DNA of 64,000 nucleotides from Rhizomicrobium electricum (GTDB lineage Bacteria > Pseudomonadota > Alphaproteobacteria > Micropepsales > Micropepsaceae). Of this stretch, positions 1 through 64,000 are shown one piece after another. Location of the stretch: assembly GCF_011762045.1 (NCBI RefSeq), contig NZ_JAASQS010000001.1, positions 124,001 to 188,000 on the forward strand, read 5' to 3'. Position 1 is the stretch's first letter. Each line of letters begins with the position of its first letter. The notes under the pieces are model-generated. The model was not told where the DNA came from, searched no databases, and saw only the letters and a program-made list of their open reading frames with translations. The translations under genes and the position numbers were made by a program.

Positions 1-1
1 C

Positions 2-148
2 GGCGCCGTCGGCTCGGCGTTCGGCGGCACCGTCTACAAGCTCGCCGGCTGGTTCCCGACATGCCTGTTCGGCGCCGCGATGGCGTCGATCGCACTATGT
101 TTGCAGACGCTGGGAAAACCGGACCCTAATCCACCTTCGCCGGCGTGA
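2..148 (+). CDS. C-terminal end of a probable MFS-type transporter (partial)
   Basis: Only the last 48 codons are in the window. The frame opens at the window edge and ends at TGA 146-148. The peptide is small and hydrophobic (GAVGSAFGGTVYKLAGWF, then a Leu/Ala/Ile stretch), which looks like the last transmembrane helix of a 12-helix permease followed by a short polar tail. The family cannot be fixed from so little; major facilitator is the likeliest reading. Its 3' end overlaps the 3' end of the convergent sufA gene by 23 bases, so no terminator lies between them. Confidence 0.55.
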   Translation, partial: GAVGSAFGGTVYKLAGWFPTCLFGAAMASIALCLQTLGKPDPNPPSPA

Positions 149-488
149 GTGACACGGACTCGCCGCAGCCGCAGGCGGCCGTCTGGTTTGGGTTCTTGAA
201 GACGAACCGCGCGCCCATCTTCTCGTGCACGAAGTCGATTTCGGTGCCGATCAGGAACAGGATCGCCTTGGGATCGATGAACACCTTGACGCCCTTGTCC
301 TCCACCACTTCCTCGAGCGGCAGGGCGCTTTCGGCGTAGTCCATGCCGTAGCTCATGCCGGCGCAGCCGCCGTTGCGCACACCGACGCGCAGGCCGATGT
401 ATTTACCCTCGGCGTTGGCGAGGATTTCTTTGATGCGCTCCGCTGCGGCATCGGAAAGACGGACGGCTTGGGGGCGTTGGCGAACCAT
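126..488 (-). CDS. sufA: A-type Fe-S carrier SufA/IscA (HesB family)
   Basis: This 120-residue protein has the length and fold signature of A-type carriers that pass Fe-S clusters to apo-proteins in the cytoplasm. The three cluster ligands are visible: Cys42 in NGGCAGMSY and the C-terminal pair Cys106 and Cys108 in AACGCGESV. It is the last gene of the suf operon, five bases after the sufT stop. The same frame stays open upstream to about 686, but the ATG at 488 gives the normal N-terminus (VRLSDAAAERIKEIL). The 3' end runs 23 bases into the convergent transporter gene. Confidence 0.93.
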   Translation of the reverse strand: MVRQRPQAVRLSDAAAERIKEILANAEGKYIGLRVGVRNGGCAGMSYGMDYAESALPLEEVVEDKGVKVFIDPKAILFLIGTEIDFVHEKMGARFVFKNPNQTAACGCGESVSLTPAKVD

Positions 489-493
489 TTTCC

Positions 494-856
494 TCAATAC
501 ATGTTCAGTTGCATTTTGGCTTCGTCGCTCATGCGTTCGGGCGACCAGGGCGGATCGAAGGTCATGTCGACATTCACCTTGCCGACCCCTTCGACCTTTT
601 CCACCGCCTCGCGCACCGCGACGGGCAATTCCACTGCCACCGGGCAGCCGGGCGCCGTCAGCGTCATCTCGACGTTGACGTCCCAATTGTCGGCGACATC
701 CACCTTGTAGATAAGGCCGAGTTCGTAGACGTCCACCGGAATTTCGGGATCGAACACGGTTTTGAGTGCCGCAATCAGCTTGCCCGTGAATTCTTCGAGC
801 TTCTCCGGCGGCAGTCCCGGTGCCGTGACGGTAGCATTGGCTAGTTCTTCGGTCAT
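494..856 (-). CDS. sufT: SufT, MIP18/DUF59 family Fe-S maturation factor
   Basis: The protein has 120 residues and is one MIP18 (DUF59) domain with the family motif DPEIPVDVYELGLIY at about residues 37-51 and the conserved Cys71 in TAPGCPVA. SufT proteins help Fe-S cluster maturation or delivery; the exact chemistry is not settled. The start ATG at 856 overlaps the sufU stop in an ATGA, which fixes the start and implies translational coupling. It sits between sufU and sufA in the operon. Confidence 0.93.
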   Translation of the reverse strand: MTEELANATVTAPGLPPEKLEEFTGKLIAALKTVFDPEIPVDVYELGLIYKVDVADNWDVNVEMTLTAPGCPVAVELPVAVREAVEKVEGVGKVNVDMTFDPPWSPERMSDEAKMQLNMY

Positions 857-1317
857 TCGGACTTGGCGGGTGCTCCGCTCCCTTCCAGCGCCGACTTCAT
901 GGTGTGCCAGGCCAACGTCGCGCATTTGACCCGCATCGGAAACGCCGACACGCCGGCCATCACCAGCAAGATCTCGAGATCGTCGTCGGCGAGACCGGTG
1001 ACACCCTCCTCGCCCTTCACCAGATGAAGAAAACCGTTCATCAGCTTTTCGGCTTCGGCGGTGGAGCGGCCTTTCAGCATGTCGGTCATCAGCGAGGCAG
1101 AGGCTTGCGAAATCGCACAACCTTTGCCTTCGAACGCGATGTCGGCGATACGTCCTTCGGCGTCGAGATTGAGATGCACGGTAATGCGGTCGCCGCATAA
1201 CGGGTTGAGTCCGTCGGCGTTATGGGTGGCGTGATCCAGCGGCCCGAAGTGACGCGGGTGCTTGGAATGATCCAGGATCACTTCCTGGTAAAGCTCGCGA
1301 AGGCTCTCGTCGATCAT
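853..1317 (-). CDS. sufU: SufU/NifU-type Fe-S scaffold protein
   Basis: The gene encodes 154 residues of the IscU/SufU N-terminal NifU fold. The cluster or zinc ligands are Cys41 and Asp43 (NPLCGDR), Cys67 (GKGCAIS) and Cys132 (VKCATLAW). In Gram-positive bacteria SufU takes sulfur from SufS; placement right after sufS supports the same pairing here. The ATG at 1317 lies one base past the sufS stop, so I prefer it to an in-frame start 16 codons upstream inside sufS. No sufE gene is present in the operon, which makes this the likely sulfur acceptor. Confidence 0.92.
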   Translation of the reverse strand: MIDESLRELYQEVILDHSKHPRHFGPLDHATHNADGLNPLCGDRITVHLNLDAEGRIADIAFEGKGCAISQASASLMTDMLKGRSTAEAEKLMNGFLHLVKGEEGVTGLADDDLEILLVMAGVSAFPMRVKCATLAWHTMKSALEGSGAPAKSE

Positions 1318-1318
1318 G

Positions 1319-2533
1319 TCAGAGAAGAATACTCCTCGCCTTTTCCAGACCCGCAATAAGGGCATCTACGTCCTCTCGGGTGTTGTAAAGGCCGAATGAC
1401 GCCCTGGTTGTGGAGGCAACGCCGAAGCGTTCCATCAACACCTGGGCGCAATGATGGCCAGCGCGCACCGCCACACCCTCGCCGTCCAGGATGGTGGCGA
1501 CGTCGTGGGCGTGCATGCCCGTTGTCTCGAACGATAAGATCGCGCCCTTGTCTTCGGCCTCGCCGATGACGCGAACCCATTTGAACCGGCCGATTTCCTT
1601 GCGTGCGTACTGGTAAAGCTCGAGTTCGTGCGCCTTGATTGCCGCGCGGTCGAAGCCCTTGAGGTACTTGATCGCAGCGGCAAGCCCCACGGCCTCGATG
1701 ATCGGCGGGGTCCCGGCCTCGAAGCGATGCGGCGGCTCGGCATAGGTAACCTTGTCCTCGGTGACTTCGGCGATCATCTCGCCGCCGCCGTTGAAGGGCC
1801 GCATGGTCTTCAGGTGCGCCCGCTTGCCGTAGAGCGCGCCGATGCCGGTCGGCCCGTACAACTTGTGTCCGGTGAAGGCGTAAAAGTCGGCGTCGAGATC
1901 CTGCACGTCGACCTTTTCGTGCACTGCACCCTGGCAACCGTCGACCACCACCGGAACGCCCTTCGCATGAGCGATCTGGATGATCTCCTTCAGCGGATTA
2001 ACCGTGCCGAGCACGTTCGACATATGCGTGATGGCGAGAAGTTTGGTCTTGGGCGTGATCTGAGCCGCCACGGCGGACGGATTGATCGAACCGTCTTCGC
2101 GCAGCTCGACCCACTTCAGCACCGCGCGCTTGCGCTCGCGCATGAAGTGCCACGGCACGATGTTCGAATGGTGCTCCATTTTGGTGAGCACGATCTCGTC
2201 GCCGGCGGAAATGCGCGGGGACAGGAACGCATACGACACCAGGTTGAGCGCTTCGGTGCCCCCCTTGGTGAAGATGATCTCGTCCGAATGCTTGGCGTTG
2301 AGGAACTGCTGCACGGCAACGCGTGCTTCCTCGTAGCGCTGGGTCGCGGCGGCGGCAAGCCGATGCACACCACGATGGACGTTGGCGAATTCGCTGGTGG
2401 CGAACTCGGTCATCGCGTCGAGCACGAACTTCGGCTTTTGCGCCGAGGCGGCGCTATCGAGATAAGCAAGACGCCGGCCGTTGACCGGCTTCGACAGAAT
2501 CGAAAAATCGCTGAGCGGCGGAACAAAACTCAT
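1319..2533 (-). CDS. sufS: Cysteine desulfurase SufS (group II)
   Basis: A PLP enzyme of 404 residues that removes sulfur from cysteine as a persulfide for cluster assembly. The PLP lysine is Lys224 (YAFTGHKLYGPTG) and the catalytic cysteine is Cys362 in RAGHHCAQ, the hallmark of group II (SufS) enzymes. The N-terminal LAYLDSAASAQKP and the histidines of MEHHSNIVPW are also standard. The ATG at 2533 overlaps the sufD stop (ATGA). A second, group I desulfurase is encoded at the head of the same operon. Confidence 0.96.
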   Translation of the reverse strand: MSFVPPLSDFSILSKPVNGRRLAYLDSAASAQKPKFVLDAMTEFATSEFANVHRGVHRLAAAATQRYEEARVAVQQFLNAKHSDEIIFTKGGTEALNLVSYAFLSPRISAGDEIVLTKMEHHSNIVPWHFMRERKRAVLKWVELREDGSINPSAVAAQITPKTKLLAITHMSNVLGTVNPLKEIIQIAHAKGVPVVVDGCQGAVHEKVDVQDLDADFYAFTGHKLYGPTGIGALYGKRAHLKTMRPFNGGGEMIAEVTEDKVTYAEPPHRFEAGTPPIIEAVGLAAAIKYLKGFDRAAIKAHELELYQYARKEIGRFKWVRVIGEAEDKGAILSFETTGMHAHDVATILDGEGVAVRAGHHCAQVLMERFGVASTTRASFGLYNTREDVDALIAGLEKARSILL

Positions 2534-3666
2534 TTCGCGGCCTCCATGGCACGCGGCAACGCCGCTTCGATATCGTGCCAGATGGTTTCCTTGAGCGTGT
2601 CGTTGCCAATGACGTCGACCGCTTCCTCGAGGAACGCATTGATGAGCAGGCGGCGGGCGTCCTTTTCGGGAATGCCGCGCGAGCGCAGATAGAACAGCGA
2701 TTCCGGATCGAGATCGCCGACGGTGGCGCCATGGGCGCACTTCACATCGTCGTTGAAGATGATCAGTTCGGGCTTCAGGTCGGCTTCGGCGCGCGGGCTC
2801 ATCAGCAAGGCACGCGCAGTCTGGCGGCTATCGGACCCCGAAGCGCCGTCACGCACGGTGATCTTGCCCTGATAGACGGCGCGCGACTTGCCGCCCGCCA
2901 CGTGCTTGAAGAGCTGCGTCGACAGGGTCTTGCCGGCGGCGTGTTCGATATGGGTGGTGACATCGGAATGGGCTTCATGCCCGAGCACCGCCACCCCCGA
3001 CAGATGGGCCTCGGCGCCCTCGCCACCCAACACGATATGCGCTTCGGTGCGCGACAGGCGCGAGCCGAAATTGGCGAAATGACCGTAGTACTTGGCGTGT
3101 TTCGCCAGTTCCAATGCCATCAGTTCCACGGTGAACGACCGCGGCGCAAGCGGCGCGCAGCGCACATGCTGCAGTTCAGCGCCTTCGGCCAGCGTGATCT
3201 CCACGCCGACATTGCGCAGATATCCGGCATCGTGCGCGTGCGGCTCGAACACTGTGGCCGAGGCCCCCTGTTCCAGCACGATCAGCCAGCGCAGGTTTCC
3301 CTGCCCGCCGATCTCGAGCTTGATCGGCTCGGCGATATGCTTGCCCTTCGGCACGCGAAGCGCCACGCCGCCTTCGGAGAAGGCAAGCGATGCCTCGACC
3401 ATGGTGCGGCGATTGCCGACATGGCCCAAGGTCTTCATCACCCATTCGGGCGCGTCCTGCACCGAAAGGTCGAACAGTTCGACGCCTTCGGGCAAATGCT
3501 CGATGTTCCACTTGGCGGTGCCCGCTTGCGCCACCTGTCCGGCGTCCAGCACCGCGCGCAGGTCAGAATAGCGCCAGTGCTCGAAGCGGCGATGCGGCAT
3601 GCCGCGGACGCGGAAGCTGTCGAGCGCCTCCGTCCGCCGCGCCTCGCGCTGCGCCGCCGCACTCAT
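2530..3666 (-). CDS. sufD: SufD subunit of the SufBCD Fe-S assembly complex
   Basis: This 378-residue protein matches SufD, a beta-helix scaffold subunit that pairs with SufB on the SufC ATPase. Visible marks are the N-terminal RFEHWRYSDLRAVL segment and the C-terminal block with KCAHGATVGDLDPESLFYLRSRG, which holds the conserved Cys and His near the SufB-SufD interface. Start and stop overlap sufC and sufS by four bases each, so the gene is translated as part of a coupled run. Confidence 0.95.
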   Translation of the reverse strand: MSAAAQREARRTEALDSFRVRGMPHRRFEHWRYSDLRAVLDAGQVAQAGTAKWNIEHLPEGVELFDLSVQDAPEWVMKTLGHVGNRRTMVEASLAFSEGGVALRVPKGKHIAEPIKLEIGGQGNLRWLIVLEQGASATVFEPHAHDAGYLRNVGVEITLAEGAELQHVRCAPLAPRSFTVELMALELAKHAKYYGHFANFGSRLSRTEAHIVLGGEGAEAHLSGVAVLGHEAHSDVTTHIEHAAGKTLSTQLFKHVAGGKSRAVYQGKITVRDGASGSDSRQTARALLMSPRAEADLKPELIIFNDDVKCAHGATVGDLDPESLFYLRSRGIPEKDARRLLINAFLEEAVDVIGNDTLKETIWHDIEAALPRAMEAAK

Positions 3667-4411
3667 GCCGGCACCTTCACGACGTCGGCATAGCCCTTCT
3701 CTTCGAGTTCGAGAGCCAACTCCTTGCCGCCTTCCTTGACGATCTGTCCGCCCGCCAGCACATGCACGCGATCGGGCACGATGAAATCCAAGAGGCGCTG
3801 ATAGTGCGTGATGACCAGCATCGAGCGGTCCGGCGCGCGCAGGGTGTTGACGCCTTCCGCCACCAATTTCAGCGCGTCGATATCAAGGCCGCTGTCGGTT
3901 TCGTCGAGGATCGCCATTTTGGGTTCGAACAGCGACATCTGCAGGATTTCGAGGCGCTTCTTCTCGCCGCCCGAGAACCCGACGTTGAGCGCCCGCTTCA
4001 GCATCTCTTCGGAGACCTGCAGGTCCTTTGCCTTGGCGCGCACCAGCTTCAGCATGCCCATGGCATCGAGTTCGGGCTCGCCACGTGCGCGCTTCTGAGC
4101 ATTGAGCGCCGATTTCAGGAACATCATCGTCGTGACGCCGGGGATTTCGACCGGGTATTGCATGGCGAGGAAAATGCCCTTCGCCGCGCGTTCCTCGGTC
4201 TTCATCTTCAAGAGGTCTTCGCCGTTGTAGACGATCGAGCCGCCTGTCACCTCATAGCCGTCGCGGCCGGCCAACACGTAGGAAAGCGTCGACTTGCCCG
4301 ATCCATTCGGGCCCATGATGGCGTGCACCTTGCCGGTTTCGACCTTGAGGTTGAGACCTTTGAGGATTTTCTTGCCGTCGACACTGACGTGGAGATCCTT
4401 GATTTCAAGCA

Positions 4412-4412
<1 letters not shown>
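3663..4412 (-). CDS. sufC: SufC ATPase of the SufBCD complex
   Basis: An ABC-type ATPase of 249 residues with Walker A GPNGSGKST near residue 34, the SufC-type signature FSGGEKKRLEILQ, Walker B MAILDETDSGLDID and the switch histidine in LVITHYQRLL. SufC is soluble and drives conformational change in SufB-SufD rather than transport. Its ATG (4412-4410) shares one base with the sufB stop (TGATG). A longer open frame upstream is only out-of-frame sufB sequence. Confidence 0.97.
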
Positions 4413-5863
<1,451 letters not shown>

Positions 5864-5872
5864 TCCCGCCTC

Positions 5873-7021
5873 TTATGCGGCGGCGCGCGAACGGACGCGC
5901 GCCACAAGGTTGGTGATCGACTTTAAAGCCGCTTCGACGTCCGCCTGGGTGGAATTCCATCCGAAGCTCGCGCGCAAAGCACACGCAGCAACATCATCGT
6001 TAACGCCCATCGCGGCAAGGACGTGCGACCGTTTGACCTTGCCTGACGAACAGGCGGACCCCGAACTTAGCATCACGGCGTCGATGTCCAAGGCCATCAA
6101 CGCCGTTTCTGCGGCAATCCCAGGCAGAGCAAAATACGAGGTGTTGGCAAGCCGCGGCGTCTCCGCCCCGAAAACAGCCACGTCCGGCGCAATCTCGCGC
6201 AAAAGCGCTTCAAAGCGATCACGCAGCGCCGGATCGGCCGTCTCGGTTGCGGCGATGGCCGCAGCCGCACCGAAACCGGCGATACCTGGAACGTTTTCGG
6301 TACCAGCACGCAGGCCCCGCTCCTGACCGCCACCCGCCATCGGCGACGCAAACGGTACGCCGGGTTTGAGAATCAGGGCGCCGCAGCCTTGCGGCCCACC
6401 GATCTTGTGCGCCGACAGGGTCAGATAGTCCGCACGCGGCAGCGGAATGCGCCCGGCGGCCTGCACGGCATCGACCATCAGCAGTGCCCCGGTTTCCGCT
6501 GCCAGCGCCGCTGCCTCGGCCACCGGCTGGATGACGCCGGTCTCGTTATTGGCGGCCATCAGCGCGACCAGGGCTCGTCCCTTGCCCTCGCGCAATCCTG
6601 TTTTCAGGGCCTCCATGTCGGCGACCCCGCTCGACGTCACGGGAATGGTCTCGAGCCGCAGTCCGGCAAACCGGTCGGCGATCGCCGCCGTATTGGCGAG
6701 CACCGAAGGATGCTCGATCGCCGAGACGAACAGCCGGGTGATCCGGGCGCCACCCTTTTCCAGGCTATCGGCTGCACCCTGCACCGCGCCCCACAGAGCC
6801 AGCATATTGGCTTCGGTGGCGCCGCTGGTGAAAACCACCTCGGCAGGCGTAACGCCGGCCAGCGCAGCCACCTGGCCGCGCGCGTCCTCGATCAGCGCGC
6901 GCGCCGCGCGGCCGGCCGCGTGTACCGACGAGGCATTACCGCCGAGCGCGAAGGCGCGTTCGGCCGCAAGTCTCGACGTATCGCGCAGAGGCGCCGTCGC
7001 ATTGTGATCGAGATAGGCCAT
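5873..7021 (-). CDS. iscS: Cysteine desulfurase, IscS/NifS group I
   Basis: A 382-residue PLP enzyme. YLDHNATAPL at the N-terminus, Lys206 in LSAHKIGGPQG and catalytic Cys324 in SSGSACSSGK place it in group I (IscS/NifS), distinct from the SufS-type enzyme 3 kb further on. It lies directly behind the IscR-type regulator (21-base gap) and before sufB (9-base gap). In this operon it may supply sulfur for purposes other than SufU, for example tRNA thiolation, but that is inference. It is somewhat shorter than E. coli IscS (about 404 residues). Confidence 0.93.
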   Translation of the reverse strand: MAYLDHNATAPLRDTSRLAAERAFALGGNASSVHAAGRAARALIEDARGQVAALAGVTPAEVVFTSGATEANMLALWGAVQGAADSLEKGGARITRLFVSAIEHPSVLANTAAIADRFAGLRLETIPVTSSGVADMEALKTGLREGKGRALVALMAANNETGVIQPVAEAAALAAETGALLMVDAVQAAGRIPLPRADYLTLSAHKIGGPQGCGALILKPGVPFASPMAGGGQERGLRAGTENVPGIAGFGAAAAIAATETADPALRDRFEALLREIAPDVAVFGAETPRLANTSYFALPGIAAETALMALDIDAVMLSSGSACSSGKVKRSHVLAAMGVNDDVAACALRASFGWNSTQADVEAALKSITNLVARVRSRAAA

Positions 7022-7042
7022 CTTGCTTTCAGTGTGGTGCGT

Positions 7043-7522
7043 TTACGCGGCTACGCGGTCGCCGCCTTCACCCTCGCCGGGGGTCGTTCCAAGCTGGGCC
7101 CTGCCCAATACGCGCTTTTCGACAACATCGGCGAGCGAAACCGACGACAGGAACACATGAATCTGACGTCCGAGCTCTTCCCACAGATCGTGGGTAATGC
7201 AGCGTGCGCCCTGACTGGCGCAGCCCTTCGGACTGCCGGGCTTGCAGCGGGTCGCGGTAATCGGCTCGTCCACGGCCATGATGATATCGGCCACCCGGAC
7301 TTCCTCCGACGGCCGGCTGAGCCGGTAACCGCCACCGGGCCCGCGTACGCTGGAAACCAGCCCGCTGCGTCGGAGCTTGGCGAACAGCTGCTCGAGATAG
7401 GACAGAGAAATTTCCTGTCGCTCCGCGATATCCGCTAGGGAAACCGGGCGGCCGGCCGCTTCGTGCTGGGCCAGATCGGCCATCGCCATCACGGCGTAAC
7501 GTCCTTTGGTGCTGAGCCTCAT
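7043..7522 (-). CDS. iscR: IscR-type Rrf2 family Fe-S-sensing regulator
   Basis: The protein has 159 residues. The N-terminal winged helix is typical of Rrf2 (MRLSTKGRYAVMAMADLA, then the helix-turn-helix around residues 28-55 and the wing GPGGGYRLSRP). Three cysteines, Cys93, Cys101 and Cys108 in RCKPGSPKGCASQGARC, followed by ITHDLW, are the IscR cluster-ligand arrangement with the wider spacing I associate with alphaproteobacteria. It heads the suf operon and probably represses it when clusters are plentiful. The ATG at 7522 has a GGAG about eight bases upstream; the longer in-frame extension lacks family similarity. Confidence 0.93.
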   Translation of the reverse strand: MRLSTKGRYAVMAMADLAQHEAAGRPVSLADIAERQEISLSYLEQLFAKLRRSGLVSSVRGPGGGYRLSRPSEEVRVADIIMAVDEPITATRCKPGSPKGCASQGARCITHDLWEELGRQIHVFLSSVSLADVVEKRVLGRAQLGTTPGEGEGGDRVAA

Positions 7523-7638
7523 GTCGCTACTCCAAATCTTGCGCGAACGCCTTCCCCCGAGTTCGTTTTCCTTGCGCAACAGGGGGCCGACTGGTGTAAG
7601 AACAGCGCGGCCGGGACGCATCGCGTGCTTTCACCTGT

Positions 7639-7667
7639 GATATAGATTTCCTGAGTGCCCAGGTCAA
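7639..7667 (-). promoter_or_regulatory. Predicted sigma70-like promoter of iscR-suf operon
   Basis: On the minus strand TTGACC (7667-7662) and TATATC (7644-7639) are separated by exactly 17 bases. This is the best promoter match in the gap and leaves a leader of about 110 bases before the iscR ATG. IscR autoregulation would be expected to act here; I did not find a motif I can name with certainty as its operator. Confidence 0.6.
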
Positions 7668-7804
7668 GAATTGTACTGGGCTTCCTTACAACGAAATCGC
7701 TATGTACATGATTTTGATCGAATTTGATTCACAGAACAAAGTTCCCCAATTCCCTAAAGCGGTAGCGGCCGCGGCTCTTATGAACCCGCCGATTCGGAGT
7801 GCCT

Positions 7805-8461
7805 ATGCCTGACATCATCCTCCCCGGCCCAGCCGGACGCATCGAGGCCCGCTACCAGAAGCAGAAGACCCCCGGCGCGCCGATGGCGCTGGTGCTGCAT
7901 TCGCATCCGCAGTTCGGCGGCACCATGAACAACCCCTTGGTGTACGACTTGTTCCACATGTTCCACGGGCTCGGCTGCACCACGGTGCGCTTCAATTTCC
8001 GCGGCGTCGGCCGCAGCCAGGGCACGTTCGATTCCGGCGCCGGCGAGTTATCGGACGCCGCGGCGGTGCTCGACTGGATGAACACGCTGTACCCGAACCC
8101 GTCCTTCGTCTGGATTTGCGGCATCAGTTTCGGCGCCTGGATCGGCATGCAGCTCCTGATGCGGCGGCCCGAGATCACCGGCTTCGTTTCGATCGCCCCG
8201 CCGGCCTCGATGTACGACTTCGCGTTCCTGGCGCCCTGCCCGGCTTCGGGCCTGATCCTGCATGGCACCAAGGACCTCGTGGTGCCGGAACCCGACGTCC
8301 AGAAGCTGGTCGACCGTCTCACCGCCCAGAAGGGCATCAAGATCACCTACGAGAAGCTCGAAGGGGCCAACCACTTCTTCGACAAGAAGGAAGCCGAGGT
8401 GGTCGAGATGGTGAAGGAATACGTCAACGAACGCATGGTCCATCCGTACGACCACCGCTGA
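7805..8461 (+). CDS. Alpha/beta hydrolase (COG2945-like, dienelactone-hydrolase type)
   Basis: The protein has 218 residues and is a small cytoplasmic alpha/beta hydrolase. The nucleophile elbow is GISFGAW, the acid is probably the Asp of HGTKDLVVPEPDV and the histidine is in LEGANHFFDKK, so the triad is complete. HSHPQFGGTMNN near residue 37 and FNFRGVGRSQG are typical of the COG2945 group, whose substrates are unknown. GGAG at 7796-7799 is spaced correctly for the ATG at 7805; a GTG two codons earlier is possible. It is divergent from the iscR operon. Confidence 0.85.
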   Translation: MPDIILPGPAGRIEARYQKQKTPGAPMALVLHSHPQFGGTMNNPLVYDLFHMFHGLGCTTVRFNFRGVGRSQGTFDSGAGELSDAAAVLDWMNTLYPNPSFVWICGISFGAWIGMQLLMRRPEITGFVSIAPPASMYDFAFLAPCPASGLILHGTKDLVVPEPDVQKLVDRLTAQKGIKITYEKLEGANHFFDKKEAEVVEMVKEYVNERMVHPYDHR

Positions 8462-8570
8462 CCGTTATTGCAGCCGTCTTTGGACCCGCGGCTGCTCGCC
8501 GTTGGGCCTGACATTGCCCTGGGCGCCATAGGGTCCTAAACAGCCTTATCGGCATCAAGGGAAAAGTGTC

Positions 8571-9830
8571 ATGGCCAACGCGCCCCAATTCAAATCCGAA
8601 TTTCTTCGCACGTTCGCGGAGCGCGGTGCCTATTACGCCTCGACCGACGACGCCGGCCTCGACGAAAAGTTCTCCAAGGAACGCGTGACCGCCTACATCG
8701 GCTTCGACTGCACGGCGCCGTCGCTGCACGTCGGCAGCCTCGTCCAGATCATGACCCTGCATCGCCTCCAGCAGTGCGGGCACAAGCCGATCGTGTTGAT
8801 GGGCGGCGGCACGACCAAGATCGGCGATCCGTCGGGCAAGGACGAAGCCCGTCAGCTCATCACGCCGGAGAAGATCGCCGAGAACAAGAAAGGCATCTTC
8901 CAGGTCTTCGAGAAGTTCCTGAAATTCGGCGACGGTCCGACCGATGCGATCATGGTCGACAACGCCGACTGGCTCGACAAGATCGAGTACATCCCGTTCC
9001 TGCGCGATGTCGGCCGCCACTTCTCGGTCAACCGCATGCTGACGATGGACAGCGTCAAGCTCCGGCTCGAACGCGATCAGCCGCTCAGCTTCCTCGAATT
9101 CAACTACATGATCCTGCAGAGCTACGACTTCGTGGAGCTCTACAAGCGCTTCGGCTGCTCGCTGCAATGCGGCGGCTCGGATCAGTGGGGCAATATCGTC
9201 AGCGGCACCGATCTCGGCCGCCGTCTGACAGAGGCGCAGTTGTTCGGCCTCACCTCGCCGCTGATGACGACCGCATCCGGCGCCAAGATGGGCAAGACCG
9301 CCGCGGGCGCCGTGTGGCTCAACGCCGACATGCTGAAGCCGTACGATTACTGGCAGTTCTGGCGTAATACCGAAGACGCCGACGTCGGCCGCTTCCTCAG
9401 GCTTTTCACCGACCTGCCGATGGATGAGATCGCGCGTCTCGAAGCGCTGCAAGGCGCCGAATTGAACGACGCCAAGAAAGTGCTCGCCACCGAAGCGACC
9501 GCCATGGCGCATAGCCGCGCTGTCGCCGAAGAAGCCGCCGAAACCGCGCGCCGCACCTTCGAAGAAGGGACGATGGCGGAAGGTTTGCCGACGTTCGAGA
9601 TCGAGCGCGCCAAGCTGATCGGCATGCCGGTGACGACGCTCGCCAATCAGGCCGGCCTCACCTCGTCGGCCAGCGAAGCGCGCCGATTCATTCAGGGCGG
9701 CGGCCTCAAGCTGAACGATGCCGGCGTCTCCGACGTGAAAGCGGCCGTCAGCGAAAGCGACATCACCGCTCAAGGCGTGTTGAAGCTCTCGGTCGGCAAG
9801 AAGAAGCACATTCTCGTCAAGCCGGTCTAG
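8571..9830 (+). CDS. tyrS: Tyrosyl-tRNA synthetase
   Basis: At 419 residues this is a full-length class I tyrosyl-tRNA synthetase. The HIGH-like motif is HVGSL at residue 53, preceded by [11 protein letters not shown]. The KMSKS loop reads KMGKT near residue 240. Tyrosine-pocket segments such as [11 protein letters not shown] and GGSDQWGNI are present. The last 70 or so residues form an S4 RNA-binding domain ([17 protein letters not shown]). The ATG is preceded by AAGGGAAAAG. A strong hairpin terminator follows, so it appears monocistronic. Confidence 0.97.
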
Positions 9831-9856
9831 GCGCCGCAACCACGAAGCAATTGGAC

Positions 9857-9890
9857 AATGGCCGGGGTCACTTCCGGCCATTTGCTTTTC
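9857..9890 (+). terminator. Rho-independent terminator after tyrS
   Basis: A perfect nine-base stem AATGGCCGG / CCGGCCATT (9857-9865 with 9874-9882) closes an eight-base loop and runs straight into TTTGCTTTT. It lies 27 bases after the tyrS stop. Confidence 0.85.
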
Positions 9891-10068
9891 GCCTCGCCCG
9901 TTCAACCCCCGTTCATCGCAGCCTGTCCGCTCTGCGGCAATCGAGCGTCACGATCTCTACGCGACCTACGTCGGTACCGAATAGATGGCGTCCGACCATA
10001 ACGGTGACGTTGCCGCCCGCCGGACATTCTTCAAACGCGAAGCCAGACGATGTAGCAGATTCAATCCG

Positions 10069-10263
10069 TCACAACTTGCCGACATGAATGTTCGAAATGC
10101 CCGCAAGCAGACCAAACACGCTCAAAAGCCAGAGCACCACGCCGATCACAACGACGGCGTTGAGGATGTTCTTGATCTTGCTGTCCATGGGAATGTAGGT
10201 GTTGACGAGCCACAGCAGCACGCCGACGACGATCAGTACGATAATAAGGGTGATGAGCGGCAT
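10069..10263 (-). CDS. Small two-helix membrane protein (Thivi_2564-like family)
   Basis: The 64-residue product begins MPLITLIIVLIVVGVLLWLVN, a first transmembrane helix, followed by a short polar loop YIPMDSKIKNILN and a second helix (VVVIGVVLWLLSVFGLLAG). This pattern matches the widespread small membrane family named after Thivi_2564; its role is unknown. AAGGAG lies just before the ATG at 10263. The frame after its TGA stays open for another 51 codons with coherent-looking sequence (see findings). Confidence 0.8.
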   Translation of the reverse strand: MPLITLIIVLIVVGVLLWLVNTYIPMDSKIKNILNAVVVIGVVLWLLSVFGLLAGISNIHVGKL

Positions 10264-10687
10264 AAGTATCTCCTTCGAAGTTCGCAGGATTTAATCGCGG
10301 GCCGTCTGGCGCGATCGAACTTCCGCGTCGCGCTTTCTTTGCCGCCTCTAGAGCGGTGATCGGTCCATCGCGGAACAAATAGGCCCGTAAGTTCCTGCTC
10401 GCGGCTTGGCCGCGACGCCGTTACCATTCCGGGCAACAGCATTATCTGAGAAGAGCATTGCGGCAGACAGGCTCGGAAATTACTCATGCCCATTGGGTGT
10501 GTGTGGTTTAGGCCGCCCCCATCTGTGAGTAGATTCCGGTCCTGGCACCAACGGTCGGATGATCTTAATTATATTGCTGATATAGCAGCCGGAATCGCTG
10601 TATGCGCTGAGCCGCTCCGAACGACGCTGACACCCTTAAAAAAAGCGGAAACCGGTATTCATCAGAAAATGCACGTGGAGGAGGCCT
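10264..10687. other. Intergenic gap, no gene seen
   Basis: This 424-base gap lies between two divergent small genes. It contains an AT-rich stretch near 10565-10600 with a short inverted repeat (GCTGATATAGC), the likeliest place for the promoter of the exported protein downstream. Open frames here lack a ribosome site and any protein-like composition. Confidence 0.4.
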
Positions 10688-11122
10688 ATGTCTTCCAGAT
10701 CGATGCAGATAACTTCGTTGATGGTCGCCCTTGCGTTCACGCCTGGGGTGCTACGGGCGCAGACGGTCACGGAAGTCACCGCGCCGAAGAAAATTGCGGC
10801 ACTAGTGTCGTCGAGTTCGGCACTCAACGTTCCGATCGAAGAAATCGCAGAGACGTTGGAGGGATGTGCCGTTCTGGACAAGGACTTTCCAGGGCTGCGT
10901 GCGCACACGATGTACTATTTCTTCAAGACTATGAGCCTCAATCAAATCGCAGCAATGTCCCACGGACAGATCACGGCCAACATGCTAGTTCAGGCACAGG
11001 CCGATTTGTCGGACTTGCCGATCAGGGTCGTCGCCCGGCCCCTCCATCAAACCGATGGCGAAAATCTGGACTTCGCGCCGCCCGACCACCGAGATGACCG
11101 CACCGATAACGTCCACAAATAG
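10688..11122 (+). CDS. Exported protein of unknown function
   Basis: I do not recognise this 144-residue protein. It starts with a probable Sec signal peptide (basic start, then ITSLMVALAFTPGVLRAQ, cleavage after about residue 25). The mature part has one cysteine (LEGCAVL), a helical segment TMYYFFKTMSLNQIAAMSHGQ and a polar Asp/Arg-rich tail. A strong GGAGGAGG sits six to eight bases before the ATG, which argues that it is translated. An overlapping longer frame on the same strand has no ribosome site. It converges on the AsmA-like gene. Confidence 0.6.
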   Translation: MSSRSMQITSLMVALAFTPGVLRAQTVTEVTAPKKIAALVSSSSALNVPIEEIAETLEGCAVLDKDFPGLRAHTMYYFFKTMSLNQIAAMSHGQITANMLVQAQADLSDLPIRVVARPLHQTDGENLDFAPPDHRDDRTDNVHK

Positions 11123-11148
11123 TTCCTGGCAGTGAGAAGCGCAGGCGA

Positions 11149-14100
11149 CTAATCGCCGTCGTGCGCCGGCTTTGCTTTCGGCTTCGGCACCGGTACCGCG
11201 GTAGGCGGCAGATTGTTGGACGGCGCGTTGGCGGCATTGGGCATGCGGCCTTCGAAGATGCGGCGCAAGATGCCAGGCGCCAGCGCCGAGAGCGGATTGA
11301 CGCTCACGCTCGGCTCGTCGGTGTTGCCGGTGACGCTGTAGGTCATGCCGATGATGCCCTCGCCCTCTTTCGAGGTGATGAGCGTACCGAGGAGCGGGAT
11401 ATTGCCGAGCACGCTGTTGATGCCGAACAGCGGCACCAGCGAGCCTTTGAGAGCAATGACGTTTTTGGGTCGGTCGATATAACCGTCCGCCGAAATGCCG
11501 ATCGCGGGCCCGGTAGCGCGCACATCGTGCACCGAGATGACGCTGTTCTTGGACGAGAACGGAACTTCCAGCGTCGACACCTCGACACCTTGCCCCTGCA
11601 TCAGATTGGCGAGACCAACCAGCGAGCCGACGGTGAACAGACGCGCCAGGAACGGCTGCTTGAGAACTCGGAAATCCTTCAGCGTCGCCTTGCCCTGAAA
11701 ATCGGGGGCGTTGGCGGGCGTCGGCTGATCGGCGGCAGTCGGGAAAGTGGCCGCAATATCGAGCTTGCCACCCTTCATGCTGGTGAAGCCATAAAGCCCT
11801 TGCAGGAGGAGCCCCATGTCGCTGGCGGACACGGTAAGACGCCGTCCACCGTCCTGCGGCGCGATGCTCATCGAGATCGCGGCGGACTTCGACAGATTGC
11901 CCGACATCGACAGCGTAGCGGTGCGGTCGGCGATCCCCACCATGTCGAGAGCGAAGTTCGAAATCGCCACGCCGTCACGCAGCATCAGCCGGTCGAGATG
12001 GGCAGAGATGCGGAAGGGTTCGTCGAACTTGGCGTCACCGCCACCAGCCCCTTGTGCACCGATGCGCGAGCCGTCGAGCGACCGGCCGCGAATGGTGAGA
12101 TCGCTGCCCGAAGCGTTGCGCGTCAACGTCAGCGAGAAATCGTTCTGCGGCCCCAGCCGGCTCGACGGCACCTGTAGTACCGCCAGATGACCACCTTCGA
12201 ATTTGGCGTTGGCATTGATCGAAGTGCCCGGTCCGGAGACACGAATGCCGATGGTGTCGAGCGTGCTTTCGGCAGCGAAACCGGCGGCGAGCCGCATCGT
12301 CATCGGGAAGCCGGCAGGCTTGTTGACGCCGATATAGTTCAACGTCACCACCGCAGGCGTCAGATCGAGCGTAAGGTTGCCTTGTTGCAGTGCGCCACGA
12401 CGCCCCGTCAGCGTCCCCGTAATGCCGATCGGTCCTTTCAGATAATCCTTGAGCTTGAGACCAAGCGTGGCGCGAGCGGTATCGTCGACTTGCCCCTTGA
12501 TCGAAAGGCGGGTCGTGATCGGGTTCTTGGCGGAGAATTCCTCCGTCCATTCCAGCGCCAGCCGCGAAGCCGAGCCGCCCAGGCCGGACGTGCCCGTCGC
12601 CTTCAGCCGGTCGTTGGTGATGGCGAACGTCACATTGCCGTCGGAGAGCTGTGTCGCCTTGCCGAGCAGCAGACCGAAACCGGTGACCTGCGCCCTGATA
12701 TCGAGACCGATGCGATCGACCGTCACCGATTTCAGCAGCGGTATTTTGATGGAGAGATCGACACTAGCCTCACCCTTGGAGCTAGCAACGTTGACCCCGA
12801 AGCGCGAAGGGTACCGCAGGTTTCCCATGTCGACCAGCGCCAGCACGTCGGGCATTGCGCCCTGGACGCGGCCGGTCACGACGCCGATCTCCTCTGCCGC
12901 ACTGAAGTTCGGAATCTCGAAGCGCGCGTTCTTTATGCTCAACGGGCCGATACGGCCCGAAGCGATATCGGCAGAGAACGAATTGCCGGTCACCGTCGCG
13001 GTGCCACTGACCTCGGTCAGATGCGTGAGGCCCTTGATGTAGATCACTTCGGCGTTGCTGACGGGGAACTTTACCGCAATCGCCTCAGGCGGCAGCGCCG
13101 GCTGATCGAGTATTCCCGGAGCGAAGTGGATCGCAAAATTTACCGGCCCTGCGGTGCCGTTGGGCATGTTGGCATCGACCCAGTCGCGCCCACCCTGGGC
13201 GGCACCAAGCGGCCAATAGCGCACCAGATCGCGGACTTTCATCGCCCCGATCGTGCCCGTCAGATCGACACCGGCGGACTGACCATCTACAAGCGCAATC
13301 TGCCCCGATGCCTGAAGGCTGAACGGAGCTCCGCCGATCGCCAGCTTCTCGATGAGGAACTTGCGTGTGGCGCGCTCCCATGTCCCCTTGAGATCGACGC
13401 TATCGAAATCGACGGGTTTGGCGAATACGCCCGGCCAAGCAACGCCGATCCGGCCGATCCGCAATTCGCCGGAAAGTCCGGTAACGTCGCCCGCCGGATT
13501 GACCGCGAAGCCGAGGCGGCCACGCAGCCGAGTCTTGATCTTGTCAGCGTCGACCGTGGCCTCGTCGAGCACCACCTGCTGCTTAATGCCGTCATAATGC
13601 CCCTTGGCGGCGAGGTGGGACACATGCACGTCGCCATTGCTGACATCGGGCACAGCGAAGGTCCCGGTGCCGGCCGCAGCAAAATGAGCAGCAACGAGCT
13701 TGGGACCGTCGATCGTGAAGGTCCCGTCGAGATCAAGCTTCAGGGCCGTGTTCTTGACTGCCGCGAAAGCGTTCGAGTTGGCGGCCAGCGAATGCAGCGA
13801 CAATCCGGTCACCGCGATATGTCCGGTTACCGGGCGGGCGTCGGACGGAAACACGACGTCGCCTTTGACGCGCGCCGGAAAGCCGGAGATCTCCATCTCG
13901 GCATTGAAGACCGAGGACAGATCGCTCCCCTTGCGGCGCAGGGAGAAGTCGGCGCGAGGCGCCACGATGAAGAGTTTCGTACTTTCGTCGTAAAAGGCGA
14001 GCCGCGCCCGCCGGACAGCGAAGCTGTCGAGGGTGGAAGGTCCCTTGCTTTCCTTCAGCGCGTCCTGGATGCGCTTAAGGATGTCTTCTTCCTGCCGGTC

Positions 14101-14547
14101 CTTGCCGACACCGAGACGCAAACCGCCGTCGGCTGTCCGCACCAGGGTCAGTTGCACGCCGACCAGGATGATCCGCCGGACTTCTATTTTCCCTCGCAAG
14201 AAGGGACCTGCGCCAATGTCGATATCGGCCTTGGGCGCCTGAGCGATGATGCGGCCGTCGCGGTCGAACACACGGGTGCCGAGAATGACGAGATTGATCT
14301 TGCCCTCGTCCCGCTCCCACTCGACCGCCGCTTGGTCGTATTTCACGGTGATGCCCGGCAGCGCGCGATCGATCGCATCGGCGAGCGATCCGGCAAACGG
14401 TCCAAGCGAAACCGGCCCGATCAGAAGCCGGATACCAGCCCCGATGACGAACAGGAGAAAAGCGGCTGCGATACCGGCGGCAACCAGTCCTGCGCGACCG
14501 AAATGGTGCGCTTTGACCTTTTGCCGCAGCAGTGCGATCGGGTTCAC
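11149..14547 (-). CDS. AsmA-like / YhdP-type (DUF3971) envelope protein
   Basis: A very large protein of 1132 residues with one N-terminal transmembrane helix (about residues 18-42, LVAAGIAAAFLLFVIGAG) and a long beta-rich periplasmic body. The start of the body (SLADAIDRALPGITVKYDQAAV) and the C-terminal region (FLARLFTVGSLVGLANLMQG, then IGMTYSVTGNTDEPSVSVNPLSALAPGILRRIFEG) match the AsmA-like superfamily, whose YhdP/TamB members bridge the periplasm and help move phospholipids to the outer membrane. The function here is inferred from that family. The gene is single, flanked by converging and diverging neighbours. Confidence 0.85.
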   Translation of the reverse strand: MNPIALLRQKVKAHHFGRAGLVAAGIAAAFLLFVIGAGIRLLIGPVSLGPFAGSLADAIDRALPGITVKYDQAAVEWERDEGKINLVILGTRVFDRDGRIIAQAPKADIDIGAGPFLRGKIEVRRIILVGVQLTLVRTADGGLRLGVGKDRQEEDILKRIQDALKESKGPSTLDSFAVRRARLAFYDESTKLFIVAPRADFSLRRKGSDLSSVFNAEMEISGFPARVKGDVVFPSDARPVTGHIAVTGLSLHSLAANSNAFAAVKNTALKLDLDGTFTIDGPKLVAAHFAAAGTGTFAVPDVSNGDVHVSHLAAKGHYDGIKQQVVLDEATVDADKIKTRLRGRLGFAVNPAGDVTGLSGELRIGRIGVAWPGVFAKPVDFDSVDLKGTWERATRKFLIEKLAIGGAPFSLQASGQIALVDGQSAGVDLTGTIGAMKVRDLVRYWPLGAAQGGRDWVDANMPNGTAGPVNFAIHFAPGILDQPALPPEAIAVKFPVSNAEVIYIKGLTHLTEVSGTATVTGNSFSADIASGRIGPLSIKNARFEIPNFSAAEEIGVVTGRVQGAMPDVLALVDMGNLRYPSRFGVNVASSKGEASVDLSIKIPLLKSVTVDRIGLDIRAQVTGFGLLLGKATQLSDGNVTFAITNDRLKATGTSGLGGSASRLALEWTEEFSAKNPITTRLSIKGQVDDTARATLGLKLKDYLKGPIGITGTLTGRRGALQQGNLTLDLTPAVVTLNYIGVNKPAGFPMTMRLAAGFAAESTLDTIGIRVSGPGTSINANAKFEGGHLAVLQVPSSRLGPQNDFSLTLTRNASGSDLTIRGRSLDGSRIGAQGAGGGDAKFDEPFRISAHLDRLMLRDGVAISNFALDMVGIADRTATLSMSGNLSKSAAISMSIAPQDGGRRLTVSASDMGLLLQGLYGFTSMKGGKLDIAATFPTAADQPTPANAPDFQGKATLKDFRVLKQPFLARLFTVGSLVGLANLMQGQGVEVSTLEVPFSSKNSVISVHDVRATGPAIGISADGYIDRPKNVIALKGSLVPLFGINSVLGNIPLLGTLITSKEGEGIIGMTYSVTGNTDEPSVSVNPLSALAPGILRRIFEGRMPNAANAPSNNLPPTAVPVPKPKAKPAHDGD

Positions 14548-14674
14548 TAAGGTTTCCGCCCCTTCAAGATCCGCGCCGCCCGTGCCGCCGGGTATTGCGC
14601 GGAATCGCGCCGCAACGCACAGTATCGCCTATACAGCTTAACGGCCTGTTCACCACCTAAACTCTGGCACACGA

Positions 14675-15139
14675 ATGGACCTCAAGCCCGGCGACAAAGC
14701 ACCCGCATTCAAACTCGCCACCGATGGGGGCGGCGAAGTATCGCTCGCCAGCCTTAGGGGGAAGCCCTTTGTCCTCTACTTCTACCCCAAGGACAACACC
14801 ACTGGTTGCACTCGGGAGGCTATCGATTTCACCCGGCTGGCCAAGAAATTCCAGGATCTCGGCGTTGAAATCATCGGTGTTTCCAAAGACAGCACAACTT
14901 CCCACGATCGTTTCAAGGATAAACACGGCCTGAAGCTCATGCTCGGGTCGGATCCCGAAACAAAGATGGCGCAGGCTTACGGTGTCTGGATCGAGAAGAC
15001 GCTCTACGGCCGCAAATCCATGGGAATGGAACGGGCGACCTTCCTGATCGACAAGGCGGGCAAAATCCGGGCGGTTTGGCGGAAAGTTAAAGTTGATGGC
15101 CATGCGGAGGCCGTGCTCGCAGCGGCAGGAGAGCTTTGA
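14675..15139 (+). CDS. bcp: Bcp/PrxQ-type thioredoxin-dependent peroxiredoxin
   Basis: This 154-residue protein has the peroxiredoxin core with VLYFYPKDNTTGCTREAIDF; the peroxidatic cysteine is the one in TTGCTRE and Arg of the active site follows in MGMERATFLID. It is the only cysteine in the protein. The resolving cysteine found five residues later in E. coli Bcp is replaced (Ile), so this is a 1-Cys variant that would need an external thiol. It ends four bases inside the longest possible frame of the next gene. Confidence 0.93.
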   Translation: MDLKPGDKAPAFKLATDGGGEVSLASLRGKPFVLYFYPKDNTTGCTREAIDFTRLAKKFQDLGVEIIGVSKDSTTSHDRFKDKHGLKLMLGSDPETKMAQAYGVWIEKTLYGRKSMGMERATFLIDKAGKIRAVWRKVKVDGHAEAVLAAAGEL

Positions 15140-15288
15140 GTGCGACAAACTCGCGCAAACTTTTCCCTCCGCGATTAACCGCGCGCTCCTTTTTCTGGGG
15201 CAACAGCTTGAACAAGCGCCGGGAATTCGGTGAAATGCCGTCACTTGGGGTTGGCGCTCAAAAAGACGCCCAAAAGGGAAGTGGTGAC

Positions 15289-16704
15289 ATGGCGGAGTCG
15301 CTCCTGGAGCGCGCTTGGGCGTGGCTACACGAGACTTTTCCTGAACGCCAAGTCTATATCCGCAGCGATGGGCGGGTTCAGTTCTTCACGTTCAGCCCTG
15401 TGTTTCAAGCCACGCTCGCTGGCCTCGGCCTGATTTTCCTCGGCTGGGTCGCGTTCGCCACGGTCAACGTGATCTTCAAGGACCGCATCATCGCGGCCAA
15501 GGATCATCGCTTCCAGCAAACCGTCCAGAACTACGAAATCCGCGTCGCCGACCTGCAGACTTCCTACGAAGAATCGAACGGCGCGCTGGTGACGGCGGAA
15601 GACCGCTTCAAGGAAGTGGCCGACGAGCTGCAGACCAAACAGAACATCATCTGGAACGTGCTGAGCCGCAAACGCGAGGTCGACGCGATCCTCAACCGGC
15701 GTGATACGACCGGCCAAGCGGCGCATGAAGTTTTTGACGGCGGCAAACCCGGCGATGCGCTGGACGCTGCGCCTCCCCCGCCGTCGGCGATCCAGAGCAC
15801 TGCGGGATCGTCGGACTTCACCGTCACGCCGCAGCCGGTCAAGCCGCAGCCGCGTTCAGCCAAGCCGACCAAAGCCAGCATGCTCGATTTCGGCTCCACC
15901 GTCGGCCGCCTTGCCGGCGCAATCTTCGGCCGCCGCCAAACCGCCGATATCTCGCCCGAGGTGATCGCGCGCCATCCGGTGTTGCGGCAGCTCGCGTTCC
16001 AGACCGAGCGCATTCGCCGTCTCAGCGCCAGCCAAACCATGCTGATGGCGCGCACGCAGGGACAGGTGGAAGAAGGCATCACCAGCATCCGTTCCATTTT
16101 GAAACGTACCGGCATCAACCCCGATCAGTTCACACAGCGCGTGCGGGGCAGCGAAGGAGTCGGCGGACCGGAAATTCCGCTGTCGGCTGTCTCCATCGAG
16201 GGCGTCAGCGATACGGCTTTCCAGCAGGCCTATCTGAAATCGTCGGCCCAGCTCACCGAAATGACCGAGCTATTGGGCGGCCTGAAGCACGTTCCGCTGA
16301 CCACCCCGGTTGCGGGCGCCGCGTTCGAACGGACCAGCGGCTTCGGCGCGCGCGTCGATCCTTTCACCGGCCGCTATGCCTTCCATCCCGGCGTCGACTG
16401 GTCGGGGCCGACCGGCGCCACGGTGCGTTCAACTGCGCCGGGCGTGGTCGTCTGGGCCGATTACCGCGGTGGCTACGGTAAGATGGTGGAAATCAATCAC
16501 GGCTACGGTATTCACACGAGATACGCACATCTGTCGTCGATCCTGGTGCATGTTGGGACCAGGGTGGGAGAAAACGCACCGGTCGGAAAACTCGGATCGA
16601 CCGGACGCAGCACCGGACCGCATGTCCATTATGAGATCTGGTACGACGATGTGGTGAGGAATCCGAGAAACTTCATCGAGGCAGGGCGATATGTTCTCCA
16701 GTAG
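15289..16704 (+). CDS. Membrane-anchored M23 family peptidase (LytM factor)
   Basis: The chosen start gives 471 residues. A cytoplasmic N-terminal stretch (ERQVYIRSDGRVQFFTFSP) precedes a transmembrane helix (about residues 42-62), then a coiled coil (residues about 70-130), a low-complexity linker and a C-terminal M23 domain. The zinc ligands are in FHPGVDW and GPHVHYEIW, so it should be an active endopeptidase of peptidoglycan cross-links. In-frame starts at TTG 15136 and ATG 15235 would add 51 or 18 residues that do not look conserved. It overlaps the bactofilin gene by 14 bases. Confidence 0.88.
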   Translation: MAESLLERAWAWLHETFPERQVYIRSDGRVQFFTFSPVFQATLAGLGLIFLGWVAFATVNVIFKDRIIAAKDHRFQQTVQNYEIRVADLQTSYEESNGALVTAEDRFKEVADELQTKQNIIWNVLSRKREVDAILNRRDTTGQAAHEVFDGGKPGDALDAAPPPPSAIQSTAGSSDFTVTPQPVKPQPRSAKPTKASMLDFGSTVGRLAGAIFGRRQTADISPEVIARHPVLRQLAFQTERIRRLSASQTMLMARTQGQVEEGITSIRSILKRTGINPDQFTQRVRGSEGVGGPEIPLSAVSIEGVSDTAFQQAYLKSSAQLTEMTELLGGLKHVPLTTPVAGAAFERTSGFGARVDPFTGRYAFHPGVDWSGPTGATVRSTAPGVVVWADYRGGYGKMVEINHGYGIHTRYAHLSSILVHVGTRVGENAPVGKLGSTGRSTGPHVHYEIWYDDVVRNPRNFIEAGRYVLQ

Positions 16705-17248
16705 GAAAGACGAAAAAGTCACGATTCCGGCGCCTCCGCCGCCGATGCAGAACCCGGCGGCCGCGCGCAACAAGCCACGGGTGCCATCGGCTCCGTCGAT
16801 CATCAGCTCCGACCTTGTGGTCGTCGGCACGTTGAAGTCGACCGGCGACGTCCAGATCGATGGCCGCGTCGAAGGCGACGTCTACGCCGCCTGCCTCGTG
16901 ATCGGCGAGAAGGCCCTCATCCACGGCGACGTGGCGGCCGAGGAAGTGACCGTCCGCGGCCGCGTCGAAGGTGCGATCCGCGCCCGCAAGGTGCTGCTCG
17001 CCGCCACCTGCCGCGTTCAGGGCAACATCCTGCACGAAGCATTCGCGGTGGAAACCGGCGCCTACTTCGAAGGCAATTGCCGCCACGCCGAAAACCCACT
17101 GGCCGACGTCGCCGAGAAAGCCGCCGTGCCGTCCGCCGTTTCGGCTCCGACGCCCGTGCCGCACCACGAGCCCGCGGCCCCGACGCTGGTGTCCCGTCCG
17201 GCCACCAATGCCGCTCCGGCTGCGACCTTCACGCCGCTGAAGTCGTAA
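16691..17248 (+). CDS. Bactofilin cytoskeletal protein
   Basis: This 185-residue protein has the bactofilin layout: a short N-terminal tail with prolines (about 1-38), a central beta-helical DUF583 domain (about 39-135; GTLKSTGDVQIDGRVEGDV, GDVAAEEVTVRGRVEG, GNILHEAF) and a Pro/Ala-rich C-terminal tail. Bactofilins polymerise on the inner membrane and often steer peptidoglycan enzymes. The start lies inside the M23 peptidase gene, 14 bases before its stop, so the two are probably co-translated and work together on cell shape. Confidence 0.93.
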   Translation: MFSSRKDEKVTIPAPPPPMQNPAAARNKPRVPSAPSIISSDLVVVGTLKSTGDVQIDGRVEGDVYAACLVIGEKALIHGDVAAEEVTVRGRVEGAIRARKVLLAATCRVQGNILHEAFAVETGAYFEGNCRHAENPLADVAEKAAVPSAVSAPTPVPHHEPAAPTLVSRPATNAAPAATFTPLKS

Positions 17249-17268
17249 GCGGCCCGTACGAGATAGAG

Positions 17269-17302
17269 AACCCCGCTGCGGGCGACCGCGGCGGGGTTTT
17301 GC
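17269..17302. terminator. Bidirectional hairpin between bactofilin and prfB
   Basis: AACCCCGC (17269-17276) pairs with GCGGGGTT (17291-17298) and is followed by TTTGCTT on the plus strand. It sits between two convergent genes and can serve both, though the U-run favours the plus strand. Confidence 0.75.
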
Positions 17303-18434
<1,132 letters not shown>

Positions 18435-18901
18435 GGTCTTCCAAATCAAAGGGTTGGGGAGCGGGATATAGGGGTTCGAGGGGCGGAGCGCAATTGCCTC
18501 ATCGGGCCGTGGGTCTCAACATCTGCTCTCGTTTAAGCCGCAAACCGCAACCGCTTGATCTTTGATTTTCGGATTCGCACCGAAGGGCTCCCCCCCTCCC
18601 CCCCGGTACATTCGTTTTCACGTTTTCGGTGGGAGGGGCCTACTCAATTTTTGCAACGACCGGAATCGAATTCGAAGCCTTCTAAATCGGTACCAAACTC
18701 CTGCCCGGCCTCCAAAATCGTCTCGCTTCCGGCGCTGATATCGGAACGCATTTGCGGGCGCCGAGCCGCACCTCATTCTCAGGACCATTCACAAGACAAA
18801 CAGCCGGACGGACTCGACGTAGATGTAGGCACGCGTTGCGGAACGACAAGGGCGGAGTTGATGGCGGACGGATTACAACGCGCAGATACGGGGAGCCAGT
18901 C
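18435..18901. other. Gene-free stretch upstream of prfB
   Basis: No coding sequence I can support lies here. It contains the prfB upstream region and, at 18603-18625, one copy of a 23-base sequence that recurs exactly at 58390-58412 inside a small gene. The surrounding bases on the minus strand can be read as a remnant of that gene (NVKTNVP shared). Confidence 0.4.
18603..18625. repeat. Dispersed 23-base repeat, copy 1
   Basis: This copy begins CCGGTACATTCG and ends TCACGTTT and is identical over 23 bases to 58390-58412. Beyond the core both copies continue with a G-rich run (GGTGGGAGGGG here, GCGAGGGGGG there). Read on the minus strand both encode NVKTNVP. Confidence 0.8.
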
Positions 18902-19012
18902 ATGGCCCGCGCAAAGGTCTTCAAGTTAGGCAAGAGGCAGGCTCTGCACATTCCCGAGAAATTTGCGCTGAAGGGACCAGAGGTAGACGGATCAAAGCGG
19001 TGCAGGCGGTGA
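18902..19012 (+). pseudogene. Truncated VapB/AbrB-type antitoxin remnant
   Basis: A 36-codon frame starts MARAKVFKLGKRQALHIPEK, close to the usual N-terminus of VapB antitoxins with a SpoVT-AbrB fold (MAxAKVFxxGxSQAVRLPKEF). A GGGGAG precedes the ATG. The normal protein is about 75 residues. Similarity stops after GPEV, and a one-base shift there restores EVRIKAVQ, which resembles the family's next strand, so a frameshift is likely. No PIN-domain toxin follows within the next 400 bases. I read it as a decayed or orphan antitoxin. Confidence 0.5.
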
Positions 19013-19271
19013 ATTGGGGAGACAGTTGGGTGCATTTACGGGCAACGTTCGCTCCGCGTCTTCGCGTGAATCTATGGTGTAACGAGCCCCCCTTGTCATC
19101 CTGCGCCTACGCGCAGGCTGACACTTCCCCCCACGGTCCTAGTGCCGGTGGATGAAATCTTGCGCCCGTGTGGGGCAGAAAAGTGGGCACGGTCTTCTGC
19201 GCTCGCGAGACAGAACTTGCGACGCAGACAAGGTGGGCGTGGGCTCACTGCCTTTAATCGCGCGTCACTGT
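19013..19271. other. Gene-free stretch between antitoxin remnant and tandem repeat
   Basis: I see no gene, RNA or promoter that stands out. Short inverted repeats (for example around GCGCCTACGCGC) are present but are not followed by a T-run. Confidence 0.35.
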
Positions 19272-19476
19272 GGCTCGCTCGGTCTCTCGATGGCGGTGGA
19301 CCGTCGTTGCGCGGCTCGCTCAGTCTCTCGACGGTGGTGGACCGTCGTTGCGCGGCTCGCTCGGTCTCTCGACGGTGGCGAGCCGTCGTTGCGCGGCTCG
19401 CTTAGTCTCTCGATGGTGGCGGACCGTCGCTGCGCGGCTCGCTCAATCCCGCGACGGCGGAGGGCCGTCGTCGCGA
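19272..19476. repeat. 41-base tandem repeat, about five units
   Basis: GGCTCGCT starts at 19272, 19313, 19354, 19395 and 19436, a constant period of 41 bases. Each unit carries GGCTCGCTC, then TCTCTCGA, a GGTGG-rich part and CCGTCGTTGCGC with a few substitutions. The last, most diverged unit extends into the end of the lipoprotein gene (stop at 19443). Because 41 is not a multiple of three, no frame is kept through the array. Confidence 0.9.
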
Positions 19477-19985
19477 TCGTCGTAGCGGCCATGATCGTCG
19501 TAGCGGCTGCGGTCGTCGTAACGGTCGCGATCATCGTAACGGTCGTCGCGGCGGTGGCGGTAGCCGAAGGGCGGCGGGACGTCGTTGCCTTTGGCAGCCA
19601 TGCATTGCGCATAGGCGATATCGTATTGGCGCTGCATGCCGTACTGCGAGCGTTCGGTCTGATTGCTGCCGTATGCGGCACCGCCGACGCCGCCGGCCGC
19701 CGCGCCGATGCCGGCGCCATTGCCGCCGCCGATGGCTCCGCCCAGCGCCGCGCCGAGACCGGCACCGAGGATGGTGGTGAGGATGGCATGGTCATTGGCG
19801 TTCTCAGCCCGGCCGGCAACGCGGCCGTCGGCGAAATCGCGGCAAACATAATCGTCGTGCTGGAACGCGTCCCACGACTTGCCGGGGCCCGGCGCGACGG
19901 CAACATCCGGCCCTTCCGGCCGGGTGGCGCACCCGGACACGATTACCGCTGCGATAACCCCGGCCACGATTGCCTGTGCTTTCAT
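19443..19985 (-). CDS. Glycine-zipper lipoprotein with Asp/Arg/Tyr-repeat tail
   Basis: The 180-residue product starts with a lipoprotein signal (MKAQAIVAGVIAAVIVSGCA; lipobox cysteine at 19). A central glycine zipper (ILGAGLGAALGGAIGGG onward, about residues 72-108) is of the kind that packs in or against membranes. The C-terminal 40 residues are a repeat of RYDDR-like units (YDDRDRYDDRSRYDDHGRYDDR) ending GPPPSRD. The role is unknown; similar proteins are found in proteobacterial outer membranes. It follows mrcA on the same strand and its 3' end merges with a 41-base tandem repeat. Confidence 0.8.
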   Translation of the reverse strand: MKAQAIVAGVIAAVIVSGCATRPEGPDVAVAPGPGKSWDAFQHDDYVCRDFADGRVAGRAENANDHAILTTILGAGLGAALGGAIGGGNGAGIGAAAGGVGGAAYGSNQTERSQYGMQRQYDIAYAQCMAAKGNDVPPPFGYRHRRDDRYDDRDRYDDRSRYDDHGRYDDRDDGPPPSRD

Positions 19986-20136
19986 CCGACATTCTCCATC
20001 ACGTCCCGAGACAGAACGCTTTCCCTGCCGAAGAGAGGAACTGCTGGAGATGAATTCCGGTTCAGGCGCGCGGCTGTGCAAAAGAAAAGCGCGCCGGGCG
20101 GCGCGCTGATCTCGCAACGTCAAGATGGCTGCCAGC

Positions 20137-22782
20137 CTAATACAGCCCGCCCGTTCCCTCCTCCACACCGGTCGCGCCGGAGGTCGGGGCGGTGGTGGCA
20201 GGCTGGTCGCCGCCGATCACCATCGGAGGCGGCGCACCGGGTTCGCCGGGCGCGGAGCCCTGCTTGAAGGCTTCCTGAATCGAGCCGGGCGTGCCGGGCG
20301 GAACCACGGCACCGGTCAGGCGGTCGACGTTGACGAACTCGATCCCCGGCGGCACGCGGAACGGCGTCGCCGGCTTGTCGGCGAGCGCGCCCTTCATGAA
20401 ATCGCGGAAGATCGGCGCGGCAACGGTTGCGCCCTGCTCGCGCTTGCCCAGCGTGCGCGGATTGTCGAAGCCGACATAAACGCCGGCGGCGAGATCGGGC
20501 GAGAAGCCGATGAACCAGACGTCGCGGCTGTCGTTCGAGGTGCCGGTCTTGCCTGCCAACGGCTTGCCGACGCTGGCGACGGTGACGCCGGTGCCGTTCT
20601 GCACCACACCTTGCAGGAACGAGACGATCTGATAGGCGGTGCGCGGGTCCATCACCTGCTCGCGCGTATCGTCGAGCAGCGGCTCGGACTGGCTGTGCCA
20701 TTCGGCATTGCAGCCGTCGCATTTGCGTTCGTCGTGACGCCAGATGGTCTTGCCGTTGCGGTCCTGGATCTGATCGACCAGCGACGGCTGGATTTTCTTG
20801 CCGCCGTTGACGAACTCGGCAAAGCCGGTGGTCATCCTGAGCAGCGTCGTGCCGGTCGAGCCGAGCGAATTGGCCAGCAGCGGATCGAGATGATTGTAGA
20901 CGCCGAAGCGTTCGGCGATGGGGGCGATCTTGTCCATGCCCACCGCCTGCGCCAGGCGCACGGTCATCAGGTTCTTCGACAGAACGATGCCGCGCCGCAT
21001 AGTGGCGAGCCCGATGAAGTGCTTCTCGAAGTTTTCCGGACACCACATCGGCATGCCCGGCCCCTGCTGCATGCAGAACGGCGCGTCGAGGATTTTCGCG
21101 GTCGGCGTGAAGCCGTTGTCGAGCGCGGCGGCATAGACGAACGGCTTGAAGGTCGAACCCGGCTGCCGGAGCGCCTGCATGGCGCGGTCGTATTGGCTGG
21201 AGTCGTAGGAGAAGCCGCCCGACAGCGCCAAAATGCGCCCGGTATGCGGATCGATGGCGACGATGCCGCCGTTGACTTCGGGCACCTGACGCAAGCCGTA
21301 ATTGCCGCGCTTGTCGATGGCTTCGACGTAGATCACGTCGCCGACCTTGACGACGGCCTGCGGCTTGGACGGCGCGGCGCCGACTTCCATGTTGGCGAGC
21401 TGCGGCCGCGCCCACTGCAGCTCCTTGAACGGAATGATCGCCGCCTCGCCGTTCGACAGTCCGATGCGCACATCGTTGCCGCGATAGCCGAGCACGACGG
21501 CGATATCCCAGCTCTCGATGCCGGAATGATTGCCGAGGCCCGTCAACGCCGCCTTCCAGTCGCCGGTGACGTCGATGCTCTTCTTGGCGCCGCGCCAGCC
21601 GTGACGGCGGTCGTAGCGCACGAGGCCCATGCGCAGCGCGTTCACGGCGTAGTTCTGCAGCCGCGCGTCGAGCGTGGAACGGACCTGCAAGCCGCCGTCG
21701 TAAAGCTGCGAACCGCCGAACTTGGAATAAAGCTGGCGGCGCACTTCTTCGACGAAGTACTGCGCGTCCTGGGTCTGGCTGCCGAGCGGCCGGGTGTTGG
21801 CGCGCAAGGGTTCGGCCTTGGCGGCGTCGGCCTGCTCGCGGGTGATGTAGCCGTTCTCTTCCATCTGGCCGATCACCCAGTTGCGGCGATTGATGGCGGC
21901 CTCGTAATGGTAGCGCGGATCGTAATGGCTGGGCGCCTTGGGCAGCGCCGCCAGGAACGCCACTTCGGAGATCGTCAGTTCATCGAGCGATTTGCCGAAA
22001 TAGTTCAACGCCGCCGCAGCGACGCCGTAGGAGTTCTGGCCGAGATTGATCTGGTTGAGATAGAGCTCGAGGATCTTGTCCTTCGAATAGGCCGAATCCA
22101 GGCGCAGCGCGAGCACGGCTTCCTGGATCTTGCGCTTGAGCTTGACGTCGGCATTGAGCTTGAAGTTCTTCGCCACCTGCTGGGTGATGGTCGAACCGCC
22201 TTCGGGACGCTTGCCCGCCGCCACGCGACCGACATCCTTGATCGCGGCACGCAGGATGCTGGACACATCGATGCCGGGATGACTGTAGAAGTTGCGGTCT
22301 TCCGCCGAGGTGAAGGCGTTGATGACGAGCTTGGGCACGAACGCGATGGGCACGAAGACGCGCCGCTCGCGGGCGTATTCGCCGATCAGGGTGCCGTCGC
22401 CGGCATAGACGCGGGTCGTCACCGGCGGCGCGTAATTCTGCAGATCCTTGACGCTGGGCAGGTCGCGCGTCACCCACCAGACATAGCCGACGGTGCCGAG
22501 GGCAACCACGCCGACCAGGACGAGCAGGCTCAGTCCGGCATAGAGCGCAATGCGATGCCCGCGGAAGCGGCCCAGCGATCCGAACGTCGGCAAACGGCGG
22601 CGGCGGCGCGGCGGTGGCGGCGGGTCGTCATCTTCGGGACCGTAACTGTCACCACCTACCTGGCGGTCGCCGAAACCATCCGGCCGCCCCAATTCCCAAG
22701 GCGCCGTCTCGCGCGAGCCGGACGGTGGCGTTGCTCCCGGTATCGAACCAGGCCGCGGAAGATCGTCGGAATCGTTGCTCAT
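20137..22782 (-). CDS. mrcA: Class A penicillin-binding protein 1A
   Basis: An 881-residue bifunctional peptidoglycan synthase. A proline/arginine-rich cytoplasmic tail (1-75) is followed by a transmembrane helix (about 78-102), a glycosyltransferase domain (catalytic Glu in TSAEDRNFYSHPG; GGSTITQQVAKN) and a transpeptidase domain with the serine in GSTFKPFVYAAAL, SKNLMT and KTG in LAGKTGTSND. A PBP1A-type OB insert lies between them. It starts 30 bases after the amiC stop and is probably co-transcribed with it. The nearby amiC, mrcA and prfB order is, as I recall, common in alphaproteobacteria. Confidence 0.96.
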   Translation of the reverse strand: MSNDSDDLPRPGSIPGATPPSGSRETAPWELGRPDGFGDRQVGGDSYGPEDDDPPPPPRRRRRLPTFGSLGRFRGHRIALYAGLSLLVLVGVVALGTVGYVWWVTRDLPSVKDLQNYAPPVTTRVYAGDGTLIGEYARERRVFVPIAFVPKLVINAFTSAEDRNFYSHPGIDVSSILRAAIKDVGRVAAGKRPEGGSTITQQVAKNFKLNADVKLKRKIQEAVLALRLDSAYSKDKILELYLNQINLGQNSYGVAAAALNYFGKSLDELTISEVAFLAALPKAPSHYDPRYHYEAAINRRNWVIGQMEENGYITREQADAAKAEPLRANTRPLGSQTQDAQYFVEEVRRQLYSKFGGSQLYDGGLQVRSTLDARLQNYAVNALRMGLVRYDRRHGWRGAKKSIDVTGDWKAALTGLGNHSGIESWDIAVVLGYRGNDVRIGLSNGEAAIIPFKELQWARPQLANMEVGAAPSKPQAVVKVGDVIYVEAIDKRGNYGLRQVPEVNGGIVAIDPHTGRILALSGGFSYDSSQYDRAMQALRQPGSTFKPFVYAAALDNGFTPTAKILDAPFCMQQGPGMPMWCPENFEKHFIGLATMRRGIVLSKNLMTVRLAQAVGMDKIAPIAERFGVYNHLDPLLANSLGSTGTTLLRMTTGFAEFVNGGKKIQPSLVDQIQDRNGKTIWRHDERKCDGCNAEWHSQSEPLLDDTREQVMDPRTAYQIVSFLQGVVQNGTGVTVASVGKPLAGKTGTSNDSRDVWFIGFSPDLAAGVYVGFDNPRTLGKREQGATVAAPIFRDFMKGALADKPATPFRVPPGIEFVNVDRLTGAVVPPGTPGSIQEAFKQGSAPGEPGAPPPMVIGGDQPATTAPTSGATGVEEGTGGLY

Positions 22783-22812
22783 GAGAACTGCTGAAAAACC
22801 GCTTCGTTGACA

Positions 22813-24120
22813 CTATTCATCCGAAGCGCGAACCGCTGCCGGTCCGGCTTCCGCCGCGGTCATGAACTGGCGGTCCACGGCCGCCGCAATGGCGCGGGCA
22901 ACTCTAGCGCGCCAGCTGTCGGTTTGCATCTTCCTCGCTTCGTCCGAATTGGTCATGTAGCCCAGTTCGATCAGGACCGAAGGGACTTCCGGCGATTTCA
23001 GCACCAGAAACGCAGCATCGCGGTGCGGCTTGTGTGGCAAGATGTCCGTTTCGCTGCGCAGCGAGGCAATCGCCGCCTCGGCGAAACGTGAAGATTTGTT
23101 CATGGTGTCGCGCTGCGACAGGGCCAGCAGAATCGAGGCGACATCGTTGTCGCCCGCCCGCTCGGCGCCGGAGCGCTTGTCGGCTTCGTTTTCCTTTTTC
23201 GCCACGGCGCGCGCCTCGGCGTCGGAGCCCTTTTCCGACAGGGTGTAGATCGACAGCCCCGACACGCCCTCGTTGGGATGCGAATTGGCGTGGATCGAAA
23301 TCAGCAAGTCGGCGTGCCAGCTCTGGGCGATGGCGCGGCGCTCCGGCAGTTCTACGGCAACATCGCTATCGCGTGTCATGTGCACGGTATAGCCCCGCGC
23401 CAGGAGCACGCGCTCGAGCTGCAACGACACCGCCAGCACCAGGTCTTTTTCGGCCTGCCCGTCATCGGAATGGGTGCCAGGATCGGTGCCGCCATGGCCG
23501 GGGTCGATGACGATCACCCGTTTGATACGGCTACGCAGCGGCGGCGGGTTCTTGGGCAGGGCGGCAAGCTGGGCCGCGGTATCGCGGGCGCGCAGGTCGG
23601 ACGGCCAGCCGGCGGTGCGGTCGAATTTGGCCTGGGTGGTCGGAAACAGGTCGAACACGACGCGATAGCCGGAGCCGTTGACCGGCTCCAGCACCATCGG
23701 CTCGCCCACGGCGACGGGCTGGGCCAGATCGATCACGAAACGCGAATTGCCCTTCCGGAATGTGCCGTAGCGGTAGCTCCTCACGGCACCGAAGCCGCCG
23801 GTCCGCGGCGGGCCCTCGAGGTGCCACTTCACCGAGGGCATGTCGATCACCACCCGGTTGGGGGTGTTGAGGGTGAAGGTGCGCATCGCGATCGGTTCGG
23901 ACAACTCGACCACGAACCGGGTGCGGTCGTCATGCTGGCCGACGCGGACGCCGATCACCATCGGTTCGCGCGGCTGCTGGACCGGACGGGTGTCGGCTTT
24001 GGGAGCGTCGCGCAGGACCTTGTCGATGACATCGTCGACCGTCTGGGGAGACTGGGCGGCGGCCGAGCCGATCAAAAGCACGGCCATGGCGGCAAGTACG
24101 CATTCCCGCATCAATCGCAT
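22813..24120 (-). CDS. amiC: N-acetylmuramoyl-L-alanine amidase (AMIN + Amidase_3)
   Basis: The 435-residue protein has a Sec signal peptide (cut after about residue 22, GSAAAQ), an AMIN domain (about 50-150; TRFVVELSEP, RFVIDLAQPVAV) for septal targeting and a zinc amidase domain from residue 190 (VIVIDPGHGGTDPG, ISIHANSHPNEGVSGLSIY, VPSVLIELGYMTNSDE). It splits peptidoglycan between daughter cells. An insert near the active site (KENEADKRSG...DTMNKSSRFAE) matches the autoinhibitory helix region of EnvC/NlpD-controlled amidases. It is followed directly by mrcA. Confidence 0.95.
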   Translation of the reverse strand: MRLMRECVLAAMAVLLIGSAAAQSPQTVDDVIDKVLRDAPKADTRPVQQPREPMVIGVRVGQHDDRTRFVVELSEPIAMRTFTLNTPNRVVIDMPSVKWHLEGPPRTGGFGAVRSYRYGTFRKGNSRFVIDLAQPVAVGEPMVLEPVNGSGYRVVFDLFPTTQAKFDRTAGWPSDLRARDTAAQLAALPKNPPPLRSRIKRVIVIDPGHGGTDPGTHSDDGQAEKDLVLAVSLQLERVLLARGYTVHMTRDSDVAVELPERRAIAQSWHADLLISIHANSHPNEGVSGLSIYTLSEKGSDAEARAVAKKENEADKRSGAERAGDNDVASILLALSQRDTMNKSSRFAEAAIASLRSETDILPHKPHRDAAFLVLKSPEVPSVLIELGYMTNSDEARKMQTDSWRARVARAIAAAVDRQFMTAAEAGPAAVRASDE

Positions 24121-24192
24121 GGCACCCGGACCGTTTTTGCCCTCGGACGTGGATAATGGACATAAACCATTTCCGGCTCGTTAGCACGGTCC

Positions 24193-24228
24193 CAAAAGCA
24201 AAATGGCGGGCCCGCGAGGACCCGCCAT
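24193..24228 (-). terminator. Terminator after the TonB-dependent receptor
   Basis: ATGGCGGG (24203-24210) pairs with CCCGCCAT (24221-24228). Read on the minus strand the hairpin is followed by TTTTGCTTTT, fitting a terminator for the receptor gene that ends at 24255. Confidence 0.8.
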
Positions 24229-24254
24229 CTTCGACAAATACGCAATCCCGCCCG

Positions 24255-27200
24255 TCAGATCGGCATCCGGGGCAGACCGCCCTTGGTGTCGATCGTGAGG
24301 CCGAAATAGAAGAACCGCCCGAGCGGCTCGACCGGGTAGCCGGTGTAGCCGGGACCGGGCTTTTGGTAGAACAGGTTGTTCACGCCGAAATAGGCCCGGT
24401 ATTCCTCGTCGAAGCGATAGCCGACTTGGATGCTGGAGACGTTCTTCGACGGCGCGTAGATATATTCCGGCGCCACGCGATCGGGCGCAGCCGCCATGAC
24501 GATGTGGGTATAGCGCAGCGTGCGCGACGCCCAGTCCCAATCGTAGGTGACGTCCAAATCGCCGTAGGTCCAGGTCAGCGAGAAGGTGGTCTGCCACTTC
24601 GGCGAACCGCTTTCGGCAACCTGATATTCCGGCTTTTCGCCCGGCAGCGGCGTCAGGTACAGCGAGTTCAGATAGTTGCCCAGCAGGTGCATATCGAACT
24701 GGCCGTAGTCGGCTTCGACGCCGAAGTCCCTCGGATCGAAGTGATAGGCCAGATCGAAATCGACGCCCGCCGTCTCATACGAGGCCACGTTGATCTGCTT
24801 TTCGCTGATCAGCGTGATCTTGCCGTCGTTGGCGGAACTTGGATCGCGGGTGATGAGGCCGCAGAACGCGTTGCTGATCGAGGAAAGGTCGACGCACTTG
24901 TCGACGATCTGCTGCGCATCCGGCGCCGTGATCGCGTTGGTGATGATGACGCGATACCAGTCGGCCGAGAAGGTCAGATTGGGAATCGGCTGCACCACGA
25001 AACCCAAGGTGAGCGTGCGGGCGCTTTCCGGCTTCAGATCGGTGTTACCCGAAATGAACGTTTTGATGGTGCCCGAAGTCGCCAGGTCCGGCGGGTCCAA
25101 CGGATTGTAAGGCAGCCCCAACGCCGAGAAAATCGCCTGGCAATTGGCGGCGCGGAAGCCGGTACCCGCATTGACGAAGTTCTTGTCGCAGGGGTCGTTG
25201 ACAGACGAATAGAGGGTCTGCTGCGGCGCATACAATTCGCCAACATTCGGCGCGCGAACCGCATAGGCATCGGTGCCGCGCAGGCGCAGCCATTCAAACG
25301 GTGCCCAGACGCCGCCGAATTTCCAGGTCGTGGTCGTGCCCGCCGTCGAGTAGGACGAATAGCGCACGGCGCCGTCGATCGTGAGTTCCTGGGCGAACGG
25401 CTTGTTCTTCAACACAGGCAGCGAGACTTCCGCGAAGGCTTCGCCGACATTGAACGAACCCTTGGTGGCTTCCGGCTGATTGTCGAAGGTGTAGCCCGGA
25501 TACCAGGCGGGATCGCCCTTGGAGGTGCTCGCCTCAAAACGGTATTCGCCGCCGATCACGACGCTGAGCGGCCCGTCGAAGATCGCTTCGGCCTGCGGGA
25601 AGTTGCCGGCCAGCGTGCCCGAAATAACCTGCTGCTGGATGAGGCCCGTCGTATGCAGGTCGGTCGTCATGAACTTCTTCGCCGCCAGCGACTGGGCGCT
25701 GAACGGATGGAACGGATCGTAGGCGATGCAGCCCGAATTGGGACCGGGCGTGAACGACTTGCCGAAATCGCTCGTCGCCAGCGGCGTGGTATCGGAGAAG
25801 ATGTCCGCCCCGAACAGATCGAGCAGCGTGGCCGGCACTGCGCCGGGATTCAAATTCGAACGGCAGACCGCCTTGCCGCTGGAATCCTTCACCGAATCCA
25901 TCGAGGCGAAGAACCGGTCTTCGACGCGGATGCCCATGTCGCCGTCATCGACTTCGGTCTGACCCCAGACATAGGAGATATCGTAGACGAGATCTTTGAC
26001 GAAGCCGCCGGCGATGCCGGAAATGTCGCCCGTCACGTCGAGCGAGGTGCGGAAGGTATCGCGGGTCACCCGCTCGCGGCGACGAAGTCCGAGATAGTCG
26101 GTGCCGAACAGACCGTAACCGGCCTCCCCGTTGGTAATCGCCGTGCTCATGGCCGGGGTGAGGAAGGCGTTGTCGGCCTGAATCACCGTGTAGTCGTCCC
26201 ACGGCGGGGTCGACATCGAATCCGAGGTCACCTTGGCGTATTTGAATTCGGCGCTGACCTTGAGCGCATCGCCGAAATCGTAATGCCCGTCGACCTGCGC
26301 GATCTTGCGCGACTGAACGGGAAGAAAATCGCCCGAGGTCACGTTGGCCGACGGCTGCCCCGAGCCGCCGATCTGTTCGAAGTCGTTCAGCCAGCGCCCA
26401 GGAACATACGGCGTGCCGTCACCATTGAAATCCGGAAACGCCTGGCTCGCGAACAGATTGTAGGCATCGGAGAAGACGACGCCGCCAGGACCGGAAAAGA
26501 TGTACTGGTGCTGATAGGTCGGCACCCGCTGCGGGGTCGAGCCATCGAGATTCTTCACGAAACGAATGATGCCGCCGGGCCGCGTGAACGAGCGGTCCAT
26601 ATAATTGAGGCGGCCTTCTTCGGAGAATTCGAGCGCGGCGGAGACGTTACCCTTGCCGTCATCGGTATTGTAGCCGTAGGCGAGCGAGGTCAGCAGCGTA
26701 TTGCCGCCGCCATCCTGCGAAAGACCGCCTTGGGCCTTTGCGTGCAGGCCTTCCAGATTGCGCTTCATGATGAAGTTCACGACGCCCGACACGCCGTCGG
26801 CGCCGTAGATGGCCGACGCGCCGCCGGTGGCGACTTCAACGCGATCGACCAGCGAGAGCGGGATCGTGTTGGTATCGACGGCGGCTTCGCCGGTCGACTG
26901 CGAAACGTGGCGCTTGCCATCAACCAGCACCAGGGTACGTCCGTAGCCGAGGCCGCGCAGGTCGAGCAGGTTCAGACCGGCGAGCGAGGAGCCGTTGTTG
27001 GACGCCGGCGTGCCGTAGCCGCTGGTGTCGTAATTACCCAGCGACGATTGGAGGGCCGGAATCTTGACCAGGTAATTCGCGATGTTGGTCGCGCCGACAT
27101 TTGCCAGATCCTGGCTGCCGACCATCTGGACCGGATTGGGTGTATCGAATTCGGCGCGCTGTATACGGGTGCCCGTTACCACCACCGTCTCGGTCGCACT

Positions 27201-27290
27201 GCCCGATTGCTGGGCCAGCGCCCCGGTTCCCAGCGCAAGAAGAGCACCGGCGGCAACCGATGATTTCAACAAGCGATACGACTTGGTCAT
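24255..27290 (-). CDS. TonB-dependent outer-membrane receptor
   Basis: The chosen ATG gives 1011 residues with a signal peptide (cut near GALAQ, residue 27), a TonB box (ETVVVTGTRI), a plug domain (LNLLDLRGLGYGRTLVLVDG, GASAIYGADGVSGVVNFIMK) and a large beta-barrel ending in aromatic FYFGLTIDTKGG. The plug type is the one found in oligosaccharide/peptide-type receptors of sphingomonads and xanthomonads, so a carbohydrate or peptide ligand is more likely than a siderophore, but this is inference. The gene stands between rne and amiC with its own terminator. A TATAAT-like hexamer lies on the minus strand at 27442-27437. Confidence 0.93.
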   Translation of the reverse strand: MTKSYRLLKSSVAAGALLALGTGALAQQSGSATETVVVTGTRIQRAEFDTPNPVQMVGSQDLANVGATNIANYLVKIPALQSSLGNYDTSGYGTPASNNGSSLAGLNLLDLRGLGYGRTLVLVDGKRHVSQSTGEAAVDTNTIPLSLVDRVEVATGGASAIYGADGVSGVVNFIMKRNLEGLHAKAQGGLSQDGGGNTLLTSLAYGYNTDDGKGNVSAALEFSEEGRLNYMDRSFTRPGGIIRFVKNLDGSTPQRVPTYQHQYIFSGPGGVVFSDAYNLFASQAFPDFNGDGTPYVPGRWLNDFEQIGGSGQPSANVTSGDFLPVQSRKIAQVDGHYDFGDALKVSAEFKYAKVTSDSMSTPPWDDYTVIQADNAFLTPAMSTAITNGEAGYGLFGTDYLGLRRRERVTRDTFRTSLDVTGDISGIAGGFVKDLVYDISYVWGQTEVDDGDMGIRVEDRFFASMDSVKDSSGKAVCRSNLNPGAVPATLLDLFGADIFSDTTPLATSDFGKSFTPGPNSGCIAYDPFHPFSAQSLAAKKFMTTDLHTTGLIQQQVISGTLAGNFPQAEAIFDGPLSVVIGGEYRFEASTSKGDPAWYPGYTFDNQPEATKGSFNVGEAFAEVSLPVLKNKPFAQELTIDGAVRYSSYSTAGTTTTWKFGGVWAPFEWLRLRGTDAYAVRAPNVGELYAPQQTLYSSVNDPCDKNFVNAGTGFRAANCQAIFSALGLPYNPLDPPDLATSGTIKTFISGNTDLKPESARTLTLGFVVQPIPNLTFSADWYRVIITNAITAPDAQQIVDKCVDLSSISNAFCGLITRDPSSANDGKITLISEKQINVASYETAGVDFDLAYHFDPRDFGVEADYGQFDMHLLGNYLNSLYLTPLPGEKPEYQVAESGSPKWQTTFSLTWTYGDLDVTYDWDWASRTLRYTHIVMAAAPDRVAPEYIYAPSKNVSSIQVGYRFDEEYRAYFGVNNLFYQKPGPGYTGYPVEPLGRFFYFGLTIDTKGGLPRMPI

Positions 27291-27957
27291 GCAAGAAACC
27301 CCTGCTCGAAACGCGGATACCGGCCGGACTTGTCCGGCCCTCAGGCCAGCGCGTCCGCTCAAAGGCCGCGCGACCACCATTTCTCGCGTTTAGGGCTTGG
27401 AGAAATTTTGGACTAGCTCAGTTAAGACACACTCTCATTATAAATGACCAAATTTTCACAAAAAATGTGTTTCCTCAACAGTGTAGGAATTGCCATTTGC
27501 GACTGAATCGCGTCTTTTTCCAGGCTATGGGGTGTCGGTAGAGGCTTCCCGGCAGCATCGCCGCTAAACCATTGTTAACCAAACTGGCGCGAGACTGAGG
27601 TTGAAAGGTGCGATTCCGACCTCGACCTCCTCTTGCTGTACCCCGGCGAGGTCCGTACAACACCTTCAGCTGCTTCGGCGCTGCGCTCCTCGGGGGCGGC
27701 GGACGCGGGTTTCCAGGGGGAGACCCAAAGACTTGGCCCTAGCGGGCCGTCAGGCAGCAATGAGCAGGGCGGCATCCAGCCGCTCGCGTGTGCAAGTGAA
27801 CGAATGAACGACTCCGCGACCACCCTCACCATTCGGCCTGTGGCACTGCCGCAGGGGGGTGCATGCGAGTCACATCTATCTACATCCCAAACAAGGTGGC
27901 CCCGGCAGGCTGACGCATTGCGTCCGGCCCGAACGGATGCGCCGCCTGGAGATTTCG
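27291..27957. other. Divergent promoter region and long rne leader
   Basis: The first part (27395-27480) is AT-rich and should hold the promoters of the TonB receptor (minus) and rne (plus). From about 27580 the sequence turns G+C-rich and can form hairpins: GACCTCG (27618-27624) with CGAGGTC (27647-27653), and GGCCC (27735-27739) with GGGCC (27744-27748) around a TAGC loop. No convincing small gene is seen. A long structured leader fits the known autoregulation of RNase E mRNA in enterobacteria, though no sequence match is claimed. Confidence 0.45.
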
Positions 27958-30816
27958 ATGCCCAAACGTATGCTAATCGATGCAAGCCACCCGGAAGAGA
28001 CGCGGGTCGTCGTTCTTGACGGACAACGGGTTGAAGAATTCGATTTCGAAGCCGCCTCCAAGCGGCCCCTGAAAGGCAATATCTATCTCGCCAAAGTAAC
28101 GCGCGTGGAGCCGTCGCTGCAGGCGGCGTTCGTGGAATACGGCGGCAACCGCCAGGGCTTCCTGGCCTTCTCGGAAATCCATCCCGACTACTATCAAATC
28201 CCGGTCGCCGACCGGCAGGCCCTGCTCGCCGAACAGGAGCAGGAAGCCCGCTCGCGCTCCGAAGACGACATCGAGTCGTTCGATATGTCGGCCAAGAAGA
28301 AGCGCGGCAGGAAGCAGGACGCCGAAGAGGCCGAGGCCGGCGAAGAGAACGGCAGCGAAGACGCCGCCGAGCCCCGCGACGAAATCACGGCGGAAGCCGA
28401 AACCGAGACCGAAGAACAAGCCGCGGAAGCGGAAGCTGCGGCGGAAGAAGCCGAAGCCGAGACGACCGAACGCGAGGCCGAAACGGACGCCGAGACGGCC
28501 GAAGGCGAACCCGCTTCCGCCGAAGCGGTCGAAGCCGAGCCCGTTCCGGAAGGCGAAGAAAAGTCCGCCCCGAAGACCGATGCGCAGGCGCTCGAAGCCA
28601 AGCGTCCCAGCCAGCGCTGGATGCGCCGCCGTCACTACAAGATTCAGGAAGTCATCAAGCGCCGCCAAATCATCCTGGTGCAGGTGGTCAAGGAAGAGCG
28701 CGGCAACAAGGGCGCGGCCCTCACCACCTATCTGTCGCTCGCCGGCCGTTATTGCGTGCTGATGCCCAACACCCCGCGCGGCGGCGGCATCTCCCGCAAG
28801 ATCACCAACGCCACCGACCGCAAGCGCCTCAAGGCGGCGGCGCAGGCCCTCGATCTGCCGGAAGGCATGGGCCTCATCATCCGCACCGCCGGCGAAAACC
28901 GCACCAAGCTCGAGATCAAGCGCGACTACGAATATCTCTTGCGGCTGTGGGACACGATCCGCGAACTGACGCTGAAATCGAACGCGCCCGCCTGCGTCTA
29001 CGAGGAAGGCGATCTCGTCAAACGCGTCATCCGCGATCTCTACAATAAGGACGTGACCGAGGTCGTCGTCGAGGGCGAAGAAGGCTATCGCAACGCCAAA
29101 GACTTCATGCGCATGCTGATGCCGTCGCATGCCAAGAACGTGAAGCCGTACAAAGAGCCGGTCCCCCTCTTCCAGCGCCATCACATCGAAGCCCAGCTCG
29201 ATGCGATGTTCTCGCAGACCGTGACGCTCAAGTCCGGCGGCTACATCGTCATCAACCAGACCGAAGCGCTCGTCGCCATCGACGTGAACTCGGGCCGGGC
29301 GACGCGCGAACACAATATCGAAGACACCGCGACCAAGACCAATCTCGAAGCCGCCGACGAAATCGGCCGCCAGCTCCGCCTGCGCGATCTCGCGGGCCTG
29401 ATCGTGATCGACTTCATCGACATGGAGGACAGCCGCAACGACCGCGCGGTCGAGAAGCGCCTCCACAATGCGGTGAAAAACGACCGCGCCCGCATCCAGA
29501 TCGGCAAGATCAGCCAGTTCGGCCTGATGGAGATGTCGCGCCAGCGTTTGCGCGCGGGCGTCATCGCCGGTTCGACCGTCCCCTGTCCCCATTGCGGCGG
29601 CCAGGGCATCGTGCGTTCGGTGGAATCCACCGCCCTGCGCGTGCTGCGCGGTCTCGAAGAGGAAGCCCAGAAGCAGCGTTGCGACAGCATGATCGTGCAT
29701 GTCGCCGCCGACGTCGGCTTCTACACGCTGAATCAGAAGCGCGCCGAACTCGCCCGCCTCGAAAACGAATACGACGTGACCGTCGCCTTCGAGCCCAAGG
29801 AAAATCTCAAGGCCGGTGATTTCGAGATCGACCGCATCGGCCAGCGCGATCCTTCCACGCGTCCGAAGCTTGCCGCTCTCGAGCCGCCGCCGGAACCTGA
29901 GCCGGAAGAAGCCGAAGCCGAGGAAGAAACCGCCGTCGAAGCCGGCAGCGACACCGCCGAGGCCGCTTCGGGTGAAAACCGCGATCAGCGTGAAGGCGAA
30001 GGTGAAGGCCGTGACGGTGGCCGTCGCCGCCGCCGCCGCCGCCGCCGTGGCGGACGTGGCCGCGATCGCGATACCGGCGATTTCAGCCAGCAGAATGGCG
30101 CGCCGCAACCGGCCGTCGAAGCGAGTCCCGCCGCCGAAGGTGAAGACCGCGACGGCGACAGCGAAGGTGCCCCGGAAGCGGGAGCGGAAGCTCCGCAGGG
30201 CGAACGCCAGCCGGGCGAAAGCCAAGGCGATGGTCAGGGCGAAGGCGGACGCCGCCGTCGCCGTCGCCGTCGTGGCCGCCGCGGCGGACGCGATCGCGAT
30301 TTCAACAACGGCGAGCCGCGCGAGAACACTGCCGAACCGCTGGCGGCCGATGCACCTGCACCGCTGGCCGATGTGCCTGTGCCGCCGGTGGAGGCCCCGG
30401 CTCCGCTGCAGACGTCGTTCCGCTACTACGAGGACCGCTTCGGCAACGTCGACGAGATCGACACCACACCGACCGACGAGCCGCGCGGGGTCATCCCGAA
30501 TGCCGCTTCGACGCCGGTATGGACGCTCGAATCCGAGCTCGATACGACGCCAGCGGAACCGCCGAAGCCGGTCGTCTCACCTGCTCCGGCCATGACGGAG
30601 ACGGCACCGGTCGAACCGGCTCCCGTCGAACCGGCCAAACCGGTCGAAACGCCGGAACCGGTAGCCGATACACAGCCCGAACCGGCTGCGACCAAACCTG
30701 CCAAGCCTGCGCCCGAGCCGGCTGCGGCCAAGCCTGCCGAGCCGGCCCCCGAACCGGCAGCGCCGGCGGGACCGCCCAAGAAGGGCTGGTGGCAGCGGAC
30801 GTTCCGCACCGAGTAA
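27958..30816 (+). CDS. rne: Ribonuclease E
   Basis: The 952-residue enzyme starts MPKRMLIDASHPEETRVVVLD, the usual alphaproteobacterial N-terminus; GGAG lies seven bases before ATG 27958 and an open frame upstream is ignored. The S1 domain is split by an acidic Glu/Ala insert (about residues 95-215). The catalytic DNase-I-like part has AIDVNSGRATREHNIEDTA and IVIDFIDMED, and the zinc-link cysteines are Cys543 and Cys546 (CPHCGG). The tail has Arg-rich RNA-binding patches, Pro/Glu-rich spacers and ends KKGWWQRTF, like the GWW motif that binds PNPase in Caulobacter RNase E. It should organise the RNA degradosome. Confidence 0.96.
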   Translation: MPKRMLIDASHPEETRVVVLDGQRVEEFDFEAASKRPLKGNIYLAKVTRVEPSLQAAFVEYGGNRQGFLAFSEIHPDYYQIPVADRQALLAEQEQEARSRSEDDIESFDMSAKKKRGRKQDAEEAEAGEENGSEDAAEPRDEITAEAETETEEQAAEAEAAAEEAEAETTEREAETDAETAEGEPASAEAVEAEPVPEGEEKSAPKTDAQALEAKRPSQRWMRRRHYKIQEVIKRRQIILVQVVKEERGNKGAALTTYLSLAGRYCVLMPNTPRGGGISRKITNATDRKRLKAAAQALDLPEGMGLIIRTAGENRTKLEIKRDYEYLLRLWDTIRELTLKSNAPACVYEEGDLVKRVIRDLYNKDVTEVVVEGEEGYRNAKDFMRMLMPSHAKNVKPYKEPVPLFQRHHIEAQLDAMFSQTVTLKSGGYIVINQTEALVAIDVNSGRATREHNIEDTATKTNLEAADEIGRQLRLRDLAGLIVIDFIDMEDSRNDRAVEKRLHNAVKNDRARIQIGKISQFGLMEMSRQRLRAGVIAGSTVPCPHCGGQGIVRSVESTALRVLRGLEEEAQKQRCDSMIVHVAADVGFYTLNQKRAELARLENEYDVTVAFEPKENLKAGDFEIDRIGQRDPSTRPKLAALEPPPEPEPEEAEAEEETAVEAGSDTAEAASGENRDQREGEGEGRDGGRRRRRRRRRGGRGRDRDTGDFSQQNGAPQPAVEASPAAEGEDRDGDSEGAPEAGAEAPQGERQPGESQGDGQGEGGRRRRRRRRGRRGGRDRDFNNGEPRENTAEPLAADAPAPLADVPVPPVEAPAPLQTSFRYYEDRFGNVDEIDTTPTDEPRGVIPNAASTPVWTLESELDTTPAEPPKPVVSPAPAMTETAPVEPAPVEPAKPVETPEPVADTQPEPAATKPAKPAPEPAAAKPAEPAPEPAAPAGPPKKGWWQRTFRTE

Positions 30817-30836
30817 CCGATCCAATCTTGAAGCAG

Positions 30837-30866
30837 CCCGGCGCCTCACCCGCGCCGGGTTTTGCT
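30837..30866 (+). terminator. Rho-independent terminator after rne
   Basis: CCCGGCGC (30837-30844) pairs with GCGCCGGG (30852-30859) and is followed by TTTTGCTTT, 20 bases past the rne stop. Confidence 0.88.
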
Positions 30867-31059
30867 TTGGTTGGACGCAAGCGCCGGCGGCTCCGCCCCA
30901 TCGGCCGGAATTGGAACGTCTCCAAAGCTGCGGCAGATGCGCACAATTGTTTTAGCGCTACCAAGCACTTGCCGCATCAGTTTAGAATTTAGAAGCGCTG
31001 TAAAACCAACACCATAGCCCGCCCCCGCCACACTTCCCTGGCGCTTGCGGCTGCCCGCA

Positions 31060-31087
31060 TTGGCAAGCGACTTAGACTCTCTATAAT
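31060..31087 (+). promoter_or_regulatory. Promoter of the OmpW-like gene
   Basis: TTGGCA (31060-31065) and a consensus TATAAT (31082-31087) are 16 bases apart. The predicted start site falls near 31094, inside a perfect palindrome. It is one of the best promoter matches in the window. Confidence 0.65.
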
Positions 31088-31100
31088 TGTAATTACAATT
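31085..31100. promoter_or_regulatory. Perfect 16-base palindrome overlapping -10 and +1 (operator)
   Basis: AATTGTAATTACAATT is its own reverse complement. It starts in the -10 box and covers the predicted transcription start of the OmpW-like gene, where a bound dimer would block RNA polymerase. The regulator is unknown; the nearest DNA-binding gene is the LacI-type gene 1 kb downstream, but LacI operators usually have a central CG, which this lacks. Confidence 0.55.
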
Positions 31101-31150
31101 TCTGTAGGGTTATTCCGGACGGATCGATTTGCGCTGAGAGGGAGAGAAAA

Positions 31151-31774
31151 ATGCGCATTGGTTCGTTTGTTTTGGGACTGGCAGCTCTGGCGTTAACGGC
31201 CACCACTGCCTCCGCCGCGCCGTACGAGGCGGGCACGGTTCTGGTACGCCTGCGGGCGGTAGAGGTCCTTCCCGACTTCGGTTCGAAGGTCAATCTCGGC
31301 CAAGCCTATCACGTGACCGGCACCGACACCGTCATTCCGGAACTGGACATCACCTATTTCCTCGATCCGCACTGGTCGCTGGAACTGATCGCCGGTACCA
31401 CCAAGCACAGCCTGTACCTCAACAACTCGGTCTATATCGGCTCGGCCTGGATCCTGCCGCCGACCCTGACGGTGCAGTACCATTTCGATCTCGGCCCGGT
31501 GCAGCCCTATGTCGGTGCGGGCATCAACTACTCGCTGTTCTACGATAAGCGCGGTGCCGCGGGCCTCGGCAAGCTCAAAATGACCGACCAGTGGGGCGGC
31601 GCCTTGCAGGCCGGTTTCGACGTTCCGCTGAGCGAAGACGGCAAGTATTTCCTCAATATGGATGTGAAGAAGATATTCGTCTCCACCCATGCCTCGTTCA
31701 CCGGCTCGGCCGCAGCCGCGGACGTGGACGTCAATCCTTGGCTGATCGGGGCCGGCATCGGCATCCGATTCTGA
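31151..31774 (+). CDS. ompW: OmpW-family outer-membrane protein
   Basis: A 207-residue protein with a signal peptide (cut after ASA, residue 22), then an eight-strand barrel pattern. Family marks are VRLRAVEVLPDFGS, LDITYFLDPHWSLELIAGTTKH, PPTLTVQYHF, VQPYVGAGINYSLFYD and a C-terminal IGAGIGIRF ending in Phe. OmpW proteins form a narrow hydrophobic channel. GAGAGGGAGAG precedes the ATG. The gene has its own promoter, operator-like palindrome and terminator, so it is a separately regulated unit. Confidence 0.93.
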   Translation: MRIGSFVLGLAALALTATTASAAPYEAGTVLVRLRAVEVLPDFGSKVNLGQAYHVTGTDTVIPELDITYFLDPHWSLELIAGTTKHSLYLNNSVYIGSAWILPPTLTVQYHFDLGPVQPYVGAGINYSLFYDKRGAAGLGKLKMTDQWGGALQAGFDVPLSEDGKYFLNMDVKKIFVSTHASFTGSAAAADVDVNPWLIGAGIGIRF

Positions 31775-31843
31775 CCAAGGAACACGGAGCAAGTGCGAGC
31801 CCGCCCTTGCTCCAAGGCCGGAAAAGAGACCCGGCCGGCGAAA

Positions 31844-31872
31844 CCCGGTGCAGCCCCCCGCACCGGGTTTTG
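31844..31872 (+). terminator. Terminator after the OmpW-like gene
   Basis: CCCGGTGC (31844-31851) pairs with GCACCGGG (31860-31867), followed by TTTTGCTT. It lies 70 bases past the stop. The rest of the gap to 32097 shows no gene. Confidence 0.85.
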
Positions 31873-32097
31873 CTTGAGGAGCGTCATCGCGACAACGTGA
31901 TTTCCGGCCGTTCCCCACACACTATCGTTGAACATCGAAACGCAGGCCGTTAAGGGAACCGTTCCCGTTTTGCTTGCATGCGGCAGCCGCGGCCCAGGGA
32001 GCTGGCTAAAACGCCGCAATTCACGATCCGGTGTACGGCAGGCTTGCTTGCCCGCGCGCAAGAAAAGAAAATGTCGGACTAGTCTGGGGGCGTATGG

Positions 32098-33174
32098 ATG
32101 GCGAACAAGGTGACCCGCGGAAGCGGCAAAAAGCGGACGAGCGCCGCAACGATCTACGATGTGGCGCGCCGGGTCGGCGTTTCACCCATGACCGTTTCCC
32201 GCGTGGTCAACGGCGAATCCAACGTGCGGGAAGCGACCCGCGCGGCGGTGCAGAAGGCGATGCGCGAGCTGCAGTTCCGCCCCAACAAGGCGGCGCGAAG
32301 CTTGGCCGGCGCAACCGAGATCCGCATCGGACTGATCTATAACAATCCGTCGGTAGCCTATTTCACCGAGTTCCTCATGGGAGCCCTGGAAGGGGCGGGC
32401 CACAACGGCGCCCAGCTCGTGGTCGACAAAAGCAAGATCGGCGATCCCGCCGCCGCGCTCACCGCCGTGCATACGCTGGTCAAAGGCGGCATCAACGGCC
32501 TGATCCTCACGGCGCCGATGAGCGAGTCCGCCGAGTTGATCGCCGAACTCAAGGGCCTCGGCATCGCCATCGTCGGCATCGCCACGGGCTCGTTCACCGG
32601 CGACATCACCTGCGTCGGCATCGACGATTTCCGTGCCAGCTACGACATGACGAAATATCTCATCGGCTTGGGGCATAAACGCATCGGCTTCATCAAAGGC
32701 CATCCCTCGCATTCGTCGAGCCGTTTGAGATTCGCCGGCTTCGAAGCGGCCATCCGCGATGCCGGTGCCAAGGTCGAGAAGCCGCGCGTGGCACAAGGCT
32801 ATTACAGCTATCGCTCGGGCATGATGGCCGCCGAGGAGCTGTTGTCCGGCAAGACGCTGCCGACCGCGATCTTCGCCTCCAACGACGACATGGCATCGGG
32901 CGTGATGAGTGTGGCGCACCGCAAGGGCCTCGACGTTCCCAAGGATCTTTCGGTGGTCGGCATCGACGATACCTCGGCGAGTTCGCTGTGGCCGGCCTTG
33001 ACCACCGTGCGCCAGCCGATCTTCGATATCGCTTCCACTGCGGTCGAAGGCTTGACCCAGACCCTGAACGATCTGCGCGCGGGCCGCGTGTCCGAATGCC
33101 ATAACACGGTCTTTCCTCACGTGCTGGTCGAACGTGAATCGGCGGCGCCTCCGCGCGACGCGCAAAAGAGTTGA
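32098..33174 (+). CDS. LacI-family transcriptional regulator
   Basis: The 358-residue protein has a LacI DNA-binding head (TIYDVARRVGVSPMTVSRVVNG, about residues 18-39, with the hinge helix RPNKAARSLAG) and a periplasmic-binding-protein-like sensor domain (RIGLIYNNPS, GHKRIGFIKGHP, FASNDDMASGVM, SVVGIDDTSASSLWPALTTV). The group usually senses a sugar and represses uptake or hydrolase genes. Its targets are not evident; candidates are the esterase, TonB receptor and GH12-like genes in this window. The ATG at 32098 lacks a strong ribosome site. Confidence 0.93.
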   Translation: MANKVTRGSGKKRTSAATIYDVARRVGVSPMTVSRVVNGESNVREATRAAVQKAMRELQFRPNKAARSLAGATEIRIGLIYNNPSVAYFTEFLMGALEGAGHNGAQLVVDKSKIGDPAAALTAVHTLVKGGINGLILTAPMSESAELIAELKGLGIAIVGIATGSFTGDITCVGIDDFRASYDMTKYLIGLGHKRIGFIKGHPSHSSSRLRFAGFEAAIRDAGAKVEKPRVAQGYYSYRSGMMAAEELLSGKTLPTAIFASNDDMASGVMSVAHRKGLDVPKDLSVVGIDDTSASSLWPALTTVRQPIFDIASTAVEGLTQTLNDLRAGRVSECHNTVFPHVLVERESAAPPRDAQKS

Positions 33175-33185
33175 AGGGAGCAAGC

Positions 33186-33557
33186 ATGCGCGCGCTGCTG
33201 ATCGTTACCGGATTGTTGAACGCCGCATTCGTGGCGTTCCATGTGTTCCTTGGACTGCAGATCGCGCATTGGCCCCTGCCCGATCTCTTCCGCGGCATGA
33301 TGCAGAGCTTCAATGTCGGCGGCGCCATGGTGCTGGCCTTCCTGGCGTTCGCACTGCTGGTGCGCGGACGGGAGGTCCTGGGGACCTGGCTTGGCGCGGC
33401 GACGCTGGCGCTCGGGGCCCTGATCTACATCACCCGCGCGATCGAGGAATTCGTCTGGCTGGCGGGGAACGTCAAAATCGCGGCGGCCTGCGCTGTGCTC
33501 GGCGTTCTGCACATCGCCCTGTTCACCGGCGTCCGGGTAACCCGCCCAGTGACTTGA
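33186..33557 (+). CDS. Small four-helix membrane protein
   Basis: The 123-residue product is almost wholly hydrophobic, with four likely transmembrane helices (about residues 2-22, 38-60, 66-86 and 98-115). AAGGGAG sits five bases before ATG 33186. No known catalytic motif is seen; the general look resembles small DoxX-like or DUF-type inner-membrane proteins. It follows the LacI gene by 11 bases and may be co-transcribed. Confidence 0.7.
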   Translation: MRALLIVTGLLNAAFVAFHVFLGLQIAHWPLPDLFRGMMQSFNVGGAMVLAFLAFALLVRGREVLGTWLGAATLALGALIYITRAIEEFVWLAGNVKIAAACAVLGVLHIALFTGVRVTRPVT

Positions 33558-33583
33558 CGGTACCAATGTACCATGGTACCAAT
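33554..33583 (+). promoter_or_regulatory. GGTACC repeat operator within a promoter
   Basis: GGTACCAAT occurs at 33559-33567 and 33575-33583, 16 bases apart, and between them GTACCATGGTAC (33568-33579) is a perfect 12-base palindrome. TTGACG (33554-33559) is a good -35; the -10 would fall on TACCAA (33577-33582). Transcription would then begin at or just before the ATG at 33592, and no Shine-Dalgarno sequence is visible. This looks like a regulated promoter for a leaderless mRNA. Confidence 0.5.
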
Positions 33584-33591
33584 TCGTCACC

Positions 33592-33855
33592 ATGACTGAC
33601 ACCAAACCCAATGTCGTCGAGCGCGTGCAGACCGGCATCCGCCTCGAAAAGCGTATCCTCAAAGTGCTGAAGGCGATTGCCGAGCACGTGGATATCTCCC
33701 TGGGCGATCTCATCGAGGGGATCGCTCTCCACAACTTCGAGGGCAAGTGCCCTTTCACGCCTGAGATGGTCGAGAAGATCGCCAAGCTGAAAGACGTTTA
33801 CGGCCTCGATCTCACCGCCGCCGACAGCCACAAGCTGGTCGAAAAAAGCTCCTGA
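33592..33855 (+). CDS. Small protein, possible ribbon-helix-helix DNA-binding type
   Basis: An 87-residue soluble protein. The segment TGIRLEKRILKVLKAIAEH followed by DISLGDLIEGIALHNFEGK has the strand-helix-helix pattern of ribbon-helix-helix repressors (arc/MetJ type), but I cannot assign a named family. The start ATG has no Shine-Dalgarno and directly follows a GGTACC repeat operator, suggesting a leaderless, autoregulated gene. What else it would control is unknown. Confidence 0.7.
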   Translation: MTDTKPNVVERVQTGIRLEKRILKVLKAIAEHVDISLGDLIEGIALHNFEGKCPFTPEMVEKIAKLKDVYGLDLTAADSHKLVEKSS

Positions 33856-33933
33856 CCACCCCCACCGATAGGAACGGCTTCACCGTGCGGCGCGCCGCGG
33901 CGGCTGGTTTTTTGCGCGCCATGGAGACCCCCA

Positions 33934-34821
33934 ATGACCTGGAAGATCGCCACCTCGGCGCTTTTCATGACGGCGAGCCTTGCGGGCGCAGCCGAACCGG
34001 CACTGCCGCTTTGGCCCGGCATCGCGCCCGGCTCGGAAAACGCACTCAAGCCGGAACTGGTCGTCACCAATGCCAATGGCGAGCGCGCCGTCTCGCAAAT
34101 CGCCACTCCGACGCTGACGCCGTTCTATGCCGATCATCCGAACGGCACGGCCATCATCGTTTCGCCCGGCTCCGGCTTCCGGGCGGAAGTCTTCGATGCC
34201 GAAGGCGTTGCGGTCGCGCGCTGGCTGACCACGCTCGGCGTCGATGCCTACGTGCTGAAGTACCGCCTGCCCTCCGAAGGACATACCAACGGCGAGGACG
34301 TCATCGTGCAGGACATTCAGCGCGCCATCCGTCTGGTCCGGACGCAGACCGCGCATAAGGCGCGGCGCGTAGGAACCCTCGGCTTTTCAGCGGGCGGCAA
34401 TCTGACGGCGATTTCGGCGGTCTATTACGACAGACAGGTTTATACGCCGGTCGACGCCAGCGATGCGTTGAGCGCACGCCCCGACTTCTTCGCGGTGGTT
34501 TACGGCTATGTGCCGCGACAGGAGGATCTCGGCCTGGTTCACACGCCGCCGGACAGCCCGACCGTACGCTACCTCGCAAAATACCCGTTCGAACCGGCGG
34601 TCACGGCCGACACACCGCCATGCTTCGTCGTGCACGGCGATTCCGATCGTCACGTCTCCGCCGAACACGGCATCCGCATCGCGACGGCGGTTGCGAAAGC
34701 CGGAGGCCGCTGCGAATTCCATCTGATCAAAGGCGCCGATCACGGATTCGGCCTGCATGCGATCGGCGAAGACCGCATCTGGCCGACGCTGTTCGCGAGC
34801 TGGCTGGCGAAACAGAACTAG
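33934..34821 (+). CDS. Secreted alpha/beta hydrolase, acetyl-esterase-like
   Basis: The protein has 295 residues with a signal peptide (cut near LAGAAEP, residue 20). The motifs LPLWPGIAPGS at the mature start, GFSAGGNLTA (nucleophile Ser), VHGDSDRHVSAEHG (Asp) and GADHGFGL (His) fit the BD-FAE/xylan acetylesterase-like group, which removes acetyl or other acyl groups from plant polysaccharides. The substrate is inferred. GGAG lies eight bases before the ATG. It may act with the GH12-like glucanase further on. Confidence 0.87.
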   Translation: MTWKIATSALFMTASLAGAAEPALPLWPGIAPGSENALKPELVVTNANGERAVSQIATPTLTPFYADHPNGTAIIVSPGSGFRAEVFDAEGVAVARWLTTLGVDAYVLKYRLPSEGHTNGEDVIVQDIQRAIRLVRTQTAHKARRVGTLGFSAGGNLTAISAVYYDRQVYTPVDASDALSARPDFFAVVYGYVPRQEDLGLVHTPPDSPTVRYLAKYPFEPAVTADTPPCFVVHGDSDRHVSAEHGIRIATAVAKAGGRCEFHLIKGADHGFGLHAIGEDRIWPTLFASWLAKQN

Positions 34822-34899
34822 CGATTTCCCTCCACCCTCCCACCTCCATTCGCGCTCGCGGGAATGGGGCGGGACTTCTGCACCCAAAAGGAACCCCTC

Positions 34900-35313
34900 A
34901 TGTCTTCCCAAATTCGTTGGCTCCGCATTTCCTACTGGACCGGCGCAATCATCGATGCGCTCGCCTGCATTCCGCTGGTCAATTCCGAGGTCTGGGCCAT
35001 GCTCAATCACGTCCCGAATTTCCACGCCAGCGTCGAGTTCCGGTATGCGCAGGGCTTCGCGGCCGTGTTCATGGCGGGCTGGACCGCCCTGCTCGTTTGG
35101 GCCGACCGCAATCCGCTCGATCGGCGCGGCATCCTCGTGATCACCACCTTCCCGGTGGTGGTCGGACTCAACGGCATGCGTTACCTGCTCTATGCCGGCG
35201 GATTGGTGGCGGAGCCGTTCACGGCTTTCGGCATCGTGTTGCCGGTGACTTTAAGCGTGCTGTTCCTGTTTTCCTACTTCAACAGCCTGCGGGGCGAAAC
35301 GCGGACTGCATAA
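34900..35313 (+). CDS. Four-helix inner-membrane protein of unknown function
   Basis: The 137-residue product has four predicted membrane helices (about residues 10-28, 48-68, 78-98 and 106-126). The start at ATG 34900 has AAAAGGA eight bases upstream; an in-frame upstream ATG at 34864 has no ribosome site. I do not recognise the family. The gene lies 78 bases after the esterase, same strand, and ends before a strong bidirectional terminator. Confidence 0.72.
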   Translation: MSSQIRWLRISYWTGAIIDALACIPLVNSEVWAMLNHVPNFHASVEFRYAQGFAAVFMAGWTALLVWADRNPLDRRGILVITTFPVVVGLNGMRYLLYAGGLVAEPFTAFGIVLPVTLSVLFLFSYFNSLRGETRTA

Positions 35314-35325
35314 CGCGCAAAACGA

Positions 35326-35353
35326 AAACGGCCGGGATCGCTCCCGGCCGTTT
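35326..35353. terminator. Bidirectional terminator between membrane protein and pflA
   Basis: AAACGGCCGGG (35326-35336) and CCCGGCCGTTT (35343-35353) form an 11-base perfect stem with a six-base loop. A-runs and T-runs on both flanks allow it to stop transcription from both sides. Confidence 0.88.
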
Positions 35354-35375
35354 CCACACTACCAATTTGAATTCT

Positions 35376-36119
35376 TCACACCGTCTTCAGCCCGTGGGAG
35401 ACGAAAATCTCCTTCACATGGGCGATCAGCTCGGGCGCCGGCGGTTGGGTGTCCTTGAGCTGATAGGGCAGCTTCAGCGCTTCCCATTTCGGCTCGCCCA
35501 TTTTGTGGAACGGCAGCACCTCGACCTTTTCCATCTTGAGTTTGGCCGCATAAGCCGCCAACTCGGTGACGTGTTCGAGATTGTCGGTCCAGCCCGGCAC
35601 CAGGACGTAACGCAGCCAGGTCGGCTTGCCGATCTCGGCCAGCCGCTCGGCAAAACGCAGCGTCGGCGTGAGTTCGGCACCGGTCAGGCTTTTGTAGACA
35701 CCCGGATCCCACGCCTTGATGTCGAGCAGCACCAGATCGGTGGCGTCGAGCAAGGCATCGGTGGCGTGGTCGCCGAGGAAGCCGTTGGTATCGAGCGCGG
35801 TGTGCAGTCCCATGGCCTTGCAGCCCTGGAAGAACGCGGTGACGAAGTCCGGCTGCGCCAGCGGCTCGCCGCCCGTGCACGTCACGCCACCGCCGGTCCG
35901 CTTCAAGTAGTGGGCGTAGAGCAGCACCTCATTGAGGAGATGCGCCACGCCCGTCTTCTTGGCGTCCTTCATGTGCCAGGTGTCGGGGTTGTGGCAGTAC
36001 AGGCAGCGTAGATGGCATCCCGACAGGAACACCACGAACCTGAGGCCCGGACCGTCTACCGCCCCGCCGGTTTCGACGGAGTGGACGTAACCTTCGACAT
36101 TGACACTCATACTATGCAC
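35376..36119 (-). CDS. pflA: Pyruvate formate-lyase activating enzyme (radical SAM)
   Basis: At 247 residues this is a typical PflA. The radical SAM cluster motif is CHLRCLYC (CxxxCxxC), followed by TCTGGEPLAQPDF for SAM binding, LDTNGF and LLDIKAWDP. It makes the glycyl radical on PflB under anoxic conditions. GAGG ten bases upstream favours GTG 36119 as start; ATG 36110 is an alternative. It follows pflB after 19 bases, forming one operon. Confidence 0.96.
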   Translation of the reverse strand: MHSMSVNVEGYVHSVETGGAVDGPGLRFVVFLSGCHLRCLYCHNPDTWHMKDAKKTGVAHLLNEVLLYAHYLKRTGGGVTCTGGEPLAQPDFVTAFFQGCKAMGLHTALDTNGFLGDHATDALLDATDLVLLDIKAWDPGVYKSLTGAELTPTLRFAERLAEIGKPTWLRYVLVPGWTDNLEHVTELAAYAAKLKMEKVEVLPFHKMGEPKWEALKLPYQLKDTQPPAPELIAHVKEIFVSHGLKTV

Positions 36120-36138
36120 GACGCTTTAACCTCTCAAA

Positions 36139-38409
36139 TCAGACGCACTGATGGAACGTCCGGTGGATGACGTCCAGTTGTTGTTCCCGCGTCAACTTGA
36201 TGAAGTTCACGGCGTAGCCAGACACGCGGATGGTGAGCTGCGGATATTTCTCCGGATGGTCCATCGCATCCATCAGCATCTCGCGATCGAAGACGTTGAC
36301 GTTGAGATGGTGGCCGCCGCTCATGAAGTAGCCGTCCAACAGGCCCACCAGATTGTCCTTGCGCCCGTGGTTGGTCTTGCCCAGCGCGCCGGGGATGATC
36401 GAGAAGGTGTTGGAGATGCCGTCCTGCGAATGCTGGTAGGGCAGCTTGGCGACCGAGGAGAGCGACGCGAGCGCGCCCTTCTTGTCGCGGCCGTGCATCG
36501 GGTTGGCGCCCGGTGCGAACGGCTCGCCGGCCTTGCGACCGTCCGGGGTGTCGCCCGTCTTCTTGCCGTAGACGACGTTCGAGGTGATGGTCAGCACCGA
36601 CTGCGTCGGCACCGCGTTGCGATAGGTCTTGCGGGTCTTCAGCTTGCGCATGAAGCGCTCGACCAGATCGACCGCGATCGAGTCGACGCGATCGTCGTTG
36701 TTGCCGTAGGCCGGATATTCGCCTTCGATGTCGAAGCCGACCGCCAGGCCGCGCTCGTCGCGCTTCACATGCACCTTGGCGTACTTGATGGCCGACAGCG
36801 AGTCACACGCGATCGACAGGCCGGCGATGCCGCAAGCCATCGTGCGCAGGATATCGCGGTCATGCAGCGCCATCTCGATGCGCTCGTAGCAATACTTGTC
36901 GTGCATGTAGTGGATGATGTTCAGCGCATCCATGTAGGTGGACGCAAGGTAGTCCATCATCTGGTCGAGGCGCGCCAGGACTTCATCGTAGTTCAGAACG
37001 TCCGAAGTGATCGGAGCAAGCGCCGGACCGACCTGCTTGCCGCTGATCTCGTCGCGGCCGCCGTTGATCGCGTAAAGCAGCGTCTTGGCGAGGTTGGCGC
37101 GGGCACCGAAGAACTGCATCTGCTTGCCGATGCGCATGGCGGAGACGCAGCAGGCGATGCCGTAGTCGTCACCCCAATACGGACGCATCAGGTCGTCGTT
37201 CTCGTACTGGATCGCGCTCGTCGTGATCGACATGTGGGCGCAATACTTCTTGAACGCCGGCGGCAGGTTCACCGACCACAACACCGTCAGGTTCGGCTCC
37301 GGCGCCGGGCCGAGGTTGGTCAGCGTGTGCAGGAAGCGGAAGGTGGTCTTGGTCACCAGCGTGCGGCCGTCCAGGCTCATGCCGCCGAGGACTTCGGTCA
37401 CCCAGGTGGGATCGCCCGAGAACAGCTCGTTGTATTCCGGCGTACGAGCGAAGCGGACCATGCGCAGCTTCATGACCAGATGGTCGATCAGCTCCTGCGC
37501 TTCGGTCTCGGTGATGAGGCCGGACTTGAGGTCACGTTCGATGTAGATGTCGAGGAAGGACGACACGCGGCCGATCGACATCGCAGCGCCGTTCTGTTCC
37601 TTCACCGCGGCGAGATAGCCGAAATACGTCCACTGGATCGCTTCCTTGGCGTTCATCGCGGGCTTGGAAATGTCGTAGCCGTAGCTGGCGGCCATTTCCT
37701 TGAGCTGGCCGAGGGCGCGGATCTGTTCGGAGATTTCCTCGCGCAGGCGGATGGTATCTTCGTTGATGACGGGTTCGAGCGCGGCGCCCTGCTCCTTGCG
37801 CTCCTGAACCAGATAATCGACGCCGTACAGCGCAACGCGGCGATAGTCGCCGATGATGCGGCCGCGGCCGTAGCCGTCCGGCAGGCCGGTGATGATGCCC
37901 GACTTGCGCGCATCGCGGATCGCCTTGGTGTAGACGTCGAAGACGCCGTCATTGTGCGTCTTGCGGTAATGCGTGAAGGCTTGATGGATTTCCGGCGATA
38001 CCTTGTAGCCGTAGGCTTCGCAGGCGTGCTCGGCGACCTTGATGCCGCCGAACGGCATCAGCGCGCGCTTGAACGGCTTGTCGGTCTGCAGGCCGACGAT
38101 CTGCTCGAGCGGCTTGTCGATGTAGCCCGGCGCATGGCTGACGATGGTCGACACGATGTCGGTGTCCATGTCGAGCGTGCCGCCCTTGGCATGCTCTTCG
38201 TCCATCAGCTTGCGGACTTCTTTCCACAACGACAGCGTTCGCTCGGTTGGAGGCGCCAGGAAGGCCTCATCGCCGGTGTAGGGATGAACGTTGAGCTGGA
38301 TGAATTCGCGGACGTTGATCTCGTGCTTCCACGAGGTACCCGCGAACGCCGGGCCGATGTACTTCACGTCCTTGTCCGATACTTGCGCTGCAACGCGATC
38401 CACTTTCAT
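36139..38409 (-). CDS. pflB: Pyruvate formate-lyase (formate C-acetyltransferase)
   Basis: The 756-residue enzyme converts pyruvate and CoA to acetyl-CoA and formate in anaerobic metabolism. The two catalytic cysteines are adjacent in [15 protein letters not shown] and the glycyl-radical glycine is in [13 protein letters not shown] near the C-terminus. Other PFL segments ([35 protein letters not shown]) match E. coli PflB closely. AAGGAGA lies five bases before ATG 38409; open frame upstream is not part of the gene. No FNR-type site could be found in the gap upstream. Confidence 0.97.
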
Positions 38410-38943
38410 GTCTCCTTGTTGAATTGCATCGGTCGCCTTTTCCAATCAGCGATAGCGATGCCACACGTCCGCATTCATTCGACTTCGTGTGCTCTCCTCG
38501 TGTGGCAAATAGATGCCCGAGGGAAGCCTTTTAAGAGCGTCATATTGATGCGCGGCCGACACATTTTTGACCCATTACGCTCAACGACGCCTGAGTATCC
38601 GCGTGTCCGTCGATCATGCCAGCGATGATGTCCGTATTCGTTACGAGTGCGTATTCGTAAATTCCCGCATTTCCGTCCGGGCAATCTGCCCAACGTGCGG
38701 GCAACTCGAACGAGTATTTCATCGGGGAAGTCTCTCGACACAGATTCGAACAAGGCCTGTGAGCCGCCTCGCCTCCCGCTCCGCCGAATGATGTACAGCA
38801 AATACCATTTTTAACTGCGCCCTCCTCGCGCGGCCGGGCAAGCCGCCTCGGTGTCGCAGGAGACGCGCAGTTTAAGACATCTGTCCTAATCTTTGCCACC
38901 GGTTACCGGTACCGCTATCACGAACGCGGCCGGGGCGCCCGAT
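38410..38943. other. Upstream region of pflB, no firm gene
   Basis: The 534-base gap must contain the pflB promoter. I looked for TTGAT-N4-ATCAA (FNR/FixK type) and found none. A minus-strand 60-codon frame at 38540-38722 (MKYSFELPARWADCPDG start, weak GAGAG upstream) is possible but has no recognisable similarity, so I do not call it a gene. Confidence 0.4.
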
Positions 38944-39600
38944 TCAGCGGCCAAGCAGAGTGGTGAGTCGCCCGAGGACCCGGCCAGGCAGATACCGCTT
39001 GAGGGTCTTCTTGTTGTAGCCCTGGTCCCACCAGCCATCGCCGAGCGGATCGAAGACGGGAGCATCGGTCCGGCGGAAGAACGCGGTGGTCAGCGTCACC
39101 CCCACCTTCTCGAACATCCGGTCGGCACACAAAAACTCGTAGAGGTTGTGAATGGAGCGGATTTGGATGTCGTCGATGACCAGTAACGCGCCCGGAGCGA
39201 GGTGGGGATAGACGTAATAATATTCCAGGTCGGGGAACGGATAGCCGTGCGGCCCGTCCAGAAGGGCAAAGTCGAGTGGCCCGGCGAACGGATGGACCGG
39301 CAGAGTCTTTTGCGTCGGCCCGAGCACGAACGTCGCCCTATCTGCCCGGAAATGCTCGTTTTTCTGCGTATTGGTGATGCTGCCGTTGCCGTCATCCATG
39401 GCGAACACGGTGTGGTCGCGGCTGAGGTGGGAAAGCAGCAGCGTGGTGGCGCCCGATCCGGTCTCCATCGACCGGTTGAGCGTCATGCCCTGGGTATGGC
39501 GCAGGATCGCATCGAGCACATGCGGCGAGGTCCCGCCCGCTTTGTGCAGCGACGTCGATATCCGCTTGATCGCCGTCAGTGTTCCAGGCGCCAGGCTCAT
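38944..39600 (-). CDS. Class I SAM-dependent methyltransferase-like protein
   Basis: The 218-residue protein has the Rossmann motif METGSGATTLLLSHL near residue 46, an acidic residue after the second strand (VFAMDDGNG) and PLDFALLDGPHGYPF followed by LAPGALLVIDDI, as in Methyltransf_24 proteins. Its substrate is unknown; the conserved pieces suggest a small or sugar-linked target. It is divergent from ahcY, which would remove the S-adenosylhomocysteine such enzymes produce, though this nearness may be chance. Confidence 0.75.
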   Translation of the reverse strand: MSLAPGTLTAIKRISTSLHKAGGTSPHVLDAILRHTQGMTLNRSMETGSGATTLLLSHLSRDHTVFAMDDGNGSITNTQKNEHFRADRATFVLGPTQKTLPVHPFAGPLDFALLDGPHGYPFPDLEYYYVYPHLAPGALLVIDDIQIRSIHNLYEFLCADRMFEKVGVTLTTAFFRRTDAPVFDPLGDGWWDQGYNKKTLKRYLPGRVLGRLTTLLGR

Positions 39601-39696
39601 GTGCTTCTCCGTGCCCTCGCCTGACGCTTATGCGATTGCGTCGCACTTGTACACGTTTCCCAAACCGCCGGTTTTGGAGAAATCGGGGAAAATACA

Positions 39697-39719
39697 CATA
39701 TGCATATTTCTTTATATGC
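39697..39719. promoter_or_regulatory. Inverted-repeat operator candidate upstream of ahcY
   Basis: GCATAT (39702-39707) and ATATGC (39714-39719) form an inverted repeat with a six-base spacer, and CATATG precedes them. Read on the other strand it gives CATATAAAGAAATATGC. From memory this resembles operators of the ArsR-type SahR regulator, which controls SAH and methionine genes in proteobacteria; I could not verify the match. Confidence 0.4.
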
Positions 39720-39781
39720 TTCTTGCCCGGCCCTGAGGGCGCTGGTAAAGACGGCCCCGGAATTGGAAAGGACCCGCCGCC

Positions 39782-41182
39782 ATGGCTGCAACGGAATACG
39801 TCATCAAGGACATCGCCCTCGCCGATTGGGGCCGCAAGGAATTGGCCATCGCCGAGACCGAAATGCCGGGCCTGATGGCCACGCGCGCCGAATACGGCCC
39901 CAAGCAGCCGCTCAAGGGCGCCCGCATCGCCGGCTCGCTGCATATGACGATCCAGACGGCGGCACTGATCGAGACCCTGAAGGCGCTCGGCGCCGACATC
40001 CGCTGGGCCTCGTGCAACATCTATTCGACCCAGGATCACGCCGCCGCCGCGATCGCCGCCGCCGGCATCCCGGTGTTCGCGGTCAAGGGCGAGAGCCTGA
40101 CCGATTATTGGGAATACACTCACCGCATTTTCGAATGGTCGGACGGCGGCACGCCGAACATGATCCTCGACGACGGCGGCGATGCCACCCTGCTCGTCCA
40201 TCTGGGCGTGCGCGCCGAAGCCGGCGACACTGCGTTCCTCGATCATCCCGACAGCGAAGAAGCCGAAGTCCTGTTCGCGTCGATCAAGAAGCGCCTCGCG
40301 TCCAAGCCGGGCTTCTACACCAACATCGCCAAGAACATTAAGGGCGTCACCGAAGAGACCACCACCGGCGTCCATCGTCTCTATCAGATGGAAAAGGACG
40401 GCACGCTGCTGTTCCCGGCGATCAACGTCAACGACAGCGTCACCAAGTCGAAGTTCGACAATCTGTACGGCTGCCGTGAATCGCTGGTCGACGGCATCCG
40501 CCGCGCCACCGACGTCATGATGTCGGGCAAGGTCGCGATGGTGTGCGGCTTCGGCGATGTCGGCAAGGGCTCGGCGGCGTCGCTGCGCCAGGCCGGCTGC
40601 CGTGTGATGGTGTCGGAAGTCGATCCGATCTGCGCCCTGCAGGCGGCGATGGAAGGCTATGAAGTCGTCACCATGGAAGACGCCGCGCCGAAGGCCGACA
40701 TCTTCGTCACCTGCACCGGCAACGTCGACATCATCACCATCGACCACATGCGGGCGATGAAAGATCGCGCCATCGTCTGCAACATCGGTCACTTCGATTC
40801 CGAGATCCAGGTTTCGTCCCTGCGCAATCTCAAATGGAACAACATCAAGCCGCAGGTCGACGAGATCGAGTTCGCCGACGGTCACCGCATCATCCTGCTG
40901 GCCGAGGGCCGGCTGGTGAACCTGGGCTGCGCCACCGGCCACCCCAGCTTCGTGATGAGCGCCAGCTTCACCAACCAGTCGCTCGCGCAGATCGAACTGT
41001 TCTGCAATCAGGGCAAGTACGAGAAGAAGGTTTATGTGCTGCCCAAGACCCTCGACGAGAAGGTCGCCCAGCTCCATCTCGCCAAGGTCGGCGCCCATAT
41101 GACCAAGCTCACCCCCAAGCAGGCCGCCTATATCGGCGTCGCCGAGCTGGGCCCGTTTAAGGCGGAAACCTACCGGTACTAA
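39782..41182 (+). CDS. ahcY: S-adenosylhomocysteine hydrolase
   Basis: The 466-residue enzyme splits S-adenosylhomocysteine into adenosine and homocysteine, keeping methylation reactions running. [25 protein letters not shown], the NAD-binding [12 protein letters not shown] and the C-terminal [25 protein letters not shown] are all as in the family. The insert of about 40 residues (near 150-190) common to bacterial enzymes is present. GGAAAGGA lies before the ATG and a strong terminator follows. Confidence 0.97.
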
Positions 41183-41207
41183 GCGGTTTCATTCTCCTGA
41201 AACCGGC

Positions 41208-41247
41208 AACGCCTCCCCTTCTCACGAGGGGGAGGCGTTTTCGTTTT
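41208..41247 (+). terminator. Terminator after ahcY
   Basis: AACGCCTCCCC (41208-41218) pairs with GGGGAGGCGTT (41229-41239) and is followed by TTCGTTTTC. Confidence 0.88.
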
Positions 41248-41291
41248 CATGAGCATCCGATCTCCGTCTCGCGAGGAGGGAATTCTAAGAT

Positions 41292-41328
41292 TTGAAGTTT
41301 TGGAAACAATGAGTTTACATAGTTTCCA
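41292..41328 (+). promoter_or_regulatory. Promoter with TGGAAAC inverted repeat before the FMN reductase
   Basis: TTGAAG (41292-41297) and TTACAT (41315-41320) are 17 bases apart. TGGAAAC (41301-41307) and GTTTCCA (41322-41328) form a seven-base inverted repeat bracketing the -10 element, the position expected for a repressor operator. The regulator is not encoded next to it. Confidence 0.5.
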
Positions 41329-41415
41329 TTTCTTATAGCTCCATGCACGCGTATCTCAACAGCGCAGTATTCACGCCGCATCGAACCGATCGGCGAGCCA
41401 GTTTGAGGATATGCC

Positions 41416-41979
41416 ATGTCAGAGTCGTTCAAAGTCGCCGTATTCGTCGGCAGCCTGCGCAAGGATTCGCTGAGCCGGAAATATGCCGCCGAATTGGCGC
41501 GCCTAGCGCCGCCATCGCTGAGTTTCACAACCGTCGAGATCGGCAACCTGCCCTATTACGATCCCGACGCGGATAACGAAACCGCACCGAAGTCCTGGCA
41601 GCATCTGCGCCGGCAGATCAAGGACGCCGACGCCGTCCTGTTCGTCACGCCGGAATACAATCGCTCGATCCCTGCGGCGCTCAAGAACGCGCTCGACGTT
41701 GCTTCGCGTCCCTATGGCCAAGGCGCTTGGAACGGAAAGCCGGGCCTCGTCGTATCGGTATCGCCGGGAGGCATGGGTGGTTATGGCGCGGCCCAGCATC
41801 TGCGCCAGATTCTGAGTGTCGTGAACGTGCCTGTCATGGCCCAGCCGGAAGCGTATATCGGCAATGCCGACAAGTTGCTCGGCTCCGATGGAACCGTGAA
41901 CAACGATGCCACCCGCAAATTCCTCGAACTCGTTATGACCAAATTCGCCGCGTGGATCGCGGCCAACGGCAGCCGCTAA
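41416..41979 (+). CDS. NADPH-dependent FMN reductase / quinone reductase
   Basis: A 187-residue flavodoxin-fold protein of the FMN_red family. VFVGSLRKDSLSRKYAAEL binds the FMN phosphate, and TPEYNRSIPAALKNALD and SVSPGGMGGYGAAQHLR are family signatures. Relatives (ChrR/YieF type) reduce quinones, chromate or azo compounds and protect against oxidative stress. It has its own promoter with an inverted repeat, so induction by a substrate-sensing repressor is plausible. Confidence 0.92.
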   Translation: MSESFKVAVFVGSLRKDSLSRKYAAELARLAPPSLSFTTVEIGNLPYYDPDADNETAPKSWQHLRRQIKDADAVLFVTPEYNRSIPAALKNALDVASRPYGQGAWNGKPGLVVSVSPGGMGGYGAAQHLRQILSVVNVPVMAQPEAYIGNADKLLGSDGTVNNDATRKFLELVMTKFAAWIAANGSR

Positions 41980-42157
41980 ACGCCTCTTCTCCGTATTGCC
42001 TTCCGCGCCTCCTTATCCTGCAGGGCGGCGCGGCCTCACAATACCGCCTTGATCCTCTCCGCGTCCGCCGCGGAGGCCGGGTTGTAGACCACCATGTTGA
42101 GATTGATCGGCCTCTTCCAGACAGAAAACAGCCATTGAGGCACACCAAGAAGTGATG

Positions 42158-42191
42158 ATGGCCGCGGTCTTGCAATCGCGGCCATTGCTTT
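42158..42191 (+). terminator. Possible terminator before the GH12-like gene
   Basis: ATGGCCGCG (42158-42166) and CGCGGCCAT (42177-42185) form a nine-base perfect stem followed by TGCTTT. It lies 179 bases after the FMN reductase stop and 38 bases before the next start; the short T-run makes it a modest call. Confidence 0.5.
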
Positions 42192-42223
42192 AGGGTGACG
42201 TTTCTGAATCGGGGGAAATCACC

Positions 42224-43030
42224 ATGGCGATATCGAAACAATTCCTGCGCGCTGCAGCGGCGTTGTGTTTTGCTTCGGCCGCTCAGGCCGCGACACCACC
42301 GGTGGAAGCGACGGAAGACGGCGCCCGGCTCGCCGTTCCCGGCACCGGATGCGTACTTGCCAATCATGTCTGGGACCGCAAGGCGACACCGCCCGGTTAC
42401 AGTCAGGCTGTATTCTACGGCACCAAGGACGGCCGCGCCGTTCCCGGCTGGCGCTGGAACAATCCGGGCAAGAGCGCGATCGTCCTCGCGATGCCGGAGA
42501 TCATTTGCGGCGACAAGCCATGGGATGCGCCCCTGAGCTGGCGCAAGGACTTCCCGTTCCGCGCCGGCGAGACGGCTCCCGTCGTCCGCTTCGATATCGA
42601 CCTGGAAGCAACCGGCGTTCACAACATGGCGTTTTCATTCTGGGCGGTATCGAAGCTGCCGGCCGTACAGAAGACCATCAGTCTTGAAATCATGGTGTGG
42701 AACGTGGCGGCCGGCCAGCAACCGACCGGCGAGAAGATCGGCACCGTGGATGCCGCCGGTACGACCTTCGATCTCTATCTGAAGAAGGACCAGGGCATGG
42801 TCACCGGCCCCGATCCCTTCACGTGGCCGCTGGTGCAGTACGTGGCGCGCAAACCGGTGCTCAGCGGCACCCTCGACTTCGCGCCGTTCCTCGACGACCT
42901 GATGAAGCGACAGATCCTGGTCCGCGGCCATTATCTCACCAGCTTCGAGTTGGGAAACGAGGTCACCGACGGTTCCGGCAAAGCCGTCATCCGCAGCCTG
43001 GAGGTCAGCTTTCCCGGACCGCGTAAGTAG
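42224..43030 (+). CDS. Secreted GH12-like endoglucanase
   Basis: The 268-residue protein has a signal peptide (cut after AAQA, about residue 22). YPEII-like AMPEIICGDKPW, SLEIMVWNV (candidate nucleophile Glu), FTWPLVQYVARKP and SFELGNEVTDGSGKAVIRSLEVSF (candidate acid/base Glu) line up with glycoside hydrolase family 12, jelly-roll enzymes that cut beta-1,4-glucans or xyloglucan. Family assignment is from motif recognition. It suggests growth on plant polysaccharides. Confidence 0.78.
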   Translation: MAISKQFLRAAAALCFASAAQAATPPVEATEDGARLAVPGTGCVLANHVWDRKATPPGYSQAVFYGTKDGRAVPGWRWNNPGKSAIVLAMPEIICGDKPWDAPLSWRKDFPFRAGETAPVVRFDIDLEATGVHNMAFSFWAVSKLPAVQKTISLEIMVWNVAAGQQPTGEKIGTVDAAGTTFDLYLKKDQGMVTGPDPFTWPLVQYVARKPVLSGTLDFAPFLDDLMKRQILVRGHYLTSFELGNEVTDGSGKAVIRSLEVSFPGPRK

Positions 43031-43326
43031 GTCTACGGCGACCGAGAATCACACCCGCGACGTGACTTGGTTACGTAAAGAACTCCTTAAGGGACCCCCG
43101 TCAGAATTTTTTCCACGGGTCTTCTTTCCGTAGCCTGACGTTTTAGGCGTCTGTTTTGACTCAGGATTTGGGAACTGACCCTGACGATAGGGGCGTGACC
43201 TACATCTGCGCGTTTACACTTTTTTAACCACCAGGTGTTGCGCAGAGGGTTAATGCCCTTATCATGTTGATTCCACACTGATTCGGCGCATGGGGCGTCG
43301 TCAGGTGGTAGCCGGGACAGTCCCGC
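43031..43326. other. Gap before the PAS kinase
   Basis: This 296-base gap holds an AT-rich part around 43210-43275 (TTTACACTTTTTTAACC, TTATCATGTTGATT) that probably contains the kinase promoter. GACCCCCGT and ACGGGTC near 43090-43125 can pair loosely around a T-rich loop. No gene is seen. Confidence 0.35.
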
Positions 43327-45765
43327 ATGGGACATAAAATAACACCGGAAACATGGGTAATGCGCGGGAGACTTCTCCTCTCGGTAGCGGCTTCGGCCGT
43401 GATGGCGACGGGTCCGGCTGCGGCTGGAGACTCGGCGTTACCCTTTGCCCTGCCCCTTGATGAAACAGGCGTCATCCTTACAGCCGTCACAGCGGGCGCG
43501 GTCGTTCTCGCCGTTGCCGCCGGCATGTGGGCGCTGGTGGAGCAGAAACACTCGATCAAACTGAAGCGGCAATTGAAGAGCGCGGGCGCGCGCCAGCGCG
43601 CGGCGGTGGGCGAACGCGATGCATTGCTCGATGTCTGCCGCGATGCCTTGATCGTTTGGGGCCGCGACAGCGAAGGTCCGATGTCGTATGGCGGCGCCGA
43701 AGCCCAACTCGATTCCTGTTTGAGGGGCACCGATGCGCCTGCCCTGTCGAAGGCGCTCGACGAGCTTTCCGCCCACGGCGTTCCCTTCTCGATGCCGGCG
43801 CGCGATGCGACGGGCCGCACGGTGACCTTGCGCGGACGCGCAGTCGGCGGCTTGGCTGCGGTATGGATCGAGCCGGCGCCGGAAGCGCAATCACTCGATT
43901 TTCGCGGCGTCTTGAATTCGCTGCCCGTGCCGGTATGGCTGCGCGACAAGACGCTGTCGCTGGTTTGGGGCAATCGCGCCTTCCTCGAAACCACCGGCGC
44001 GCCCGATCTCGAATCCGCCGCGCGTTCGCAGAACACCCTGGAAAAGACCGAACGCGATCTCGCCGCCACGGCGCGCGCCCAGGGCGAACCGATGGAAGCC
44101 AAGCGCTATGCCGTGATTGCCGGCCAGCGCCGCGCGCTTCAGATCACCGAGATTCCGACCGACAACGGCATCGTCGGCACCGCCACCGACGTCACCGACG
44201 TGGCGGCGAGCGAAGCCAAGCTGAAGCAGCATATCGACGCCCACACCGATACGCTCGATAAGCTGGCCACGGCGGTGGCGATCTTCGGGCCCGACCAGAA
44301 GCTGACATTTTACAATCGCGCCTATCTTTCGCTGTGGGGCCTGGCGGAGAAGTGGCTCAGCCGCGGTCCGACCGATGCCGAAATCCTCGACCGGCTGCGC
44401 GAGGAGCGCAAACTCCCCGAGCAGCGCGATTACCACGGCTGGAAACGCGAGCGCCTCGAGCTTTATCAGACCGCGCGCGATTATCCGTCCGAGGACCTCT
44501 GGCATATTCCGGGCGGCAAGACCTTGCGCGTCGTCGCCCAGCCGCATCCGTTCGGCGGCCTCACCTTCCTCTATGAGGACGTGACCGAGAAGCTGTCGCT
44601 CGCCTCCTCGTACAAGACGCTGATCCAGGTGCAGTCGGCCACCCTCAACACGCTGCAGGAAGGCGTGGCGGTGTTCGGGCCCGACGGCCGCCTCAAGCTG
44701 CACAACGCCGCTTTCGCCAAGCTGTGGAGCCTCACCGACAAGGATCTCGACGGCGAACCGCATGTGCGCGCCATCGCGACGGCCTGCGCCGAAAAGTGGG
44801 GCGAGCTGCCGCTGTGGGAACGCCTCATCCAGGCCATCGTCGCCGGTGCCGAAACCGACCGCCGCATGGGCGAAATCGAGCGCAACGACCGCTCCATCCT
44901 GACACTCGGCCTGTCACCGCTGCCGGACGGCGCGACGCTCGCCACCTTCTCCGATGTCACCGACCGCTATCGCATCGAGCATGTCCTGCGCGAACGCGCC
45001 GAGGCGTTCGAAGCCGCCGACCGGCTGAAATCGGAATTCATCAAACACGTTTCCTACGAGCTGCGCACGCCGATCACCACCATCGCCGGGTTCGCGCAAC
45101 TGCTCGCGTCGGAAGAGTTCGGGCCGCTCAATCTGCGCCAGACCGGCTATGTGAAGGACATCATGCAGGCGTCCTCCACCCTCACGAGCCTGGTCAGCGA
45201 CATTCTCGATCTCGCGATGATCGAATCCGGCGGCCTGCGCCTCGAACTCGAACGCGTCGACCTCTATCCGATGCTGAGCGAAGTGGCCTCGCACGCCCAC
45301 GAATGGGGCGGCAAAGTCGGCCTTAACCTCAAGATCGACTGCAGCGAAGACGCCGGCTTTTTCCTCGCCGATGCGCGTCGCGTGCGGCAGGTCGCGTTCA
45401 ACCTTCTCTCCAACGCCTTCAAGTTCACGCCCAAGGGCGGCACCATCATCCTCGGCGGCCGCATCGACGGCGAAGACGTGCAGCTCTGGGTCAAGGACGA
45501 CGGCCCCGGCATGGACCCGGAAATGCGCGCCCGCGCGTTCGAAAGCTTCTCGGCGAAATCGACCGCCGGTCAGCGCGGCGGTGCGGGTCTCGGCCTCGCG
45601 CTCGTCAATCGCTTCGTCGAACTGCACGACGGCTGGGTCGAAATCGACAGCGGCAACGGCAGGAAGGGCAAGGAAGCCGTCGGCACCCTCGTCCGCTGCC
45701 ACTTCCCCCGCCGCATCCACGACACTCCCCCACCGCTCTCCGAGCGCGAGCGGGAGATGGTGTGA
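43327..45765 (+). CDS. Membrane-linked PAS histidine kinase, DivL-like
   Basis: The 812-residue protein has a hydrophobic N-terminus (about 15-32 and 50-70), a run of PAS-like domains (about 100-160, 195-285, 310-415, 430-540; ATDVTDV, LYEDVTEK and FSDVTDR mark their ends), a HisKA domain with the phospho-acceptor His574 in KHVSYELRTPITTI, and an ATPase domain with NLLSNAFKF, DDGPGMD and GGAGLGLALV. The layout and position before tsaE resemble DivL, a cell-cycle regulator acting on CckA. In Caulobacter DivL the acceptor is a tyrosine; here it is histidine. Start could instead be ATG 43360. Confidence 0.87.
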   Translation: MGHKITPETWVMRGRLLLSVAASAVMATGPAAAGDSALPFALPLDETGVILTAVTAGAVVLAVAAGMWALVEQKHSIKLKRQLKSAGARQRAAVGERDALLDVCRDALIVWGRDSEGPMSYGGAEAQLDSCLRGTDAPALSKALDELSAHGVPFSMPARDATGRTVTLRGRAVGGLAAVWIEPAPEAQSLDFRGVLNSLPVPVWLRDKTLSLVWGNRAFLETTGAPDLESAARSQNTLEKTERDLAATARAQGEPMEAKRYAVIAGQRRALQITEIPTDNGIVGTATDVTDVAASEAKLKQHIDAHTDTLDKLATAVAIFGPDQKLTFYNRAYLSLWGLAEKWLSRGPTDAEILDRLREERKLPEQRDYHGWKRERLELYQTARDYPSEDLWHIPGGKTLRVVAQPHPFGGLTFLYEDVTEKLSLASSYKTLIQVQSATLNTLQEGVAVFGPDGRLKLHNAAFAKLWSLTDKDLDGEPHVRAIATACAEKWGELPLWERLIQAIVAGAETDRRMGEIERNDRSILTLGLSPLPDGATLATFSDVTDRYRIEHVLRERAEAFEAADRLKSEFIKHVSYELRTPITTIAGFAQLLASEEFGPLNLRQTGYVKDIMQASSTLTSLVSDILDLAMIESGGLRLELERVDLYPMLSEVASHAHEWGGKVGLNLKIDCSEDAGFFLADARRVRQVAFNLLSNAFKFTPKGGTIILGGRIDGEDVQLWVKDDGPGMDPEMRARAFESFSAKSTAGQRGGAGLGLALVNRFVELHDGWVEIDSGNGRKGKEAVGTLVRCHFPRRIHDTPPPLSEREREMV

Positions 45766-46047
45766 GCCTTTCCGCTCCCGCCGGCGGAACTCCATCCGTA
45801 CACGTCCTTTCTGCCCTCCGCTTCTTCTCGGGTGTACATGCACCATCGAAGGCGCACCTCCGGTAGAGAAGCAAAGGATCACGGATTATCCGACCGACAC
45901 ACGTATATCGCGAGACCTACAACCCTCGCGATCATGGCGAGGCGAAATCCACCGCCAACATGCTCGATTGCGCAAAACCGTTGCTTTTGACGCGTAGGCA
46001 TACGCTTCAGGACATACGACAATAGAAGTCCTGGAGCCGCACCTTTT

Positions 46048-46437
46048 GTGGCGGACATAACGCTGGGCCGGCCCGAAAAGGTCGGCAATGGAATGATCGG
46101 AAAGCCGGATAAGAAACAAGAAGCGCGCCGCGAAGCTCGCCGTCGCCAGTTGGCGAGTGGACGATTGGTGGCCGCTGACGGCGCCACCTACATCGACTGC
46201 ACCATTCTCGACACATCGGCATCGGGCGCACAAATCCGTATCGGACAAGGTCGCACGATTCCGGACAACGCCCGCTTGATCAACGTGCGCGACCGCACTG
46301 CGCACGATTTCACGGTGGTGTGGCAGCGCGATGGCCGGGCGGGCCTGCGCTTCGTGCACACCTACCCCTTGAGCAGCAACATGCCCGAACATCTCGGCTA
46401 TCTGCGCAAGCACTGGCTCGACTGCGCCTGCCGGTAA
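46048..46437 (+). CDS. PilZ domain protein
   Basis: This 129-residue protein is a single PilZ domain. The RxxxR element is in KKQEARREARRRQ and the D-x-S-x-x-G motif is DTSASGAQIRI, the two parts that bind cyclic-di-GMP; a C-terminal strand TVVWQRDGRAGLRFV follows. It starts with GTG at 46048; ATG 46093 is an in-frame alternative that keeps the whole domain. It probably acts as a small c-di-GMP receptor; partners are not evident. Confidence 0.82.
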   Translation: MADITLGRPEKVGNGMIGKPDKKQEARREARRRQLASGRLVAADGATYIDCTILDTSASGAQIRIGQGRTIPDNARLINVRDRTAHDFTVVWQRDGRAGLRFVHTYPLSSNMPEHLGYLRKHWLDCACR

Positions 46438-46533
46438 ATGGCGGCCGTACGATCAGCCAACAACCGACGGCTAACGCACTCGGCACATTTAGGGGTGTGG
46501 TGCAGACACCGTTGTGAGCGCGACAACGCTCCG

Positions 46534-47739
46534 TCACACCACGTTCTTGATCGCCACCGACATATCGCCGAGCCGTTCGGCGGAGACTTTTGTGCCTTCG
46601 GCAATCAGTTTGCGGCCGACGAGATATTCCGGCGCCATGTTCACCGCTTCCACCGCCGCCACCGCGCCGTCGCGCAAATGAAACACCGCGAACTTGCGGG
46701 CCACGGGATCGCCGCGCACGACCTGGACATCGTCCGGGCGCGTCAGTCCGGCGATCTGAAGCTTGAGATCGAACTGGTCCGACCAGAACCACGGCACTTC
46801 GTTATAGTCGCGCGGCTTGCCCGCGATTGCCGCCGCCGCGATCTTTGCCTGGTCGATGGCGTTCTGCACGCTTTCGAGCCTGAGCCAATTGCCGTCACGA
46901 CCTTCATGCCAGGTGCAGTCGCCCGCCGCATACACGTTCGGATCGGAGGTGCGGGCGTTCTTGTCGACAACGATGCCGTTCTTGCATTCGATCCCAGCTT
47001 CGGCGGCAATCTCCACATTCGGCAGCACGCCAATACCCACCAGAACGACATCGGCCGGATACGACTTGCCGCCCGCACGCACCGCCGTCACCGCATCTTC
47101 GCCGTCGAACCCTTCGACGCCGGTATTGGTCACGATGGTCACGCCCGCGGCGCGATGCGCCCCTTCGAAGAAATCCGAAACGGTCTTCGAAACGGCGCGC
47201 GCCATGACGCGCTCCAAGGCTTCGAACACGGTCACTTCCAGCCCGTGCTTGGCCGCCACCGCCGCCACTTCGAGGCCGATGAAGCCGCCGCCGATCACCG
47301 CAAGCTTCCTGCCCTTGACGATCTCCGGCTGCAACGCATCGACATCGGCGATACTGCGCAGATAGTGAATGCCCTTGAGCTCGGCGCCCGCGCACTTGAT
47401 CGGCCGGATGCGCGTCCCCGTCGCGATCAAAAGCTGGTCGTAAGAGAACTCGCGCCCGTCGCTTGACGTGACCGTCTTGGCGGCGCGGTCGATCGCCTTG
47501 GCGCTGGCGTTCAGGATCAGCTCGCACCCGGCTTCGGCGTAAGCATGCTCCGGCTTGAGGAACAGCCGCTCCCGCGCAAACGTGCCCATGAGATAGGCCT
47601 TCGACAGCGGCGGACGCTGATACGGCACGAACGCCTCGTCCCCCACCATGACGATGGAACCGGTGAAACCTTCGCTCCGGAGGCTGGCCACCGCCTGGGC
47701 GCCCGCCTGTCCTGCTCCAATGATAACGATCTGGCTCAT
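46534..47739 (-). CDS. FAD-dependent ferredoxin reductase (rhodocoxin/putidaredoxin type)
   Basis: A 401-residue NAD(P)/FAD oxidoreductase. The FAD-binding VIIGAGQAGAQAV is at the N-terminus, PYQRPPLSK follows, the NAD-binding GxGxxG is VIGGGFIGLEVAA near residue 148 and NVYAAGDC precedes the C-terminal reductase domain (VPWFWSDQFDLKLQIAG). Such enzymes pass electrons from NADH to a 2Fe-2S ferredoxin, often for cytochrome P450 or dioxygenase systems; neither partner is nearby. It is divergent from tsaE. Confidence 0.92.
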   Translation of the reverse strand: MSQIVIIGAGQAGAQAVASLRSEGFTGSIVMVGDEAFVPYQRPPLSKAYLMGTFARERLFLKPEHAYAEAGCELILNASAKAIDRAAKTVTSSDGREFSYDQLLIATGTRIRPIKCAGAELKGIHYLRSIADVDALQPEIVKGRKLAVIGGGFIGLEVAAVAAKHGLEVTVFEALERVMARAVSKTVSDFFEGAHRAAGVTIVTNTGVEGFDGEDAVTAVRAGGKSYPADVVLVGIGVLPNVEIAAEAGIECKNGIVVDKNARTSDPNVYAAGDCTWHEGRDGNWLRLESVQNAIDQAKIAAAAIAGKPRDYNEVPWFWSDQFDLKLQIAGLTRPDDVQVVRGDPVARKFAVFHLRDGAVAAVEAVNMAPEYLVGRKLIAEGTKVSAERLGDMSVAIKNVV

Positions 47740-47832
47740 GGCGGCCGGGTACCACGCCCGGCCCTGCCCCTGCAATCTTTCTGGAATTGGTCTCGTTGAG
47801 GCGCCCGCGCCGCCGGGCTAAAAGCCTTGGAA

Positions 47833-48297
47833 ATGACCCAGGATTCGCCCTTTACCGCCCGCTTCGACCTGCCCGATCTGGCTGCCACCGCCGCCTTGGG
47901 GGCAAAGATCGCCTCCGGCTTGCAGGCCGGCGACCTGGTGGCGCTGGCGGGCGATCTCGGCGCCGGCAAGACGGCCCTGGCACGCGGCATCCTCACCGCC
48001 CTGGGTCTCTCCGGCCCGATGCCGAGCCCGACCTTTACGCTGGTTCAGGTCTACGAGGCGCCGCGTCTCGTCGTCCACCATTACGATCTTTATCGCCTCG
48101 AAGACCCGCGCGAACTCGCGGAGCTGGGTCTCGATGAGGCGCTCGAACAAGGCGCCGTTCTGGTCGAGTGGCCCGATCGCGCCGGCGGGCTTCTGCCCGA
48201 GGATGCTCTTATCGTTTCGTTGACCATGCCGGATGCTCAGTATCGCCGTGCCGAACTCACCGGACCGGCGCGCTGGGCGTCCGTTTTCCGGGGGTAA
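47833..48297 (+). CDS. tsaE: TsaE, ATPase for tRNA threonylcarbamoyladenosine synthesis
   Basis: A 154-residue P-loop protein with GDLGAGKTALARGIL (Walker A near residue 42), SPTFTLVQVYE and HHYDLYRLEDPRELAELGLDEAL, the TsaE signature. It works with TsaB and TsaD to make t6A37 in tRNAs decoding ANN codons. ATG 47833 is taken as start; TTG 47827 would add two residues. Its TAA shares one base with the ATG of amgK, so the two are coupled. Confidence 0.94.
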   Translation: MTQDSPFTARFDLPDLAATAALGAKIASGLQAGDLVALAGDLGAGKTALARGILTALGLSGPMPSPTFTLVQVYEAPRLVVHHYDLYRLEDPRELAELGLDEALEQGAVLVEWPDRAGGLLPEDALIVSLTMPDAQYRRAELTGPARWASVFRG

Positions 48298-49409
48298 TGT
48301 CCGTGTCCGATCGTTCCTTTGAAGGCTTTTTGCGCGACGCCGGCTGGGCCGACGCCGAACGTTTCCCGCTCACCGGCGATGCCTCCACCCGCCGTTACAT
48401 CCGCTTGCGCCGGGGCGATCAGACCGCGCTTCTGATGGATCAGCCGCAAGGCGCCGAAGCCCCGACCGCACCCGCCAATGCCACGCCGGAAGAGCGCAAG
48501 GCGCTCGGCTACAACGCCGTCGCACGTCTCGCCGGAGCCGACTGCGGCCGCTTCGTGGCGGCCTCCAACTACCTGCACGGTCTCGGCCTCAGCGCACCGG
48601 AGATCTACGCAGCGGATGCCCCCAACGGCTATGTGCTGATGGAAGATCTCGGCGCCGATCTGTTTACGGACTCCCTGGCCAAAGGTGTTTCCGAGCGCCA
48701 GCTCTACAAAGGCGCCGCCGAGGTGCTCGCCACGATCCACGCCGAAACCGCTCCCGCCGTCCTGCCGCCCGACAAGCCGCTCCACGCCTACGACGAAACG
48801 GCGCTGATGGCGGAGGTGGATCTGCTTACCGAGTGGTTCTTCCCAGTCGGCCTCGGCCGTACCGCAACGGCAGACGAAGTCTCCGAATTCCACGGCTTAT
48901 GGCGGGAAGCCCTGGCGCCGGTGCTCCACACCCGCCCCGTGTTCGTGCACCGCGACTACCATGCCCAGAACCTGATGTGGATGCCGGGCCGAACGGGCGC
49001 CGCACGGGTGGGCCTGATCGATTTCCAGGACGGCGTCGCCGGTTCGCCCGCCTACGACATGATCTCGCTGGTAGAGGACGCCCGCCGCGACGTTTCCCCC
49101 GAGACCGGGCGGCTCACCCTGTCGCATTACCTTAACAAAATGCGGGACCAAGGCACCCCGGTCTACGAAGCGGCGTTCGCACTGGAGATGGCCCTCTATG
49201 CCGCCCAGCGCAACACCAAGATCGTCGGCATCTTTGCGCGCCTGTTCCGTCGCGACGGCAAGGCCCGCTATCTCGACCTTCTGCCCAGAGTATGGTCGTA
49301 TCTGAATAATGATCTTGCGCATCCGGCCTTGTCGGGGCTCAAATCATGGTATGATCGGGTCATACCGTTCGCGGCGCGTGGCGTCCCGAACATAGGGAGC
49401 AAGAGATGA
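48297..49409 (+). CDS. amgK: AmgK, MurNAc/GlcNAc anomeric kinase (peptidoglycan recycling)
   Basis: The 370-residue protein is of the aminoglycoside-phosphotransferase fold. The catalytic loop is HRDYHAQNLMW and the metal-binding part is IDFQDGVAG. With MurU next to it, it should phosphorylate recycled MurNAc at C1, allowing direct re-entry into UDP-MurNAc and bypassing de novo MurA, the fosfomycin target. Start ATG overlaps the tsaE stop by one base; its stop overlaps the murU start (ATGA). Confidence 0.92.
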   Translation: MSVSDRSFEGFLRDAGWADAERFPLTGDASTRRYIRLRRGDQTALLMDQPQGAEAPTAPANATPEERKALGYNAVARLAGADCGRFVAASNYLHGLGLSAPEIYAADAPNGYVLMEDLGADLFTDSLAKGVSERQLYKGAAEVLATIHAETAPAVLPPDKPLHAYDETALMAEVDLLTEWFFPVGLGRTATADEVSEFHGLWREALAPVLHTRPVFVHRDYHAQNLMWMPGRTGAARVGLIDFQDGVAGSPAYDMISLVEDARRDVSPETGRLTLSHYLNKMRDQGTPVYEAAFALEMALYAAQRNTKIVGIFARLFRRDGKARYLDLLPRVWSYLNNDLAHPALSGLKSWYDRVIPFAARGVPNIGSKR

Positions 49410-50131
49410 GTTTACCGACGCGTGCGATGATCATGGCTGCGGGACTAGGCACCCGCATGCGGCCGTTGACCGACACGCGCCCGAAACCGCTGGTCGAAGT
49501 CGCCGGCAAGGCGCTGATCGATCACGCCATCGACCGGCTGGTTGCGGCCGGCGTCAACACCTTCGTCGTCAACCTGCACTACAAGGCCGAGATGATCAAA
49601 GAGCACCTTGCCCACCGCAAGGATGTCGAGATCATCTATTCCGACGAGAGCGACGGCCTGTTGGGCACCGGCGGCGGCGTCGCCAGGGCGTTGCACTATT
49701 TCGGCGACGAGCCGTTCTTCATCCACAACTCGGATACCATCTGGGTCGAAGGGTACGGTTCGGCGCTTGAACAGATGAAGAAGCGCTGGGACCCGGAGAC
49801 CATGGATGCGCTGCTTCTGGTCGTGCCACTGATCCATTCCAAGGGCTATGAAGGCGTCGGCGACTTCCTGATGGATTCCATGGGCCATCTGAGCCGCGTT
49901 CCGCCCGGCCGCGTGTCGCCCTTCGCCTTCCCCGGCGTGCAGATCGTCCATCCGCGCCTGTTCGACAATCCGCCCGAGGGCGGGTTCTCCACCAACGTGA
50001 TGTGGGATCGCGCCATCGAAAAAGAGCGCCTGTTCGGCATCCGGCTCGAAGGCATCTGGATTCATGTCGGTACCCCGCAGGCCGTGGCCGACGCCGAAGA
50101 ATACCTGAGAGAACTTGCTCCTGCCGCCTAA
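49406..50131 (+). CDS. murU: MurU, MurNAc-1-phosphate uridylyltransferase
   Basis: The 241-residue nucleotidyltransferase has the signature MIMAAGLGTRMRPLTDTRPKPLVEVAGK at its N-terminus, LLGTGGGVARAL and NSDTIWV with the metal-binding Asp. It makes UDP-MurNAc from MurNAc-1-phosphate in the AmgK-MurU recycling route. Four-base overlap with amgK shows coupling. Nearby family members make other NDP-sugars, but the partner gene supports MurU. Confidence 0.92.
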   Translation: MSLPTRAMIMAAGLGTRMRPLTDTRPKPLVEVAGKALIDHAIDRLVAAGVNTFVVNLHYKAEMIKEHLAHRKDVEIIYSDESDGLLGTGGGVARALHYFGDEPFFIHNSDTIWVEGYGSALEQMKKRWDPETMDALLLVVPLIHSKGYEGVGDFLMDSMGHLSRVPPGRVSPFAFPGVQIVHPRLFDNPPEGGFSTNVMWDRAIEKERLFGIRLEGIWIHVGTPQAVADAEEYLRELAPAA

Positions 50132-50170
50132 GAAGCGCATGCCTGACGAGGGCGAAGCGGTTTTCGGACA

Positions 50171-53101
50171 ATGAAGCGCGACACGACTTTAATCCCGCGC
50201 GGCCGCGCCAAGGTCTTCACCATCCCGGCGAGTGTGCCGTTCTCCGCCGCTCTGGCGCGAGGACTGCTACAGCGCATCGGCACGGACGCCGTGGCGCTTG
50301 CCGACGTCACCATCTACCTGCCGACGCGGCGCGCCGCCCGCAGCATCGCCGAGATATTCGCCCGCGAAGCCGGCGGCGCCGTCCTGCTGCCCGAATTCCG
50401 TCCGCTCGGCGATGTCGACGAGGACGAACTGCTGCTGGACACCGGCGCCGAAGCGCTGGACCTGCCGCCCGCCATCGCGCCGCTCAGGCGACGCCTCTTG
50501 CTTGCCGCCCTGATCCGGCGCTGGAGCCACGCGCGCGACGGGGGCACCATGACCTTCGGCCAAGCGGCAACGCTATCGCGCAGTCTGGCGTCGGTGATGG
50601 ACGAAGTGGAGCGGCAAGGCGCCAACTTAAGCAAACTCGACGACCTCGCCCCGGCGTCGCTGGCCGAGCATTGGGCCGAAGTGAAGGAGTTTCTCTCGCT
50701 TATCGACAAGGCGTGGCCGCCGCTGCTCGACGCGGAAAAAAGGATCAATCCGGAAGACCATCGCAATCGCGCATTGCGTGCGCTGGCCAAGCGTCTCGCA
50801 GCAAACCCGCCGGAACGGCCGATCGTGGCCGCAGGCTCTACCGGCTCCATTCCGGCTACCGCCGACCTTCTCAGCATTATCGCGCGCCTGCCCAACGGAT
50901 ACGTGGTGCTACCAGGGCTCGACCGGGACCTCGACGCCGACAGTTGGGAGCGGATGGAACCGAACCATCCGCAGTTCTCGCTGAAGCAACTCCTGACGCA
51001 CATGGACGTGCGCCGCGACGAGGTCGAGGACTGGACCGACGTGCTCACCGCCGCCGAACGCGAACGGCTGTTGCGCGAAGTGTTGCGTCCGGCACCGACC
51101 ACCGACGCCTGGCGGGCACTGGCCGAAAGCCTAGATCCGCCTGCGGTCGACGGGCTGTCGCTGTTCGAGGCCGCCGATCCGGCGGAAGAAGCGGCGATCA
51201 TCGCCCTGATGCTGCGCGAAGCCTTGGAGACGCCGGAGCGGCGCGCGGCGCTTGTCACCCGTGACCGTGGCCTAGCGCGGCGCGTGACGGCGGAACTGTC
51301 GCGTTGGGATATCGCCATTGACGACTCCGCGGGCCGTTCCCTGCCCCGCACACCGGCCGGTTCGTTCCTGTGCCTGCTGGCCGAAGCGGCCGACGAAGGC
51401 TTCGCGCCGGTTCCGCTGCTGGCTCTGTTGAAGCATCCGCTGGCGACGCTCGGCATGGAGGCGGCCGAATTCCGCCGGATGGCGCGTGCGCTCGATATCG
51501 CTTTGCGTGGCCCTCGCCCCGATGCGGGTCTTTCCGGTATCTTGAAGGCGCTGCGCGAAGCCCCGGCCGCGTTGCAGCACTGGTTCGCCAAGGTTGTCGA
51601 GACACTACAGCCGTTCGAAACGGCTTTGTCCGGCGCAGAAACACCGCTCAATGCGATCCTGAAGGCGCACATCGAGGCGGCGGACACGCTGGCGCCGACA
51701 TTGTGGGCCGGTTCCGACGGCGCCGCCGCCAACGACTTCGTCCGCGATCTGGCGGATGCGGCGGGCGATCTGCCCGATATCGAAACGGGCTCCTACGCGC
51801 CGCTGTGGCGCGAGATGATGAACGAAGTGCCGGTGCGGCCGAGTTACGGCAAGCATCCGCGGCTGGCCATCCTGGGACCACTGGAAGCGCGGCTGCAAAG
51901 CTTCGATCTCGTGATCCTGGGCGGCTTGAACGAAGGCTCGTGGCCGGCGGCGGCAGCCGACGATCCCTGGTTCTCGCGACCGATGCGCGCCACGCTCGGT
52001 CTCGAACAGCCGGAACGCGCCATCGGCTTATCGGCGCATGACTTCGCCTCGCTGGCGGCCGCGCCGCGCGTGGTGCTGACGCGGGCACAGAAATCCGAAG
52101 GCACGCCGATGGTGGCGTCGCGCTGGATCCAGCGCCTGCAGCAACTGACGCGCGGCCTCGGCATCACCGACAAACTGGCGCTCGATCCCAAATACAGCGC
52201 GATTGCCGCGCGCCTTGCCGATCCCGGCGCCCCGCAGCCGGAACGGCCGCCTTATCCCAAACCGCCGGTCGCGGTACGCCCGCGCGAGATGTCGGTCACC
52301 GATGTCGAACGCTGGGTGCGCGATCCCTATACGATCTACGCCAAGAAAATCCTGCGCCTTCGCCCGCTCGATCCGCAGGACGCCGATATCGGTTATCTCG
52401 AACGCGGTTCGGCGTTCCATGCCGTGCTCGAACGCTTCGTACGCCGTCATGCCCAGACGCCTTCCGATGCGGCGGACAAAATCGCCGGGATTGTCGACGA
52501 GGTGTTCGACGAAATGGCGCTGCCGCGCGCGATCACGGCGGTGTGGCGGCCACGCTTCCTGCGCGCGGCGCAATGGTTCGTCGATCTCGAAACCGAGCGG
52601 CGGCCGCTGATCGCCGAGAGCTTCCTCGAAGTCCGCGGCGCGCTCGATTTTCCGGCAGGTGGAGGAACGTTCAAGCTTCACGGCATTGCCGACCGCATCG
52701 ACCGGTTGAAAGCGGGGGGGGCGGCGATCATCGATTACAAGACCGGCACGCCGCCGAGCGGCGACCAGGTGAAGGTGCTGCTGTCGCCGCAATTGCCGCT
52801 CGAAGGCGCGATCCTGACAGCGGGCGGCTTTGCGGGGGTGCCCGCGATGGCGCCCTCCGAATTCGCCTACATCCAGATCAGCGGCGCCGCCGATCCCGGC
52901 AAAGTGAAAGCCGTCAAAGCCGATGCGGTGGAACTGACCACTGCCGCGCTCGACCGGCTGAAAGGCCGCGTGGCCCTGTTCGACCTCGCCGACACCGGAT
53001 ACGAATCCCGCGTGGCGCCGGTGCATGTCGACACCGAAGGCGATTTCGACCATCTGGCGCGGGTGCGCGAATGGTCGATGAGCGGATGGAGCGGGGAATG
53101 A
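50171..53101 (+). CDS. addB: AddB subunit of the AddAB helicase-nuclease
   Basis: A 976-residue protein of the alphaproteobacterial AddB type. The N-terminal part has the inactive-helicase fold (FTIPASVPFSAALARGLL, YLPTRRAARSIAEIFA) and the C-terminal RecB-type nuclease has Asp and Lys in AAIIDYKTGTPPSGDQ with LSPQLPLEGAIL. With AddA it resects double-strand ends for RecA loading. It starts 39 bases after murU; its TGA overlaps the addA ATG. Confidence 0.94.
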   Translation: MKRDTTLIPRGRAKVFTIPASVPFSAALARGLLQRIGTDAVALADVTIYLPTRRAARSIAEIFAREAGGAVLLPEFRPLGDVDEDELLLDTGAEALDLPPAIAPLRRRLLLAALIRRWSHARDGGTMTFGQAATLSRSLASVMDEVERQGANLSKLDDLAPASLAEHWAEVKEFLSLIDKAWPPLLDAEKRINPEDHRNRALRALAKRLAANPPERPIVAAGSTGSIPATADLLSIIARLPNGYVVLPGLDRDLDADSWERMEPNHPQFSLKQLLTHMDVRRDEVEDWTDVLTAAERERLLREVLRPAPTTDAWRALAESLDPPAVDGLSLFEAADPAEEAAIIALMLREALETPERRAALVTRDRGLARRVTAELSRWDIAIDDSAGRSLPRTPAGSFLCLLAEAADEGFAPVPLLALLKHPLATLGMEAAEFRRMARALDIALRGPRPDAGLSGILKALREAPAALQHWFAKVVETLQPFETALSGAETPLNAILKAHIEAADTLAPTLWAGSDGAAANDFVRDLADAAGDLPDIETGSYAPLWREMMNEVPVRPSYGKHPRLAILGPLEARLQSFDLVILGGLNEGSWPAAAADDPWFSRPMRATLGLEQPERAIGLSAHDFASLAAAPRVVLTRAQKSEGTPMVASRWIQRLQQLTRGLGITDKLALDPKYSAIAARLADPGAPQPERPPYPKPPVAVRPREMSVTDVERWVRDPYTIYAKKILRLRPLDPQDADIGYLERGSAFHAVLERFVRRHAQTPSDAADKIAGIVDEVFDEMALPRAITAVWRPRFLRAAQWFVDLETERRPLIAESFLEVRGALDFPAGGGTFKLHGIADRIDRLKAGGAAIIDYKTGTPPSGDQVKVLLSPQLPLEGAILTAGGFAGVPAMAPSEFAYIQISGAADPGKVKAVKADAVELTTAALDRLKGRVALFDLADTGYESRVAPVHVDTEGDFDHLARVREWSMSGWSGE

Positions 53102-56100
53102 ACGCATCCGATCCGCGCGTCTCCGCTTGGGTTGCCGCCAATGCCGGTGCCGGCAAGACCTATACGCTCGCCAATCGCGTGACCCGCCTGTTGCTCGCGG
53201 GCGCGCCGCCGGAACGCATTCTGTGCCTCACCTATACCAAGGCGGCCGCGGCCGAAATGGCGGGACGCCTGTTCACGCAACTCGGCGAATGGTCGATGCT
53301 GTCGGACTCCGCGCTCGCCGAGAAGATCACCAAGGTCGGTGCCGATCCCGGCGGCAAAGAACAGTTGAAGGAAGCGCGGCGGCTGTTCGCCAAGGCGCTC
53401 GAAACGCCGGGCGGATTGAAGATCCAGACCCTCCACGCCTTCTGCCAATACGTGCTCAAGCGCTTTCCGCTCGAAGCGGGCGTGCCCGCGGCGTTCGATG
53501 TGCTCGACGACCGCTCGGCCGCGGATCTGATGGCGGCGGCGCGCGCCCGCGTGTTCGAACGGGCCGGAACCGGCGACGACGAGCTTGAGGCTGCTATCGC
53601 CCATCTCGTCACCCATGTCAGCGACAACAAACTCGACCAGCTTTTGCGCTGTGCGCTCGGCGCCGACCGCGGCAGGCTCGATGCGTTTTTTGCCAAAGCG
53701 GGAGACGACGATTGGGGGAGCCTGCTCAAGGCCGCGCATGGCGCCGGGCCTGACGACTCCCTAGATATGATCACCGGTGACTTCTGCAAGGCTCTTAAGG
53801 CCGAAGAAGAAACCCTGAAGGCGGCGATTGCCTGGCTCGCCACCGGCACCAAGGGCGATCAGGATCGCAGTGCGGCACTGGCGGCGGCGAAGGAACTGCG
53901 CGCCCTGGAGCAGTTCGACGGGCTCTGCGGCGTGCTGCTGACGGCCGAAGGCGCGCTGCGCAAAGTGCTGGCGACCAAGAAACTGCTGGATGCGCGTCCC
54001 GAGCTTGGCGAGTGGCTGGCGGAAATAGGCGAGCGGGCGATTGCAGCCAAGGCGCGGATCAACGCGGTGAAGGCGGCCAATCTGGCCCAAGCGGCGCTGA
54101 CGGTGATCCACGCGGTGCGCGACGTCTATGCCGCCGAGAAGCGCGCCCGCAACCGGCTCGACTACGACGATCTGATCGTGCGGACGCATGGCCTCTTGCA
54201 CGCGCACGGCTCGGCTTGGGTGCTGTACAAGCTCGACAACGGCATCGACCATGTGCTGATCGACGAGGCGCAAGATACGTCCGGTCTGCAATGGGACATC
54301 GTGCAGAAACTGACCGAGGAGTTCTTCGCCGGCGAAGGCGCCGAACGCGGCGAGCGCACGCTGTTTGCGGTGGGCGACGAGAAGCAGTCGATCTTCAGCT
54401 TCCAAGGTGCCGATCCGAAACAGTTCGAGGTGCGCCGGCAGTTCTTTGCCAAGCGCGCCGAAGACGGCAAACGCGAATTCCTGTATCAGCCGTTACAGGA
54501 TTCCTGGCGCTCGGCGCCTGAGGTGCTGAAGTTCGTCGACGCCACCTTTGCCAGCGATGAGGCCCGCGATGGGCTGACGTCTTCGGGCGCTCCCGTCATA
54601 CACAATGCGCTCAAAACCGATCTCAAGGGCTGCGTCGAGTTCTGGCCACCGGTGACGCCGGACGATGCCCCGGCGCGCGATCCTTGGGACCTTCGTCCCG
54701 TCGATATGCCGCGCGAAACCAGTCCCGTAGCGCGTTTGGCCGAGCAAATCGCCGACCGCATCAAAGGCTGGCTGACGACGCACGCCGCCCTGCCCGGCCA
54801 TACCGACGCGATCACGCCGGGCGATATCATGATCCTGTTGCCGCGGCGCGAGCCGTTCGGCAGCGAGATCATCCGGCGGCTGAAGGAGCGCGGCGTACCG
54901 GTCGCAGGTGCCGACCGCATCGTGCTGACCGAGCAGATTGCGGTGATGGATCTGATCGCGCTTGGGCGCTTTGCCGTACTGCCCGAAGACGATCTCAATC
55001 TCGCCTGCCTGCTGAGGTCGCCACTTATCGGCCTCAGCGAGGAGCAACTGTACGAACTGGCGCAGCCGCGCAAAGGCACGTTGTGGGACGAACTCGCAAG
55101 CCGAAGCGGCGACTTCGGCGGGGCTCACGCCTTGCTGAGCGATGCGCGGGCGCGTGCGGACTTCATGCCGCCGTTCGAGTACTTCGCTCATACCCTGATC
55201 GCCGGACGCAGGAAGCTCTTGAAGCGGCTCGGCACGGAAGCCAACGACGTCATCGACGAGTTCCTGGCGCTGGCGCTGCAATACGAGAACCAATACACGC
55301 CGTCGCTCGAAGGGTTCCTCACCTGGGTCGCGCGCGGCGGCGCCCAAGTCAAACGCGACATGGAACGCGGGCGCAATGAAGTGCGCGTGATGACGGTCCA
55401 CGGCGCCAAAGGCCTTGAGGCCGACATCGTCATCCTGCCCGACACCACGCGCCTGCCCAACGACGCCACCGCCAACGGCCAGATGCTGTATACCGGCGAT
55501 GCCGTGCTGTTCCCAGTGGCGAAAGACATCGCGCCGGATGCGGTCAAGGCCGCCAAGGACGCCGCCAACGAAGCGGTGCTGAAGGAATATCGCCGCCTTT
55601 TGTATGTTGCACTGACAAGAGCCAAGGAACGGCTCGTGATCTGCGGCTTCGAAAACAAGAAAGGCACCAAGCCGGGAAGCTGGCACACACTGGCCGAACG
55701 CGCCGCCGAGGCGCTGGGGATCGCGCGCGAAGACGGCTCACGCGTGTTCGGCGAGGCCGCGCTTTGCCGCGTCGATGCCAAAGCGGTGACGGCGGTACCC
55801 GACACCGAGCTGCCGCTGTGGGCGACCACACCGGCAAAGGCCGAGCACCCGGCGCCGTGGCTGATCCGCCCCTCGGACGCGGCAGGCATGGACGAACCGG
55901 CCAAACGCTCGCCCCTGATCGGGGAAACGCCCAAACGGCGCGGACTTCTGGTGCACGCCATGCTGGCGCGCCTGCCCGATATCGCGGAAGGCGAACGGGC
56001 CGCCGTGGCCAAACGCTTTCTTGCCGCGCGCGAGGTCGATGCGGCGGAAGCCGAGCGGCTGATCGCGCAAACCCTCGCCGTAATCGGCGATGCCGCGTTC

Positions 56101-56454
56101 GCCAAAGCGTTCGCACCGGGGAGCCGCGCCGAAGTCTCGCTGGTCGCCGACCTGCCCGAGATCGGACCTGCGGCGCGCGTTCACGGCCGCGTCGACCGCC
56201 TCGCGGTGACGGACGACGAAGTTCTCATCGTCGACTTCAAGACCGGCATGCGCGTGTCCGAAGTTCCGCGGCTCTACGCAACCCAGATGGCGCTCTATCG
56301 TGCCGCGGCGGCAAGAATATTCCCAGGCCGACGAATCGCCTGTGCCCTTGTCTGGACGGAAGGCCCCGTTCTTGTGCCGCTTTCGGACGAACTTCTGGAA
56401 GCGGAAACAAGGCGTATCCGTTCTCGCCTTGACCCCGCGGGGGGGCAAACCTAG
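53098..56454 (+). CDS. addA: AddA subunit of the AddAB helicase-nuclease
   Basis: The 1118-residue UvrD-type helicase-nuclease begins with Walker A ANAGAGKTYTLANRV, then LCLTYTKAAAAEMAGRL, HVLIDEAQDTSGLQW (Walker B), FAVGDEKQSIFSFQGADP and VRVMTVHGAKGLEADIV. The C-terminal nuclease carries LIVDFKTGMRVSEVP and YATQMALYRAA. ATG 53098 in an ATGA overlap with addB decides the start; a longer open frame upstream is inside addB. Confidence 0.96.
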   Translation: MNASDPRVSAWVAANAGAGKTYTLANRVTRLLLAGAPPERILCLTYTKAAAAEMAGRLFTQLGEWSMLSDSALAEKITKVGADPGGKEQLKEARRLFAKALETPGGLKIQTLHAFCQYVLKRFPLEAGVPAAFDVLDDRSAADLMAAARARVFERAGTGDDELEAAIAHLVTHVSDNKLDQLLRCALGADRGRLDAFFAKAGDDDWGSLLKAAHGAGPDDSLDMITGDFCKALKAEEETLKAAIAWLATGTKGDQDRSAALAAAKELRALEQFDGLCGVLLTAEGALRKVLATKKLLDARPELGEWLAEIGERAIAAKARINAVKAANLAQAALTVIHAVRDVYAAEKRARNRLDYDDLIVRTHGLLHAHGSAWVLYKLDNGIDHVLIDEAQDTSGLQWDIVQKLTEEFFAGEGAERGERTLFAVGDEKQSIFSFQGADPKQFEVRRQFFAKRAEDGKREFLYQPLQDSWRSAPEVLKFVDATFASDEARDGLTSSGAPVIHNALKTDLKGCVEFWPPVTPDDAPARDPWDLRPVDMPRETSPVARLAEQIADRIKGWLTTHAALPGHTDAITPGDIMILLPRREPFGSEIIRRLKERGVPVAGADRIVLTEQIAVMDLIALGRFAVLPEDDLNLACLLRSPLIGLSEEQLYELAQPRKGTLWDELASRSGDFGGAHALLSDARARADFMPPFEYFAHTLIAGRRKLLKRLGTEANDVIDEFLALALQYENQYTPSLEGFLTWVARGGAQVKRDMERGRNEVRVMTVHGAKGLEADIVILPDTTRLPNDATANGQMLYTGDAVLFPVAKDIAPDAVKAAKDAANEAVLKEYRRLLYVALTRAKERLVICGFENKKGTKPGSWHTLAERAAEALGIAREDGSRVFGEAALCRVDAKAVTAVPDTELPLWATTPAKAEHPAPWLIRPSDAAGMDEPAKRSPLIGETPKRRGLLVHAMLARLPDIAEGERAAVAKRFLAAREVDAAEAERLIAQTLAVIGDAAFAKAFAPGSRAEVSLVADLPEIGPAARVHGRVDRLAVTDDEVLIVDFKTGMRVSEVPRLYATQMALYRAAAARIFPGRRIACALVWTEGPVLVPLSDELLEAETRRIRSRLDPAGGQT

Positions 56455-56484
56455 ATATAGCGGGTTCTCTTCGAGGAATTGCGT

Positions 56485-56808
56485 ATGTCTTCGCCGATCA
56501 AAGTTACCGATGCGTCGTTCCAGTCCGATGTGCTCAGCGCCGCCAAGCCGGTTCTGGTGGACTTCTGGGCGGAATGGTGCGGACCTTGCCGCATGATCGC
56601 GCCGGCCCTGGACGAGCTGTCGGCGGAACTCGGCGACAAAGTTACCTTCGCCAAGATCAACATCGACGAGAACCCCACCACGCCGCAGAAATACGGCGTG
56701 CGCGGCATTCCGACCATGATGATCTTCTCGCAGGGTCAAGTTGCCGCCACGAAAGTCGGCGCCCTGCCCAAGTCGAAGATCAAGGAATGGATCGAAAGCT
56801 CGATCTAG
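56485..56808 (+). CDS. trxA: Thioredoxin
   Basis: A 107-residue thioredoxin with the active site FWAEWCGPCRMIAPAL, the cis-proline in GIPTMMIF and a normal C-terminus. It reduces disulfides of enzymes such as ribonucleotide reductase and peroxiredoxins, and could serve the 1-Cys Bcp in this window. GGA eight bases upstream supports ATG 56485. It lies 30 bases after addA, a neighbourhood I recall as common in alphaproteobacteria. Confidence 0.97.
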   Translation: MSSPIKVTDASFQSDVLSAAKPVLVDFWAEWCGPCRMIAPALDELSAELGDKVTFAKINIDENPTTPQKYGVRGIPTMMIFSQGQVAATKVGALPKSKIKEWIESSI

Positions 56809-57371
56809 TCTCCGACCGACTGTGATGCGTTGGCGCGCGCGTCGACCGGTGTTTCCGGCTGGCGCGCGGCAGACGGGCTTGGCCCGAAGCGGTTCGTACC
56901 GGGCTCGCCCCGGCGCACATACAGCTCGATGAACGCCCACAGCGCGATCATGCCCAGCACCATCGTGACGATCAGCAGCCAGGCGGGAAGCGCCGGCGGT
57001 GCGCTGGTCGATCCGGTAATCATGCCGAGGCGGTAGAGCGCGAGATATTCGGCGACGTAGGGCGCGAGCCACATCAGGACCAGCCAGCCGGCGCCTTTGC
57101 CGCGATCGTGCAGGCGCTTGACGGTGATCGACAGCCCGACCCACAGCATCACCAAATCGAGCGCCGTCGCCGCGAACGCAAACAGCGGCGCGCTCGCGGC
57201 CGGCCAATACACGACGAACGAGGCGGCGCGGCCGAGCACGGTCGCGTTGTCCGCTTCCGGAAACACCACGCCCTCGGCCAGCGGCACGAACACCGAGATC
57301 AGCCCGTAGAGCCACATCCCGAGACGGCCGATGCGTCCGTGCGGACTGAACAAGAACCGGATCGCACCCAT
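56805..57371 (-). CDS. DUF805 family membrane protein (1)
   Basis: The 188-residue protein begins RFLFSPHGRIGRLGMWLYGL and has SITVKRLHDRGKGAGWLVLMW, both hallmarks of DUF805, with four membrane helices. The function of the family is unknown. AGGAGGCGGAGG precedes ATG 57371. Its 3' end overlaps the trxA stop by four bases, convergently. It is followed upstream on the same strand by a second DUF805 gene, from a likely tandem duplication. Confidence 0.86.
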   Translation of the reverse strand: MGAIRFLFSPHGRIGRLGMWLYGLISVFVPLAEGVVFPEADNATVLGRAASFVVYWPAASAPLFAFAATALDLVMLWVGLSITVKRLHDRGKGAGWLVLMWLAPYVAEYLALYRLGMITGSTSAPPALPAWLLIVTMVLGMIALWAFIELYVRRGEPGTNRFGPSPSAARQPETPVDARANASQSVGD

Positions 57372-57503
57372 ACCTCCGCCTCCTCGCGGCGCCGCGAGGA
57401 TCGCGCAAGAACAAGCCGCCAGCAATGCCGCCGGCGACTTGTCCGCAGCGAAATTCCGCGCACGGATCGCGCGAGCGATCCGCGTCTTGGTGGGCCGTTG
57501 CGC

Positions 57504-58109
57504 CTATTCGGGCTTCGGCACGCAGCCCTTTGCCGGCTTCTCCGGATCGCACCAGTTCGGCTCGAGCGGATCGGCGCCGTACTTGTTCGCGCCCTTGGTG
57601 CCCTTGAGGCAGAACAGGTCGATGAACACCCACAGCCCGATCAGGACCGACACCCAATGCGCAATCAAGCTCGGCAGGCTGCCGTGCTTCATCGCCGCCA
57701 TGCCGGCCATCATGCAGGGCGCCGCCGTGACGTAGCAGGCGTATCCCATCAGCACCAACGGCAGACCGAGATAAAGAACGAGCCACCACGCGCTGCGGCC
57801 GCGGTCGTGCAGGCGCTTGGAATAGACCGCCAGCTTCGACCACAGGTAGGCGACGTAGATCAGTCCGACGGCGATCATCGCCACCAGCGTAACTGTGCCC
57901 TTGCAGGCCGGCTTCGGGACCTTGCTCCAATCGACGACCGCTTGGCCGTGCTGCGCCTTGAGCGCGGCGATTGTCGCCGACCAATCCAGTCCAAGGCACG
58001 CGATCACGATCGCAACAATGGCCGCGATGATGGCGAAAAGCACCCAGAGCCAGATCTTGGCCCGGTTGATACGACCCGAAAACCCGAACAGGTAATGTCG
58101 TGCACTCAT
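57504..58109 (-). CDS. DUF805 family membrane protein (2)
   Basis: A 201-residue paralogue with YLFGFSGRINRAKIWLWVL and LAVYSKRLHDRGRSAWWLVLY, four to five membrane helices and a polar tail ending DPEKPAKGCVPKPE. GGGGGA lies before ATG 58109. The first half of a small upstream gene on the same strand is read in another frame into this gene (see findings). Role unknown. Confidence 0.85.
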   Translation of the reverse strand: MSARHYLFGFSGRINRAKIWLWVLFAIIAAIVAIVIACLGLDWSATIAALKAQHGQAVVDWSKVPKPACKGTVTLVAMIAVGLIYVAYLWSKLAVYSKRLHDRGRSAWWLVLYLGLPLVLMGYACYVTAAPCMMAGMAAMKHGSLPSLIAHWVSVLIGLWVFIDLFCLKGTKGANKYGADPLEPNWCDPEKPAKGCVPKPE

Positions 58110-58353
58110 GAAGTCCCCCATTGCCCACTTTGTAAGCGGTAGCATCATCCCGCTGCACGGCGACGGGAACGTGACCCCGCGACACATCCGCCAACACGTG
58201 ACGGGCGTAAGCGATCGCAAATTTCAACCGGCGGGCATGCTCCCGGCAGTCGCGCAGGAGCGCCCGGACCTCGGCGGTGTAGCGGCCGGATTTCACGGCA
58301 TTGCGGTTGCCCGGCTGACCGCCGCGCTTACGGCTGGTCTTCGGTCTCGGCAT
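58107..58353 (-). CDS. Small basic protein with RGGQPGNRNAVK motif; 3' end uncertain
   Basis: From ATG 58353, with GGAG before it, the frame reads MPRPKTSRKRGGQPGNRNAV then a GRYTAEVRALLRDCREHARR helix, a pattern I know from small hypothetical proteins and the N-termini of phage terminase-like proteins (GxPxGNxNAxKHGRYT). The convincing part is about 82 residues. There is no stop there: the frame stays open far into the DUF805 genes and beyond. The end given is where sense seems to stop, not a stop codon. Its start overlaps the upstream small gene by 26 bases. Confidence 0.5.
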
Positions 58354-58675
58354 CCGTCTCCGCCGTCTGGTCATTGAGAGCCGGTCTCACCGGTACATTC
58401 GTTTTCACGTTTCCGCGCGAGGGGGGACCCTGGTGGATGTAGGTGAACGTAAAGCCATCGCGCTGGCCGGACAGGTGGTTAAGCGCATTCGCCGCCGCGA
58501 CCTGAAGCGCCATCAGGCGGGCCGCCGACATCCAGCGGTCGACGTAATAGCCGTCGATTTCGGTCCTTTTCTCGATGTGCCGCTGTATTCGCACGAAAGC
58601 GGCGTGGGCCGCTTCCATTTCCTCGACGAGCATCTCAGTAGCGCGAGCGACGGGATTGGGTGAGGTTTCGATCAT
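58328..58675 (-). CDS. Small helical protein of unknown function
   Basis: The 115-residue product is acidic and helical (ARATEMLVEEMEAAHAAFVR, IEKRTEIDGYYVDRWMSAA), followed by a short strand region GFTFTYIHQG, NVKTNVPVRP and an acidic tail. I do not recognise a family. AAGGAGACAC precedes ATG 58675. The bases encoding NVKTNVP recur 40 kb away (18603-18625). It overlaps the next small gene, as if they form a two-gene unit. Confidence 0.65.
   Translation of the reverse strand: MIETSPNPVARATEMLVEEMEAAHAAFVRIQRHIEKRTEIDGYYVDRWMSAARLMALQVAAANALNHLSGQRDGFTFTYIHQGPPSRGNVKTNVPVRPALNDQTAETDAETEDQP
58390..58412. repeat. Dispersed 23-base repeat, copy 2
   Basis: Identical over 23 bases to 18603-18625. 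Here it lies within the small helical protein gene (minus strand), coding for NVKTNVP. Confidence 0.8.
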
Positions 58676-58929
58676 GTGTCTCCTTGGGAATAGCCTTCCC
58701 TGGGGAGATGGGTAGTCACATGACCGGTTTCAAGGTTAATAGTCCTATTTTTCGCAAATTTCGCGAGCATTACCAATTTCCAAATGTTTGGTTGCAGAGT
58801 GCCGTACCGGACTGACGGCGATGTGTGCCCTCGTCTCATGCCGCGCCCCCGGAAATGCGATGGCCGCAAACTAGTGAAGAAGCGGCGGAAAGCTCCCATA
58901 TTCCCGGAAGTTTTCTCAGGGAGATTTCC

Positions 58930-59496
58930 ATGATCCGCGTTGTCGCCGCTGCTGCCACCCTCGCCCTCCTCACCGGAGCCGCCCTCGCCGGCACCGACAT
59001 GAATTTTCCGACCTTCACCGGCATCAACGTGCATGGCGGCGGCAGCGTCGTGCTGCGCCACGGCCCGGTACAACGCGTCACCGTCATCAAGGGCGACATG
59101 TCCAAGATCGATCTGCACATGTCCGGCAACACGCTCGACATCAGTCCGTGCAAGAAATGGCTTTCGTGCTGGGGCTCGAATCCGCTCGAAGTGGAAATCG
59201 TGTCGCCCAAGATCGAGAACTTCGAAATCCATGGCGGCGGCGAACTGAAAGCCGTCGGCGACTTTCCCAAGCAGCCGACATTGCGCGCCGATGTCCACGG
59301 CGGCGGCGATCTCGATTGCCGCGCCATCCCGGCCGATTCCGTGACCGCCAACGTTCACGGCGGCGGCGACGCTTACGTGAATGCGATCTCGAGCATCAAT
59401 GCCGAGGTCCACGGCGGCGGCGACCTGACCTACACCGGCAACCCGCCCCACATTTCCTCCCAGACCCACGGCGGCGGTTCCATCCATAAGCAGTAA
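58930..59496 (+). CDS. Exported GIN-like (DUF2807) protein with HGGG repeats (1)
   Basis: The 188-residue protein has a signal peptide (cut after ALA, residue 20), then FPTFTGINVHGGGSVVLRHG and PLEVEIVSPKIENFEIHGGG, which match the head-domain (GIN, DUF2807) beta-helix family. HGGG occurs six times, with His at 35, 101, 123, 143, 161 and 180. Family members usually carry SGSGD at these turns. Two cysteines (SPCKKWLSC) could form a disulfide. GGGAG lies before ATG 58930. The gene is followed by a close paralogue; function unknown, periplasmic or surface location likely. Confidence 0.82.
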   Translation: MIRVVAAAATLALLTGAALAGTDMNFPTFTGINVHGGGSVVLRHGPVQRVTVIKGDMSKIDLHMSGNTLDISPCKKWLSCWGSNPLEVEIVSPKIENFEIHGGGELKAVGDFPKQPTLRADVHGGGDLDCRAIPADSVTANVHGGGDAYVNAISSINAEVHGGGDLTYTGNPPHISSQTHGGGSIHKQ

Positions 59497-59590
59497 GCGG
59501 AGCGCGCAAGCGCCCGTGCGATCGTTATCAATACAAACTGATCCGGGAGCGGTGGTAAGCTCCCGGCCGCTTTTTTCGAAGGAGACGTCC

Positions 59591-60151
59591 ATGATCCGCC
59601 TTGTTGCCGCCACTGCCGCCGCCCTGCTGCTGTCCGGCGCGGCGCTCGCCGGAACCGACATGAATTTTCCGGTCTTCACCGGCGTCAGCGCCCACGGCGG
59701 CGCCAAGGTCGTGTTGCATCACGGCACGGTGCAGCGCGTGACCATCGTCAAAGGCGACGTTTCCAAAGCCTATCTGCACATGACCGGCAACACGCTCGAC
59801 ATCAGCCCGTGCAAGGACTGGTGCTGGAAAAGCCAGACGCTCGAAGTCGAAATCGTGTCGCCCAAGATCGACAACATGGATGCGCACGGCGGCGGTTCGA
59901 TCAAGGCCGTCGGCGACTTCCCCAAAGTGCCCTCGCTGAATGTGGAAGCCCACGGCGGCGGCGCCATCGACGCCCGCGCCGTCCCGGCCGATACGGTGAA
60001 CGCCAGCGCCCACGGCGGCGGCGCCATCAAGGTCAAGGCGCTTCAAACCATCAACGCCGAAGCGCACGGCGGCGGCGCCATTTCCTACGCCGGCAATCCG
60101 CCCCACGTCACGTCCCAGGTGCACGGCGGCGGCGCGATCAGCCGCGAATAA
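59591..60151 (+). CDS. Exported GIN-like (DUF2807) protein with HGGG repeats (2)
   Basis: A 186-residue paralogue of the preceding gene, from a tandem duplication (MIRLVAATAAALLLSGAALA signal, then GTDMNFPVFTG). Histidines of the HGG(G/A) turns are at 35, 99, 121, 141, 159 and 178, with the same spacing of 22, 20, 18 and 19 in the last five as in copy 1. The rung residues differ (mostly HGGGAI versus HGGGD in copy 1) while the His-Gly core is kept. GGAG precedes ATG 59591. Confidence 0.82.
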   Translation: MIRLVAATAAALLLSGAALAGTDMNFPVFTGVSAHGGAKVVLHHGTVQRVTIVKGDVSKAYLHMTGNTLDISPCKDWCWKSQTLEVEIVSPKIDNMDAHGGGSIKAVGDFPKVPSLNVEAHGGGAIDARAVPADTVNASAHGGGAIKVKALQTINAEAHGGGAISYAGNPPHVTSQVHGGGAISRE

Positions 60152-60217
60152 AGCCGACTGGCGCAAGCCCGATGCAGCGTGCAAACTCCCCCGCGCAATT
60201 TCGCAGCGGGGGCTGGG

Positions 60218-61036
60218 ATGAAATTCGTTCGCACACTGATTTTGATTCTCATCGGCGCGGTGACGTTCGGCCTGACGATGACGTTCGCCGGCACGATCTC
60301 CGGCCCATCGACGATCGCCATTCGTGTCGGCCTCATCATCGCGCTGGGATCGTTGTGGCTGACGGCCCGAGGCTCCGCCGCCGCCTACCGGCCGATCTTC
60401 TTCGCCTACTTCGCCATCGCCGCCGGATTGACCGTCGCGTGGTACGGCGAGGAGCCGATCACCAAGTGGCTTGCGCTCGGCTTCACGCCCTTTTCCAATG
60501 CGGCGGCGAAATGCGTGCAGGCCGCGCTGATCACGGCGACCGTCCTCATCCTGACGCTGGCGAGCGGTCAGCGCCTCGATACGCTGTATCTGAGCAAAGG
60601 CCGGCTGCTACTCGGCCTCGGACTGGGCGTGTTGGGATTCCTCGTCTTCATCGGCCTCACCTTTCTGCCGGGCGGACCGTTCTTCAAGGCGGCGAGCTTC
60701 GCCGGGCTGAAGGTGCTGGCGCCGGCCGCGATCCTGTTCGCCCTGTCGAACGCCTTCATGGAAGAGCTGTTGTTCCGCGGCCTTCTGCTCAAACGCGCCG
60801 AAGCACTGACCGGGCCATGGACGGCGCTTTTCGCCACCACGCTGGTGTTCGCGCTGGCGCATATGCAGGTCACCTACACCGCGCAGGTGTTCGGCTTCAT
60901 GGCCTTCGTGTTCGCGCTCGGCCTGATGTGGGGCCTCTTGATGCAGAAATCGAAAAGCCTCTGGGGCTCGGTCCTGTTCCATGCCGGCGCCGACGTGGCG
61001 GTGATCCTGCCGATCTATCAAGCGATGCTGCACTGA
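60218..61036 (+). CDS. CPBP family intramembrane glutamic protease
   Basis: The 272-residue protein has eight or so membrane helices. The catalytic motif EELLFRGLLLKRAE, the second motif with His in FALAHMQVTYTAQ and a third with His in VLFHAGADVAVI identify the CPBP (Rce1-like, type II CAAX) group. Substrates of bacterial members are mostly unknown. GGGGGCTGGG precedes ATG 60218. It lies 66 bases after the second HGGG gene and may share its transcript. Confidence 0.88.
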   Translation: MKFVRTLILILIGAVTFGLTMTFAGTISGPSTIAIRVGLIIALGSLWLTARGSAAAYRPIFFAYFAIAAGLTVAWYGEEPITKWLALGFTPFSNAAAKCVQAALITATVLILTLASGQRLDTLYLSKGRLLLGLGLGVLGFLVFIGLTFLPGGPFFKAASFAGLKVLAPAAILFALSNAFMEELLFRGLLLKRAEALTGPWTALFATTLVFALAHMQVTYTAQVFGFMAFVFALGLMWGLLMQKSKSLWGSVLFHAGADVAVILPIYQAMLH

Positions 61037-61054
61037 TCCCGCTAAAGCAACTTT

Positions 61055-61107
61055 GGACTTTAAATTCGCGCGGTGCCTGCCATCGGCATGAGGCGAATTT
61101 AAAGTCC
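61055..61107. repeat. Long inverted repeat between CPBP gene and folC
   Basis: GGACTTTAAATTCGC (61055-61069) and GCGAATTTAAAGTCC (61093-61107) are perfect 15-base arms around a 23-base centre. Flanking GCTAAAGC and GCTTAGC extend the pairing imperfectly. It lies between convergent genes and could terminate both, but lacks a T-run. It ends two bases before the folC stop codon. Confidence 0.8.
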
Positions 61108-61109
61108 GC

Positions 61110-62405
61110 TTAGCCGTTCTCGGCGAGGATCGTTCCGGCGAGATAGAGCGAGCCGCAGATCAGGATGCGGGGCGTGTCTTCGTCCATGCGGGCCATGGCT
61201 GAGACCTGCAGCATGGCGTCTTCGACATCCTCGGCCGGCGAGGCTTCGAGGCCGGCGGCGCGGACGCGGTCGTAAAGCGCACCGGCGCCGAGGCTGTTCT
61301 CGTTGCCCGGAATGGTGATCGTCACGACGTGGCGCGCCAGTCCCCGGAAGGCGGAGAAGAAACCGACGGAATCCTTGTTCGCCAGCATACCGGCGATGAG
61401 ATAGAGCGGTTTCTCGGCCCGCTCCTCGAGATCGGCCATGGCGCGCGCGACGGCGCTGGCACCATGCGGATTGTGTCCGCCGTCGAGCCAGACTTCGGCG
61501 CCCTTGGGCGCGATGTCGATCAACGGACCATGGGTCAGACGCTGCATGCGCGCCGGCCATTCGACCGTGCGCAGGCCTTTTTCGATGGCGGCGTCCTTGA
61601 CCCAATCGGTGACGCGCAAGGCGGCGATCGCCGTGGCGGCGTTCTCGATCTGATGACGACCGACCAGGCGCGGCAGCGGCAGATCGAGCAGGCCGTCCAT
61701 GTCCTGATAGACCATGCGGCCGTGTTCCTGATGGGCGAAGAAATCCTGCCCGAACGCGGTGACGGGCGCGCCCAGCACATCGGCGCGGCGCAGGATCACG
61801 TCGCGCGGCACATCCTCCTGCGCGCCGATGATCACGGGACTGCCGCGCTTGATGATGCCGGCCTTCTCGGCCGCGATGTCGGCGATTTCCGTGCCGAGGA
61901 ATTCGGCGTGATCGAGCCCGACCGGCGTGATGATCGTGGCGCGCGGATGCTCCAGCACGTTGGTGGCATCGTAGCGGCCGCCAAGCCCCACTTCCATCAC
62001 CAGCGCGTCGGCCTTATGGCGCGCGAACGCCAGGATCGCCGCCGCCGTGGTGATCTCGAAGAAGGTAATCGGCGCGCCGCCGTTGACGCGCTCGCATTCT
62101 TCCAGCAGCGCCGCCAGTTCGCTTTCGGTGATGAGATCGCCGGCGAGACGGATGCGCTCGTGGAAGAACACGAGGTGCGGCGACGAATAAACGTGGACCT
62201 TGAGACCTTGCGCTTCCAGCATGGCGCGGCAGAAGGCGCAGGTCGAGCCTTTGCCGTTGGTGCCGGCGACATGGATCACCGGCGGCAACCGCTTTTCCGG
62301 ATGGCCCAACTGCGCCAACAGCCGCTGCACGCGGTCGAGCACGAGGTCGATCTTCTTGGGATGCAGCTTCAGCAGACGCTCAAGAACGATGTCGCTGCCG
62401 CCCAT
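61110..62405 (-). CDS. folC: Bifunctional dihydrofolate/folylpolyglutamate synthase
   Basis: The 431-residue Mur-ligase-type enzyme has the P-loop VIHVAGTNGKGSTCAF near residue 46, the folate loop SSPHLVFFHERIRL, VGLGGRYDATNV and the C-terminal domain with WLDGGHNPHGA. It adds glutamate to dihydropteroate or folates. Its ATG (62405-62403) shares one base with the accD stop (TGATG). An open frame extending upstream through accD is not real. Confidence 0.95.
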   Translation of the reverse strand: MGGSDIVLERLLKLHPKKIDLVLDRVQRLLAQLGHPEKRLPPVIHVAGTNGKGSTCAFCRAMLEAQGLKVHVYSSPHLVFFHERIRLAGDLITESELAALLEECERVNGGAPITFFEITTAAAILAFARHKADALVMEVGLGGRYDATNVLEHPRATIITPVGLDHAEFLGTEIADIAAEKAGIIKRGSPVIIGAQEDVPRDVILRRADVLGAPVTAFGQDFFAHQEHGRMVYQDMDGLLDLPLPRLVGRHQIENAATAIAALRVTDWVKDAAIEKGLRTVEWPARMQRLTHGPLIDIAPKGAEVWLDGGHNPHGASAVARAMADLEERAEKPLYLIAGMLANKDSVGFFSAFRGLARHVVTITIPGNENSLGAGALYDRVRAAGLEASPAEDVEDAMLQVSAMARMDEDTPRILICGSLYLAGTILAENG

Positions 62406-63334
62406 CACGCTCCGCCCGGAACTCGCGCCACCGTGCCCGCGATCACGCGCGGCGGCAACGGCAATACGGCATGCGGCTTCGACCGCTTCATCAAGAGGTG
62501 CAGCACCTTCGACAGCGTGGCGCGCATTTCCTTGCGATTGACCACCATGTCGATCATGCCGTGCTGCAGCAGATACTCGGCGCGCTGATAGCCTTCGGGA
62601 AGCTGCTCGCGCACGGCGTTGGCGGTGACGCGCTGACCGGCAAAACCGATCAACGCATTGGGCTCGGCGATATGAATGTCGCCCAGCATGGCATAGGACG
62701 CCGAAACGCCGCCGGTGGTGGGATCGGTGAGCACGACCACATACGGCAAGCCGGCATCGCGCAGCATGTCGACCGCGATGGTCACGCGCGGCATCTGCAT
62801 CAGCGACAGGACGCCTTCCTGCATGCGGGCGCCGCCGGAGGCGACGAACAGGATGAACGGACGGCTTTCGTCGACCGCCGACTGCATGGCGTTGACGAGC
62901 GCCTCGCCGACGCCCATGCCGAGCGAGCCGCCCATGAAGTCGAACGGCTGCACCGCCACCATGACCGGCAGCCCGTCGAGAGTGCCGCGCGCCGCCGACA
63001 AGGCATCGATGCGGCCGGTCTTCTGACGGGCTTCGCGCAGACGGTCGGTGTAACGCTTCTCGTCGCGGAAGCGTAAGGGATCTGGCGCCACTTCCGGCGG
63101 GATCAATTCTTCGAACGTGTTGTTGTCGAAAACTTGCGCGAAACGCTCGGGCGCGCCGATGCGCATATGGTGGCCGCATTGCGGACAGACATACAGCGCC
63201 GCGACCAGATCGCGATGGAAGATCATCTCGCCGCAGGCGGGGCACTTGCGCCACAGATTGTCGGGGGTAGCGGATTTGACCGCGCCGATCAGGCTTTTGA
63301 TCCGAGGACGGACGAAATTGGTGAGCCAGCTCAT
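62405..63334 (-). CDS. accD: Acetyl-CoA carboxylase carboxyltransferase subunit beta
   Basis: The 309-residue subunit has the N-terminal zinc ribbon (CPACGEM and CPQCGHH) and the carboxyltransferase core (FVASGGARMQEG, LTDPTTGGVSASYAMLGD, IGFAGQRV). With AccA it moves the carboxyl group from biotin to acetyl-CoA at the start of fatty-acid synthesis. It lies 48 bases after trpA and overlaps folC by one base; trpA-accD-folC is a conserved order in many proteobacteria. Confidence 0.97.
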   Translation of the reverse strand: MSWLTNFVRPRIKSLIGAVKSATPDNLWRKCPACGEMIFHRDLVAALYVCPQCGHHMRIGAPERFAQVFDNNTFEELIPPEVAPDPLRFRDEKRYTDRLREARQKTGRIDALSAARGTLDGLPVMVAVQPFDFMGGSLGMGVGEALVNAMQSAVDESRPFILFVASGGARMQEGVLSLMQMPRVTIAVDMLRDAGLPYVVVLTDPTTGGVSASYAMLGDIHIAEPNALIGFAGQRVTANAVREQLPEGYQRAEYLLQHGMIDMVVNRKEMRATLSKVLHLLMKRSKPHAVLPLPPRVIAGTVARVPGGA

Positions 63335-63382
63335 AGGTCTATCCTAACGCAATCCGGGTCGTTTCAACCACTCTTACTTTCG

Positions 63383-64000
63383 TCAGATGCGCGCCCCGTG
63401 CACCGCCTCCGCGAGTTCCGTGCAGTAGGCCAGCACGTCCTCGAGTTTCGCACCGGAGGCCATGCGATCGACGATGGCGGAACCCACCACCGCCGCATCG
63501 GCGAACTTCGCCACGGCCGCAGCCCGTTCCGGAGTCTTGATTCCGAAACCGACGGCGCAAGGAAGCCCGGTTGCGGCTTGCAGTCTAGCCACCGCGGCGT
63601 GAACTTCGTCGTCCGCGAAGCTTTTTGTTCCGGTCACGCCGGTGATCGAAACATAGTAGAGGAAGCCACCGGCCCCATTCAGAATGGTTTTCAGGCGTTC
63701 GTCGTTGGTGGTCGGTGTGGCCAATCGGACAATGTCAAGCCCGTGGGAAGCGGCCGGCAGGCGCAAAACATCGTCCTCTTCCGGCGGCAGATCGACCGTG
63801 ATGAGCCCGTCGACGCCCGCCTCGACCGCATCCTTAACGAACAGCGCCGTGCCGTATTTGTGAATCGGGTTGTAGTAGCCCATCAGCACGATCGGCGTTT
63901 TGGCGTCGGTCTTGCGGAACCGGCGCACCAGCTCGAGCACCTTGGTCAGCCTCATGCCCGCCTTCAACGCGCGCTGCGAAGCGGCCTGGATCGACGGACC
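63383..64000 (-). CDS. trpA: Tryptophan synthase alpha chain (partial)
   Basis: The window cuts off the N-terminus. The 205 residues seen begin GPSIQAASQRALKAGM, which follows the catalytic loop in other TrpA proteins, and continue with PIVLMGYYNPI, GLITVDLPPEE, YYVSITGVTG and VGFGIKTPE, all part of the TIM barrel. It splits indole-3-glycerol phosphate and passes indole to TrpB, expected just outside the window. Confidence 0.95.
   Translation of the reverse strand, partial: GPSIQAASQRALKAGMRLTKVLELVRRFRKTDAKTPIVLMGYYNPIHKYGTALFVKDAVEAGVDGLITVDLPPEEDDVLRLPAASHGLDIVRLATPTTNDERLKTILNGAGGFLYYVSITGVTGTKSFADDEVHAAVARLQAATGLPCAVGFGIKTPERAAAVAKFADAAVVGSAIVDRMASGAKLEDVLAYCTELAEAVHGARI

Follow-up and report, generated by a model that had tools for sequence, protein, structure and literature searches.

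Histidine-glycine turns in tandem, putatively exported DUF2807 proteins of Rhizomicrobium electricum: probable like-with-like stacking on a beta-helix edge

Two neighboring genes of Rhizomicrobium electricum encode tandem, putatively exported DUF2807 (GIN or "Toastrack") proteins in which a histidine stands before the glycines of a turn (HGGG or HGGA) at six equivalent positions each. Does this histidine have a function of its own, such as metal binding, or is it one of several residues that can occupy this place in the fold? Here, the pair was analyzed in the window, i.e., the whole stretch of 64,000 nucleotides from contig NZ_JAASQS010000001.1 (positions 124,001 to 188,000), and compared with its relatives.

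The gene pair and its predicted fold

GIN protein 1 (P0001; window 58930..59496, plus strand) has 188 aa, comprising a putative signal peptide and a DUF2807 beta-helix with six HGGG turns at residues 35, 101, 123, 143, 161, and 180 (codons beginning at window 59032, 59230, 59296, 59356, 59410, and 59467). Its paralogue, GIN protein 2 (P0002; window 59591..60151, plus strand), has 186 aa, with HGGA at residue 35 and HGGG at residues 99, 121, 141, 159, and 178 (codons beginning at 59693, 59885, 59951, 60011, 60065, and 60122). The two proteins are 65% identical, and the last five turns are spaced 22, 20, 18, and 19 residues apart in both. Six turns with this spacing had been described in the first-pass annotation, and both details were confirmed on the two ORFs. 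The annotation had also set HGGG apart from the normal GSG-type turn; because the genome's third DUF2807 protein carries G-S-G or G-A-G turns, this contrast is correct.

A putative Sec signal peptide without a lipobox cysteine, MIRVVAAAATLALLTGAALA, was read by eye at the N terminus of P0001 (window 58930..58989, plus strand), and the N terminus of P0002 was likewise read by eye as Sec-like. The cysteine pair C74...C80 of P0001 (region at window 59149..59169, plus strand), of which both residues were present in 38 of the 39 orthologues, probably forms a disulfide, in a loop whose length varies. Between the two genes lies a terminator-like hairpin (window 59543..59566, plus strand) with an 8-bp stem and TTTTTT within a few bases, which suggests that they may not simply form one transcript, hairpin hits in the region being no more numerous than in shuffles.

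Both proteins exceeded the PF10988 (DUF2807) gathering score of 24.2 bits, at 81.6 bits (E 7.5e-23) for P0001 and 73.8 bits (E 1.9e-20) for P0002. An AF2 model from the single sequence was poor (pLDDT 64) and was superseded by one of P0001 residues 21-188, built from an alignment of nine natural sequences (pLDDT 93, pTM 0.88). The top Foldseek matches of this model were all DUF2807 "putative adhesin" structures: 3PET was best by E-value, 4YGU reached a TM of 0.77 at 2.5 Å, and 3LYC was also matched. Among solved structures, 3PET was also the best sequence match (E 2.5e-6), and several of its turns have V after the first G. The model thus supports for P0001 the beta-helix fold of the solved DUF2807 members, taken as right-handed. 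The earlier reading of an exported beta-helix with one turn per repeat gained support from the DUF2807 match and the AF2 model, together with the signal peptide read by eye. No C-terminal translocator barrel, as in auto-transporter adhesins, was present in the 188 and 186 aa, which are putative signal peptide and helix throughout. RTX-like Ca2+ turns were ruled out, as there is no nonapeptide GGxGxD repeat.

In the secondary structure of the model, every histidine lies at the end of a strand and the glycines then form the turn. The residue directly before the histidine and the fifth residue after it are mostly hydrophobic or Ala, so the histidine probably faces outward. Since it occupies the equivalent place in each rung of the model, the histidines likely stack rung on rung, as judged, like their orientation, from the predicted secondary structure and the periodicity of the sequence. 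To this extent the stacking proposed in the first-pass annotation held; the histidine-specific function attached to it was not supported, for reasons given below.

DUF2807 is a known but little-understood family. The GIN pair resembles the Toastrack/DUF2807 proteins (PMC11237479) in its Pfam match well past the cutoff, beta-helix, glycine turns, and putative signal peptide, but it has HGGG instead of the usual GSG turns, and its members are short, stand-alone, without LiaF/PspC modules, and found in one genus only. Its best sequence and fold matches, the solved DUF2807 structures 3PET, 3JX8, 3LYC, 3LJY, 4OPW, and 4YGU, are of Bacteroides-group origin and have GVG or GSG turns, with no HGGG in the aligned sequences. 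Knock-out evidence of a role in adhesion and biofilm formation was found for one DUF2807 protein, PGN_1547 of Porphyromonas gingivalis (PMC10949514). It belongs to a distant lineage in another phylum, no histidine ladder is reported in the part of that article drawn on here, and its function cannot be transferred to the GIN pair.

Distribution of the genes and conservation of the histidine

Orthologues were found in 29 of the 69 genomes of a Rhizomicrobium-like genus (E 1e-10), yielding 39 orthologous proteins for comparison; at E 1e-8, none turned up in the order's six remaining genera. A profile search of genome contigs with a narrow alignment returned six loci, all from the same genus. When 385 genomes of the class were searched for three HGGG motifs in a spacing pattern, only the window's own genome matched with such turns; the other six pattern matches, judged from the matched stretches, were His-Gly-rich or GC-rich sequence without HGGG turns. 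The sensitivity of this search is limited: of 14 loci known to hold a His-type gene, the pattern recovers only 8, and it could therefore overlook members of the class in which such turns are rare or encoded differently.

In many genomes, the GIN gene lies between trx and folC-accD, a locus that often also holds DUF805-like genes. Two genes that we take to be DUF805-like stand beside the pair in the window (56805-58220, minus strand). As noted in the first-pass annotation, a gene for a CPBP/Rce1-like intramembrane protease (Pfam PF02517; window 60218..61036, plus strand) follows on the same strand. As a conserved neighbor it was not borne out, being absent from all 68 further genomes of the genus as well as from the syntenic loci. 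With its presence in 1 of 69 genomes, it was rejected as a partner of the GIN proteins and judged to lie outside the system; a local insertion is its best interpretation. Where this genome has the CPBP gene, its closest relative (G033) has another DUF805-like copy.

A tree was built without the turn letters. One supported clade was filled by the histidine ladder: 16 of its 17 proteins kept at least five of the six histidines or, in one truncated gene, all that survived. Most members had all six, including proteins only about 50% identical to P0001. Within the clade, the histidine columns changed 0 to 3 times against 4 for the median column (13th to 48th percentile by number of changes), which leaves scope for a histidine-specific role in this clade. 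The kept histidines of the two copies had been taken as a sign of selection. Between P0001 and P0002 alone, this is weak evidence, as copies of 65% identity would share all six with a chance of about 0.08 (0.65^6); the conservation across the clade is stronger.

Outside the clade, the histidine was not conserved. Over the whole tree, its columns changed 11 to 18 times against 11 for the median column, and the glycine columns changed 0 to 4 times. At turns 2 to 6 outside the clade, the site before the glycines held N 24, D 22, H 19, S 15, E 11, and A 8 times, R also occurred, and the glycines were almost invariant. A ladder specific to histidine would imply histidine wherever the scaffold is conserved; what was found in these orthologues is largely the pattern that the first-pass annotation had itself named as contrary to its proposal, with the histidine varying and the glycines kept. 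The histidine is thus retained within the clade and dispensable to the scaffold.

The annotation had proposed a possible metal- or anion-binding ladder. In the form considered here, stacked histidines together with flanking acids would provide sites for Zn, Cu, Ni, or protons along one edge, serving sequestration or metal-bridged adhesion. Besides the retention in the clade, this proposal is favored by His-rich ladders in two proteins outside it (G002 and G084a). In the clade, E, D, Q, or S predominates at offset -2 (offset 0 being the residue before the glycines), against A outside, and H before the glycines is associated with D/E after them (27/41 versus 21/69 cells, p 0.0004, phylogeny ignored). 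Against it, orthologues built of the same repeats freely substitute N, D, E, S, R, or A for the histidine. The trx-folC-accD locus carries His and non-His versions alike and the CPBP gene is local; comparison of the window genes across syntenic loci thus gave no His-linked partner. Moreover, the exception in the clade (G020) has exchanged five of its six histidines for Y/Y/R/R/R, with five histidines in its sister (G005); P0002 has mostly Ala, not acid, past its glycines; and the basal G066, like G002, combines histidine with Ala at -2. A metal ladder is therefore considered unlikely. The related reading that the histidine stripe and the acid/amide stripes form a selected surface that responds to transition metals or protons, and that a single genus arrived at repeatedly and in different registers, is about equally unlikely.

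Neutral common descent, in which a histidine at an exposed turn site was ancestral to the clade and was retained without function, agrees with the lack of conservation outside the clade and with the percentiles inside it, where the histidines are far less constrained than the glycines. However, the +4 site changed 4 to 9 times within the same clade at turns 1 to 5 (turn 6 is the exception, with 1 change), and separate histidine stacks occur in G002, in G084a, and at other registers. We regard neutral descent as quite improbable.

A tendency toward one letter per stack

Within a protein, a given stack tends to be filled by a single letter. Letter identity between turns 2 to 6 was measured within each of 26 thinned proteins and compared with column-shuffled nulls. 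At offset 0, the residue before the glycines, identity was 0.50 against 0.21 in shuffles (z 12.5), with further excess at offsets -2 (z 14.5) and +4 (z 7.5); as the shuffles treat the thinned proteins as independent and otherwise ignore kinship, these z-scores and the p-values given here are optimistic and overstate significance. In 13 non-His GGG-type proteins, the excess was present at -4, -2, 0, and +4 (z 3.9, 8.3, 4.2, and 5.9) and absent at -3 and -1 (z -0.1 and 0.7), an alternation that would be expected from outward versus inward side chains of a strand. Homogeneity at offset 0 in the non-His proteins was moderate (0.29 versus 0.17), and many proteins mix letters. GSG-type proteins of the same genus had an excess at -2 (z 8.6), a weaker one at 0 (z 4.7), and none at +4 (z 0.6).

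Further stacks of one letter or nearly so were D in G035, N in G084b, and H at +4 in G013. The glycines also switch as a set, among GGG, GSG, SGG, and DGG. In some proteins the histidine follows the glycines ([DEN]GGGH), which constitutes another register. Three canonical GSG-type DUF2807 proteins of the genus (L050, L053, and L055) carry HIAGSG or HVAGSG at three to four consecutive turns, with the histidine in a further register, two residues before the A of AGSG. Histidines before and after the glycines were mutually exclusive (0 of 110 cells at turns 2 to 6 of GGG-type proteins, p 0.0009, relatedness ignored). Overall, this pattern has the appearance of charge-compatible stacking along a solenoid's edge.

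The turn DNA (CAC-GGC-GGC-GGC) is almost identical between the repeats of these GC-rich genes, yet it is very unlikely that intragenic conversion or slippage of this unit spread one letter without selection for stacking, since a copied tract would not skip alternate codons, as the excess in the non-His proteins does at the inward -3 and -1, and the spacers between the turns have diverged and are unequal in length.

Like-with-like edge stacking in a genus-restricted, exported DUF2807 beta-helix, present here as tandem duplicates and with histidine as the letter of one clade, is the explanation that we consider probable. Tandem duplication gave both genes, and the products would be right-handed helices of the DUF2807/Toastrack type, periplasmic or secreted if the signal peptides have been read correctly. 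Each repeat of about 20 residues would form one rung, a strand followed by an X-G-G-G turn, in which X probably points outward and stacks on the corresponding residue of the following rung. Selection may favor like-with-like or charge-compatible stacks at outward positions on either side of the glycine corner, by which each protein would tend to one letter per stack. In the histidine clade, with an acid or amide (E, D, Q, S) usually at -2 and D/E/S/A past the glycines, the histidine stripe would run between polar stripes. Most likely it is part of an exposed edge that tunes stability, pH-dependent charge, or contact with the envelope or a surface polymer, a role preferred over a dedicated metal site. 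Because the same stack is N, D, S, or R in relatives, like-with-like stacking is a better explanation than a proven metal ladder. The proteins are best read as a known type of solenoid in a new sequence variant, with an edge that would be tunable in charge; putative metal binding is not favored.

Ladders of Asn and other residues occur in pectate lyase C and similar beta-helices, in which the Asn ladder is internal and hydrogen bonded. Like residues are stacked in both cases, but the stack of the GIN pair probably lies outward, at the glycine corner. No paper on a "histidine ladder" was among the matches listed in a literature search. The genus offers a natural solenoid family in which all residues of a probably surface-exposed stack change in concert (H, D, N, A; GSG, GGG, SGG, DGG). 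Such a natural series could be used to ask what determines like-with-like stacking and whether a histidine stack confers a response to metal or pH.

The genome G077 holds a second GIN copy (L096, 6071-6650) with HSGG or HAGA turns. In this copy, the histidine was kept and Ser took the place of the first glycine, which is opposite to the change usually seen.
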